From positions 1 through 46,999 of the forward strand of contig JAAZOD010000034.1 in assembly GCA_012797975.1 (NCBI GenBank): a DNA stretch of 46,999 bases, read 5' to 3'. The notes under the pieces were generated by a model that was given only the letters and a program-made list of their open reading frames with translations, was not told the DNA's origin and searched no databases. A program made the position numbers and the translations under genes. Of this stretch, positions 1 through 46,999 are shown one piece after another. Positions within the stretch are counted from its first letter, which is position 1, and every line of letters starts with the position of its first letter. The DNA is from Pelolinea sp. (GTDB lineage Bacteria > Chloroflexota > Anaerolineae > Anaerolineales > Anaerolineaceae).

Positions 1-2
1 AT

Positions 3-278
3 GTGACAATATTTATACTAGTTAAGGATAATATTTTCGCGCTTCTCAAAGGAGAGTTAATACCATTGGTTTTATTACCCAAAAGTGTGTTTAGTGCGAT
101 GAAATATTTTCCATTTTATTACATCGGTTATTATCCTGTTAACACAATCATAACGGGCAATATGGGATCAGTGTGGTTAGCAATAGCGGTTCTTCTCATC
201 TGGATAATTTGTTTGGGAACATTTAATAAACACTTATTTGCCAAATATAAAATTGTGTACGAGGGGACAGGGCTATAA
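3..278 (+). CDS. ABC-2 family exporter permease, C-terminal fragment
   Basis: The reading frame is open at the left edge, so only the C-terminal part of the protein is visible. It has two hydrophobic stretches, one around the FSAMKYFPFYYIGYYPVN segment and one around WLAIAVLLIWIICLG, and it ends in a short charged tail. This matches the last helices of ABC-2 permeases of the DUF990 type, which usually occur as two adjacent permease genes after an ATPase gene. The stop overlaps the ATG of the next gene (TAATG), which implies translational coupling. The GTG at position 3 is probably not the true start. The substrate cannot be inferred. The DNA is clearly AT-rich compared with the genes after 1.2 kb. 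Confidence 0.6.
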   Translation: MTIFILVKDNIFALLKGELIPLVLLPKSVFSAMKYFPFYYIGYYPVNTIITGNMGSVWLAIAVLLIWIICLGTFNKHLFAKYKIVYEGTGL

Positions 279-1069
279 TGAGAAGAGAGCTAAAAATTAT
301 TTATTGCCTCATCAAGCAAAAACTAATCAGACAGATGATGTACAAAGAATCATTTATAGGTGGGTTCTTTGTAAATTTGTCATTGTTCGTTGTCCAACTC
401 ATGTTCTTTGCGGTTATTTATGACAATACCTTCTTGATTGGAGAATGGAGTAAATATCAATTTATATTTTTCATTGGAACTTACAATTTAATCATTAACT
501 TTGCAATGATGTTCTTTTACTTTGGAATTATTAAAATCCCACAACTAATTAGAAATGGGAAAATGGATTATTACATCCTTAAGCCCTGCAATTCACTTTT
601 ATACATAAGTTTTGAAAATTTTGATCTAAGTTCTTTTCCTATGGTAATTTTCAGCATCATAATTACAATTTACGCGGCTATCTCTGAAAATACACGCTTG
701 GACTTACTAAATGTGTCATTGTATATAGCACTGCTTTTTTTAATGTGCTTATTGTATTACGATCTACTTGTATTAGTTAGATGTATATCATTTTATACTG
801 TGGATATTTCAGGCCTTGAAAGTGTTGAGTGGTCATTAACAGAACTCAATATGAAGATTCCGGGCACTATGTATAAAGGATTTTTAAAATATCTATTTTG
901 TATTATTTTGCCTTATGGTTTAGTAGCAACTATTCCAAGTTATGTTTTCTTCAACGGCATAAGTACTAAAGTGGCACTATTTATAGCATGCATAGTAAGC
1001 TTGTTTTCATTCCTGGCGAACACTGTTTGGAAATATTCACTACGCCATTATAGAAGTGCAAGTAGTTAA
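278..1069 (+). CDS. ABC-2 family exporter permease (DUF990-like)
   Basis: A 263-residue integral membrane protein with about six predicted membrane segments. It has a basic N-terminus and the block IRNGKMDYYILKPCNSLL, which is typical of DUF990/ABC-2 permeases (they commonly have a G-x-hydrophobic-D-x-x-L-x-K/R-P motif). It ends in a short SLRHYRSASS tail, similar to the family pattern. The ATG overlaps the stop of the preceding permease and has a GAGGGGA ribosome-binding site about ten bases upstream. The two proteins probably form the membrane dimer of one exporter whose ATPase lies left of the window. The substrate is unknown. The AT-rich base composition suggests it is foreign to the GC-richer neighbours. 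Confidence 0.75.
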   Translation: MRRELKIIYCLIKQKLIRQMMYKESFIGGFFVNLSLFVVQLMFFAVIYDNTFLIGEWSKYQFIFFIGTYNLIINFAMMFFYFGIIKIPQLIRNGKMDYYILKPCNSLLYISFENFDLSSFPMVIFSIIITIYAAISENTRLDLLNVSLYIALLFLMCLLYYDLLVLVRCISFYTVDISGLESVEWSLTELNMKIPGTMYKGFLKYLFCIILPYGLVATIPSYVFFNGISTKVALFIACIVSLFSFLANTVWKYSLRHYRSASS

Positions 1070-1122
1070 TAGAAAAAAAACAATGGGCATCGATTATTGA
1101 ATTCTTATTTTTTTGTTTTTCC

Positions 1123-1151
1123 TTTGTATTCTGTACAGGTCATGTTATAAT
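1123..1151 (+). promoter_or_regulatory. Promoter of the tRNA-Pro gene
   Basis: A perfect TATAAT lies at 1146-1151, about 10 bases before the tRNA 5' end, with a weak TTTGTA at 1123-1128 separated by 17 bases. The predicted start near 1158 sits only a few bases ahead of the mature tRNA. Transcription may continue into the nuclease gene that follows. Confidence 0.6.
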
Positions 1152-1161
1152 GGCTCTCGTT

Positions 1162-1238
<77 letters not shown>

Positions 1239-1254
1239 CTTTTTTTAAGGATCC

Positions 1255-2070
1255 ATGAACTCTCCCCAATCCCTCCAGCGCATTCAAACGTTGATCGCCG
1301 ACTTTCAAGGCGATGGCGATGTGTTTGCCGAAATGCTGCGCAACGAAGATCTCCCCCATCTCAGCTTCAGCCAGATCAGCACATTGGAATTCTGCCCCTA
1401 CCGTTATTATTTGCAGTATGTTCTCTACCAGCAGCCGGAACCCCTGCCCGATTATTTCACCAAAGGCAAACTGCTGCACCAGTGCCTTGCCCGCTATTAT
1501 CAAGCACAGAAAGACGGGATCAACATAGAGCTGATCGACTTTAAAGAAGAAATCGTTGCCTTATCCAATCCCGCTTTTCACACCCATCTCTTGAATGCGC
1601 TGCAGGTACATTCGCAGAACCGCTGGCAAAATTGCGAGATCGTGGCCATCGAGCATCCTTTCGTCTTTTCGATCTCTGCAGGCCTGCCTCCGATGGTGGG
1701 CATCATCGACCTGATCCTGCGCAATGGGGAAACTATCCTGCTGGTGGACCATAAAACAGGCAGGAACTTTTATGAGGATGATGAACTGCAGGTGGCCATC
1801 TATTCGCGCTATATCATGGAAAGATATGGCATCGATCAATGCCGCTTGTTCTACGACCACTACCGCTGGGTGGAAAACCTGGAGCGCATTCGCAAACCCG
1901 CCTTCCAGCGCAAAGAGGTGAGCACCCTGCCTGCAAGCTGGTCAAGCTATTTGGAGCGCATCCAACTCGCTGCTGAAAAGATCGAAAAAATCCAGGCAGG
2001 CACAATCCTTCCATCCAGTCCTTCCTGTTTTCGCTGCCCGTATCGCCACAATTGCGACCGCGGTCATTAA
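1255..2070 (+). CDS. Cas4/RecB-like PD-(D/E)XK nuclease with probable Fe-S cluster
   Basis: A 271-residue protein with the PD-(D/E)XK nuclease core: GIID (Asp about 151), then LVDHKTGR (Asp165, Lys167), and a downstream Q-x3-Y motif (QVAIYSRY) as in RecB, AddB and Cas4. Four cysteines are placed as in the Fe-S nucleases: one near the N-terminus in EFCPYRY (Cys47) and three at the C-terminus in CFRCPYRHNC (258, 261, 267). It should therefore be a metal-dependent DNA exonuclease or endonuclease with a 4Fe-4S brace. The start ATG lies 18 bases after the tRNA, with AAGGA just upstream. No cas genes or CRISPR repeats are nearby, so it is a solitary family member. The exact substrate is unknown; a repair role is plausible. 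Confidence 0.75.
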   Translation: MNSPQSLQRIQTLIADFQGDGDVFAEMLRNEDLPHLSFSQISTLEFCPYRYYLQYVLYQQPEPLPDYFTKGKLLHQCLARYYQAQKDGINIELIDFKEEIVALSNPAFHTHLLNALQVHSQNRWQNCEIVAIEHPFVFSISAGLPPMVGIIDLILRNGETILLVDHKTGRNFYEDDELQVAIYSRYIMERYGIDQCRLFYDHYRWVENLERIRKPAFQRKEVSTLPASWSSYLERIQLAAEKIEKIQAGTILPSSPSCFRCPYRHNCDRGH

Positions 2071-2072
2071 AA

Positions 2073-2282
2073 CTATTTCTTTTCTATCGGGATGATCAAA
2101 TTGCCCTCGCAGGCACTGCACTTGCCGGGAGAAAGGGGCGCGTGTTTTGCCATCTCTTCCGCCCAGCAATCTGCGCACAGAACACGATGGCAGTTTTTGC
2201 ATTCTTTTCCAATATATATAAAGATCACATTTCCCTCTGCATCGTGATAGACCTGTTCTTTGGTAACAAAGATGGACAACAT
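2073..2282 (-). CDS. Small Cys-rich (zinc-binding) protein
   Basis: A 69-residue protein. Its C-terminal half carries three CxxC pairs: KECKNC, LCADC and KCSAC. This spacing (C-x2-C-x4-C-x2-C-x13-C-x2-C) fits a small zinc-binding fold, possibly a treble clef or B-box-like finger. It is the last gene of the minus-strand chaperone block and starts 115 bases beyond the stop of the TPR gene. It ends two bases from the stop of the convergent nuclease. The purine-rich GGGAAG directly before the ATG is a close-set ribosome-binding site. I do not recognise a named family. It could be an accessory of the chaperone system or simply a neighbour. Confidence 0.55.
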   Translation of the reverse strand: MLSIFVTKEQVYHDAEGNVIFIYIGKECKNCHRVLCADCWAEEMAKHAPLSPGKCSACEGNLIIPIEKK

Positions 2283-2397
2283 CTTCCCGCACAGCGGGGT
2301 GTTTTGTTGCCATCTTTTTCTTTTTCCTTCTTTGAAAACAGCATTTTATTTCTCAATCCCCTTGTTTCACAAACTGCAAAAAATACAAAACTATTTC

Positions 2398-4830
2398 TCA
2401 GCGGGAGATTTCCTTCACCAGTAAGAAATACATTTTTCCATCTTTTTGTTCCTGATTTTCCAGCACCCATCCCTTTTTCACCCCTTTGGGTATCAAGAAC
2501 ATGAGCTCCTTCACACACTCCGGACAGGGGATTTCTTTTTCCATCCCATATTCCTTCAAAATGAATTCATCGTTGATCAGATTCGAGAATGGGATGCGCT
2601 TCTGCGGCTCCAGCTCGCGAATTTTCTGTTTTATCGGCTCTATCTTGGGATTGGAGATGCGCCCCTTCCCTCCACATTTCGGACAAGAGGGATTTTTATA
2701 GGTTAGAGTACATTGGAGCTGCCCATTGCGGATTTCTCTTTTGGGAAGATCGAGCGGAGGCAATTGCAGTACCAAGCGCTGCGCTTCGCGCCCAAATTCC
2801 TGCAGCTTTGCTTTGGGACGCTTTAGGTTTTCATAATCCAGGCCGATGGCAAACTTCCAGATGTTCTCATTGAGATAATCTTCTGCAAAGGGGCCGTAGT
2901 CAGGCCTTAGCTCTTCTTTTATCCGGTCGCGCATGGAACAGGCCAGCGCATAAACCGCTTTTCGCTCGGTCAAGATGTCTTGTGCCAGATTCAATTTCTT
3001 GATCACTTCATTGATCAAAACCTCATCTTTTTTCAACACCAGCCCCTTTTTGGACTGGAATTCCTCCATGAGATCGGTGATGCGGTCGATGATCTCGACC
3101 GGTGATGCTCTCACCTTCAGGTCCAGCGCTTCATACAGATATCCGCCATTGAGGTCAAAAAGCAATTGTTCTAATTTTTCCGGCAGGGCTTGTTTTTCCG
3201 GCAGGGTTTGCGAAAGGATCTTCAGCACATCATCCCGTGAAGACAATGCCAGTTCATTTTGCGGATCAAGATCGAGTGCGCGGGTGAAATTCCGCAAGGC
3301 GTTTTTATAATCGCCGGCCTTCCTGGATGAAAATCCGTCTTGGGCCAATTTTTTGCTGTACTGCTGGCTGATCTCTTTTTGCCAGGACCGCACCCAGTTA
3401 TATTCCGGGTTCAGGCGCAGCGCATTTTCAATATCGGTCAGCGCTTCGTCATATCTTCCCAATAGTCCGTACATCTTTCCCCGATATGAAAGCGCCCAGC
3501 CGCTGTGCGGATCCAGAGCCACTGCGCGTTCGAAATCTTCCAGTGCTTTCAGATAATCTCCCAGCAAATAATAAACTTCTCCGCGATATGCGATCGTCCA
3601 GGCATCGTTCGTGTCTTTTTCAATGGCATAGTTCAGGTCAGCCATTGCCTGTTCGTAATTCTTCAGGTAACGCTGGACCACCCCGCGGCGCGAGATGGTC
3701 CAGGGTTTACGATTATCCAGCTCGGCCGCCCGGTTCAGGTCCTGCAGCGCTTCGGCATATTTTTCGATGATGCGGTAGGTTTCGCCGCGCCGCGAGAGTG
3801 CCCAGGCATAATCGGGATCCAGTTTGATGGCCTGGTCAAAATCTTGCAGTGCCTGAGGATACTGACCCTTCTGGCGATAGGCCTCCCCGCGACAGGCATA
3901 GATCCAGGGGTCCGACGCATCCAGTTGGAGGGCACGGTTGAAATCCAGGATCGCTTTGTCATACTCGTTGTGCATGCGGTAACTATCTCCGCGCTGAATG
4001 ATCGCCCAGGTATAGCTGGGGCTTAAGGAAATGGCGTGATCAAAATCGGAAAATGCGCCCGGGTAATCATTGAGATTGCGATGCACCAGTCCCCGGTTGG
4101 CCAATGCCCAACTGCTGGAAGCGTTGATCGTGATCGCCTTATCCAAATCATCCAACGCTTCTTTGTTCCTGCCCGTTTGAAGATAAGCCACACCGCGCGC
4201 GGTAAGCGTTAGCGCACGGTTGATGGAATTCAGCGCTTTTTCATACCGTTCAAGATGGTGGAAGGTCAGGCCCTGGTTCACCACTGTTCTCACATTCTGT
4301 TCATCCAACACCAGCGCCCGGTTCAGATCGCTCAATGCTTGAGGGTATAGATTTTGTTCAAGATATACTCGACCGCGTGTTAAATACGCCCAGGCATTTT
4401 CCTCTTCAATTTTCAACGCCTCATCCAGATGTATCCGGGCTTCCAGATATTTCTTTTGCGCGCGCAAGATCTCCCCCAAACGGGTCATCGCCCAGGCATT
4501 CCCTGGATTGATGGCAATCGCACGTTCCAGGTCGATGATCGCCTTGGGGTAATCGTTATTGATCCGATAGGTTTCCCCTCGGCTTGCCAAGGCCCAATCA
4601 TCTCTGCCATCCAGCTCCAGTGCACGCTCGAAATCCGCGAAAGCATTTGTGTACCGATTGATGTTGCAATATGACTCCCCCCTGCGCGCATACACCCAGG
4701 AATTCTCAGGATCCAATTGGAGCGCTTCTGTGAAAATCGTGATTGCCAGATCATACTTCTCTTCCAACCGGTACCGTTCACCCTGTTGAATGAGATTATC
4801 CAATTCGCCCTGTCCCAATGCTTTATCCAT
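2398..4830 (-). CDS. TPR protein with degenerate J-like domain and DnaJ-like zinc motif
   Basis: An 810-residue protein. Residues about 11-535 hold roughly fifteen tetratricopeptide repeats, most starting with a W-A-x4-R-G-E-x-Y pattern; the seventh repeat is shortened. Residues about 562-630 follow the outline of a J-domain: YLYEALDLKVRASPVEI, then an amphipathic helix, then VIKKLNLAQDILTERKAVYAL. The HPD tripeptide that activates Hsp70 is absent; QSK occupies that place. The C-terminus has CPKCGGKGRI (Cys716, 719) and later CPEC (769, 772), which resembles half of a DnaJ zinc centre (CxxCxGxG). Between stop and start, 36 bases separate it from the upstream Hsp70-like gene, so it is probably co-transcribed. 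I infer a substrate-binding co-chaperone for that Hsp70. The J assignment rests on pattern matching by eye. Confidence 0.8.
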   Translation of the reverse strand: MDKALGQGELDNLIQQGERYRLEEKYDLAITIFTEALQLDPENSWVYARRGESYCNINRYTNAFADFERALELDGRDDWALASRGETYRINNDYPKAIIDLERAIAINPGNAWAMTRLGEILRAQKKYLEARIHLDEALKIEEENAWAYLTRGRVYLEQNLYPQALSDLNRALVLDEQNVRTVVNQGLTFHHLERYEKALNSINRALTLTARGVAYLQTGRNKEALDDLDKAITINASSSWALANRGLVHRNLNDYPGAFSDFDHAISLSPSYTWAIIQRGDSYRMHNEYDKAILDFNRALQLDASDPWIYACRGEAYRQKGQYPQALQDFDQAIKLDPDYAWALSRRGETYRIIEKYAEALQDLNRAAELDNRKPWTISRRGVVQRYLKNYEQAMADLNYAIEKDTNDAWTIAYRGEVYYLLGDYLKALEDFERAVALDPHSGWALSYRGKMYGLLGRYDEALTDIENALRLNPEYNWVRSWQKEISQQYSKKLAQDGFSSRKAGDYKNALRNFTRALDLDPQNELALSSRDDVLKILSQTLPEKQALPEKLEQLLFDLNGGYLYEALDLKVRASPVEIIDRITDLMEEFQSKKGLVLKKDEVLINEVIKKLNLAQDILTERKAVYALACSMRDRIKEELRPDYGPFAEDYLNENIWKFAIGLDYENLKRPKAKLQEFGREAQRLVLQLPPLDLPKREIRNGQLQCTLTYKNPSCPKCGGKGRISNPKIEPIKQKIRELEPQKRIPFSNLINDEFILKEYGMEKEIPCPECVKELMFLIPKGVKKGWVLENQEQKDGKMYFLLVKEISR

Positions 4831-4866
4831 AGCAACCTTGATGGTTTTTACAAAACATCCTTCATT

Positions 4867-6990
4867 TTATAGGTATTTATTTTCTTCGCCGATCAATTTT
4901 TCCGTTTCCATGAAAGCGATCAATTCAGTGCAGCGATTGGCAAGCTGCTGATATAAACGTTCTTCGACCGGCCCTTCTTGCGGGATAGTTTTCATGGCGC
5001 TTTCCAAAGCCACGATTTTCGTTTCCAGTTCCTTTTTCAACCTGCCATTTGCCTGGACAGTCGCGTTCTGCCGCAAAGCATATTGCGCCTGTTTGACGGC
5101 ACTGAGAGCCGCTTGACGTTTGGATGAGACCGCCTCGGGACGGACGTATTGCATTTTCGGCCCTTCCTGAATGGGAAAACCGGAAGTTTGAGATGGGATG
5201 GGCGCCGCATCGACGCGGGGGAAGGAAAGCGGCTTGGGGATCTTCTTGCCGATCAATGTGCTTAACCGTTTCAACTGCAATGCGTCCCCGCTGATCAAAT
5301 CCCTGATTTCCAGACTGATGGTCTTGTCGGAATCCGCCTGCAATTGTGGCAAAAATCTTTTTTCTTCACGCGGATTGGTGGCTGCCACGAATTTATAGTC
5401 GCCCATCTGCGTGAACAGTTCCCCCTCGGGTTCCACCGCGCATTTATACAAACCGATCGTTATTTCCGATCCAGGCGGACCTTTGACGATGATCTCACCC
5501 GTAAAGGAGGCATCGCAGGGTACCACATCTCCGTCATGGATCAAAATCTCCCCTTGTGATCCCACCAAAAAACCGTAATCAAATGGAATGCGTTTGATGG
5601 TCGGATCCGGCCCGGCATGGTTGGCATACAAAGCCGCTCCGCGCGCCACCGCCTCCATCGGGTTCACCGGAAAATCGTTGGCATCGATTTCATCCAGTTC
5701 CCTGCGCACACTCGGGTTATCTCGAAAAACATCCCAAATCACTTTTCGCACGCACGGCATGTGCATGGGGCCGCCCACCAGCAGAATATGCTGGATATCC
5801 CTGCTGTCCAACCCGCTTTTTTGCAATGCAAATTTCACTTGTTTTTTAAATGAATCGAGGAGAGGTTGCAGCACTTCTTCCAGAATGATCCAATTCTTGT
5901 CATTATCCAGACAATCCTTGCGGGTACGAGCCATTTTCAAAAGAATCGTTTTGCCCTGATAGGTAATGTATCCGCGGGTGGCAGGCACCTGCGAAAGCTC
6001 GATCTTTGCCTGTTCCAGCCAAAGACGCAGTTTGTAGAAATCCGCCCAGCGCTCCCTGTCAAGGGTTGCCTTTCCATTGCTGAGAGATTCCATGTTGCCC
6101 AGGTCGTTCAGCAGGTCTTTCACTTCTTTGGGCACATCGCCAGCTCCAAGAATCTCACTGAAATCATCCGATAAGAACCGTCTGGTCGATTGCGCCAACA
6201 GTGGTTTGAAATCGTCAAAGCCAAAGGTTTCCACCGTGCGCATGAGCAGAAGATCATCCATATCGATGCCGCCCAGAGCAACATCGCCGCGTGCCGGTTT
6301 GGCTTCCACGATCACCGGCTTTCCTGAGCCGCCGGTCTTCAACAGCACCACCACGATATCCAACGTCCCTGCCCCCCAATCGATCGCCATGATGAAATTG
6401 GGGGTGGAGGTGTTCAACTGCAATCCGTAGGCGATGGCAGCCGCCACCGGCTCAGCAATCAATTCTACTTCTTCAAAACCTGCCCGCATGGCAGCTTCCT
6501 TGGTCTGTTCGATTTGCGAAGCATCAAAATAGGCAGGATGGGTGATCACCGCTTTGCTGACCTGCCCGGTGATCAACGGATTGAACGTTTCCGCGCTGTT
6601 CTTGATCCACTTTAAGACTTGCGTTGAAATTTGGGCCGGACTGAACTTTTTGTTCCCAACATTGATCACCACATTCCCATCCGTCCCACATTCCAAAGAG
6701 TAGGCGAAGCGTTTCACTTCTTTCTCGATCTGCCGGTAGGAACGTCCGATCAGGCGTTTGATCCCCCATACCACCAGGTCCGGATTGATCGCCATTTGCG
6801 CGCGAGCTTCCTCGCCAAAGGCAATGGCATTGCCGGAATTGTCAAACCGCACGAAGGACGGAAACACCTGGCCTTGCGGGGTTGGCCCGTACTGGCTTTT
6901 TATAATGGAAATATGTTGCGCATCTCCGGCAAACGCAGCACAGGAATTATAGGTTCCCAGATCGATACCAATCGCCAGCTTATTGCTCAT
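4867..6990 (-). CDS. Divergent Hsp70 (DnaK-like) chaperone
   Basis: A 707-residue actin-fold ATPase. It has phosphate-1 GIDLGTYNS (8-16, Tyr in place of the usual second Thr), the EPVAAAIAYG loop, phosphate-2 IDWGAGTLD (203-211), adenosine motif LLVGGPMHMPCV (403-414) and NPMEAVARGAALYA. The nucleotide-binding domain ends near 455. The usual hydrophobic linker and DVTPLSLG start of the DnaK substrate domain are missing. Instead there is a short beta-rich stretch (about 465-580), a Pro/Ser-rich linker and a helical end (about 620-705). I chose the ATG at 6990 because GGAGAG stands six bases upstream. It overlaps the stop of the GrpE-like gene by 11 bases, so the two are translationally coupled. 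It probably has a specialised client set and does not replace the main DnaK. Confidence 0.85.
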   Translation of the reverse strand: MSNKLAIGIDLGTYNSCAAFAGDAQHISIIKSQYGPTPQGQVFPSFVRFDNSGNAIAFGEEARAQMAINPDLVVWGIKRLIGRSYRQIEKEVKRFAYSLECGTDGNVVINVGNKKFSPAQISTQVLKWIKNSAETFNPLITGQVSKAVITHPAYFDASQIEQTKEAAMRAGFEEVELIAEPVAAAIAYGLQLNTSTPNFIMAIDWGAGTLDIVVVLLKTGGSGKPVIVEAKPARGDVALGGIDMDDLLLMRTVETFGFDDFKPLLAQSTRRFLSDDFSEILGAGDVPKEVKDLLNDLGNMESLSNGKATLDRERWADFYKLRLWLEQAKIELSQVPATRGYITYQGKTILLKMARTRKDCLDNDKNWIILEEVLQPLLDSFKKQVKFALQKSGLDSRDIQHILLVGGPMHMPCVRKVIWDVFRDNPSVRRELDEIDANDFPVNPMEAVARGAALYANHAGPDPTIKRIPFDYGFLVGSQGEILIHDGDVVPCDASFTGEIIVKGPPGSEITIGLYKCAVEPEGELFTQMGDYKFVAATNPREEKRFLPQLQADSDKTISLEIRDLISGDALQLKRLSTLIGKKIPKPLSFPRVDAAPIPSQTSGFPIQEGPKMQYVRPEAVSSKRQAALSAVKQAQYALRQNATVQANGRLKKELETKIVALESAMKTIPQEGPVEERLYQQLANRCTELIAFMETEKLIGEENKYL

Positions 6991-7804
6991 CTTGCTCTCC
7001 ATCAGAAAGTTTTTTCCTCTTTTCCCCTATTCTCTTCATCCAATTCCGGACCATTTCAATCAGATTTTTTCTTGTTCTTTCTTGAGAAGAAGAGGTTATC
7101 TTATTTTCGGAATCATTCTCTTCTTTCACTTCTTCCGTTTTATGTTGCGGCTCTTCGAAGGCCTCCATCGGAATCTCCTGTCCGGGTCCTGAAGCGTTTT
7201 TTTTCGAAAATTCTTCACTTTCTCCTTGAATGGATCTCTGCCCCGGCTCCGGATTTTCAGAACTTTCCTTTTCCACCTCGACGACCGGAACCGCTTTGGA
7301 AACGATCACCTGCGGACGGCGCAGGATAATGCTGCCCTGCCAGACATACCCGGCGATCTTCACCTCCAGGATAAAATCAGGCGGGTAATCGTTGGTTTCC
7401 ACAACATCTTTCGGATCGCATCCTTCCGGCATCGGCTTGCCGATTTCCGGTTCCCAGCGCTTCACATCCTGTTTTTTAAGCAGGGCTAGAATTTGTTCTT
7501 GAACGACCGCAATCTCATTGGATTTGGGGTCCAAACTATCACAGTAATCCAATAAATGGATAAGGTTCATAAGAACAGCAGCTTGCTGCTGGCTCACCTG
7601 ATTGAACGCTTCCAAAGTCCGCGTTAAATAGGTGCGCAGATGGACGCTCTCGTCTTGCGCATTGCGGAGATTCTCATCCATTGCCGTGGCACTCTGGAAA
7701 AGGGATTTCCAATCGGCTGCGTCGGTCAAATAAGAACTTTCTTCAGCAGGATCCGTTCGCTGGGTAAAAAATGGAAGCTTGATTTTTTTCAATAAAGCGC
7801 ACAT
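6980..7804 (-). CDS. GrpE-like nucleotide exchange factor with long charged tail
   Basis: A 274-residue protein. Residues about 113-172 match the GrpE beta domain: PPDFILEVKIAGYVWQGSII followed by LRRPQVIVSK (family pattern G-Y-x3-G-x-hydrophobic-R-P-A-x-V-x-V). The region before it (about 30-112) is helical, like the GrpE dimer stalk but shorter. Unlike normal GrpE it continues for another 100 residues of Glu/Ser/Lys-rich, low-complexity sequence. GGAGG stands just before the ATG. It overlaps the downstream Hsp70-like gene. By family knowledge GrpE releases ADP from Hsp70; here it presumably serves the divergent Hsp70. Domain identity is fairly clear; the function of the tail is unknown. Confidence 0.8.
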   Translation of the reverse strand: MCALLKKIKLPFFTQRTDPAEESSYLTDAADWKSLFQSATAMDENLRNAQDESVHLRTYLTRTLEAFNQVSQQQAAVLMNLIHLLDYCDSLDPKSNEIAVVQEQILALLKKQDVKRWEPEIGKPMPEGCDPKDVVETNDYPPDFILEVKIAGYVWQGSIILRRPQVIVSKAVPVVEVEKESSENPEPGQRSIQGESEEFSKKNASGPGQEIPMEAFEEPQHKTEEVKEENDSENKITSSSQERTRKNLIEMVRNWMKRIGEKRKKLSDGEQDEQ

Positions 7805-7844
7805 TTATCCTCCTTCGCAACTTTTCCCGTTCAACTCACCCCGA

Positions 7845-9956
7845 TCATCTTTCCTCAGATGAAAGCTTGAACCCCATACTGCGCGGTTTCAACTTTTTTT
7901 GAGTGCTTTTTACATCTTCAATGGCCTGGCTGAAATGCTGCATGCCAACCACAATACCTTTCTCCGCGAAATCCTTTTCACGCAGTGCCAGCAGCGCAGC
8001 CAAACGGCATACTTCCGCAATATCAGCGCCCGAGAAATCATCCGCAGCGCGCGCCAGCTCGGGAAGGTTCACCGTTTTATCCAGTGGAATACGAGCAGTA
8101 TGTACCTTGAAGATCGCTTCACGTGTGCCGGCATCGGGCAGCGGTATGTACACCTGCAGGTCAAAACGCCCCGGGCGCAGCAAGGCAGGGTCAAGCAGAT
8201 CGGCCGCATTGGTGGCAGCGATCACAAAAACGTTTTCCAACGTCTCGATCCCATCCATTTCGGTCAATAGTTGATTGACCAGACTATCAGAGATGCCGCT
8301 CACGTCACGCCCGCGCACAGCACCCAATGCATCGATCTCATCAAAGAAAATGATGGCCGGTGCCACCTCGCGCGCTTTGGCAAAGATGAAGCGTATCTTT
8401 TCTTCCGATTCTCCATACCATTTGGAACGCAGTTCCGGACCGCGCACCGCAATGAAATTCGCCCCGCATTGATTGGCGGCCGCTTTTGCCAGCAATGTCT
8501 TTCCTGTTCCCGGAGGGCCGTAGAGCAAAAGCCCCTTGGCCGGTCGGATGCCGGCGGCTTTATAAGCATCCGCTTTCTGGATACCAAAAACGATGCTCTC
8601 GATAATAATGCGCTTGACCTCTTCCAAACCCCCAACCTGGTCCCAACTAATGTTGGGTGAAACCTGCACCATCACTTCCCGCATGGCCGAGGGTTTGACT
8701 ACATTCAACGCAGTTTGAAAATCCTGCGCAGTGATCGTCAATCCATCCACGCTCACTTCCCCTTCTTCCAGCTTCTCCTCCGGCACAGCGTTGCGCAGCG
8801 CAGTGTAACCGGCTTCACGGCACAGAGCAGCCATATCAGCCCCTACAAACCCGACCGTTTTTTCTGCAAGATATGGAAGATCGACATCTTCTGCCAGGGG
8901 CATGCGCCGGGTATGGATCTCCAGGATCTGTTTTCTGCCTGCCCTATCCGGAACGCCGATATGGATCTCATGTTCAAACCTGCCAGGGCGCCGCAGCGCA
9001 GAATCAATGGAATTGACCCGGTTGGTAGTGCCGATCACCACCACACCTTTCAGTTCGGTAAGGCCATCCATGAGGGTCAGCAGGGTGGCAACCAGTCGCC
9101 GCTCCACCTCGCCCTTCGATTCATCACGCTTGGGAGCCAGAGCATCCAATTCATCGATCGTGATGATAGCAGGCGCATTCGCGCGCGCATCGTTGAAGAT
9201 ATCGCGTAGGTGTTTTTCGCTTTCCCCGTACAACGCACTCACGATCTCAGGACCTTGAATGGAATAGAACTTTGCACCCACCTCATTGCTCAGCGCTTTG
9301 GCGATCAATGTTTTTCCAGTCCCAGGAGGACCATACAGGATGACCCCGCGCGGCGCTTCAATCCCCAATTGCGCAAACGTTTCGGGGGAACGTAACGGGA
9401 ATTCGACCAACTCACGGATGCGCCGTATCTCACGCGATAGACCGCCGATATCCCGATAGGTCACTCCCGTGGCTTGCGGAGCAGTTTCCGAGCGACTTTC
9501 AATTTTGATGGCGGTCGTTTCCCCTACGAATACGACCCCGGCCGGTTCTGTTTTGAGGACTTCCACATTCACGATTGACCCGCTCAATGTGAAAACGGGT
9601 ATTTGTTGAGACTCTGAAACCACCCGTTCGTTCAGAAAGACTTTCAACAAATGCTCGCCTTCCGAACCCGACCAGGTGGAAGGCACACGCACCGAAATGC
9701 TTTTTGCCAGTGGAAATTCTTTTTTCTCGACAGAAACGGTTTTGCCGGGGCGCACTTTCAGGTGCAGCCGCAAGTATTTATCCACCAGGACGACCTCATC
9801 TCCCCCTACGATGGAATCAACAATGGCGCCACAACGGTTTTTTTCATAACCTAGAAGGACAGACGCATGATCGTTTTGGAAACTCCCAGCGCTGGTTTTC
9901 AGGATGACTTTCCCTGTTCCCTCCAGTTCAATCGCCTCTTCGATTATCATTTCCAT
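7845..9956 (-). CDS. Cdc48/VCP-like double AAA+ ATPase
   Basis: A 703-residue protein with an N-terminal region of about 165 residues resembling the Cdc48/VAT N domain, followed by two complete AAA+ modules. D1 has Walker A GPPGTGKT (209-216), Walker B IITIDELDA (264-272) and RRPGRF arginine fingers. D2 has Walker A at 480-487, Walker B IIFFDEIDA (535-543), pore residues KWYGESE and LLRPGRF. The family forms hexamers that extract and unfold proteins with ATP. It is the first gene of the minus-strand block; GGAGGG lies about ten bases before the ATG. Forty bases separate it from the GrpE-like gene. Its location suggests that it passes unfolded or aggregated clients to the neighbouring Hsp70 set. 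Similar proteins occur in archaea and some bacteria. Confidence 0.92.
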   Translation of the reverse strand: MEMIIEEAIELEGTGKVILKTSAGSFQNDHASVLLGYEKNRCGAIVDSIVGGDEVVLVDKYLRLHLKVRPGKTVSVEKKEFPLAKSISVRVPSTWSGSEGEHLLKVFLNERVVSESQQIPVFTLSGSIVNVEVLKTEPAGVVFVGETTAIKIESRSETAPQATGVTYRDIGGLSREIRRIRELVEFPLRSPETFAQLGIEAPRGVILYGPPGTGKTLIAKALSNEVGAKFYSIQGPEIVSALYGESEKHLRDIFNDARANAPAIITIDELDALAPKRDESKGEVERRLVATLLTLMDGLTELKGVVVIGTTNRVNSIDSALRRPGRFEHEIHIGVPDRAGRKQILEIHTRRMPLAEDVDLPYLAEKTVGFVGADMAALCREAGYTALRNAVPEEKLEEGEVSVDGLTITAQDFQTALNVVKPSAMREVMVQVSPNISWDQVGGLEEVKRIIIESIVFGIQKADAYKAAGIRPAKGLLLYGPPGTGKTLLAKAAANQCGANFIAVRGPELRSKWYGESEEKIRFIFAKAREVAPAIIFFDEIDALGAVRGRDVSGISDSLVNQLLTEMDGIETLENVFVIAATNAADLLDPALLRPGRFDLQVYIPLPDAGTREAIFKVHTARIPLDKTVNLPELARAADDFSGADIAEVCRLAALLALREKDFAEKGIVVGMQHFSQAIEDVKSTQKKLKPRSMGFKLSSEER

Positions 9957-10178
9957 GATTGATTGCCCTCCACATTTTACGAAAGTGCTGAATTGGGAAC
10001 AGCATTTTGGTTGCTGGTTCTTTCCTCTGCAGCAAATTCATACGCAGAATCACGAAAAAAGAATCTAGAAAATTAATTCATTATACTTCAGTCTTTTTTG
10101 AATAATCATTTCTGGAAGTTTTTTATTGGATTACAATAGAGTGAATTCAACGAATAGTGCAATAAATTGAGGAGCGCC
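9957..10178. promoter_or_regulatory. Divergent control region of the chaperone block and the 10.2-kb gene
   Basis: A noncoding stretch of 222 bases between two divergent genes. On the minus strand a perfect TATAAT lies at 10085-10080, giving a leader of about 120 bases for the Cdc48-like gene; its -35 is poor. On the plus strand TACAAT at 10132-10137 is a possible -10 for the next gene. I looked for a CIRCE (HrcA) inverted repeat of the TTAGCACTC type and saw none, so heat control of this chaperone block by HrcA is not supported. Confidence 0.4.
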
Positions 10179-10760
10179 ATGCCGAAGAAGAAGACGACCT
10201 GGAAAACGTTTGAGACCGACCATCTTTCCATTAACTTGCCGGATACGTTCATCGGCGGCCAACCTTCGCGCGATCGAAAAGAGCTGCAAGCCGAAGTTCT
10301 GGAACTGCCCATGGAGATCCGCAATGTTTTCAAAAATCTCTTCGCACAGCGCAACTTTGTTTTTCTGGCTGCCGATTGTGATTTCACCAATGAAATGAAC
10401 TCCTTGACCTGCCTGGTGGTGCTGCCTGAGCCCATTCCTCTCATTCAAATCAAATCCAATATCGAAGGGTATGTTCGCTCGGTGAAAAAGAACCTCGGGC
10501 GCGATTTCGAATGTGTTGAAGAGAGTTATTTCGATTATCATGGGCTGCCTGTTGCCCGCCTGCTCTCTGCACAGCACGCCCCCAAAACGCGCAAGAACCC
10601 CGAACCGGCCATTACCCGTAAACATCTGATGTATACCTACCGTTTGCGCAAGCATTATTGGGCTTTTGATTTCATCGCTGACGCTTCCGTTTTCGATAAG
10701 TTCCAACCGATCTTTGAAGAAAGCATCAAGAGTCTGGTTTTCAAAGAGAAAGCAAAATAA
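10179..10760 (+). CDS. Unrecognised soluble protein (193 aa)
   Basis: A protein with no signal peptide and no membrane segment. It starts MPKKKTTWKTFETDHLSINLPDTF and has mixed alpha/beta character. The early SINLPDTF-plus-GGQP pattern and overall size recall Mog1/PsbP- or LpqN-type folds, but I cannot name a family. I chose the ATG at 10179 because TGAGGAG precedes it by about five bases; an in-frame TTG at 10167 is less likely. It is divergent from the chaperone block. A long open frame on the opposite strand (10131-10778) lacks a convincing start and protein-like composition. Function unknown. Confidence 0.7.
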   Translation: MPKKKTTWKTFETDHLSINLPDTFIGGQPSRDRKELQAEVLELPMEIRNVFKNLFAQRNFVFLAADCDFTNEMNSLTCLVVLPEPIPLIQIKSNIEGYVRSVKKNLGRDFECVEESYFDYHGLPVARLLSAQHAPKTRKNPEPAITRKHLMYTYRLRKHYWAFDFIADASVFDKFQPIFEESIKSLVFKEKAK

Positions 10761-11164
10761 GAATTTACCAGCCTGCATTTCTAATTCGCTCAGAGCAAAA
10801 TGGGGGATGAATCTACCGCTATTTGTAAATGAACAGACTTTTGGACAACCCCATGAAGCTGTTCTTGTGGATGCGCTTCAAGGAGTGGGTGGGCATCGTT
10901 TAGTTTTATCCAGCTTTTGAAAGTTGCTCATAACCAATATTGAAATAAAAAATCTGCATACCTCGTGAGAATAAAATTTACAAAATAGTCGTAAGTTTTT
11001 TCAAAAATAAATGTGCACAGCTTCAAAATATATATTGAGATTCGATTGATGAGACCATTTCACCATTTTAAAATAATGGATTAAAATGTATTGTCATTGC
11101 TACTTATCTGAATTTTAAGCGGATGAGAATTTGAATACAAAAAGATATCCGAATTGGGGAATAT
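10761..11164. other. Noncoding AT-rich gap with a promoter at 11046-11074
   Basis: A 404-base stretch without a supported gene. A short open frame at 10807-10920 (37 codons, from ATG) has no clear ribosome-binding site and matches nothing I recognise; it may be a gene remnant. From about 10920 the sequence becomes markedly AT-rich. TTGATG (11046-11051), 17 bases, TAAAAT (11069-11074) forms a good sigma-70-type promoter reading into the following membrane protein. No terminator hairpin with a T-tract was seen after the 10.2-kb gene. Confidence 0.5.
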
Positions 11165-13033
11165 ATGGTTAATAAAAAAAACAGTCAAACTATTATTAAT
11201 ATTTTCTTCGTCTTTCTAATTATTATTTTCCTTTCCTTTTCACTAAAAATCATCCCCACATTTCCTTATTCGATTTCTCGCATTTTTATGGAAAAATCAT
11301 TTCTTACTTTTTTAGTTATCTTACTATGTTCAGTTTTCATAACAAAGGTATTAAAGAACGATTTTGCAATGTTTTTCTTTTTATTAGTTTTGTTTTCGAT
11401 GCCACTGTCTTTCATGTGGAATTCCGGGACAACAAATCAAGCAATCATCGGGGGATTGATTCCTCACCGCGATAGTATGTATTATTACTTGAATGCAAGA
11501 AGTCTGAATGATGGTTTTAAATTCAGTGCTGCCTTACCTGGTAGACCAATCTATCCTGCTTTTTTATCATTAATCTTTTCTCTCACAGGAACCAGTATTC
11601 CAATTTCATTGTTCATTCAAATGGTGATCATCGTAATTTCTGTCTTTTTCTTTTTGAAAGAATTGAAAAATAATCAATTTAATTATTCGATCCCTCTCTT
11701 TTTATTAGGTATTTTTTATTTCGTCAGGAATTATTGCTATTCATTCATGACAGAAGACTTGGGAATCGCGATTGCATTATTATGTATTGTCGCTATTCTT
11801 TCTGGGGTAAGGAAAGAATCTCCCCTTTTTCTATATATAGGTTTCTTTTTTCTCTCATTGTCACAAAACATTCGCCCAAATACATTACTTGTTATTCCCT
11901 TGGTAGGTTTATGGTTTTTTATGTATATAAAAAAGAAAAAATTTGATCTTTCAATGGTCTTGGTAATATTAATGCTAATTTCTGGTTTTTTAATAAACTC
12001 TTATTTCCAATCTACTTTCTCTGTTCCAGGGACCCAAATGTTCTCCTCCTTTGCTCATGGATTTTATGGGCAAACAAAAGGGGGAGCTGGTTGGACACAA
12101 ATATTCAAGGATTTTCCCGGAATAACAGATTCAACAGAAATTATGGCATTAGCTGTCAAGAATATATTTCGCAATCCGATTGGGATCGTTTTAGGTATCT
12201 TAAAATCATATCGAGATTTTTTCCTACCTTCGGATATTTGGGCTTTCGTTTATATAACAAATCCAGTTCATACAATCGGAAATTATTTACCCTGGTTTCT
12301 TATAACTCTATTTTCTATTTTAGGAATATATCAAATATACAATTCCAGAAAAAGTAAATTTTATTCCCTCTTTCTCTTCATATTCATAGGGATATTCTTA
12401 TCAATCCCATTTGCGGTTCCGAGAGATTCCGGATACATGAGGACTTACGCGACAATACACCCCTTCCTTCTTTTCTTCCCCCTCATTGGAATAGAGTACC
12501 TCGTTTCAAGGTATATTTCACCCCAACATCCTCATTCCAATTTTGAAGGAAAAGGATCTTCTGTAACTTTTCTGATTTTTTCAATATTAATCACCTCGCT
12601 TCTTCTAGTAGCAGTACCAATAAACTTTCATCTTAGTAATCATAGCCCTACCAAGAATGAAATGGTTTGCAGCTCCACAGAAAAATCTGTTGCTTTTGAA
12701 ATTACAGAAGGATCCTATTTTATGCTCATTGGGGATGAAAAAAATTGTGGTTTTATTCCTAATTTATGCATTGACCAATTTTTGAAAAATGGAATGCAAA
12801 AAAACCATACTTTATTTGATCTTACAAAATCGGAAATTCATCCGAACGATGATTATCTATTTACAGTAGCAAATGATTTGATTACAAATGATAATCTGTA
12901 TATGTTTATTCCTCTTGATACGAATAACTCAGATAAGAACTTTTTAGGCTTATATTATGGTTGCGCAAGGATTGTTAATAAAGATGAATTCTTCTATGTT
13001 TTAGAGAAATTCCAACAGACAACCTCTTACTAG
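11165..13033 (+). CDS. Polytopic membrane protein, probable GT-C type glycosyltransferase
   Basis: A 622-residue protein with about eleven hydrophobic segments in the first 470 residues and a soluble C-terminal region of about 130 residues (after about 490). In the first large outer loop, PHRDSMYYYLNARSLNDG followed by GRPIYPAFLSLIF fits GT-C transferases (ArnT/PMT/GT39-like), whose first loop carries an Asp needed for catalysis and which use lipid-phosphate sugar donors. A GGGGA ribosome-binding site precedes the ATG. The gene is strongly AT-rich, unlike the flanking housekeeping genes, and stands alone. It may modify surface polysaccharide or protein. Family placement is by topology and the acidic loop motif only. 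Confidence 0.6.
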   Translation: MVNKKNSQTIINIFFVFLIIIFLSFSLKIIPTFPYSISRIFMEKSFLTFLVILLCSVFITKVLKNDFAMFFFLLVLFSMPLSFMWNSGTTNQAIIGGLIPHRDSMYYYLNARSLNDGFKFSAALPGRPIYPAFLSLIFSLTGTSIPISLFIQMVIIVISVFFFLKELKNNQFNYSIPLFLLGIFYFVRNYCYSFMTEDLGIAIALLCIVAILSGVRKESPLFLYIGFFFLSLSQNIRPNTLLVIPLVGLWFFMYIKKKKFDLSMVLVILMLISGFLINSYFQSTFSVPGTQMFSSFAHGFYGQTKGGAGWTQIFKDFPGITDSTEIMALAVKNIFRNPIGIVLGILKSYRDFFLPSDIWAFVYITNPVHTIGNYLPWFLITLFSILGIYQIYNSRKSKFYSLFLFIFIGIFLSIPFAVPRDSGYMRTYATIHPFLLFFPLIGIEYLVSRYISPQHPHSNFEGKGSSVTFLIFSILITSLLLVAVPINFHLSNHSPTKNEMVCSSTEKSVAFEITEGSYFMLIGDEKNCGFIPNLCIDQFLKNGMQKNHTLFDLTKSEIHPNDDYLFTVANDLITNDNLYMFIPLDTNNSDKNFLGLYYGCARIVNKDEFFYVLEKFQQTTSY

Positions 13034-13522
13034 TAAACGAAATGCTTTTCTTTACAATAATCTCAATTCATGATTTTTACACCCTATTCTCACAACAGGA
13101 GAATACTCCATATCTAGGTTTCTGAATTGAGCACTGTCCAGACTTAATTTATCCACATCCCTAGAAAATGTCCCTTGATCTCCAGAATCACTTAAAGTGC
13201 ATAATCGGAAAGAATTATCACAAAATCGTCTTCGTGGAGCATTCTTTTGCTTGCCAGCGCGCGCTGGATGCTTACAGTAGAATAAAAAAATAGATAGGAA
13301 TTTTATAGCGATTATCTTAGTACGGCCTCCTTTTCCTGTCTAGGTTATAAGCAAATGTATTTTGGGCAAACTCAATCGTCCTGCATCATCATTTTCAGTC
13401 CAAACACCGCAATTGAGGTCAGTAGATTATTATGAGATTAAACTGACTTATAGATTGTCGACAGACAGGGATTATACATCAGACAGCTTCACCTCGCACA
13501 ACATATCACACATCTATCCTTA
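13034..13522. other. Noncoding stretch with a 14-bp palindrome
   Basis: About 490 bases with no open frame that I can support on either strand. The only clear element is the perfect palindrome CCAGCGCGCGCTGG at 13254-13267, a GC-rich spot in AT-rich DNA. There is no T-tract beside it, so it is not an evident terminator; it could be a protein-binding site. The rest may be decayed DNA from an earlier insertion. Confidence 0.45.
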
Positions 13523-13551
13523 TTGACCAAATCAATAAAATAATTTAAAAT
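13523..13551 (+). promoter_or_regulatory. Promoter of the ArsR-type regulator/MFS operon
   Basis: TTGACC (13523-13528), a 17-base spacer and TAAAAT (13546-13551) form a near-consensus promoter. Transcription should start near 13558, leaving a leader of about 25 bases. The -10 hexamer overlaps the first of three operator-like repeats. Confidence 0.7.
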
Positions 13552-13583
13552 GGTAAAATAATTTCGAATGACAAAAATAATTT
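13537..13583 (+). repeat. Three identical operator-like repeats (AAAATAATTT)
   Basis: The decamer AAAATAATTT occurs exactly at 13537-13546, 13555-13564 and 13574-13583, at 18- and 19-base steps. Each contains the dyad AAAT-A-ATTT. The set runs from the promoter spacer, across the predicted start site, to the base before the regulator's ATG. This placement suits autorepression by the winged-helix protein encoded immediately downstream. In AT-rich DNA chance repeats are possible, but three exact, evenly spaced copies are unlikely. Confidence 0.55.
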
Positions 13584-14177
13584 ATGAAAAAGTTGAATGA
13601 ATTGCCAAATGTATATACAATAAGCGATCTGAAATCTCTCAGAGTACTTTCTAATTCACTCCACAAACAAATATTTGAGGTCCTAATATCGCAATCTCTA
13701 TCAGCAAAGCAAATTGGCGAAAAACTTGGGATAAATTCGACGAAGCTATATTATCATTTGAAATTAATGGAAAAAGCTGGAATTATTAAAGTTGAGAATA
13801 CACAGATTGTTTCCGGAATCATTGAGAAAAGTTATCGTGCAATTGCGAGACGCTTACAGATTGACCCAAGTCTTCTGACATCTGATTCAGACTTGGGGAA
13901 AGAAAACATTAATCAAGTTCTTTTGTCAACGCTCGAGACTACAAAAAATGATATTGACCGGAGTCTTCATGCCCATTATGCAGAGCTAGAACAAGACCCC
14001 CATGTAATAATCATAAGCCGGCAATTAAGTTACCTTTCTGACGAGCAGGCCAACGAATTTTGCGAAAAACTTAGTTCTTTAATAAAAGATTTTGAAGGTA
14101 AAAATACCAATTCTTCTGATATGCAGTCATTTTCATTAATGGTAGCGTTTTATCCAAACTATTATTTTGAATCGTGA
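13584..14177 (+). CDS. ArsR-type winged-helix transcriptional regulator
   Basis: A 197-residue protein. Residues about 15-75 form a winged helix: LHKQIFEVLISQSLSAKQIG, recognition-helix region INSTKLYYHLKLMEKAGII, then a wing (VENTQIVSGIIEKSYRA). The C-terminal 120 residues are helical and probably bind a ligand or dimerise, as in the helix_turn_helix_20 group of ArsR-like repressors. The gene overlaps or abuts the MFS gene, which it probably represses. There is almost no space for a ribosome-binding site before the ATG (AAAAATAATTT directly precedes it), so translation may be weak. Its AT-rich composition matches the MFS gene. Confidence 0.8.
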   Translation: MKKLNELPNVYTISDLKSLRVLSNSLHKQIFEVLISQSLSAKQIGEKLGINSTKLYYHLKLMEKAGIIKVENTQIVSGIIEKSYRAIARRLQIDPSLLTSDSDLGKENINQVLLSTLETTKNDIDRSLHAHYAELEQDPHVIIISRQLSYLSDEQANEFCEKLSSLIKDFEGKNTNSSDMQSFSLMVAFYPNYYFES

Positions 14178-14217
14178 GGTTCAAATTTCAAAAAGTATTA
14201 TGAAGCGGGGAATCGCC

Positions 14218-15522
14218 ATGGCAATAAAAGAAAACAAGCCAAACAGTTTAAACAAATTTCTGGTTATATGGTCGGGGGAGTTATTGTCTACCATTGGATC
14301 CGGTTTAACGTCCTTTGGATTAGGTGTTTGGATGTTTGAGAAAACTGGATTGGCGACCACTTTTGCCCTGACTGTTTTGTGTGCATATTTACCAAATATC
14401 TTAATCTCACCATTTGCTGGAACTTTGGTTGATCGTTGGAATAGACGGTTGATAATGATCATTTCCGATACGGGGGACGCAATTGTTACGTTAGTCGTCG
14501 TACTATTGTTGCATAACGATCTATTGGAAATCTGGCATATTTATTTGATTGTTGGAATCAGTGCAATTTTTTCAACTTTCCAAGAATTAGCATTTGCTGC
14601 TGGAGTGACAATGCTTGTTCCTAAAAAAGATCTGGCCCGCTCAGGAGGACTAATGCAGATGGGACAAGCGATTCAATTAACCATTTCGCCTATATTAGCG
14701 GGATTATTGTATGCCAAGATTGGACTCTATGGCATTATTTTTATTGATTTTATTACATACTTTTTTGCATTAACTGCTCTCTTTTTAATTCAAATCCCGC
14801 AACCTGAAAGCAACCAATCGACTGATAAAAATTCTACCGGTTCATTTTGGAGAGACACACTCTTAGGAGGACATTACTTACTTTCTCAAAAAGGTTTATT
14901 GGCATTGACGTTGTTTTTCATTCCAGTGAACTTTTTGTTAAATTTTCCTGCTGTTTTGCTTGGCCCACTCGTATTATCTTTTAGTACTACCACCGTTTAT
15001 GGACTAATTCAAACAGTATCAGGGATTGGAATGATCGGTGGTAGTCTATTAATGGGTATCTGGGGAGACAAGATAAAAAATCGAACTCGAGCAATAATTT
15101 GCTTTGTTTTATTTTCAGCATTTGGTTTAGGTTTACTTGGTATACAACCGAAAATACTTTGGATTTGTCTAGGATATTCAATAATTTTGTTTTGTATCCC
15201 ATTTATTTCTGGAACCATGCAAGGGATCTTTCAAGATAAAGTTGAACCAAGCGTACAAGGGCGCGTATTTGCCTTCAAATCACTATTATCCCGATCGCTC
15301 CTTCCGCTAGCATACCTAATGGCAGGAATTTTAGCGGACAAAATATTTAATCCACTATTAATGCCCAATGGAAAATTATCAAAAGGAACAATTGGATCAA
15401 TAATTGGAATTGGACCGGGAAGAGGTATAGGTTTAATGTTTATCATTTCCGCAGTTTTTCTTTTCTTCGTATGTATCATGGCATGGAAAAATACTGATAT
15501 CAATTCAACTGAAACCGGTTAA
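14218..15522 (+). CDS. MFS exporter (MefA/MFS_3-like)
   Basis: A protein of 434 residues with about twelve membrane segments. Motif A of the major facilitator superfamily is present between helices 2 and 3 (GTLVDRWNRR). The N-terminal pattern KFLVIWSGELLSTIGSGLTSFGLGVWMFEKTG is typical of the macrolide-efflux/enterobactin-exporter branch (MFS_3). I chose the ATG at 14218 because CGGGG lies seven bases before it; an ATG at 14200 and a TTG at 14167 are in frame but have poor spacing. It follows the ArsR-like regulator in one operon, a common layout for inducible drug efflux. The exported compound is unknown. Confidence 0.8.
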   Translation: MAIKENKPNSLNKFLVIWSGELLSTIGSGLTSFGLGVWMFEKTGLATTFALTVLCAYLPNILISPFAGTLVDRWNRRLIMIISDTGDAIVTLVVVLLLHNDLLEIWHIYLIVGISAIFSTFQELAFAAGVTMLVPKKDLARSGGLMQMGQAIQLTISPILAGLLYAKIGLYGIIFIDFITYFFALTALFLIQIPQPESNQSTDKNSTGSFWRDTLLGGHYLLSQKGLLALTLFFIPVNFLLNFPAVLLGPLVLSFSTTTVYGLIQTVSGIGMIGGSLLMGIWGDKIKNRTRAIICFVLFSAFGLGLLGIQPKILWICLGYSIILFCIPFISGTMQGIFQDKVEPSVQGRVFAFKSLLSRSLLPLAYLMAGILADKIFNPLLMPNGKLSKGTIGSIIGIGPGRGIGLMFIISAVFLFFVCIMAWKNTDINSTETG

Positions 15523-15637
15523 CACTGTGTCATTCACAATATAGTCAATAATTTTTGTATAATTGGTAAATTTCTTCTCCCTCCCCTGATCTGGTCCAAG
15601 GAAAAAATTCGGCGATCTGATTTTGATTGTTCACTAA
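15523..15637. other. Convergent gap between MFS and RdhA-like genes
   Basis: A short 115-base noncoding stretch where two operons meet. No strong hairpin followed by T's was found on either strand. It marks the change from AT-rich DNA on the left to GC-richer DNA on the right. Confidence 0.4.
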
Positions 15638-16780
15638 CTACCCCAGAAAATCCTTCCCGCTCTTCCTCTCTCTGCGGCCGTACACAATTTCATCAGCCCA
15701 GGCCATCCAGCGTTGGTGCGGACCTTTGATGCTGGCAAATTCCGCCATGGTCTTGTGAAGCAGGGTGTGCGGTTTTGTCCACGGGCAGGCAGACATACAG
15801 CGCCCGCAGCTGGTCTGGTTCACCGCCCAATAAGCGTAGCATTTCTTTTCATCCAATTTCCATTTACGCACGCCATTGTGTTCCTGTTTCTCGCCGCTTG
15901 GGATGGCGCCCACCGGGCAATGTCTGGCGCACGCTTTGCACTGCTCACAGAAGCTCTGCACCCCCAAATCGACCGGGGTATCGCTGGCCAGCGGCATATC
16001 GGTCGTGACCACTGCCAAGCGCAAACCCAAGCCAAATTCCTTGGTCAGCAAATATCCCGCCCGTGATAGCTCCCCCAGCCCGCAATCCACGGCAATGGGC
16101 ACCGGCAGAACCTGATAATTGCCAAAGTGGTGAGCACGTGCCGCATACCCCCAGCCCCGCAGCATGGCTGCCAGTTGGATGGAAACCCAGGCGCTGCTGG
16201 TATATCCTTTGGCGGTCGTGAGCAGTTCAGGAAAAAACGGCTGCGCCTGCATGAGATCGTGATCCATGCCGAACCCCAAAGCAACGGCATAGGTGTGCGG
16301 CGGAAGGTCAATCGCTGTGCCCCGCGGTGAAAAGCCGGCTCTATCGCCGTTGGAACAGCCCACATGGCTGTAGACCCATTCCGGCTTCAGCGGTGCGATC
16401 CCCACCAAGTCGGCGCCCAGGAATTTGGCGAATCCCTTGATCTTTGCGCTGGCTCTGGCCGGATCGATTGTCACTTTTTGGGGTGCCGGTTCGCCCTCGA
16501 CGAAACAGGCGGGACTGACCATGCGCAAAGCCCAGAACTGCGATGCAAAGAAGGGGGCATCCTCTTTGCCGCTCGAGCCAAGCTTCAAGCGTTCGTGCTG
16601 AAGTTCGTAGAACTTTCGCTCATCGGGATGCCGGCTGAAGTATTCAACCGCCGGAGCCGAGTCGGCGCCAAAATAACGCACCAGGTCGTGAACGGCAAAG
16701 ACCGTATCCCTCTCATCGACCCGCTCAATTTTTCCTACCCTATCTTTTATGTACGTTGGAACTGCGATTTTCTTTTTCAT
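15638..16780 (-). CDS. Cytosolic RdhA-like double-[4Fe-4S] protein (reductive dehalogenase family)
   Basis: A 380-residue protein. The C-terminal ferredoxin-like part has CEQCKACARHCP (Cys278, 281, 284, 288), then KCYAYWAVNQTSCGRCMSACPWTKP pattern residues (Cys314, 325, 328, 332). The KCY-x-[FY]-W...C-x2-C-x3-CP block is characteristic of RdhA reductive dehalogenases, which carry a corrinoid and two Fe-S clusters. Residues about 110-260 would form the corrinoid/nitroreductase-like fold. There is no twin-arginine signal and no small RdhB anchor gene nearby, so it is not a classical respiratory enzyme. QueG (epoxyqueuosine reductase) is a distant relative to exclude. Start at 16780: AGGG upstream, 8 bases after the preceding gene's stop, so it shares an operon with the acyl-CoA synthetase. 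Confidence 0.75.
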   Translation of the reverse strand: MKKKIAVPTYIKDRVGKIERVDERDTVFAVHDLVRYFGADSAPAVEYFSRHPDERKFYELQHERLKLGSSGKEDAPFFASQFWALRMVSPACFVEGEPAPQKVTIDPARASAKIKGFAKFLGADLVGIAPLKPEWVYSHVGCSNGDRAGFSPRGTAIDLPPHTYAVALGFGMDHDLMQAQPFFPELLTTAKGYTSSAWVSIQLAAMLRGWGYAARAHHFGNYQVLPVPIAVDCGLGELSRAGYLLTKEFGLGLRLAVVTTDMPLASDTPVDLGVQSFCEQCKACARHCPVGAIPSGEKQEHNGVRKWKLDEKKCYAYWAVNQTSCGRCMSACPWTKPHTLLHKTMAEFASIKGPHQRWMAWADEIVYGRRERKSGKDFLG

Positions 16781-16787
16781 TCCTACC

Positions 16788-18881
16788 CTATTCAACGATC
16801 ATTCTGGAATCCAAAGCCACCACGCCCTGTCCTTTGGTCAATACTTTCAACGGGTTGATCTCAAGTTCCCTGATCTGCGGAAAATCGACCGAAATGCGGC
16901 TGATGGCCTGCATGACCTCCACAACCGCATCCACGTCGTATTCCATCCCGCGCAAACCGGTCAGGATCTTTCCGGCCACCGTTTCGCGGATCATAGCGCG
17001 GATCTCCTCTTCTCCGATGGGGGCAATGCGAAAACTGACATCTTTCAGCGCTTCCACATAAATCCCGCCCATTCCCATCATCAATAGCGGGCCAAAATTT
17101 TCATCTCGCTTCATGCCCACAATGACCTCCTCCCCCGCTCCGATCATCTTTTCCACCATCACGCCCTGGACGCTGGCATGGGGAACATTTTTCCGCACGG
17201 TTTGGATCAAGTCATCATACGCATTATCCAGTGCAGCATCATCACCGATGTTGAGACGAATGCCACCCGCATCTGATTTATGCAAGATGTCATTGGAAAT
17301 GATCTTTAATACGACCGGATAACCGAAGATTTGAGCGATCTTCAATGCCTCTTCTTTTGAGCGTGCCGCATTCCCGGCCGCATTGGGAATTCCATATAAT
17401 TCCAGAAGCGGTCGCAGTTCCGCTTCGCCCAACTGCTTTCTGGATTGGATCGCATTGAAAAATCCCACCGCTTCGGACGGAGCCTGTTCCGTCTCTTTTA
17501 CGGAAGATGCCTTCCTTTCCTGTCGATATTGGCGGTAACGCCACATGGCCCCCAGCACAGCTCCTTCATCTTCCGGATAATCGAAAACGGGGATGCGATG
17601 GCTGTGTAAAAGCTGTTTGGCTTCCTCTGTGCTCTGCTTGCCGACCAGACCAACAAACGTCGTCCGCTTGCGGTCTGCCGTTTTTTGGCAAATGGATTCA
17701 GCCACCGCCAGCGGATTCACCAGCGCTTGCGGTACCAGCACGGGCAGCAAACTGCCCGCCTCACTGCATTCCTGGGCGATCTGCAGTGCGGTCCCGTACT
17801 CCCCTTCCGTCGCCCCGCCCAACATATCGATGGGATTCATGGTCTGGGCTGCCGCATTGAGATGCGGTTTTAACTGCGTCTGGAGGGTTTCCGAAATTGC
17901 CGCCAGTTTCAAGCCATTCGCATCCAGACTGTCCGAGAGCAGTGCTGCCGGTCCGCCCGCGTTGGTAAAAATGATCGATTGATTATTTTCAGGAAGCGGT
18001 TGAAAGTCGAACGCCATGGCTGTCTGCAACAGCAGGCGCAAAGAATTGACCTCAATGACCCCGGCTTGTCTAAAGGCGGTGGAATAAGCCGTTTGGGAAC
18101 CCGCCAGGGATCCGGTATGGGATGACACGGCTCTTGCCCCCGACTCGCTTTTACCGGCTTTTAATAAAATGATCGGTTTGCGGGGGGTAACCTCACTGGC
18201 AACCCGAAGAAAACGCCTGCCATCGCGGACCGATTCAACATAAGCAGCAATAACCCTCGTATTCGCATCATCCGCAAGATAGGCAATCATGTCCGTCTCG
18301 GTCACATCCATCTCATTGCCCAAACTGAGCAGATGCGAAAAACCAATTCCTTCATTGATCACATGGTCAACCACCCCGCCGCATACCGCACCGGATTGAG
18401 ATATAAAGCCGATCCCGCCTTTCGCCGGCATTCCTTTGATAAAGGTGGTATTCAATCCCGAATAGACATTGATCGTTCCCACACAATTGGGACCAATAAT
18501 ACGGATCCCGTAGCGCTGAGCGATCTGCTGCAATTCCGTTTCACGCTGTTTTCCGGTTTCGCCCAATTCCCTGAATCCTCCGGAAATGATGATGCAGGCC
18601 TTCACTCCTTTTTCACCGCAATTCGTCAACACTTCCGGTATCACCTCCGCCGGCAAAATGATGACAGCCAGGTCCACCCCGTCGGGCACTTCAGTGATCG
18701 TCTTGTAGCATGGATATTGCAGAATCCTCTCGGCATTCGGATTGATGGGGTAGACCTTTCCTTGAAATCCATACTGGTTGAGATTCTTCAGGATGCCGTA
18801 ACTGAGTTTATTGGAATTGGCGGAGGCACCGATCAACGCCACACTGGAAGGTGAAAAAAAGTAGTTTAGGTTATCCTGCAT
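16788..18881 (-). CDS. NDP-forming acyl-CoA synthetase (acetate-CoA ligase, alpha-beta fusion)
   Basis: A 697-residue protein. The N-terminal half is a CoA-binding and succinyl-CoA-synthetase-like alpha unit: SSVALIGASANSNKLSYGIL, IGPNCVGTIN, and the phospho-His loop SSHTGSLAG (His about 255). The C-terminal part is an ATP-grasp beta unit (GYPVVLKIISNDILHKSDAGG; EVIVGMKRDENFGPLLMMGMGG). The family interconverts acyl-CoA + ADP + Pi with acid + ATP + CoA, and so can save energy in fermentation. There is no GNAT domain, unlike protein acetyltransferase PatZ. I chose the ATG at 18881, which has GGGAG seven bases upstream; the ORF could extend 21 codons further. The next gene begins 8 bases after the stop. 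Confidence 0.9.
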   Translation of the reverse strand: MQDNLNYFFSPSSVALIGASANSNKLSYGILKNLNQYGFQGKVYPINPNAERILQYPCYKTITEVPDGVDLAVIILPAEVIPEVLTNCGEKGVKACIIISGGFRELGETGKQRETELQQIAQRYGIRIIGPNCVGTINVYSGLNTTFIKGMPAKGGIGFISQSGAVCGGVVDHVINEGIGFSHLLSLGNEMDVTETDMIAYLADDANTRVIAAYVESVRDGRRFLRVASEVTPRKPIILLKAGKSESGARAVSSHTGSLAGSQTAYSTAFRQAGVIEVNSLRLLLQTAMAFDFQPLPENNQSIIFTNAGGPAALLSDSLDANGLKLAAISETLQTQLKPHLNAAAQTMNPIDMLGGATEGEYGTALQIAQECSEAGSLLPVLVPQALVNPLAVAESICQKTADRKRTTFVGLVGKQSTEEAKQLLHSHRIPVFDYPEDEGAVLGAMWRYRQYRQERKASSVKETEQAPSEAVGFFNAIQSRKQLGEAELRPLLELYGIPNAAGNAARSKEEALKIAQIFGYPVVLKIISNDILHKSDAGGIRLNIGDDAALDNAYDDLIQTVRKNVPHASVQGVMVEKMIGAGEEVIVGMKRDENFGPLLMMGMGGIYVEALKDVSFRIAPIGEEEIRAMIRETVAGKILTGLRGMEYDVDAVVEVMQAISRISVDFPQIRELEINPLKVLTKGQGVVALDSRMIVE

Positions 18882-18980
18882 ATACAATCTCCCATTATTT
18901 TTCAACGCGGATTCTTGTTCATTATAGCTGGGATTGTTCTGCAAGAAGGTAAGCGATGACTGGTTATTTTTCTCACTTTA

Positions 18981-18989
18981 TGTTAAACT
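18981..18989 (+). promoter_or_regulatory. Extended -10 promoter of the rpsF operon
   Basis: TG-T-TAAACT at 18981-18989 is an extended -10 element; no clear -35 was found. The start would fall near 18996, giving a leader of about 95 bases, enough for a regulatory RNA structure. A TTGACA at 19007-19012 has no matching -10 downstream. Confidence 0.45.
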
Positions 18990-19031
18990 TGGAGCCGGCA
19001 AGTTAGTTGACAAATCGTTGACTACCTTTCC

Positions 19032-19065
19032 GCTCCTGGCTTCACCAACGGTGTCGATCAGGGGC
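19032..19065 (+). promoter_or_regulatory. Candidate S6:S18-type leader hairpin
   Basis: In the rpsF leader GCTCCTG (19032-19038) pairs with CAGGGGC (19059-19065, one U-G pair). It encloses an inner hairpin CACC-AAC-GGTG (19043-19053). Many bacteria have an rpsF leader bound by the S6:S18 complex for autoregulation. The location just before rpsF and the stem with an internal loop agree with this, but I cannot verify the conserved CCG element against a covariance model. Confidence 0.4.
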
Positions 19066-19090
19066 ATACCCGAGGAAAGGAGGAATCCTT

Positions 19091-19372
19091 ATGCGTACAT
19101 ACGAATTGGTCGTGATCATTCATCCTGATCTTGATGATGAAGCAGTGAATCAAGCTGTGGATAAGATCAAGAATTGGATCGAAACAGGCAAAGGCAAGAT
19201 CGCAGAAGTGCAAGAATGGGGAAAACGCCGTCTGGCATACCCGATTCAAAAACAGTATGAAGGGCTGTATTATCTTCTGAAACTTGAATTGGATCCCGCA
19301 AGCAACGCTGAATTGGAGCGCAATATCCGCATTCTTGAGCCTGTCATGCGCTATATGTTGATTGCAAAATAA
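19091..19372 (+). CDS. rpsF: 30S ribosomal protein S6
   Basis: A 93-residue protein of normal length. It starts MRTYELVVIIHPDLDDEAVNQ and has WGKRRLAYPIQKQYEGLYYLL, both signatures of bacterial S6, which binds 16S rRNA together with S18 in the platform of the small subunit. A near-perfect AAAGGAGGAA ribosome-binding site lies 6 bases upstream. It heads the rpsF-ssb-rpsR set, a conserved order; here rplI is replaced by a PpiC gene. Confidence 0.97.
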   Translation: MRTYELVVIIHPDLDDEAVNQAVDKIKNWIETGKGKIAEVQEWGKRRLAYPIQKQYEGLYYLLKLELDPASNAELERNIRILEPVMRYMLIAK

Positions 19373-19390
19373 GCACAAACGGAGTTTTAA

Positions 19391-19795
19391 ATGAGTCGCA
19401 GTCTTAACAAGGTCATGATTATTGGTAATCTAGGTAGAGATCCTGAAATGCGGTATACGCCTTCAGGAAAACCAGTAACTACATTTTCGGTCGCCACCAA
19501 TCATGTGTGGGTCGATACAACCGGTCAAAAACATTCCGAAACGGAATGGTTCAATGTTGTTTGCTGGAACAGTCTAGCGGAGATCTGCAAAGATCATCTT
19601 TCCAAAGGTGACCGTGTCTATGTAGAAGGTCGATTGCAAACACGCCACTGGGAAGATACAGATGGAAATCAACGCACCAGTGTTGAGATCGTGGCAGCTG
19701 AAATGATGATCCTTGGCGACCGCGCATCATCCAGTGATTCTGAAGAGAACAACCTGGATAACATGCAAGAATTTGAAGAAAATGATACGTTGTAA
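19391..19795 (+). CDS. ssb: Single-stranded DNA-binding protein
   Basis: A 134-residue protein with a complete OB fold: SLNKVMIIGNLGRDPEMRYTPSG, then TEWFNVVCWNSLAEICKDHLSKGDRVYVEGRL. It coats single-stranded DNA in replication and repair. It lacks the usual long Gly/Pro-rich linker, and its last residues are EFEENDTL instead of the classical DDDIPF-type tip that docks partner proteins. The tip is still acidic but ends without Pro-Phe. GGAG lies seven bases before the ATG. It sits 18 bases after rpsF and is probably co-transcribed. Confidence 0.96.
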   Translation: MSRSLNKVMIIGNLGRDPEMRYTPSGKPVTTFSVATNHVWVDTTGQKHSETEWFNVVCWNSLAEICKDHLSKGDRVYVEGRLQTRHWEDTDGNQRTSVEIVAAEMMILGDRASSSDSEENNLDNMQEFEENDTL

Positions 19796-19816
19796 ATTAA
19801 GGAAGGTAATACACCT

Positions 19817-20116
19817 ATGAGCGAAGATAGACGAGATTCTATGGGTGAAGAACAAGATGAGAGATTTGCAGGCCGCGGCAACCGACATTATATTGCCCGC
19901 CCGAAATTTTGCCAATTTTGTTCTGATAAAACCCAGGAAATTGATTATAAGAACGTTGAATTACTCAAACGTTTCATCACCGAAGAAGGGAAAATTCGTC
20001 CCCGTCGGCAAACTGGCACTTGCGCAAAACATCAACGCGCATTAGCGACAGAAATCAAGCGATCCAGGCATATTGCTTTACTGCCGTTTGTTTCCGGCTC
20101 CTGGCAAAAAAAATAG
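19817..20116 (+). CDS. rpsR: 30S ribosomal protein S18
   Basis: A 99-residue protein. The S18 core is clear: [22 protein letters not shown], then [23 protein letters not shown], ending RHIALLPF. Two CxxC/CxxH pairs (FCQFC and CAKHQ) make this the zinc-binding (C+) form. It partners S6 on 16S rRNA. An N-terminal extension of about 20 residues is acidic and arginine-rich. AAGGAAGG precedes the ATG by about ten bases. Confidence 0.96.
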
Positions 20117-20140
20117 TCTTTCATTGATTGGAGAGTCGCA

Positions 20141-21517
20141 ATGACAACCAAGAAGAAAACACGGGGAGAAGAATTAAAACCGCACAGTATCAATACCAAA
20201 GAAAAAATGAATGCCAAGAAATTGACCATTGGCTTCATCATTTTCGCGATCATTGTGGTCGGTATCATTGGCTATGCATTTCTGTATGACAAGGTTCTCA
20301 AGTTCAACAAGCCAGTGGCAGTTGTTGGCGAAAACAAGATCTACGGTAAAGAATTCAACCAGCGCGTAAGACTGGAAAGAAATTCTTATGTCCTCCAATA
20401 CAACCAGATCGCTGTGCAAATGGTCTTGATGTCTGATAGCGAGGATTACGTCAGTTATTACAAGCAGCAGTTGTCACAGATCCTGTCGATCCTGGACGAT
20501 TATGAATATTTGGGAGAATACGTCCTTGATTCCATGATCGATGAAGAAGTGGTAAAAATTGAAGCTGAAAAACGTGGTATCACGGTCAGTGACGAAGAAG
20601 TGGATGCCATGATGCAGCAATTGTTCGGATATTACCCAAACGGCACAGCCACTCCCACGGTGAGCAGTTGGGTTTTCGAACCCACCTCCACATTAACCAG
20701 CGTGCAGGAGACTCTGATAGCGGTTCCACCGACCTCAGAAGTTCCCACACAGGCTGCGACCGAAGCCCCCACAGCAACCGTTGCGGTAGAGGGAGAAGCA
20801 GAAATTATTGAAGAACCCACCGCCACCCTGGGGGTCACTGCCACAGCAGAAGTAACCCTGGTGCCCACGGCCACCGAAATTAGCGGCACGGCCACACCTG
20901 CTCCAACTCCCACGGTTTACACCGAAGAGATCTATCAGCAGAACTATGACGAGTACGTTGAAGGGCTGAAGGGCATCGAAATCGACGAATCGGTTTTGCG
21001 AGAATACATCGCAAACTACCTGCTGGAGCAAAAGCTCTACGCAGCCATTACTTCCGAGGTTTCCCGTATGCAAGATCAGGTTTGGGCACGCCATATCCTG
21101 GTCAGCACACAGGACGAAGCCATCGCCGTCTTGAACCGTCTGGCAGGCGGAGAAGATTGGAATACGGTCTGCAACGAAGTGACATTGGACCAAAGCGGCG
21201 CGGAAAACTGTGGTGATTTGGGTTGGTTTGCCAAAGGCCAGATGATCGAAGCTTTTGAAACTGAAGCGTTCAATCTGGACATTGGTGAAATCAGCAATCC
21301 GGTAGAATCCTCTTATGGATGGCATATCATTCAGGTTCTCGGGCATGAACAACGCTCCGTAGAAACCGATTATGATTACCAGCGCCTGCAGAGCAACTAT
21401 TATGATCTCTGGTTGCAGGATGTAAAAGCCAACCTCACCATCGTCAAAAACGATAATTGGAAAGATCATGTTCCAACAGAACCATCCGTTGAGCTCGATA
21501 TGCGGGTAAGCCAATAA
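20141..21517 (+). CDS. Membrane-anchored PpiC/parvulin peptidyl-prolyl isomerase with Thr/Pro-rich linker
   Basis: A 458-residue protein. It has a basic cytosolic N-terminus, one membrane segment at about 28-49 (LTIGFIIFAIIVVGIIGYAFLY) and a SurA/PrsA-like helical chaperone part (about 55-165). A Thr/Pro/Ala-rich insert follows at about 167-260 with many TPT, TAT and PTA units. The helical part then resumes, and the parvulin domain covers about 312-402 (ARHILVSTQDEA; GDLGWFAKGQM; SSYGWHIIQVL). It should fold secreted proteins outside the membrane. The insert splits the chaperone part and may be an exposed, glycosylated spacer. RBS GGAGAG upstream. It occupies the place of rplI in the rpsF operon and ends at a strong terminator. 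Confidence 0.88.
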   Translation: MTTKKKTRGEELKPHSINTKEKMNAKKLTIGFIIFAIIVVGIIGYAFLYDKVLKFNKPVAVVGENKIYGKEFNQRVRLERNSYVLQYNQIAVQMVLMSDSEDYVSYYKQQLSQILSILDDYEYLGEYVLDSMIDEEVVKIEAEKRGITVSDEEVDAMMQQLFGYYPNGTATPTVSSWVFEPTSTLTSVQETLIAVPPTSEVPTQAATEAPTATVAVEGEAEIIEEPTATLGVTATAEVTLVPTATEISGTATPAPTPTVYTEEIYQQNYDEYVEGLKGIEIDESVLREYIANYLLEQKLYAAITSEVSRMQDQVWARHILVSTQDEAIAVLNRLAGGEDWNTVCNEVTLDQSGAENCGDLGWFAKGQMIEAFETEAFNLDIGEISNPVESSYGWHIIQVLGHEQRSVETDYDYQRLQSNYYDLWLQDVKANLTIVKNDNWKDHVPTEPSVELDMRVSQ

Positions 21518-21520
21518 CAA

Positions 21521-21550
21521 AAAAGGAGCTGAACAAATCCAGCTCCTTTT
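21521..21550. terminator. Bidirectional intrinsic terminator (PpiC / smc)
   Basis: AAAAGGAGCTG (21521-21531) pairs perfectly with CAGCTCCTTTT (21540-21550) around an eight-base loop. It has A's on one side and T's on the other, so it can end transcripts of the PpiC gene (+) and of smc (-), which converge here. Confidence 0.88.
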
Positions 21551-21564
21551 CGTTTTCAGAGTTC

Positions 21565-24500
21565 TCACTCCACCAGGTCGTCGGTGACCTCTTCCAATTT
21601 CAAGCTGATCACCTGACTGGCCGAATCGCGCCCCATGGTCACTCCATAGATGACATTGGCAAGTTGGACAGTATTGCGGTTATGGGTGATCACGATGAAT
21701 TGTGTTTTATCGCTTAATTCCTTCATCAATTGCCCCAGGCGCAAAACGTTCGATTCATCCAACATGGCATCCACCTCGTCCAGCACACAGAAGGGCGTGG
21801 GCGAAATTTTCAGCAGGGAGAAGATCAAGGCAATGGCGGTTAAGCTTCTTTCACCACCTGATAGCAACGCCAATTCCTGTTTTCGCTTGCCGGGCAAGGT
21901 GGCTTCGATTTCAATGCCGGTTTCCGTGATATTCTCTTCGTCCTCAATCACCAATCTGGCGCTGCCGCCTCCAAACAGTTGCTTGAAGATTTCCGAGAAC
22001 TCATCATTCACCGCTTTAAAGGTCTCTTTGAACTTGACCTTGATGATCTCTTCCAGTTCCACCACCACCTTGCGCAGGTCGTTTTCCGCTTTTTCCAGAT
22101 CGTTCATTTGAGAGGTCAGGAATTCATATCGTTCGCTCTCTTCTTTGAATTCCTTTTCTGCCTCCGGATTTACCGCTCCCATGCGATGAATGGCGGATTT
22201 CAAATTCTTGATCTGGTCTTCCAGATCAAGCGGGATCTGTGTGATCTTGGGCAGATTGGCCACCATCCCATCGATCGGCAAGGGCTTCGGCCCGCTGATC
22301 TCCGGTTCATAGTCGTACGAAACCAATCCGAAATCATCAGAGATGCGCTCTTTCAACACATCCATCTGGTTCTTCACTTTATCGACTTGCATCTCCAGTT
22401 GGATAAAATGCCGTTCGATGATGCTCTGATTTTTGCGCAGCGCCTCCGTCGAATTTTGCCGCTTCTCGATCTCCGCATTGATGGTGAAAATCTCACTCTC
22501 GATGGGCGTTATTTTTTCCATTAATCCATCGATCTGCCGGTTCAGTTCGCCCACCCGGGCCGTGTTCTGCGTGTACTTTCCGGTTAATTCTGCATGTTGG
22601 TTTTCCAGTGAATTTATTTTTTCCTTTAGCTCATTACACTGGGTTTCCAGACTGCCGATCAATTGAACAGCGTCTTGCAGGCGGCTCTTGGAGCTTTGGA
22701 AGCTTTCCTGTGCCACGGCATATTCTGTCTTCTTTTGGAAATAATCCTGGTTCAGTTCGTCCAGGGAAATGGAAACTGCCTGTTTTTTCAACGTTTCAAT
22801 ATCCTGGTTTACCTTTTCCGCCTGGATTTGAGCATCTTTTATGGACTGCTTCAGTTCATTTTTGGTTTCGATGCCCTCTTGAATTTCCTGCAGCAGCTTT
22901 GCCACCAATTGCTTGTTGAGGCGGATATCCTGCGATGCATCCGCTTGCTTGGATTGAATTTCCTTTAAGCTTGCCTGCACGCTTTTCAAATCCATCTCCG
23001 AAGAGGTGATCTTTTCGCGCAATGCAGTGCTCTTCTTCTCTATTCCTTCAACAATGCTTTTTTGCGTGGTTTCTTCTTTTTCAACATCCGCAGCTTTTCC
23101 TTTGATTTCCCGGATCGCATCCTGCAGATCTTCGATTTCTTTTTCTCGTTTGAAAACGAATTCGCTGGTCGCCCCTCCCACAGAAATGATCCCGTTCCCA
23201 TAAAAAATTCCGCCATCCTTCAGAACTACTTTTTGATGAGATTCCAGTTTTGGCAGCACCTGCTCCAGATGATCAGAATCATCCAACAGGTATGTATCGG
23301 CAAACAGGATCGCTAGAATGGATTGATATTCAGCTGCCGACTGGACAAAATCCATGATCGGATGACATCCGGGCAGCGCTTTCTCGGCGGGTACTTTCTC
23401 ACTTTTTATCATCGCTTGTGGAATCAGGATCGAATGAGAATCTCCGGCATCTTGAATGAGCGCCAGGATATTCTTCAACCCCATTGAACGGTCAAGCACC
23501 AACCCTTCGGTGGCATCCCCCAGCACTGCCGCCACGGCTTTTTCATAGCCATTTTGCACACGAATGCACGAAAGCAGCAATTCAAAGGTCCCCTGCATCT
23601 TTTTCTGCTGAAAGGTGCTGAGCAGTTTCTTCGTGCCGGTCTTGAATCCCTCCATGTTCTTTTTGGCGCTGACCAGCACGTTTAACTGCGTTTCTTTGGC
23701 GGCAATATCGTTGGTGAACTTCTGCAGGGCATTTTTAACCCTGCCGATCTCATCATTGACCTTCTCTTTCTGTTCGTTCAATACCCGCAGCTCATCGTTG
23801 TCCCGATTCAGTTGATCCTGTTTTTCGTTGAACAACGCTTGTGTCTTGGTGACCGAACTGAGAATTTCCTGGTATTTTGCATCCTGCGTTTTAATCAACT
23901 CATCCAATTCGGTACGGCGCTTGACCAGTATTTCCACCCGTGTTTCCAGATCGGAATTTTTTGCCTGACTGCCGACAATGGTTTTATCGATTTCCAGTTT
24001 TTGCTGCTGTAAACTCGTGATCCGGGTTTGCACCTGCTGCAGCTCATTTTTCTTCTGGTTCAGGGATGTTTCCAGGGTATTCAATTCAGCTTGGATTGTT
24101 TCAAGGTTCTTTTCTTGCTCCTGGTGTTTGCTTTCCAAGTCCACCTTTTGTTCAACACGGCCTCGTAATTCCTCTTCGGTATAGGTCATGGATGAACGGA
24201 GGGAGTCACGCTGTTCTTCATATCCCTTGAAGCGTTCATCAATGATGGCAAGTTCCCGGTTGATCTTTTCTTTTTCATTCTGCAATTCAGAAAGCTGGTT
24301 GTTCAACACAGATAAAGCATCTCGTTTTTCTTGCAGAATTTTTCGTTGGGCAGTGTTTTCATCATCACCGCTCAACACGCTCATGCGAATACCGTTCAAC
24401 TCTGCTTCTTTCTTGATCTTGGCATCCAGCGATTCGCGATAATCTTTCTGCAGATTGTTCCAGCGATATCCGTACCAATCTTTCAGCAGCAGTTGCAGAT

Positions 24501-25167
24501 CAGCATTGATGCGGTTGTATTCCTTGGCACGTTCCATCTGTTTTTCCAAACGTCCGATGCGCGGCCGGATCTCAAAGAGGATATCCTTTACCCGGTCCAT
24601 ATTCTCCACAGTCTTGTCGAGTTTGCGGATGGCCTCTTCCCGCCTGGCTCGATAGAGCCGAATCCCCGCCGCTTCTTCAAAGAACAAGCGGCGATCCTGC
24701 GGTTTCAACGATAGAGCCGAATCCACCAGTCCCTGGCCAATGATCGTATAAGTTCGTTCTGCCAGACCCGAATTGGCCAACAGCTCTTGAATATCCCTCA
24801 GACGGACTTTCCTCTCATTAATAAGATATTCATTCTCCCCACTGCGGTAGGCCCGCCGGGTGATGCTCACCACATCATAATCGATCGGCAGCCAACCATC
24901 TTCGTTATTGAATCGAATGGTGGCTGAGGCCATCGACATCTTGGAACGCTGTGTTGATCCGGAATAGATCATGTCTTCGGTCTTTTTGCCGCGCAGCACG
25001 CTATATGCCTGTTCCCCCAGCACCCAGCGAATGGAATCGGCAATGTTCGATTTCCCCGATCCATTCGGACCTACAACGGCCGTGATTTTATCCGGAAATG
25101 CAAACTGAGTCTTTGTAGCAAAAGTTTTATATCCATGAAGTTCCAGGGCTTCCAGTTTTTGATTCAT
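21565..25167 (-). CDS. smc: Chromosome segregation protein SMC
   Basis: A 1200-residue protein with the full SMC plan. The N-terminal Walker A is VGPNGSGKSNIADS (33-40), followed by a long coiled coil. The hinge lies at about 500-670 (FKTGTKKLLSTFQQKKMQGT... VLKDGGIFYGNGIISVGG), followed by the returning coil. The C-terminal signature is LLSGGERSLTAIAL and Walker B CVLDEVDAMLDESNV. It compacts and separates the chromosome together with ScpA and ScpB. It lies seven bases after rnc on the same strand, and scpA is divergent just beyond rnc, so the condensin genes are neighbours but not one operon. Confidence 0.97.
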   Translation of the reverse strand: MNQKLEALELHGYKTFATKTQFAFPDKITAVVGPNGSGKSNIADSIRWVLGEQAYSVLRGKKTEDMIYSGSTQRSKMSMASATIRFNNEDGWLPIDYDVVSITRRAYRSGENEYLINERKVRLRDIQELLANSGLAERTYTIIGQGLVDSALSLKPQDRRLFFEEAAGIRLYRARREEAIRKLDKTVENMDRVKDILFEIRPRIGRLEKQMERAKEYNRINADLQLLLKDWYGYRWNNLQKDYRESLDAKIKKEAELNGIRMSVLSGDDENTAQRKILQEKRDALSVLNNQLSELQNEKEKINRELAIIDERFKGYEEQRDSLRSSMTYTEEELRGRVEQKVDLESKHQEQEKNLETIQAELNTLETSLNQKKNELQQVQTRITSLQQQKLEIDKTIVGSQAKNSDLETRVEILVKRRTELDELIKTQDAKYQEILSSVTKTQALFNEKQDQLNRDNDELRVLNEQKEKVNDEIGRVKNALQKFTNDIAAKETQLNVLVSAKKNMEGFKTGTKKLLSTFQQKKMQGTFELLLSCIRVQNGYEKAVAAVLGDATEGLVLDRSMGLKNILALIQDAGDSHSILIPQAMIKSEKVPAEKALPGCHPIMDFVQSAAEYQSILAILFADTYLLDDSDHLEQVLPKLESHQKVVLKDGGIFYGNGIISVGGATSEFVFKREKEIEDLQDAIREIKGKAADVEKEETTQKSIVEGIEKKSTALREKITSSEMDLKSVQASLKEIQSKQADASQDIRLNKQLVAKLLQEIQEGIETKNELKQSIKDAQIQAEKVNQDIETLKKQAVSISLDELNQDYFQKKTEYAVAQESFQSSKSRLQDAVQLIGSLETQCNELKEKINSLENQHAELTGKYTQNTARVGELNRQIDGLMEKITPIESEIFTINAEIEKRQNSTEALRKNQSIIERHFIQLEMQVDKVKNQMDVLKERISDDFGLVSYDYEPEISGPKPLPIDGMVANLPKITQIPLDLEDQIKNLKSAIHRMGAVNPEAEKEFKEESERYEFLTSQMNDLEKAENDLRKVVVELEEIIKVKFKETFKAVNDEFSEIFKQLFGGGSARLVIEDEENITETGIEIEATLPGKRKQELALLSGGERSLTAIALIFSLLKISPTPFCVLDEVDAMLDESNVLRLGQLMKELSDKTQFIVITHNRNTVQLANVIYGVTMGRDSASQVISLKLEEVTDDLVE

Positions 25168-25174
25168 GCGTTAC

Positions 25175-25888
25175 TTATTCCTGATAGATCCTCTCTAGGG
25201 CTTTTTTGGCGGCATCTTTTTCAGCAGATTGCTTGCTCTTTCCACTTCCTCGGGCATAAGATTTCTTATTGATGTACACTTCCACTTCAAATAACTTGGA
25301 ATGATCTGGACCGGATGCCTTGAGGGTAACATATTTTGGGGGAGGATAACCCAGGGACTGCGACCATTCCTGCAATTTCGATTTCGGATCCTCATTTTTA
25401 TGCATTTCCAAAATATCATCCACGGCCACTTCCAGCAGAGGGTTTAAAAATGAGCGGATGGCGGCCAATCCCTGATCAAGGTAGATCGCACCGATCAGCG
25501 CTTCAAACGCATCGCACAACAAACTGCTGCGAATCCTTCCGCCGGTCTTGATCTCTCCTCTGCCCAAACGCAGGGCATTTCCCAGCCGGAGATAGCGGGC
25601 AAAATCAGCCAATTCCTCGGTTTGAACCAACGCCGAACGCATTTGGGTCAGGTCGCCTTCGGGCATCTCAGGATACTTATCATATAACCATTCTCCGACC
25701 AGGAAATCAAGTACGGCATCACCTAAAAATTCCAGTCGCTCATTATCCTCGATCGCTTCAGGATTTTCATTCAAGTAGGAACGATGCGTGAGTGCCCGTA
25801 TCAGTAAGAGGATATTATTAAATTTCAACCCAAGTCTTTTTTCTAATTCTTGCGGCAGCTCAGGAATAAATTCTGATGATTCGTTCAA
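25175..25888 (-). CDS. rnc: Ribonuclease III
   Basis: A 237-residue protein. The RNase III signature NERLEFLGDAVLDFLV (about residues 44-59) holds the catalytic Glu and Asp, and ESLI/EALIGAIYLDQG has the second acidic pair. A C-terminal double-stranded-RNA-binding domain begins at DPKSKLQEWSQSLG and ends GKSKQSAEKDAAKKALE. It processes rRNA precursors and structured mRNAs. The start is TTG at 25888, supported by GGAGGAAG five bases upstream; no early ATG exists. It is co-transcribed with smc. Confidence 0.96.
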   Translation of the reverse strand: MNESSEFIPELPQELEKRLGLKFNNILLLIRALTHRSYLNENPEAIEDNERLEFLGDAVLDFLVGEWLYDKYPEMPEGDLTQMRSALVQTEELADFARYLRLGNALRLGRGEIKTGGRIRSSLLCDAFEALIGAIYLDQGLAAIRSFLNPLLEVAVDDILEMHKNEDPKSKLQEWSQSLGYPPPKYVTLKASGPDHSKLFEVEVYINKKSYARGSGKSKQSAEKDAAKKALERIYQE

Positions 25889-25948
25889 ACTTCCTCCAAG
25901 AAAGAAAGCATATTCATGCTTCCTTATTTTACTATTTCATAATCACTA

Positions 25949-25976
25949 TTGCTAATCAGAAACCCCCTGCTATAAT
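25949..25976 (+). promoter_or_regulatory. Strong extended -10 promoter for scpA-mutS, leaderless start
   Basis: TTGCTA (25949-25954), 16 bases, then TG-C-TATAAT (25968-25976). The predicted transcription start (about 25983) coincides with the ATG of scpA at 25984, leaving no room for a Shine-Dalgarno sequence. Confidence 0.65.
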
Positions 25977-25983
25977 TTAGTCC

Positions 25984-26751
25984 ATGGAAATTCCCTTTCT
26001 GAAACAAGCAGCCAGTAAATATACCATCGAGACGGATGTTTTTGAAGGTCCTCTCGATCTTTTGCTGCAGTTGATCGAAAAAGAAGAGTTGGATATCACC
26101 CAACTCTCGCTTGCCAAAGTGACCGATCAATATCTCGAACATCTCAGTCTCATCGCCAATCGTGATCCGCTGGAAGTTTCCGCTTTTCTTGTCATCGCAG
26201 CACAACTGGTTCTGATCAAATCCAGAATCTTGCTGCCGGTTGAAGCAGGCGAAACAAGTGAATTGGAAATCGAAGGCAGCGAAGACCTGGTACAGCAGTT
26301 GATCGAATACAAAAAATACAAAAATGCCGGTTTTTGGTTGCTTGACCGTGAAAGCAGGCATCTGCACACCTATTTCCGCAGCGCCCCTCCTCCCAAATTA
26401 CCCGAGGTGCTGGATTTGACCGATCTTTCGATCACAGATCTGGCCGGCTTTTATCGGGACCTATTGGTCTCCAAAGAGCAGTTTTATCCAATGGAAGAGA
26501 TCGTCTCCATCTCCACCATCACATTAAAGACCCGCATCAATGCCATTATGGGCCAGTTCAAGAAACTCTCTCACATGAAATTCTCTTCCCTGATCGACCA
26601 GAACACCAAGTTGGAGATCATTGTTACCTTTCTTGCCTTGTTGGAATTGATCAAAAACCATCTGGTTGAGGCGAATCAGCCAGAGATTTTTGGAGAGATC
26701 GATCTGGATTCCATTGGTGAAATGGACCATGAAATTGAAACGGAATTCTAG
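25984..26751 (+). CDS. scpA: Segregation and condensation protein A (kleisin)
   Basis: A 255-residue protein. It has the ScpA N-terminal motif FEGPLDLLLQLIEKEELDI, then YLEHLSLIANRDPLEVSAFLVIAAQLVLIKSR, and a C-terminal winged-helix half (VTFLALLELIKNHLVEANQPEIFGEI). It bridges the SMC heads. The first in-frame ATG is at 25984; the next Met lies deep inside the conserved domain, so the start is certain although no ribosome-binding site exists. The usual partner scpB is not next to it; mutS follows after 15 bases. Confidence 0.93.
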   Translation: MEIPFLKQAASKYTIETDVFEGPLDLLLQLIEKEELDITQLSLAKVTDQYLEHLSLIANRDPLEVSAFLVIAAQLVLIKSRILLPVEAGETSELEIEGSEDLVQQLIEYKKYKNAGFWLLDRESRHLHTYFRSAPPPKLPEVLDLTDLSITDLAGFYRDLLVSKEQFYPMEEIVSISTITLKTRINAIMGQFKKLSHMKFSSLIDQNTKLEIIVTFLALLELIKNHLVEANQPEIFGEIDLDSIGEMDHEIETEF

Positions 26752-26766
26752 TCAAAACGGGGCGGA

Positions 26767-29340
26767 ATGAGCGATTCGGACCTTACTCCCATTCGACAGC
26801 AGTACCTGGATATTAAAAGGCAATATCCAAATGCCATTTTATTCTTTCGATTGGGTGATTTTTACGAGACCTTCGACCATGACGCAGAGATCACTTCACG
26901 GGAACTGGACTTGGTGTTAACCTCACGCAGCGTAGCCAAAGGAAACCGCATCCCCATGGCAGGCATCCCTTACCATGCCGCCGAGAATTACATCGCACGG
27001 CTTATCAACAAGGGTTATCATGTTGCCATTTGCGAACAAATCGGCGAACAGCCCAAACGTGGTTTATTTCCACGAGAAGTGGTCCGCATCATTACCCCCG
27101 GAACCCTGGTTGAGTCGTCATATTTGAAAGCGGAAAAGAACAATTACCTCGCCGCCATTTTCCCTTTTTCAGATCAAATGGGATTGGCCTATATCGATAT
27201 CACCACCAGTGAATTCTTCTGCACCGAACTTTCCGACGGCCACACCAATTTGCTGTATTCCGAGCTGGCACGCATCAACCCTGCAGAAATTCTTCTCCCG
27301 CACAGTTTTACTGATGAACGCTTGGGGAAATATCACCGCACCAGCAAAGAAGACTGGTATTTTGCACTTAATCGCACCCAGGAAGTTCTACAGCATTGTT
27401 TTCAAGTCGCTACCCTTGATGGATTTGGATTAAAGAACAAACCTGCAGCAATCTCTGCCGCAGGCGCGATCATCCAATATCTTGAAGAGACCGATCCACA
27501 ATCCTTGGAAACTCTGAAAAGGATCCGTTTTTACAACACGCAGGATACGATGATCCTCGATCCCGAAACACGCCGGAATCTGGAACTGACCGAAACCATC
27601 CGCAATGGACAGGAAGAAGGCTCGCTTCTATCGGTCATCGATTACACGGTGAACCCGCTGGGGAAACGTCTGCTGAGAAACTGGCTGAACAAACCGTTGA
27701 TCGATCCGCAAAAGATCAGAGAGCGGTTGGAGCATGTGGAATTTTTTGTACAAGATGGGCTGCTGCGCAAGGACCTGCAGAACCATCTAAAAAAGATATC
27801 AGATCTGGAAAGGATCTCTTCGCGCATTGTATCGGGGCATGCCCTTCCCCGCGATTTGGTTGCTCTGCGCAACTCTCTGGAACTGATTCCTCCCATCCTT
27901 TCCCTGCTCGAACATGTTCCGGAATCGGTGCAAATGCTCGTCTCCCGCATCCACGCCTGTCCTGAGATACTTGCCCTTTTATCGGCTTCCATCGCAGATG
28001 ATCCGCCCAACACCCTGCAGAATACCGGCATCATCAAGAAAGGTTATTCCTCCGAACTGGATATGATCTATACTTCTTCCCATGATGCCCAACAATGGAT
28101 CGCCAACCTGGAGAAAACAGAAAAAGAACGCACCGGTATCAAATCGCTCAAAGTCGGATACAACAAGGTCTTTGGGTACTATATTGAGATTTCCAACAGC
28201 TACCTTACCCTAGCTCCTGCAGAGTATATTCGCAAACAAACCCTGGTGAACGGGGAGCGTTTCATCACACCGGAGATGAAGGAATACGAGTCCATTGTCC
28301 TGAACGCCGAAGAGCGCATCCACCAGTTGGAACTGACCCTTTTCAAAGAAATCTGTCAAAAAATTTCTTCTTCTGTGGAAGATATCCTATCCACGGCACA
28401 GGCACTGGCCGAATTGGACGTTTTCTTGAGTCTTGCCGATGCCGCAGTCAATAACCGCTACTGCAAACCGGTCATTACCGATGAGAAGATTATCCAAATT
28501 CATGAAGGAAGACATCCGGTGGTGGAAAGAACACAGCTTTCTCGAGCTTTCGTCCCCAACGATCTCACTTTTGATGAGAACGAATTCATTAAGATCATCA
28601 CCGGACCCAATATGAGCGGTAAAAGCACCTATCTCCGGCAGGTCGCTCTGATCATCTTGTTGGCGCAGATCGGCAGTTTTGTTCCGGCAGAGACTGCTAC
28701 CATCGGAGTGGTGGATCGCATTTTTACCCGCATCGGTGCACAGGATGAGATCCATGCCGGACAATCCACTTTCATGGTCGAAATGACAGAAACCGCCAAT
28801 ATCCTCAACAATGCCTCATCGCGCAGTTTGCTGATCCTGGATGAGATTGGCCGCGGAACCAGCACGTATGATGGGTTGTCCATTGCATGGGCGGTTTTAG
28901 AGTATATCCACAACCATCCTGATCTGCACTCCCGCACCCTTTTTGCCACCCATTATCATGAACTCACCCAACTGGGTGAAACCCTGCCTTACGCGGCTAA
29001 TTACAATGTGGCTGTTTCAGAAACGGATGGCACGGTCGTGTTTCTGTACAAGATCATCAAGGGTGGTACCGATCGCTCCTACGGTATTCATGTCGCCCAG
29101 CTCGCGGGCTTACCTCATAGCATTATCCTGCGTTCCTTTGAGATCCTGAAACAGTTGGAAGCTGAGAATGCCCATACCCGCTCAGGGATCGGCATTTCCG
29201 ACCAACTTCCGCTATTCCTTGAATCGGACCCCCTCCAAACCGATCTGCAAAACCTGGACCTGAATCAGCTTTCTCCCATTGAAGCGCTGAACATCCTGTA
29301 TGAATGGAAAAAGAAATACGCAAAAAAAAGAGAGGAGTGA
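26767..29340 (+). CDS. mutS: DNA mismatch repair protein MutS
   Basis: An 857-residue protein with all MutS1 domains. The mismatch-reading FYE triad is in LGDFYETF (Phe32, Glu34). The lever and clamp regions follow. The ATPase has Walker A GPNMSGKSTYLRQVALI (near 617) and DEIGRGTSTYDGLSIAWAVLE as Walker B/signature, and the C-terminal helix-turn-helix follows. It recognises mismatches and recruits MutL; mutL is not in this window. GGGGCGGA directly precedes the ATG. It is the second gene after scpA. Its stop codon lies inside a perfect inverted repeat that serves as a terminator. Confidence 0.97.
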   Translation: MSDSDLTPIRQQYLDIKRQYPNAILFFRLGDFYETFDHDAEITSRELDLVLTSRSVAKGNRIPMAGIPYHAAENYIARLINKGYHVAICEQIGEQPKRGLFPREVVRIITPGTLVESSYLKAEKNNYLAAIFPFSDQMGLAYIDITTSEFFCTELSDGHTNLLYSELARINPAEILLPHSFTDERLGKYHRTSKEDWYFALNRTQEVLQHCFQVATLDGFGLKNKPAAISAAGAIIQYLEETDPQSLETLKRIRFYNTQDTMILDPETRRNLELTETIRNGQEEGSLLSVIDYTVNPLGKRLLRNWLNKPLIDPQKIRERLEHVEFFVQDGLLRKDLQNHLKKISDLERISSRIVSGHALPRDLVALRNSLELIPPILSLLEHVPESVQMLVSRIHACPEILALLSASIADDPPNTLQNTGIIKKGYSSELDMIYTSSHDAQQWIANLEKTEKERTGIKSLKVGYNKVFGYYIEISNSYLTLAPAEYIRKQTLVNGERFITPEMKEYESIVLNAEERIHQLELTLFKEICQKISSSVEDILSTAQALAELDVFLSLADAAVNNRYCKPVITDEKIIQIHEGRHPVVERTQLSRAFVPNDLTFDENEFIKIITGPNMSGKSTYLRQVALIILLAQIGSFVPAETATIGVVDRIFTRIGAQDEIHAGQSTFMVEMTETANILNNASSRSLLILDEIGRGTSTYDGLSIAWAVLEYIHNHPDLHSRTLFATHYHELTQLGETLPYAANYNVAVSETDGTVVFLYKIIKGGTDRSYGIHVAQLAGLPHSIILRSFEILKQLEAENAHTRSGIGISDQLPLFLESDPLQTDLQNLDLNQLSPIEALNILYEWKKKYAKKREE

Positions 29341-29355
29341 TCACTCCTCTCTTTT
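29326..29355. terminator. Perfect 30-bp palindromic terminator over the mutS stop codon
   Basis: AAAAGAGAGGAGTGA (29326-29340) is followed without a gap by its exact reverse complement (29341-29355). The stem ends in A's and T's on the two sides, so it works in both directions for mutS (+) and the membrane-protein gene (-), whose stop codon is 6 bases away. The mutS stop TGA is part of the left arm. Confidence 0.88.
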
Positions 29356-29360
29356 CAATT

Positions 29361-30560
29361 CTATTCTGCTTGTTTCTTTGTCTTTCGTTTTTTCTTTTCA
29401 GTCACATCTTCCACTGGTATTTCGGAAGTTTGTACTTCTTCCTCGGCCACAGCTTCAGCCATGGCCTGTTTGGTTTCCAGCAATTCATTGGCTGATTCTT
29501 GATACTGGAGCTCTTCTTTTTCTCTTTTCTCTGCCGCTCGTTTGATGCTTATTTTATTCACGAATAGGATGGCCAAACCCACACAGAACAAACCTGCAGC
29601 GATCACACCCATCCATAGCAAAGTCTTGTAGGTGGTTTCCTGCAGTACGATCAATAGCAGGGTGCCGAAGGCGCTGTTCTCGGCAGAAAGCATGCGATTG
29701 ATGAACAGTGCGGTGAACTGTTCCGACCCGATCAGCAGGACCAGGATCAGAATCAGCGAAAGAGAAGCAGCGATGGTCAATAAACGTCCGAGCCAGGTGC
29801 GCATTTCTTTTTTATTCTTCCCCAGGCAAATCGCGGTCAGGATCAGCAACACCAGAAAAAATACAGGAAGAACACGGAAAAGCCAGCGCAACATGCTGTA
29901 AGAGAACAGGGAATCCGACTGCCGGGTACTCATGACATCTTCAATGTTGATCTGATATTCCTGAGGCACCTTATAGATGAATGTTTCCACATAACTGGAG
30001 ACGGCTGTAACAATCTTGTTTTTCACCTCAGCGGGTGGATTGCAAAGGGGCATATCCTTGATGGAAAGAGTGCTGGAAGAAAGTTGAGCAAGCTGTTCGG
30101 TGCTGCAGGGCGCGGAAGAATTCAAGATATTTTCAACAAGAGTTTGTCGATCAGCCAATACACCTTCTTTTACTTCCGTCAGGTCGATGGTTACGATCCC
30201 AAAAGGTTGTTTGAAATTAAGGAACTGCAACAGTTGACCGCTTACATCAGTCAAAGTTTGACCCAACCACTCTTTGGTCACATAGTTCTTGATATTGGCC
30301 GAGAGCACATCGGTATTTTCAAAAACGGGAGGGATCACCTCGTTCTCGCCCGGAGTGCTTAGCTGGGCAGTTATGTAATCCGAGAAAGCATCCTGTCCGG
30401 CTTCCAACAATTTTTCATTGTGGGCCAACCCGGAATAGGTTGAGCCATTCATGATCAGAAATTCCAATGGAACAGCAAAGATCGTTGGAAAAACAATGGC
30501 AACCACCAATACGGAGAGGACGAAAGCCAGCAGTTTTCTCCAAAATGAATTTTTCTCCAT
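29361..30560 (-). CDS. Unrecognised membrane protein with large outer domain
   Basis: A protein of 399 residues. It has one membrane segment near the N-terminus (about 9-35), a soluble part of about 190 residues presumably outside the membrane, three further membrane segments (LFRVLPVFFLVLLILTAIC; LTIAASLSLILILVLLI; LLWMGVIAAGLFCVGLAILF) and a charged Lys/Glu-rich cytosolic tail ending KKKRKTKKQAE. Two cysteines in the outer domain (SAPCST and MPLCNP) could form a disulfide. I chose the ATG at 30560 because GAGGAG lies eight bases upstream; an in-frame TTG six codons earlier is unlikely. I do not recognise the family. It lies downstream of fmt. Confidence 0.7.
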   Translation of the reverse strand: MEKNSFWRKLLAFVLSVLVVAIVFPTIFAVPLEFLIMNGSTYSGLAHNEKLLEAGQDAFSDYITAQLSTPGENEVIPPVFENTDVLSANIKNYVTKEWLGQTLTDVSGQLLQFLNFKQPFGIVTIDLTEVKEGVLADRQTLVENILNSSAPCSTEQLAQLSSSTLSIKDMPLCNPPAEVKNKIVTAVSSYVETFIYKVPQEYQINIEDVMSTRQSDSLFSYSMLRWLFRVLPVFFLVLLILTAICLGKNKKEMRTWLGRLLTIAASLSLILILVLLIGSEQFTALFINRMLSAENSAFGTLLLIVLQETTYKTLLWMGVIAAGLFCVGLAILFVNKISIKRAAEKREKEELQYQESANELLETKQAMAEAVAEEEVQTSEIPVEDVTEKKKRKTKKQAE

Positions 30561-30627
30561 CTTTTTTCTCCTCTTCAAATTTTAACAAAATGTAAATCGC
30601 TTTTCTTCTATTGTACCAACTGGAATC

Positions 30628-31572
30628 CTAACAGGGTCCTTCCCAGTCTCTAACTCCGTTCAAGAAATCCTTGCCTGACATAACATTTTTTCCGGGCAAT
30701 TGAACTTTCTTCAACATCAGCGTTCCACCAATACAGTCAATGGTCGGAAATTTTTGCAGGATCCCTCTTCTTCCCGTTGATTTCCCCTGCGAAGGAAGAA
30801 TGTCGGCTTCCAGCACTTTCAAAACTCTTTCTCCCCATTCAAAATAGGTTCCCGGCCATGGGTTCAACGCGCGAATCTTCCTGCCCAGTATCTCAATCGG
30901 CTGTGCGGGATCAAGAAACCCATCCTCTTTTTTGATCAAGGGTGCATAGGTCGCTTCTTCATCATCTTGGGGGGTGCACTCCATCCTTCCTGCCAAAAAA
31001 TCGGGCAATATTTCAAGCAAAAGCTTTTTTCCCAATTCACTTAATTTTTGCGACAAACTTTCAGCCGTCTCATCGTCCGTCACCGGGATGCTGGCCTTCT
31101 GAATGATGGGACCGGTATCCATCCCTGCATCCATTTTCATAATTGTCACCCCACTTTCGGCATCGCCGTGCAAAATGGCAGCCTGGATGGGGGATGCGCC
31201 CCGCCAGCGTGGAAGCAGGGAAGCATGTACATTGATACAACCATAAGGGGGAATATCCAACACACTCTGTGGAAGTATCTGCCCGTAAGCGGCAACAATG
31301 AACAGGTCGGCCTTCAATCTTTTCAAGGCATCCATACTTTCCGGTTCTTTTCTTAATCGCCTTGGTTCCAAAACAGGGATGGCATGAGCCAAGGCATACT
31401 CTTTTACAGCGCACGCCACCAATTTATTGCCGCGCCCTGCCGGCTTGTCAGGCTGCGTAACCACAGCCACCACATCGCCCTGTTCATGGAGTGCGGAAAG
31501 GATGGGAACGGAAAACTGTGGAGAACCCATGAAAACGATGGTGTTTTTTTTCAGTGTTCTTTGTATATTCAA
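30628..31572 (-). CDS. fmt: Methionyl-tRNA formyltransferase
   Basis: A 314-residue protein. Family motifs: TIVFMGSPQFSVPIL at the N-terminus, AAYGQILPQSVLDIP, and the catalytic NVHASLLPRWRGASPIQ with His and later Asp (MDAGMDTGPI). The C-terminal OB-like domain has IRALNPWPGTYFEW. It formylates initiator Met-tRNA with 10-formyl-THF. The start is probably TTG at 31572, with AAAAGG nine bases upstream; the next Met is inside the motif FMGSPQ. The usual partner def is absent. It lies behind the sigma-factor pair on the same strand. Confidence 0.95.
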   Translation of the reverse strand: MNIQRTLKKNTIVFMGSPQFSVPILSALHEQGDVVAVVTQPDKPAGRGNKLVACAVKEYALAHAIPVLEPRRLRKEPESMDALKRLKADLFIVAAYGQILPQSVLDIPPYGCINVHASLLPRWRGASPIQAAILHGDAESGVTIMKMDAGMDTGPIIQKASIPVTDDETAESLSQKLSELGKKLLLEILPDFLAGRMECTPQDDEEATYAPLIKKEDGFLDPAQPIEILGRKIRALNPWPGTYFEWGERVLKVLEADILPSQGKSTGRRGILQKFPTIDCIGGTLMLKKVQLPGKNVMSGKDFLNGVRDWEGPC

Positions 31573-31654
31573 AGCAAGCTACCTTTTCGACCTCTTTCAA
31601 CGCCATATCCATATACGTATATTGAAAGAATTGGTGTTTCTCTGTTAAGTGATT

Positions 31655-31933
31655 TTATCGCGAAGCTTGTTGAATTTTAGAAATTCCATTCCTGTGTTTT
31701 GGATGAAAAATCATTTTTAGAATCCAGATTAGAAAATAACCGCTGAACACACCTGCCAGGATCAAAAAGAGAGTGTACAGATATTTCTTACTGTTTTCCA
31801 AACTGGTGGAACTTTTTTCAGACAACTTCTGCCTCAAATTCTTTACAAAGCTTTCATCAGGTTGGACACGAATAAATTTTCTCTTTAACTCATCCTCAAA
31901 TTGTCCTGAATTCACTTCCTCAGATTTTTTCAT
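31655..31933 (-). CDS. Small single-TM protein, candidate anti-sigma or sigma partner
   Basis: A 92-residue protein. It has a charged cytosolic N-terminal part with the pattern VQPDESFVKNLRQKLSEK, one membrane segment (about 51-76: YLYTLFLILAGVFSGYFLIWILKMIF) and a short basic tail. The ATG at 31933 has AAGGAG eight bases upstream, and that site lies over the stop of the sigma-factor gene, so the pair is translationally coupled. A small membrane protein coupled to an ECF sigma gene is usually its inhibitor, but no zinc anti-sigma (HxxxCxxC) motif is present. Role inferred from position only. Confidence 0.6.
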   Translation of the reverse strand: MKKSEEVNSGQFEDELKRKFIRVQPDESFVKNLRQKLSEKSSTSLENSKKYLYTLFLILAGVFSGYFLIWILKMIFHPKHRNGISKIQQASR

Positions 31934-31937
31934 TCTT

Positions 31938-32510
31938 TCACTCCTTATCCGCCCCTTTAGCCATTCGATCCCGTAATTCAAGCAAGGTGCGATGATACAA
32001 ACTCTTGATCGCGCCTTCGCTCTTTCCCATGATGGATGCGATTTCATCATTGGTCATATCATCCACGAATTTCAGGATCAACAATGTCTGCCGGTCGGCG
32101 GGCAACTTTCTCACATAGGCCATCAATTCCCCGATCTCTTGATCTTTGATCAGGGACGATTCAGGCAGATCCATACTTGGAATCTCCAGAGGTGTTTCAT
32201 CAATGGAAATTTCCTTTTTCCGGCTACGATCGCGATGCCAATTGGCGATCAGATTGTGCGCGATGCGGTACAGCCAGGCAGAAAAAGGAACACCTTTATC
32301 CTCATATTTTCCAATATGGCTAAGCGCCCTTTGGAAAACCCTGGCAGTAAGGTCCTCGGCATCATGTTTGTTCCCAGTTCGATAATAGATATAGGTATAG
32401 ATGCGCTGAACATTCTCTTGATATAACACCGAAAACGCCTCAAGGTCACCTTGAATGGCTTTTTCGAGCACATTTTCGAGAATGATTTCTTCCTTTTCGT
32501 TATTTGACAT
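31938..32510 (-). CDS. ECF-type RNA polymerase sigma factor
   Basis: A 190-residue protein. Region 2: FSVLYQENVQRIYTYIYYRTGNKHDAEDLTARVFQRAL, then FSAWLYRIAHNLIANWHRDRSR. Region 4: RKLPADRQTLLILKFVDDMTNDEIASIMGKSEGAIKSLYHRTLLELRDRM with its helix-turn-helix. It has the short two-domain layout of extracytoplasmic-function sigma factors. It heads a minus-strand set with a small membrane protein, then fmt. The upstream region of 91 bases to the divergent hydrolase gene is AT-rich. The signal it answers is unknown. Confidence 0.92.
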   Translation of the reverse strand: MSNNEKEEIILENVLEKAIQGDLEAFSVLYQENVQRIYTYIYYRTGNKHDAEDLTARVFQRALSHIGKYEDKGVPFSAWLYRIAHNLIANWHRDRSRKKEISIDETPLEIPSMDLPESSLIKDQEIGELMAYVRKLPADRQTLLILKFVDDMTNDEIASIMGKSEGAIKSLYHRTLLELRDRMAKGADKE

Positions 32511-32601
32511 ATAATGTGGTATGTTCTTTTAATCTTATCATCATTGGTGTTAAAATCATCGATGGTCAAAATGGTTTCATCAATATAACAAGGAGGCATA
32601 C

Positions 32602-33432
32602 ATGATCCATCAAATCTGGGACTGGAGAACTGTAGACACATTAAAAATGTTCGCACAAAAATGGATGCCGGAGAAAGACTTTAAAGCATCCATTATTCTT
32701 GTTCACGGTTTTGGTGAACACAGCAGCCGTTACGAACATCTGGCGGAATTTTACTGCCAGCATTCCATCCAGGTGCTCACATATGACCTTCGCGGGCATG
32801 GCAGATCGGAGGGTCCACGTGGTTATATCCCCACCCCGACCGCTTATTACGATGATCTGGGTGAGTTCATCAAGAACGTGAAAGACTCTGTTTCAGGCAA
32901 ACCGGTCTTTTTGTACGGACACAGCATGGGTGGGATGATTGTTCTGGATTATGTTCTCAAATACAAGCCCACTTTTATCGGCGTTATCGCAACATCCCCA
33001 TTGATCGATACCGCAACTCCCATGAGCGAATCGACCCTCAAACTTGCACGAACTTTGAACAAGATTGCGCCAAAATTCGCCATGGACAGCGGCCTTGACC
33101 GCAGCGGTCTATCCCGCGATCAAAAAGTGGTGGATGCCTATAACGCCGATCCCTACATTTTTGGCAAAGCAACCACCCGGCTGGGAGTCTATTTGGCTGA
33201 TACCAAAGTCTATCTTCAGAAACATGCTTCCGAATTCTCTCTACCCTTGTTGACCATGGTCGGTTCGGCCGACCGGATCGTCAGCAAACCGGAAGTCGAT
33301 AAGTTCATGAGTGCCAATCCGAAGGCGACCTATAAGGTATGGGATGGGTTCTACCACGAACTGCACAACGAACCGGAAAAAGCGCAGGTCTTTGATTACA
33401 CGCTGGCTTGGATCAAAAAGATGATGAAGTAA
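32602..33432 (+). CDS. Alpha/beta hydrolase, monoacylglycerol-lipase-like
   Basis: A 276-residue protein of the Serine aminopeptidase S33/monoglyceride lipase group. Motifs: oxyanion HGFGEHSSRYEHLAE, TYDLRGHGRSEGPRG, nucleophile GHSMGG (Ser about 113), Asp in VGSADRIVSKP and His in FYHELHNE. There is no signal peptide, so it is cytosolic. The most likely substrates are monoacylglycerols or lysophospholipids. AAGGAGG lies seven bases before the ATG. It is a single gene divergent from the sigma factor. Confidence 0.88.
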   Translation: MIHQIWDWRTVDTLKMFAQKWMPEKDFKASIILVHGFGEHSSRYEHLAEFYCQHSIQVLTYDLRGHGRSEGPRGYIPTPTAYYDDLGEFIKNVKDSVSGKPVFLYGHSMGGMIVLDYVLKYKPTFIGVIATSPLIDTATPMSESTLKLARTLNKIAPKFAMDSGLDRSGLSRDQKVVDAYNADPYIFGKATTRLGVYLADTKVYLQKHASEFSLPLLTMVGSADRIVSKPEVDKFMSANPKATYKVWDGFYHELHNEPEKAQVFDYTLAWIKKMMK

Positions 33433-33470
33433 TTTAAGAGGGATTACAGCAATTCTTTAATAATCCTACC

Positions 33471-33499
33471 TTGACCTTCGTTTTCAGAGACTTTAAAAT
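33471..33499 (+). promoter_or_regulatory. Promoter of the glyA-gcvT fusion gene
   Basis: TTGACC (33471-33476), 17 bases, TAAAAT (33494-33499). The start would be near 33506, leaving a leader of about 120 bases that contains an intrinsic terminator. A second possible -10 is TATGAT at 33509-33514. Confidence 0.6.
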
Positions 33500-33552
33500 A
33501 GAATATGGTATGATATTGCGCATGTTGTGCATCGTTACTTGATAAAGAAGAC

Positions 33553-33594
33553 AAAAAAACGCTTGTCTCTTTCTATAAGGACAAGTGTTTTTTT
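33553..33594 (+). terminator. Intrinsic terminator inside the glyA-gcvT leader (possible attenuator)
   Basis: AAAAAAACGCTTGTC (33553-33567) pairs with GACAAGTGTTTTTTT (33580-33594); there is one G-U pair in RNA and a 12-base loop. It ends in seven T's, 33 bases before the ATG of the fusion gene and 120 bases after the stop of the lipase gene. Because a good promoter lies between the lipase gene and this hairpin, the hairpin would stop transcripts of the fusion gene unless termination is relieved. A small hairpin GCGCA-TGT-TGTGC lies earlier in the leader. Confidence 0.7.
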
Positions 33595-33627
33595 ATAGAT
33601 AAGCCAAATCGGGAAGGATTTAATGAT

Positions 33628-36600
33628 ATGGAACAAAAAAACAGCGATTTTCTCTTTCGTGAAGACCTATCTTCCATCGATCCGGAAGTCCAAAAATTGA
33701 TCAAACTGGAAGAAGAACGCCAGGTCAGAAAGTTGATATTCATTCCCAGTGAGAGCACGGCACCCATGAGCGTACGTACCAGTCTTTCTTCTGTATTGCA
33801 GAACCTGTACGCTGAAGGCTATCCTCCCGAGCACATGGCCACCCAGAGCGAAGCGGAAATCCTTGATTATGAGCAGCAGCTGGCGCTCTATCGCCGCTAT
33901 TCTGATCCGCGCTATTACAAAGGTGTTGAATTTGCCGATATCCTCGAATCGCTCGCCAAGCGACGTTGTGCAGAACTGTTCTGCCCTGATTTCATGAAAC
34001 CGGAAGAACTGTTTGTCAACGTTCAAGCCCTTTCCGGGGCTCCTGCCAACAACGCTGTTTACCAGGCCCTCATCACCCCCGGAACCACCATCATGGGCAT
34101 GGATTTGTTCCACGGCGGACACCTCTCCCATGGATCTCCGGTCAACCGCTCAGGGAAACTATACAATGCAGTCCATTATTCGGTGGACCCTGAAACAGAA
34201 AAGCTCAACTATGAACAGATCCTTGAACAGGCAAAACAGCTCCAACCCAAGATCATCATCTGCGGCTATTCTTCTTATCCCTGGATCCCTGACTGGCAGG
34301 AATTTCGCAAGATCGCGGATGCGGTTGGTGCTTACATGTTCGCGGATATTTCGCATATTGCCGGTTTAATCGCAGCCAATGTGGTCCCCTCTCCTGTTGG
34401 CATCGCCGACGTGATCACTTTCACCACTCACAAAACGCTGTGCGGTCCGCGCGGCGCATGCATTATCACCAAGGATGCGTCCCTGGCAAAAAAGATCGAC
34501 AAAGCGGTCTTTCCCGGTGAACAGGGCGGCCCGCATGTTCAGGTCTTCGCAGCCATGGCAACCACCTTCAAGATCGCCCGTTCGGAGAAATTCAGGGAGC
34601 TGCAGTGGCAAATTGTGGCGAATTGTAAAGCCCTCGGCGACCAGCTCGTTAAAAGAGGGCTAAGGCTGGCATTCCAAGGCACCAATTCCCATCTGTTAAA
34701 TATCGATTGCAAATCGGTGAAGGGCAAGGATGGCGCGGTCCTTTCCGGCGATATTGCCGCCCGTATCCTGGATCTGGCGGGCATCGTGGCAAATCGCAAC
34801 ACCATCCCCGGTGACACTTCTGCGTTAAAAGCAGGCGGGGTGCGCATGGGCACACCCTGGGTTTCTCAACGTGGGCTGGTAGAAAGTGATATGCAGGAGA
34901 TCGCCAATGCCATCGCTGATCTGTTCGCGGCCATCGAACCCTATTACAGCGCCGGCGGCAAAGGCGAGAACCTCAGAGCTAAAGTGAAATTCTCCGCGCT
35001 CGAAGATGCCAAGCAGCGCATTCGCACCATCGCAGAACGCGCCCAAACCGATCTCAGCATTGAAAAGCATACCTATCCTTTCTTCTATTATGCAGATGAC
35101 TATCAAGGTACAAAGAATGCGGAATTGTCGTTCTCGATTCAGGGGAAACAGGTAAGGCAGTTCTTGAATTATGTATTCCGCGAAGATATCGAACAGCTTC
35201 AAGAAAATGAATGCATGCCTGTTCAGTTCTGGGTTGAAGAAAAGCAGGTTCATGCAATGCTTGCCTATTGGGGATCGAAAAAGGGGTACGCCCTCACCGT
35301 TCCAGCGCTGACTGCCGCCCAGGTGGCCAACTGGCTGCGCGCGTTATCGGATGGGTTCGTTTATTTTGACAAGGATCTGGTGAAGAAACTGCCCGGCCCT
35401 ATTATTGTCCGTGAAACCGCATTGTCCGATAATGGAAAGGCCATTACTCCCTCAAGCAAAGACCAAAAGCCTTTCTATATCCATGATTCCTCGAAAACTG
35501 CGGATGAAAAACCGTTGCCTGAATTTCAATGGGTCGAAAATGAAAATGCCCCTCTCAAACGGACCTGCCTGTATGAGGAACATGTCAAAATGGGCGCAAA
35601 AATGGTGCCTTTTGCCGGATGGGAAATGCCGGTCTGGTACTCTTCGGTCATGGAGGAGCATGCAGCCGTCCGCAATAACGCCGGTTTATTTGACGTATCG
35701 CACATGGGTGTTTTTCTGGCAGAAGGAGCGGATGCACCAGCCTTTTTGGATAGTGTCTGCGCCAATGAGATCGCCGCACTGGAGATTGGCGAATCCTGTT
35801 ATACCCACTTCCTGGACGCTGATGCACATGTTATTGACGACACGATTGTTTACCACTATGCGCAAGATAAATATTTGGTAGTGGTCAATGCTTCCAACGA
35901 AGAAAAAGATTGGGCCTGGTTCCAGGCGGTAAGAAATGGTGCAGCCTTGATCGATCGACAGAAACCCTGGTCAGTGGCTTATGGTAGAAAGGTTATCTTG
36001 CATAACCTCAAGGATCCAGCCGAAGGAAAAGGGATGCGCGTGGATATTGCCCTGCAGGGGCCAAAATCTCGCCAGATCCTGTGTAAACTGGGCTGGGATA
36101 AAGCCGCACTGAACAAGATCAACGCCTTGAAACGCACGCAATTATGCGAAGCCGAACTGGATGGTACCAGCGTGATCGTTTCCCGCACCGGTTACACCGG
36201 CGAGAAGATGGCCTTCGAACTGTTCATCCATCCTGATAAGGTTCCCGCATTATGGAACACATTGCTTGAAAAAGGGAAAGAAACGGGCCTGCTTGCCTGC
36301 GGGCTGGGCGCTCGTGATTCCCTGCGCACCGAAGCCGGGCTTCCTCTCTACGGGCATGAAATGGGTGGAGACCTTGGCCTGGGTGTGAACGAAGCCGGTT
36401 TTTCCCTCTTTGTAAAAACCAATAAACCATGGTTCATCGGCCGAGAAGCGTATTTGCAGTCGGAAAAGGCAAGAAAAGGCGTAGTGGTGCGTTTCCGCTT
36501 CGACCAGCAGCATGTCAAAATGGCCCACCATGGTGACCCTGTATTGGACGAGCGCGGAAAGGTGATCGGCACGGTGACCAGTTGTGCGATCGATAAGGAA

Positions 36601-36774
36601 GAGTACCTTACCGGCCAGGCTTTTGTGGAAAACAAATATGCTGCGGAAGGCAGCAAAATACTGATCTACCAAAATAAGGAAGCATTGGATGATGTCCATT
36701 TCGCGGAGTTGAAGAGCGGCAACCGTATTGCACTGCCGGCTTTCGCTACCGTAGTCAGTCGATTCATGAAATAA
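33628..36774 (+). CDS. glyA-gcvT: Fused serine hydroxymethyltransferase / glycine-cleavage T-protein
   Basis: A single 1048-residue frame. Residues 1-450 are SHMT: IPSESTAPMSVR, YAEGYP (61-66), RYYKG (95-99), PLP lysine 269 in TTHKTLCGPRG, and GVRMGTPWVSQRG. Twenty-eight extra residues separate YAEGYP from RYYKG, which are adjacent in usual SHMTs. Residues about 455-640 form a domain that I do not recognise. Residues 641-1048 are GcvT: KMGAKMVPFAGWEMPVWY, GLFDVSHMG, VVNASNEEKDW, RTGYTGEK, GLGARDSLRTEAGLPLYGHE. Both halves make or use 5,10-methylene-THF, so fusion could channel the folate. GAAGGA precedes the ATG by nine bases. No frameshift or stop breaks the frame. gcvH and gcvP are not in the window. 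Confidence 0.93.
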   Translation: MEQKNSDFLFREDLSSIDPEVQKLIKLEEERQVRKLIFIPSESTAPMSVRTSLSSVLQNLYAEGYPPEHMATQSEAEILDYEQQLALYRRYSDPRYYKGVEFADILESLAKRRCAELFCPDFMKPEELFVNVQALSGAPANNAVYQALITPGTTIMGMDLFHGGHLSHGSPVNRSGKLYNAVHYSVDPETEKLNYEQILEQAKQLQPKIIICGYSSYPWIPDWQEFRKIADAVGAYMFADISHIAGLIAANVVPSPVGIADVITFTTHKTLCGPRGACIITKDASLAKKIDKAVFPGEQGGPHVQVFAAMATTFKIARSEKFRELQWQIVANCKALGDQLVKRGLRLAFQGTNSHLLNIDCKSVKGKDGAVLSGDIAARILDLAGIVANRNTIPGDTSALKAGGVRMGTPWVSQRGLVESDMQEIANAIADLFAAIEPYYSAGGKGENLRAKVKFSALEDAKQRIRTIAERAQTDLSIEKHTYPFFYYADDYQGTKNAELSFSIQGKQVRQFLNYVFREDIEQLQENECMPVQFWVEEKQVHAMLAYWGSKKGYALTVPALTAAQVANWLRALSDGFVYFDKDLVKKLPGPIIVRETALSDNGKAITPSSKDQKPFYIHDSSKTADEKPLPEFQWVENENAPLKRTCLYEEHVKMGAKMVPFAGWEMPVWYSSVMEEHAAVRNNAGLFDVSHMGVFLAEGADAPAFLDSVCANEIAALEIGESCYTHFLDADAHVIDDTIVYHYAQDKYLVVVNASNEEKDWAWFQAVRNGAALIDRQKPWSVAYGRKVILHNLKDPAEGKGMRVDIALQGPKSRQILCKLGWDKAALNKINALKRTQLCEAELDGTSVIVSRTGYTGEKMAFELFIHPDKVPALWNTLLEKGKETGLLACGLGARDSLRTEAGLPLYGHEMGGDLGLGVNEAGFSLFVKTNKPWFIGREAYLQSEKARKGVVVRFRFDQQHVKMAHHGDPVLDERGKVIGTVTSCAIDKEEYLTGQAFVENKYAAEGSKILIYQNKEALDDVHFAELKSGNRIALPAFATVVSRFMK

Positions 36775-36804
36775 AAACGAAAGATCGTTCAGGAGGAAGA
36801 GTTC

Positions 36805-38037
36805 ATGACCACATTCTGGGACAATCGGTTTGCACAAAGGACTCAGCTTATGAAGGGTTCCGCCATCCGCGAGCTGCTGAAATTCGTTGAAGATCCTGAG
36901 GTGATCTCTTTTGCAGGGGGTATGCCGGCTCCGGATGCATTTCCGATCAAGGAATTCACGGACGCCTGCAACCGGGTATTAAAAACACAAAGCAGCCAGG
37001 CCTTGCAGTATGGTTCTACCGATGGCTATCTGCCCTTGCGAGAGATGATTGCCCAACAGTCCAAACGATACGGCATTGAGGTCACTCCTGAAAATATTCT
37101 CATCACCTCCGGGTCGCAACAGGCATTGGACTTGCTGGGAAAGATCTTCATTAACCCTGGCGACCATATCGTGGTGGAAAACCCCACCTATGTCGGCGCG
37201 TTGCAGGCGCTGAACGCATACGGAGCGGAGTACATCCCTGTTCCAACCGATGAAGAAGGCATGGTCACATCAGAGTTGGAGAAAAGTCTGCGCAGCAGCC
37301 CCAAGTTCATCTACGTTCTGCCCAACTTCCAGAATCCCACCGGCGTCACCCTCTCTTTTGAACGCCGCCTGCAATTAATTGAACTCTCTGAAAAATATGG
37401 CGTCCCGATCATTGAAGATGACCCTTACGGTCAGTTGCGTTTCGAAGGTGATAACCTTCCTCCTATTGAAGTGCTCGACAGCCAGACCAGGGCGCAGGGT
37501 GGCTGCTATTCCGGGAATGTGATTTATACCAGCACCTTTTCAAAAACGCTTTCCCCCGGCATCCGCCTGGCATGGGTTATCGCCCCACCGGAGGTGATCC
37601 ACAAACTGGTTCTGGCAAAACAGGGAACCGACCTGCACACTGCCACTTTTAACCAGATGATCGCCTACGAAGTTGGCAAAAATGGTTTCATCAATGAACA
37701 TGTGAAATACATCCGCAAGATCTATAAAGAGCGGCGAGATGTCATGCTGGATACGTTGGAAGAACACATGCCGGAAGGAGTTAAATGGACCCATCCGGAA
37801 GGTGGTTTGTTCTTATGGATGACCCTGCCTGAATGCATCGATTCGCGCGAATTGTTGACCGAAGCACTGAAATTCAAGGTCGCATTCGTGCCGGGATGCT
37901 CCTTCTTTGCAGATGGCAGTCACCCCAACACCATGCGGCTGAACTTTTCCTACGCCTCACCGGATCTGATCAACGAGGGTATTGGTCGCCTGGCAAAAGC
38001 GATCAAGCAATTCATCGCCAAAGATAAAAAAGCCTAA
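36805..38037 (+). CDS. PLP-dependent aminotransferase, class I (2-aminoadipate/aromatic type)
   Basis: A 410-residue protein of fold type I. It has VISFAGGMPAPDAFP at the N-terminus, YGSTDGYLPLREMIA, the SGSQQALDLLGK cofactor loop, NFQNPTGVTLS, EDDPYGQLRF and the PLP lysine in TSTFSKTLSPGIRLAW. These are features of the LysN / 2-aminoadipate transaminase group, which also includes branched-chain and aromatic aminotransferases. The substrate is uncertain. CAGGAGGAAG lies before the ATG, 30 bases after the SHMT-GcvT stop, so the two probably share a transcript. Its stop codon overlaps the stop of the convergent kinase gene. Confidence 0.9.
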   Translation: MTTFWDNRFAQRTQLMKGSAIRELLKFVEDPEVISFAGGMPAPDAFPIKEFTDACNRVLKTQSSQALQYGSTDGYLPLREMIAQQSKRYGIEVTPENILITSGSQQALDLLGKIFINPGDHIVVENPTYVGALQALNAYGAEYIPVPTDEEGMVTSELEKSLRSSPKFIYVLPNFQNPTGVTLSFERRLQLIELSEKYGVPIIEDDPYGQLRFEGDNLPPIEVLDSQTRAQGGCYSGNVIYTSTFSKTLSPGIRLAWVIAPPEVIHKLVLAKQGTDLHTATFNQMIAYEVGKNGFINEHVKYIRKIYKERRDVMLDTLEEHMPEGVKWTHPEGGLFLWMTLPECIDSRELLTEALKFKVAFVPGCSFFADGSHPNTMRLNFSYASPDLINEGIGRLAKAIKQFIAKDKKA

Positions 38038-39749
38038 TGGTGATCCCAGATTTTAAAATCCGCTAGGATCGATTTTCCGATAAATTCCCGCAGAATGGAG
38101 TTGTCGGGGATGATATCCTGTTCAATGGGGAGGAACCAATTCAAAGAAGCCAGCAACCGCTTTGCTTCGCGGTATTCGTCCGTTCCAAAAGGTATCTGGC
38201 GCAACAGCGGTTCGGCATAAGGTTTTAAAGCAGCCAGTTCATACACCAGGGCTGAGTTAAAAATGGCATGCGCGTTTTCTTGATACGGGAAGATGTGTTC
38301 CCGCTCCCCTCGCCGCACCGATTCCCACATGGAAATGGTGCGTTGGGCGGTGAAACCGCGCGACCAGGAATCACGCACCACACGGCGCAGCATGCGCGTA
38401 TCGGTGGTGGAGATGCGGTTGAAACGGTCCAAATTAAGCTGGGTCAAGCAGGAAATATATATGCGAAAGATCTTGCGAGCCGGGAATTCGGTCAGCAAAG
38501 CAGTGTTCAAACCATGGATCCCTTCCATGATGATCACCTGATCCTTGGAGATCCTTACCACTTCTCCGGGCTCGCTGTGGCCTTCGTGAAAATTGAACTT
38601 TGGAAGCCGAACCTCTTCCCCTTTCATCAAGCGCAAGAGATCATGCTCCAATAACGTCCTGTTGACCGCTTCGAAGGCTTCAAAGTTCGGTTTCCCTTCT
38701 TCATCCAACGGTGTCTCTTCGCGGTTCACAAAATAGTTATCCATCTCCAAAGCAAAAGGTTTAATGCCATGCGTGAGGAGCTGAATGGCAAGCCGTTTTG
38801 AAAACGTTGTTTTTCCCGAAGAGGACGGACCGGCGATCAGGATCAATTTCTTTTCAGGGCTGCTGTCGGCAATCTGGGTGGCAATTTCAGCGATCTTCTG
38901 TTCGTGCAGCGCTTCGGAGACCAGAACGATCTCATGAATACCATTGTTCAACACTGCATCATTCAAGGAACCCACGCTATCAATTCCCAAACTGGTCAGC
39001 CAATCTCCGTACTGCTGGAAAATGGCACGCAGTTTCGTATATTTTGGCATCGGCAACAGCCGGGTGGGAGTTTTCCGGCGTGGATACTGCAGGATGAAAC
39101 CCTCTTCCACCGGCACTAGAGCAAACACGGCCAGAAAACCGGTGGAGGGAACCATATAACCGTGATGGTAATCACGATTGTCTTCCAGTTGATACAGCAC
39201 CAGGTCCGGTTTGTTGCGATATTTCAAAAGCTGCAGTTTATCGGCATATTTCTTTTTGGCGAAATATGCTTTTGCTTCATCCAATTCGACCAGCTCTTTC
39301 TTGATTGGCAGGTCCTGTGCCACAATCTCGCGCATGCGTTTTTCAATACGCTTTACTGCCTGCTCATTCAAAGGGGCATGGTTTTTTACCTTGCAAACAT
39401 AACCACCGCTGGGCACCGAATAATCAACGGTTAACTCCAGTCTTGGGAATACATCTTCAAAAGATGCCTGCAGCAAAAAGACCAGAGAACGCCGGTAGAT
39501 CTTCGAACCGTCCGAATCTGACATAGTGACGGGCTTTACATAAGAATCTTTTTTGATCAGAAAGGTCAGCTCCCGTAGTTCGCCATCCACCACGGCACCC
39601 ACGATGGGAGGATTTTTCCACTCGGGCAGGGCCTGCATAAACTCGATGATGGGCAGACCACGTTTTCCCCGATAAGTGCGCCCATCCGGTAAGTAGATCT
39701 CGACGGTTTCCCTGGGGGTTCCAATCTCGATGATGTTATCAGTTTTCAT
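38034..39749 (-). CDS. Uridine-kinase-like nucleoside kinase with TGS/ThrRS-like N-terminus
   Basis: A 571-residue protein. The first 80 residues resemble a TGS domain (VEIYLPDGRTYRGKRG). The next 160 resemble the second N-terminal domain of threonyl-tRNA synthetase (NRDYHHGYMVPSTGFLAVF). The C-terminal half is a P-loop kinase of the uridine kinase/phosphoribulokinase type: GPSSSGKTTFSKRL (about 307-314), DNYFVNREETPLDEEGKPNFE, HEGHSEPG and IIMEGIHGLN. The same architecture is known from Thermotoga and Firmicutes proteins annotated as nucleoside kinases. I chose the ATG at 39749; upstream in-frame codons lie in the promoter area. It converges on the aminotransferase gene. Confidence 0.88.
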   Translation of the reverse strand: MKTDNIIEIGTPRETVEIYLPDGRTYRGKRGLPIIEFMQALPEWKNPPIVGAVVDGELRELTFLIKKDSYVKPVTMSDSDGSKIYRRSLVFLLQASFEDVFPRLELTVDYSVPSGGYVCKVKNHAPLNEQAVKRIEKRMREIVAQDLPIKKELVELDEAKAYFAKKKYADKLQLLKYRNKPDLVLYQLEDNRDYHHGYMVPSTGFLAVFALVPVEEGFILQYPRRKTPTRLLPMPKYTKLRAIFQQYGDWLTSLGIDSVGSLNDAVLNNGIHEIVLVSEALHEQKIAEIATQIADSSPEKKLILIAGPSSSGKTTFSKRLAIQLLTHGIKPFALEMDNYFVNREETPLDEEGKPNFEAFEAVNRTLLEHDLLRLMKGEEVRLPKFNFHEGHSEPGEVVRISKDQVIIMEGIHGLNTALLTEFPARKIFRIYISCLTQLNLDRFNRISTTDTRMLRRVVRDSWSRGFTAQRTISMWESVRRGEREHIFPYQENAHAIFNSALVYELAALKPYAEPLLRQIPFGTDEYREAKRLLASLNWFLPIEQDIIPDNSILREFIGKSILADFKIWDHH

Positions 39750-39781
39750 AGATTTTTCACTTTTATTGTAAAATTCTATCC

Positions 39782-39793
39782 TGATTATAATCA
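39782..39793. promoter_or_regulatory. Symmetric -10 region shared by divergent kinase and lipM-like genes
   Basis: TGATTATAATCA is a perfect 12-base palindrome. It supplies TATAAT to both strands (39786-39791 on plus; 39789-39784 on minus). The plus start would lie only about 9 bases before the lipM-like ATG, so that gene has almost no leader. The -35 boxes are weak on both sides. Confidence 0.5.
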
Positions 39794-39806
39794 CTGGAAC
39801 TCATCT

Positions 39807-40628
39807 ATGGAAAAACGATTTTGGCGATTGATTGTAAATGCCCCGGCGGAGGGTGCTTGGAACATGGCTGTGGACGAAGCCATCCTAGAATCCACCGCCG
39901 GTTATCTTCAACCCACTACGCTGCGGCTATACTCCTGGAATCCATTTTGTTTATCCCTTGGCTACGCACAGCCCATTAAAGATATAAACGAACAGCGCCT
40001 CAAGGAATATGGCTGGGATTTCGTGCGCAGACCGACCGGCGGCAAAGCCATTCTGCATGCCGACGAACTCACCTACAGCATCTGTGCAGCACAGGATGAC
40101 CCACACGTGCAGGGATCGGTACTGGAAAGCTACCGGCATCTTTCCCAAGGATTGATGGCCGCTCTTCGAGGGGTGGGGTTAACTGCGAATTCGGAACCTC
40201 ATAAAGAACCTGCGGAACGCAACACGACCAAACCCATCTGTTTTGAAGTTCCATCGGATTATGAGATCACGTTGAACGGCAAGAAGATCATCGGCAGTGC
40301 ACAAGCTCGCAAAAAGAACGGTGTTCTGCAGCATGGCGCGGTGCCATTATTTGGAGACATCACCCGCATCACAGAGGTACTCCAGTACCCTGATGAAAAA
40401 GAGCGGGCAGCTTCGCGATCCTTGCTGTTAGCACATGCCACCACCCTGCAGGAACAAGCCGGTCAAAAGATCACATGGAAGGAATTAGCGCAGGCATTTC
40501 TCTGCGGATTTGAGCAGGCATTGGATGTGGAGATCAAAGTCGGCCACCTCAGCGAATTGGAAAGGCGTCGGGCAAAAGAGATACTTGCAGAAAAATACGC
40601 CAACCCGGAATGGACCCGCCGGTTATAG
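39807..40628 (+). CDS. LipM-like octanoyl/lipoyl protein transferase
   Basis: A 273-residue protein of the biotin/lipoate A/B ligase fold. Motifs: WNMAVDEAIL, YSWNPFCLSLGYAQP, RRPTGGKAILH (74-84), ELTYSI, then CFEVPSDYEI with Cys145, and GKKIIGSAQARKKNGVLQHG. A cysteine at this CF position with the GSAQ-R motif is typical of LipM-type octanoyltransferases, which form an acyl-thioester and load the GcvH lipoyl domain; LplA ligases lack it. This links it to the glycine-cleavage T-domain encoded 3 kb upstream. The gene is nearly leaderless, with no ribosome-binding site before the ATG. Confidence 0.82.
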   Translation: MEKRFWRLIVNAPAEGAWNMAVDEAILESTAGYLQPTTLRLYSWNPFCLSLGYAQPIKDINEQRLKEYGWDFVRRPTGGKAILHADELTYSICAAQDDPHVQGSVLESYRHLSQGLMAALRGVGLTANSEPHKEPAERNTTKPICFEVPSDYEITLNGKKIIGSAQARKKNGVLQHGAVPLFGDITRITEVLQYPDEKERAASRSLLLAHATTLQEQAGQKITWKELAQAFLCGFEQALDVEIKVGHLSELERRRAKEILAEKYANPEWTRRL

Positions 40629-41227
40629 CAAGTATGGCATACCTTCCCTTTCTCATTATCTTCTTGACCTTGCTCATGAGCTTGGTTTGTGTGCGTTGGC
40701 ATTTGGTTCGACAAACAAAAGCTTGTATCTTCAAGCAAAAAGACCCAGCCACCTACCGTACAGCCATTGTTTTCGGCGCGGGAGTAAATCGGGAACTCTT
40801 CCCCACCAAAGCATTATCGGATCGCCTCGATAAAACCATCCAGCTTGTCAAAGAAGGACAATTTGACCGGATTCTTCTCAGCGGTGGAAGAACCAAAACA
40901 AGCAGCGAATGTGCCATCATGCAGGCCTATCTGGTAAACCATACTATATCCCCCCAGTTATTATTATTGGATGAAGAAGGTTTTTCTACATTTGATACCT
41001 TGTTAAGGGCGAAAAATGTCTTTCATATCCAGCAAGCTGCATTGATTACACAGCGTTTTCACCTGCCGCGCGCTATTGGGATCGCAAAGATGCTGAAGAT
41101 GGATGTGGTCGGCATCCCTGCGGATCTCCAAAGATACAAACTCTCCTCGCGTATCTGGTGGTCTGTGCGGGAGGCCCTTGCCTGGATCTGGTCAGTGATC
41201 AAGGTAAAAACTCGTTCAGGTATATAA
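40610..41227 (+). CDS. DUF218 (SanA/YdcF-like) membrane-anchored protein
   Basis: A 205-residue protein, or 197 from the alternative ATG at 40634. It has one N-terminal membrane segment (AYLPFLIIFLTLLMSLVCV) and then the DUF218 domain: TAIVFGAGV, ALSDRLDKTIQLVKEGQFDRILLSGG, a TSSE acidic motif, STFDTLLRAKN and ITQRFHLPRAIGIAKML. Members are linked to envelope integrity, but the reaction is unknown. It overlaps the end of the lipM-like gene by 19 bases when started at 40610; neither start has a clear ribosome-binding site, so coupling to the upstream gene is likely. Confidence 0.82.
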   Translation: MDPPVIASMAYLPFLIIFLTLLMSLVCVRWHLVRQTKACIFKQKDPATYRTAIVFGAGVNRELFPTKALSDRLDKTIQLVKEGQFDRILLSGGRTKTSSECAIMQAYLVNHTISPQLLLLDEEGFSTFDTLLRAKNVFHIQQAALITQRFHLPRAIGIAKMLKMDVVGIPADLQRYKLSSRIWWSVREALAWIWSVIKVKTRSGI

Positions 41228-41266
41228 CTTGCAACTATGTAATGAGATAAAGAATAAGGGAACAAC

Positions 41267-42361
41267 ATGGCTTTAATAAACGGAAAGGGTTACTACATTT
41301 GGAAGATCCCCAGTTGCGAGGGAGGTGATCCTGAAGCGATCGCTTTGGTTGCCCAGCAGGCAGGATTGCAACATGTTTTCATCAAGATCGCCAATGGCAT
41401 TTATGATTACAATTTTGATTCCGCTTCAAAAAAGGATCTGGTCGCACCTGTTTGTGAGGCACTGCTGGCAAAAGGGATTCGGGTTTGGGGCTGGCATTAT
41501 GTTTTTGGTGATCTACCCAAAGAAGAAGCCAAAGCAGCCATCCGCCAGATCAGCCGGTTGCCGCTGGATGGTTATATCATCGATGCAGAGAGTGAATATA
41601 AAGACAAGTACACACCTTGCCGTATTTTCATGAATGAACTGCGCGGCGCATTGCCCGATTACCCCGTAGCCCTCAGCTCTTTTCGCTACCCGAACTACCA
41701 CATGTCTCTGCCTTGGAAGGATTTCCTCTCCAAGTGTGATTTCAATATGCCCCAAGTGTATTGGGAACAAGCACACAACCCCGGCGAGCAGTTGATGCGC
41801 AGTTTGAAGGAATTTCAACTGATCGAACCGTTCCGCCCCATCATACCTACCGGTGCAGCGTATGCCGCGGGAGGTTGGGTTCCAACCACCGATGACATCA
41901 GGTCATTTTTAGATACTGCGGTTTCTTTAAATATGCCGGCAGCCAGTTTCTGGAGCTGGGATTATTGTCGGGTGAAACTGCCTGCCATTTGGCAGGCGAT
42001 TGCCGATTATACCTGGCCTGGTTCCACCACCGTGATTCCAACCATCCCGGAATTATTCGTGGAATATTTGAGCAATAAGAACATTCCCCTCATTCTCAGT
42101 CTGTATGATGATGCAGCGGTCTTTGTGACCTCCAAACAAACCATTCAGGGGAAAAATGCTCTGAACGGTTGGTACTCTGCCCTTCTCTCCACGTTATATG
42201 CGGACGCCACATTTACGTTGGATTCATTTTCCGGTTCTGAAAGTACCATGAAAATGATCTGGAAGATCAAAACAAACGATGGCAGCACCTTTTCAATCGC
42301 TGATACGCTGGGTATACAGGAGAAAAAGATCCTGTATCACTATTCATCCATTCAGTACTAA
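41267..42361 (+). CDS. GH25-like TIM-barrel protein with C-terminal NTF2-like domain
   Basis: A 364-residue protein. Residues about 5-240 look like a glycoside-hydrolase barrel of the GH25 (lysozyme) or related type: KGYYIWKIPSCEGGDPEAIA, HVFIKIANG, VWGWHYVFGD, then DGYIIDAESEYKDKY with the clustered acids at 104-111, and FNMPQVYWEQ. Residues about 255-364 form an NTF2/SnoaL-like fold (LYDDAAVFVTSKQTIQGKNALNGWY). No signal peptide is visible, which is odd for a wall hydrolase. AAGGGA lies before the ATG. The substrate and site of action are unclear. Its stop codon lies in the terminator that follows. Confidence 0.7.
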   Translation: MALINGKGYYIWKIPSCEGGDPEAIALVAQQAGLQHVFIKIANGIYDYNFDSASKKDLVAPVCEALLAKGIRVWGWHYVFGDLPKEEAKAAIRQISRLPLDGYIIDAESEYKDKYTPCRIFMNELRGALPDYPVALSSFRYPNYHMSLPWKDFLSKCDFNMPQVYWEQAHNPGEQLMRSLKEFQLIEPFRPIIPTGAAYAAGGWVPTTDDIRSFLDTAVSLNMPAASFWSWDYCRVKLPAIWQAIADYTWPGSTTVIPTIPELFVEYLSNKNIPLILSLYDDAAVFVTSKQTIQGKNALNGWYSALLSTLYADATFTLDSFSGSESTMKMIWKIKTNDGSTFSIADTLGIQEKKILYHYSSIQY

Positions 42362-42389
42362 AAAGCCGAGGAAAAATCCTCGGCTTTTT
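42360..42389. terminator. Bidirectional intrinsic terminator (GH25-like / rpoC)
   Basis: AAAAAGCCGAGGA (42360-42372) and TCCTCGGCTTTTT (42377-42389) form a perfect 13-bp stem with an AAAA loop, flanked by A's and T's. It ends both the GH25-like gene, whose stop TAA overlaps the left arm, and rpoC on the other strand (its stop is 2 bases away). Confidence 0.92.
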
Positions 42390-42391
42390 GA

Positions 42392-45300
42392 TTATTCTTC
42401 ATCCTGGTCGTCATCCAGATCATCATCCAGAAAATCGATCTCATCAGGTGAAATGTCATCCTCGAGAGTATCCGCATCCAAAATATCGTCAACCGTGTTT
42501 TCATCGGTGGGTATTTCAATGGTGTTACCACGTTCCTGGTGGTCGATGGGTTCATCGTTGGCAACCGATTCGATCATCATGATCCGGTTTTCCGAGAAAC
42601 CGGTCCCAGCCGGGATCAATTTACCGATGATCACATTCTCTTTCAACCCATACAGCGGATCTTTATCGGCTGAAATGGCAGCCCTTGATAGTTCCTTGAT
42701 GGTATGCTGGAAGGAAGCGGCCGAAAGGAACGACTCAGTGTTCAACGAAGCTTTGGTCACACCCAGCAGGATATCAATGTAGCGCGCCGGTTTTTTGCCC
42801 TGAGCCACCATCTCTTCATTGATCGCTTTGATCTGCAAACGGTCGATCATTTCATTCGGCAAGAACTCAGTATCGCCCGCATTGATGATCTGCACCTTGC
42901 TCAACATCTTGCGGATGATCACTTCAAAGTGTTTATCATTGATGTTTTGGCCCTGTGCGCGATATACGTTCTGGATCTCTTCCAGCAGGTAGTGATAGCA
43001 AGCGTCGCGCCCTTTGAGCTTCAACAGTTCATGCGGGTTGATGGAACCTTCGGTCAGAGGTTGACCGGCTTCCACATTTTCGCCATCTTTGACGATGATG
43101 CGCAGTGTGGATGGGATTTCCATCTCTTCGATTTCAACACTATCATAACTTACCACGACCGTTCGTTTTTCAATGCGAATACGTCCGGCATGCTGTGCAT
43201 TGATGGTCAGTTCTTCATTTTTCGCCAGGATATCGCCAACTGCAACATTCGCTTCTTCTTTTGCAACAATTTCCCATTCCTCCGGCACGGCATATTCATC
43301 GCGTACCAGCTCGCTGTAGGTAATACGAATGTTGTTTTGGTCGCTGGCAGTGTTGGACGGAATGATGGAGACCTTTCCCATGATGGGAGAAATCACCGCT
43401 TCGCCCTTGGGTGTCTTGCGAGCTTCAAAAAGCTCTTCCACTCTGGGCAGACCGGTTGTGATATCGGTTGCTGCCGCAACCCCACCGGTATGGAAGGTGC
43501 GCAAAGTAAGCTGTGTGCCCGGCTCTCCAATAGATTGGGCCGCAATAATACCAACTGCCGTCCCGAGTTCAACCATTTTGCCGCGCCCCAGATCGATGCC
43601 ATAACATTTGGAGCAGATACCGTGGTGCAATTCACAGGTTAGTGGAGACCGTACCTTGAATTCAGTGATACCTGCATTCAGCAGTTGTACGATCAACTCA
43701 CTCGTCAGCAGCTCATCACGATCTGCTAAAACCTCACCGGTCTTCGGATCGGCAATGGCCTCAGCCATCAAACGCCCTTTAAGGCGTTCCTGGATGCTCT
43801 GCCCGGCCACGTCATCGCTGGTTCTGATCCACAACCCTTCCTGGGTTCCGCAATCATCCGCATTGATGATCACATCCTGGGCAATATCCACCAAGCGGCG
43901 GGTCAAATAGCCCGCATCGGCGGTGCGCAGTGCAGTATCAGCCAGACCTTTACGAGCGCCGTGGGTGGAGATAAAGTATTCCAGTGCGGTCAGCCCTTCA
44001 CGGAAATTGGATTGGATAGGCAAACGGATGATACGACCCGCAGGGTCAGCCATCAACCCACGCATCCCGGCCAACTGAGAAATAGGCCCGAAACCACCTT
44101 TGGTGGCACCGGAATTGGCCATAGTGGCCAAGTTTCCACTCGGATCCATGTGTTCTTTGACCGCTTCGGCGACTTCCTTGGTGGTATCCTGCCAGACTTT
44201 GATCACTTGTTCATCCATTTCCAGTTCGGTGAGCAAACCGCGCCGGTAAGATTTCTGGATGGTCTCTACTTTTTCAAGTGACTCTGAAAGAATTTCTTCC
44301 TTCTTGGGTGGAATACTGATGTCACCCACTGCCAGGGTGATACCTGAAAGCATGGCATATTTGAACCCAATATCTTTGATGTCATCCGCGATGCGGGTAG
44401 TGGTCTCTTCACCGCACAGATCATAAATAGTGGCGATCAAGTCTTTGATGCCACCTTTGTCAAAAGTCAGGTTGACATACACCACTTCTTCAGGAAGAAT
44501 CTGATTGAACAGTGCACGCCCTACCGTTGTTTCAACAATGCGGGTTTCCTGACTGTTCAGACGATTTCCGTTTTCTTCAAACCACGTCTTTGTGCGCAAT
44601 CGGATGGGTGTGTGTACTTTCACCTGCTCCAGTTGGTATGCCAGTTCTACTTCGTCGATCGAAGCAAAGGTGGTCAATTCACCCTTTTTCTTATCGCCAT
44701 CCATGGTCAAATAATAGACGCCCAGCACCATGTCTTTGGAAGGAGAAATGATCGGTTCGCCATCGGCAGGTTTCAGCAGGTTCTTGGATGCCAGCATCAA
44801 ATTTCTGGCTTCCCAGACTGCTTTCTCTGACAAAGGCACATGCACAGCCATCTGATCACCATCGAAATCGGCATTGAAAGCGGTGCAAACCAGTGGATGC
44901 AGTTGAATAGCGCTTCCTTCCACCAGAATAGGTTCAAATGCTTGAATGCCAAGGCGGTGCAGCGTCGGAGCCCGGTTCAGCATGACCGGACGGTCTTTGA
45001 TGACCTTTTCCAATACTTCCCATACCTCGGGACGATTGCGCTCAATCAATCGACGTGCGCCTTTTACATTGGCAGCATACTCACGTTGAACCAAGCCGGC
45101 AATGACAAACGGCCGGAACAATTCCAAGGCCATGTTCTTTGGCAAACCGCACTGGTACAATTTCAGTTTGGGCCCAACCACGATCACGGAACGCCCGGAA
45201 TAGTCGACACGTTTTCCCAGCAAATTGCGGCGGAAGCGCCCTTTTTTGCCTTTCAGCATGTCGCTCAGAGATTTCAACTCCCGTCTGCCGCGGCGCGAAA

Positions 45301-46747
45301 GCGCTTTGCCGCGCTGAGAATTATCAATCAATGAATCGACCGCTTCCTGCAGCATTCTCTTTTCATTGCGCACAATGACATCAGGAGCACCCAGTTCAAG
45401 CAAACGTTTCAAACGGTTATTACGGTTGATCACACGCCGGTACAGGTCGTTCAGATCGGAGGTCGCAAATCGACCACCATCCAGTTGCACCATGGGGCGC
45501 AGGTCAGGCGGAATGACCGGCAGGACTTTCAGGATCATCCACTCCGGTCGATTGTTGGAGCGGCGGAAGGCTTCGACCACCTTCAATCGCTTGGTTGCTT
45601 TTTTCCGTTTTTGTTTGCTCTTGGTAGTGCGTACTTCAACCCACAATTCTTCCGCCAGTTTTTCCATATCCAAGCGGCTGAGAATATCATAGAACGCTTC
45701 CGCGCCCATATCGGCACGGAAAACCTGCCCGTAGCGGGAGCGCAGTTCACGATATTTGTTTTCGCTGATGAAGGAAAGCGGTTTCAAGCTTTCGATCTCA
45801 TCGCGGCGGGCTTCGGTTTCCTTATCGATCTTGGCGGTGAGGTCCTCTTTCTGATCCAACAGTTTCTGAAGTGTAAGGTCGGCTTCGGCTTTTACTTGTT
45901 CCAACAAGAGGTCGTTCTTTTCTTTCTCATGGTCGATCTCGATGCCAATTTCCGCTTCGATGGTCTCCAATTTTTCCTGCACCAGTTTCTGCAGATTCGA
46001 GATCATCTTATTGGTGATTTCCTCGCCGGCAGTGGCAATGGTTTCATCGATCGTTTTCAGCTTGATATCAGCGCGGGCATTCTTACCAACTTTTTCTTTG
46101 ATCGATTGCTCCAGATCCTGCCCCTCTTTGATCAAGGGGGCCACTCTTTCAGCAATCATCTCATCTTTTTTGGCAGAAAGTTCCGCAGTCTTTTTCTTGA
46201 TCTCATCCAAACGTGAGTTTTTATCGGATTCCGCCGCATCGATACGGCTGTTCAGATCCGTGATCTGATCTTTATATTTTGCACCGACTTCCTCTTCAAT
46301 GCGGTTCAACGCTTTCTGTTTGGAATCTTCATCCACATAAGTCACAATGTATTGAGCAAAATACAGAACACGGTCAAGATTTCTGCGTGAAATGTTCAAT
46401 AAAGACCCAAGGTAAGAAGGAACTCTCCGGCTGTACCAAATGTGAGCAACGGGGGTAGCCAGTTCGATATGCCCCATCCGTTCGCGGCGAACAGAAGAAC
46501 GGGTTACCTCCACGCCGCATTTATCACAAACGATCCCTTTATAACGAGGATTCTTATACTTACCACAATAACACTGATAATCTCTAGTTGGTCCAAAAAT
46601 CGCTTCGCAAAAAAGCCCATCTTTTTCAGGACGCAGGCGCCGATAGTTAATTGTTTCAGGTTTTGTTACTTCCCCATAAGACCAACTTTTGATCGTTTCG
46701 GGAGATGCAAGTCTTACACGGAGAGCCATCAGACTTTTTGTTTCCAC
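42392..46747 (-). CDS. rpoC: RNA polymerase beta' subunit
   Basis: A 1451-residue protein. Zinc site 1: [19 protein letters not shown] (Cys59, 61, 74, 77). Catalytic [12 protein letters not shown] with its three Asp is present, as are rudder/bridge-helix regions and zinc site 2 (Cys in DDCGTQEG plus [13 protein letters not shown]). Between [10 protein letters not shown] (129-138) and ADMGAEAF (from about 345) lies about 205 residues of mostly coiled-coil sequence, versus about 40 in E. coli. The C-terminus is a very acidic tail ([11 protein letters not shown]). The start is GTG at 46747 with GAGGAGG eight bases upstream. No rpoB precedes it within 250 bases, which is unusual because rpoBC is normally one operon. 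Confidence 0.97.
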
Positions 46748-46792
46748 TTATGAGCCTCCTCACCAAAAAATCGCTCGAATTTAATTAAATAC

Positions 46793-46826
46793 ATACAGGT
46801 TTGTTTTGACGAAAACAAACCTGTAT
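46793..46826. repeat. Perfect 15-bp inverted repeat at the rpoC start site
   Basis: ATACAGGTTTGTTTT (46793-46807) and AAAACAAACCTGTAT (46812-46826) flank a GACG loop. No T-tract follows on either strand, so it is not a typical terminator. It overlaps the predicted -10 edge and the start of transcription of rpoC. It may be an operator or the 5' hairpin of the rpoC mRNA. Confidence 0.65.
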
Positions 46827-46833
46827 TATATCA
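46825..46833 (-). promoter_or_regulatory. Extended -10 promoter of rpoC
   Basis: On the minus strand TG-A-TATAAT (46833-46825) is an extended -10 element with no strong -35. The transcription start would be near 46818, about 70 bases before the GTG. This gives rpoC its own promoter, consistent with the absence of rpoB upstream. Confidence 0.6.
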
Positions 46834-46896
46834 CAAAATACAATTATTCTTATCTACTCGAATTGCCTCAAATAAAAAGTAACCATGAGAGATAAC

Positions 46897-46965
46897 GTTG
46901 ACTCAATAAGAATGTTACCATCCGGCACAGAAAAGATGCCGGGAGGAGCCAATGATGAGTCAACG
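46897..46965. repeat. Nested inverted repeats over the transposase start
   Basis: CGTTGACTCA (46896-46905) is the exact reverse complement of TGAGTCAACG (46956-46965). Within this interval CCGGCA (46922-46927) pairs with TGCCGG (46937-46942). The outer right arm begins inside the second ATG, and the ribosome-binding site GGGAGGA lies between the arms. The left arm may belong to the terminal inverted repeat of an insertion sequence. Confidence 0.55.
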
Positions 46966-46999
46966 CAGCAAAAGGGAATTATGGGAAACGATCCAACCC
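46952..46999 (+). CDS. Probable transposase, N-terminal fragment cut by the window edge
   Basis: Only 16 codons are visible, MMSQRSKRELWETIQP. The MSQRSKREL-x-E-x-I-x-P beginning is familiar from integrase-core transposases that continue RYLKA..., as I recall; so short a stretch cannot prove it. GGGAGGA stands five bases before the first ATG. The upstream inverted repeats and the position beside rpoC support an insertion sequence entering from the right. Confidence 0.45.
   Translation, partial: MMSQRSKRELWETIQP

Follow-up and report, generated by a model that had tools for sequence, protein, structure and literature searches.

Can a J domain that has lost its HPD motif remain the partner of an Hsp70, and what has become of the Hsp70 encoded beside it? 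This question is raised by a gene of Pelolinea sp. (assembly GCA_012797975.1, contig JAAZOD010000034.1), found in a stretch of 46,999 nucleotides that was analysed as a whole and is called here the window. The first-pass annotation of this DNA had described the gene product as carrying a J-domain outline without HPD, placed between TPRs and half a DnaJ zinc centre. According to the available portions of two papers, D35 of the HPD touches R167 and Q378 of DnaK and H33 touches L391 of the linker (PMC8215388, PMC13012618), and the DnaK R167A mutation is suppressed by DnaJ D35N (PMC13012618). The arginine named R_NBD, which is R167 of DnaK, is given in the accessible text of PMC7289447 as 100% conserved in 2,884 canonical Hsp70s. 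A review of 2026, also accessible in part (PMC13254874), calls it "enigmatic" whether deviations from HPD are accidents or products of selection, names Pam16, DnaJB13 and the type IV proteins of Plasmodium as known J proteins without HPD, and states that J proteins with HPE serve HscC.

A four-gene operon and its distribution

The gene is the last of four on the minus strand, which encode, in order, a CDC48/VAT-type double AAA+ ATPase of 703 aa (7845..9956), a GrpE-like protein of 274 aa (6980..7804), a diverged Hsp70 of 711 aa (4867..7002) and the co-chaperone candidate itself, an intact open reading frame of 810 aa with TPRs, a J-like domain and a zinc module (2398..4830). The genes are closely packed: going in this order, the first two are separated by 40 nt, the next pair overlaps by 23 nt and the last pair is separated by 36 nt. 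The ATPase has two AAA modules and scores 760 bits with TIGR01243, under the curated cut-off of 802.65, and this family is the top-scoring one among the NCBIfam matches listed (25 of 86). The GrpE-like protein reaches 25.0 bits with Pfam GrpE (PF01025), whose curated cut-off is 25.8, and its two orthologues reach 37.3 and 29.1 bits; the Hsp70 matches PF00012 with 214 bits. A scan of the window for promoters and terminators gave counts no more than one standard deviation from those of shuffled sequences. The host genome (35 contigs) also holds two canonical J proteins with HPD and one canonical DnaK, and the canonical J genes sit on a different contig (C12).

Searches with the Hsp70 in overlapping samples of genomes recovered the system in one of 400 genomes of the phylum (E 1e-60), two of 147 of the family (E 1e-110), two of 396 of the class (E 1e-90) and one of 150 relatives of the Chloroflexi MAG S1bins96 (G651), so that three genomes are known in total to carry it. 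Besides the host of the window, these are UBA4781, an Anaerolineaceae (Chloroflexota) MAG of the same genus, and S1bins96, in which the operon is locus L012 and the Hsp70 is 43% identical to that of the window. The order CDC48-GrpE-Hsp70 is kept in both. The J region of the UBA4781 protein is absent from the data, because its contig stops 85 residues into the frame of the TPR gene. The protein at L012 and the window protein have the zinc module in common (two-sequence BLASTP E 5e-12), and the former reads GEYYEVLGVAKDTGSKDIL from residue 19, a J-like start (YYEVLGV) near the N-terminus. The CDC48-type ATPase was found in three of eight tested genomes, exactly those that carry the operon, and the control search for TIGR01243-type proteins matched four of 14 genomes, all of them archaea. 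The CDC48, GrpE-like, Hsp70 and TPR-J-like-zinc genes appear to travel together.

Relatives of the last gene are few. The C-terminal 280 aa of the 810-aa protein had none in the genome contigs, plasmids or phages searched, and among 61 genomes had relatives solely in its own; a search of 400 genomes gave, besides the own genome, one weak match in G080 (E 0.0078 over 63 residues). The J-like-zinc protein of L012 had no match in the phages or plasmids searched, nor had the profile of the operon Hsp70s in the viral contigs searched.

Residues 564 to 634 as a probable J-derived domain

The J-like stretch of the window protein (residues 564-634; 2929..3141, minus strand) begins with YLYEALDL at residue 564, followed by ASPVEI and then by VIKKLNLAQDIL. 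No PF00226 or other Pfam J match is listed for this protein at E values up to 10, most matches above about 0.1 being dropped by the HMMER filters. Scored alone on a profile built from 30 Chloroflexota J domains, the region obtains 2.2 bits; 76 of 2,000 shuffles, as well as 16 of 400 shuffles of its own sequence, score at least as high, and the J-domain outline that had been drawn at residues 562-630 does not hold on the window sequence by itself. The outline gains support when its orthologue is included. The L012 region alone scores 16.0 bits on the same profile (best of 2,000 shuffles, 6.9), and a two-row alignment of both proteins matches it with an HH probability of 90 and a score of 36.2, which none of 150 column shuffles reached (best 21.7). 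Most of this two-row signal stems from L012, as the single rows give HH probabilities of 88.6 for L012 and 1.85 for the window, and the two are 17% identical in the J region. The case for a J domain in the window protein therefore rests on the L012 orthologue, since the window sequence alone is not above chance. L012 is also the sole other protein that covers the J region. In 350 genomes of the phylum, the two-row profile of J-like domain and zinc module matched the genome of the window and one other protein, a canonical J protein with HPD, at an E value of 4e-4 per genome, for which about 0.14 matches are expected by chance over the 350.

The predicted fold would fit this assignment. An AF2 model of residues 550-639, built from the two-row alignment and thus from an alignment that included L012, has a pLDDT of 83.0 and a pTM of 0.65, and after a leading helix (551-561) it places helices at 565-568, 577-594, 600-622 and 625-638, in the order of a J domain. 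In the Foldseek list, ranks 1-4 and 6-8 are taken by J domains, though with weak E values (best 1.0); they include 6rzy (TM 0.64 by target, rmsd 2.7), and the J domain bound to DnaK in 5nro follows at rank 15. VIA-align gave the DnaJ-like 2ys8 a Z of 6.5, tied with unrelated helical chains. A fold other than that of a J domain, which would have spoken against the earlier reading, did not appear. The longer model of residues 550-810 has a mean pLDDT of 59.8 and is of low quality beyond the J-like stretch; its Foldseek matches were of little help, the 50 listed having J domains in places 9 and 33 (E 1.4 and 2.9). Considering the orthologue, the pair profile and the model together, residues 564-634 of the window protein are very probably a J-derived domain, and the same operon position in the window and in L012 agrees with the earlier statement that the domain was kept beside an Hsp70.

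The place of the HPD motif

In the hhalign profile alignment, EEFQSKKG of the window sits over KYHPDKN, and HPD is therefore replaced by QSK (residues 592-594; 3049..3057, minus strand). Compared with the local J protein L001, the window protein has four extra residues before helix III is reached; in the model, helix II continues across QSK. L012 has a shortened loop, REYPALDEM, which likewise contains no HPD, so that the motif, whose absence had been noted in the window, is missing in both readable proteins. Its replacement is non-conservative in either case, as in the type IV or pseudo-J proteins. The net charge of helix II is -4 in the window, +1 in L012 and from +1 to +5 in the canonical domains (30 of 30).

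Contact and catalytic residues of the operon Hsp70

The three operon Hsp70s were compared with 15 DnaK loci from ten genomes. Within loci L045-L073, L060, which has only the C-terminal part of a DnaK, and L072, in which no reading frame passed the filter, were left out of the alignment, and repeat proteins (L061/L067, L062/L068, L063, L064, L070) were counted once. The column of DnaK R167, which is E180 in the window (codon at 6463..6465, minus strand, in a part of the alignment free of gaps nearby), holds Glu in all three operon Hsp70s and Arg in all 15 DnaKs. The Q378 column holds Tyr, Phe and Phe against Gln in 15/15 DnaKs, and the column of the linker Asp holds Lys, Lys and Pro against Asp in 15/15, the LLLD segment of the linker reading PTIK, PTLK and PPIP. 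The five catalytic positions checked (K70, E171, D194, T199 and D201) are kept in 3/3. These replacements strongly support the proposal of a changed partner surface on the Hsp70 that had been made from the window alone.

The acidic patch requires a more restricted statement. The columns of E206, D208 and E209 read Leu-Lys-Thr, Leu-Lys-Thr and Met-Arg-Glu in the operon Hsp70s, the E209 column remaining acidic in L012, unlike in the window. A wholesale loss of the patch of E. coli DnaK (E206, D208, E209, D211) was not retained as an interpretation, as part of it reflects lineage: in these columns the 15 local DnaKs read acidic-Gly-acidic, with Gly at 208 and a loop shorter than that of E. coli DnaK, and a fair comparison of the patch is limited to columns 206 and 209. 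Outside the operon, the R167 column holds Arg in two Hsp70s of genome G026 and in the diverged L065, Ser in the diverged L066, and Tyr, Tyr and Phe in three shorter, MreB-looking matches.

The TPR array and the cysteine module

The TPRs that had been recognized before the J-like stretch are borne out by Pfam, in which TPR_1 matches 15 stretches (7.3e-93) covering residues about 10-530 (3241..4803, minus strand). The L012 orthologue has no TPR match and carries instead a C-terminal hydrophobic segment, with a 19-residue hydropathy of at least 1.6 over residues 333-360.

The zinc domain of a class A DnaJ consists of four CxxCxGxG repeats. The C-terminus of the window protein resembles it in having one CxxCxGxG, at C716/C719 (CPKCGGKG; 2674..2685, minus strand), and one CxxC, at C769/C772 (CPEC; 2515..2526, minus strand), and differs from it in having one such motif in place of four. 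All four cysteines are conserved in L012 but the CxxCxGxG motif is not (CARCGGTH), and no Pfam DnaJ zinc-domain match is listed for the window protein. On these two grounds the description of the module as half a DnaJ zinc centre was given up.

Discussion

As read from the aligned sequences, this operon lacks the HPD relay on the J side and on the Hsp70 side alike, and the new element is a predicted J-derived protein without HPD whose own Hsp70 also lacks the receptor arginine. Among the matches listed for searches of open-licence PMC on degenerate or bacterial pseudo-J proteins and on a CDC48-GrpE-Hsp70 operon, none apparently concerns this system. The accessible text of PMC11019930 attributes to Chloroflexi the highest rate of additional canonical DnaK copies, and a term search of that text found neither HPD nor R167. 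Since the HPD has been lost along with its counterparts (R167, Q378 and the linker Asp), the J-Hsp70 pair of the operon probably works by a switch that is altered or missing.

We consider it fairly probable that the window encodes a dedicated four-gene chaperone machine in which the HPD switch between J protein and Hsp70 was lost on both sides, the J-like domain serving chiefly as a tether and specificity element. In such a machine, the TPR-J-like-zinc protein would gather clients or anchor the complex, with the TPRs (in L012, the membrane segment) and the zinc module possibly selecting clients or location, and the J-derived domain would dock on its own Hsp70 as a tether. The GrpE-like protein would recycle the nucleotide, and the CDC48-type unfoldase would receive the client, by a presumed handover, and unfold it. 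With the canonical switch lost on both sides, ATP hydrolysis by the Hsp70 would be either partly de-repressed or set off through other contacts. De-repression may be likened to what is described, in the available part of PMC7289447, for engineered R-to-D mutants of DnaK and Ssq1, in which basal ATPase is raised and J stimulation is poor, as an acidic residue replaces R167 in the operon Hsp70s as well.

In one further possibility, K594, which occupies the D35 column, faces E180 of the Hsp70 and forms a rewired, HPD-independent switch, the mirror image of the Asp-Arg contact. We regard this inverted contact as unlikely, since the Hsp70 of L012 also has Glu at R167 and its J-like domain has no matching Lys. 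The acidic helix II of the window (-4) may in turn face the Hsp70 patch, where positions 206 and 209 are now Leu and Thr with Lys at 208; a general swap of charges was set aside, because helix II is acidic in the window and +1 in L012. As for the loss on both sides in the operon, the diverged L066 lies outside it and has Ser at R167, and loss of this residue therefore need not mean co-evolution. This same protein, a second diverged Hsp70-like one without the arginine, lends something to the view that the J-like domain is a structural spacer or relic, that the Hsp70 runs without a J partner and that the loss of contacts is decay, as does the absence of HPD in both readable proteins with differing replacements (QSK and a longer interhelix stretch in one, a shortened loop in the other). 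But the domain stays beside the Hsp70 in both lineages even though the remainder of the protein differs (TPRs in one, a hydrophobic segment in L012), and the R167 column is not variable, being Glu in 3/3, which makes decay a rather doubtful account.

The domain might also act on other partners of the cell, pairing with a canonical J protein and tuning the canonical DnaK in the manner of Pam16, for which the accessible text of PMC13254874 describes a substitution of HPD by DKE or DKS and a pairing with Pam18. The host genome does hold the two canonical J proteins and the one canonical DnaK that this requires, but the J genes lie on contig C12, and the gene under study adjoins its own Hsp70, GrpE and CDC48 genes, that Hsp70 being without the HPD receptor; we find such a regulatory role very unlikely. 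Finally, it may be asked whether the window stretch descends from a J domain at all, or is an unrelated helical bundle with only L012 being of J descent. Such a bundle would fit the score of the window alone (2.2 bits, at shuffle level; HH probability 1.85), the 17% identity to L012 and the presence of L012 in the alignment used for the structure. It is nevertheless highly improbable in view of the same operon position in an orthologous protein with a homologous zinc module behind the stretch, the J order of the helices and the J domains at the top of the Foldseek matches.

For the dedicated machine with its switch lost on both sides, known systems offer partial precedents. The DjlB/DjlC-HscC system of E. 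coli likewise joins a diverged Hsp70 to dedicated J proteins with an altered HPD (HPE), encoded close together, and the available text of PMC13254874 and PMC8215388 describes DjlB and DjlC as tail-anchored, to which the one strong C-terminal hydrophobic segment of the L012 orthologue may be compared. However, HPE is a conservative change whereas HPD is wholly lost in the window (QSK); HscC is described in the accessible literature as lacking GrpE contacts, whereas the operon includes a GrpE-like gene; and the parts available of the same two papers mention no CDC48-type ATPase with HscC, while one is encoded here. Pam16/Tim16, a type IV pseudo-J protein, is alike in its non-conservative replacement of HPD (DKE/DKS, in the accessible text of PMC13254874) but partners the canonical J protein Pam18, with Ssc1 as the Hsp70, whereas the partner in the operon is an Hsp70 without the R167 contact. 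With DnaK-DnaJ-GrpE and ClpB the operon has in common an Hsp70, a J-type protein, a nucleotide exchange factor and an AAA+ unfoldase, together with the catalytic residues of the Hsp70; it differs in the loss of HPD, R167, Q378 and the linker Asp and in its AAA+ protein, which is of the CDC48/VAT type and not ClpB.

A second lead given by this locus is the association, in a bacterium, of an Hsp70 with an ATPase of the CDC48 type. If the inverted contact were true, the pair K594-E180 would be a natural mirror image of the Asp-Arg contact, coupled to a CDC48-type unfoldase. The HPD and the receptor arginine are usually regarded as the unvarying core of J-Hsp70 pairs, and the operon would offer a natural setting in which to test whether J protein and Hsp70 can still function as partners once HPD is gone, or whether the J fold persists solely as a tether.

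Genes adjoining the operon

The operon includes a gene for a CDC48/VAT-type double AAA+ ATPase (window 7845-9956, minus strand), here in a bacterial host; the CDC48 model matched four of the 14 control genomes, and those four were archaea only. Divergent from this gene lies a 197-aa ORF on the plus strand (10167-10760), for which NCBIfam gave none among the matches listed and Pfam returned a sub-threshold match only. In UBA4781, an Anaerolineaceae MAG of the same genus, a frame resembling this ORF adjoins the same operon (L008 1-557, minus strand), and the ORF may be part of the operon system. A PD-(D/E)XK/Cas4-like nuclease (1255-2070, plus strand; PF12705, 1.9e-22), whose score on the Cas4 model was below the cut-off, also adjoins the operon on the opposite strand.

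Chaperone modules in other genomes

Genome G026, of the same family, carries a separate chaperone cluster, unlike the window operon (L009:6580-19088, minus strand), in which were found a GrpE (71.7 bits), two TPR-rich proteins, a frame that is protein kinase-like by appearance, an Hsp70-TPR fusion and a further Hsp70, which retains the R167 arginine and carries an insertion resembling a zinc ribbon. A 151-aa frame of the same locus (12029-12484), for which the Pfam search gave no match, scored 7.4 bits on the Chloroflexota J profile, a value that none of 2,000 shuffles reached (top shuffle, 6.9), and may be another J relic devoid of HPD.

In the Chloroflexi MAG S1bins96, the orthologue of the TPR-J*-Zn protein (L012:12080-13261, plus strand) had no match in the TPR search and presents, in place of the TPRs, a hydrophobic C-terminal segment (mean hydropathy peak of 2.39); therefore, judging from these sequence features, the module is probably membrane-anchored at this locus.
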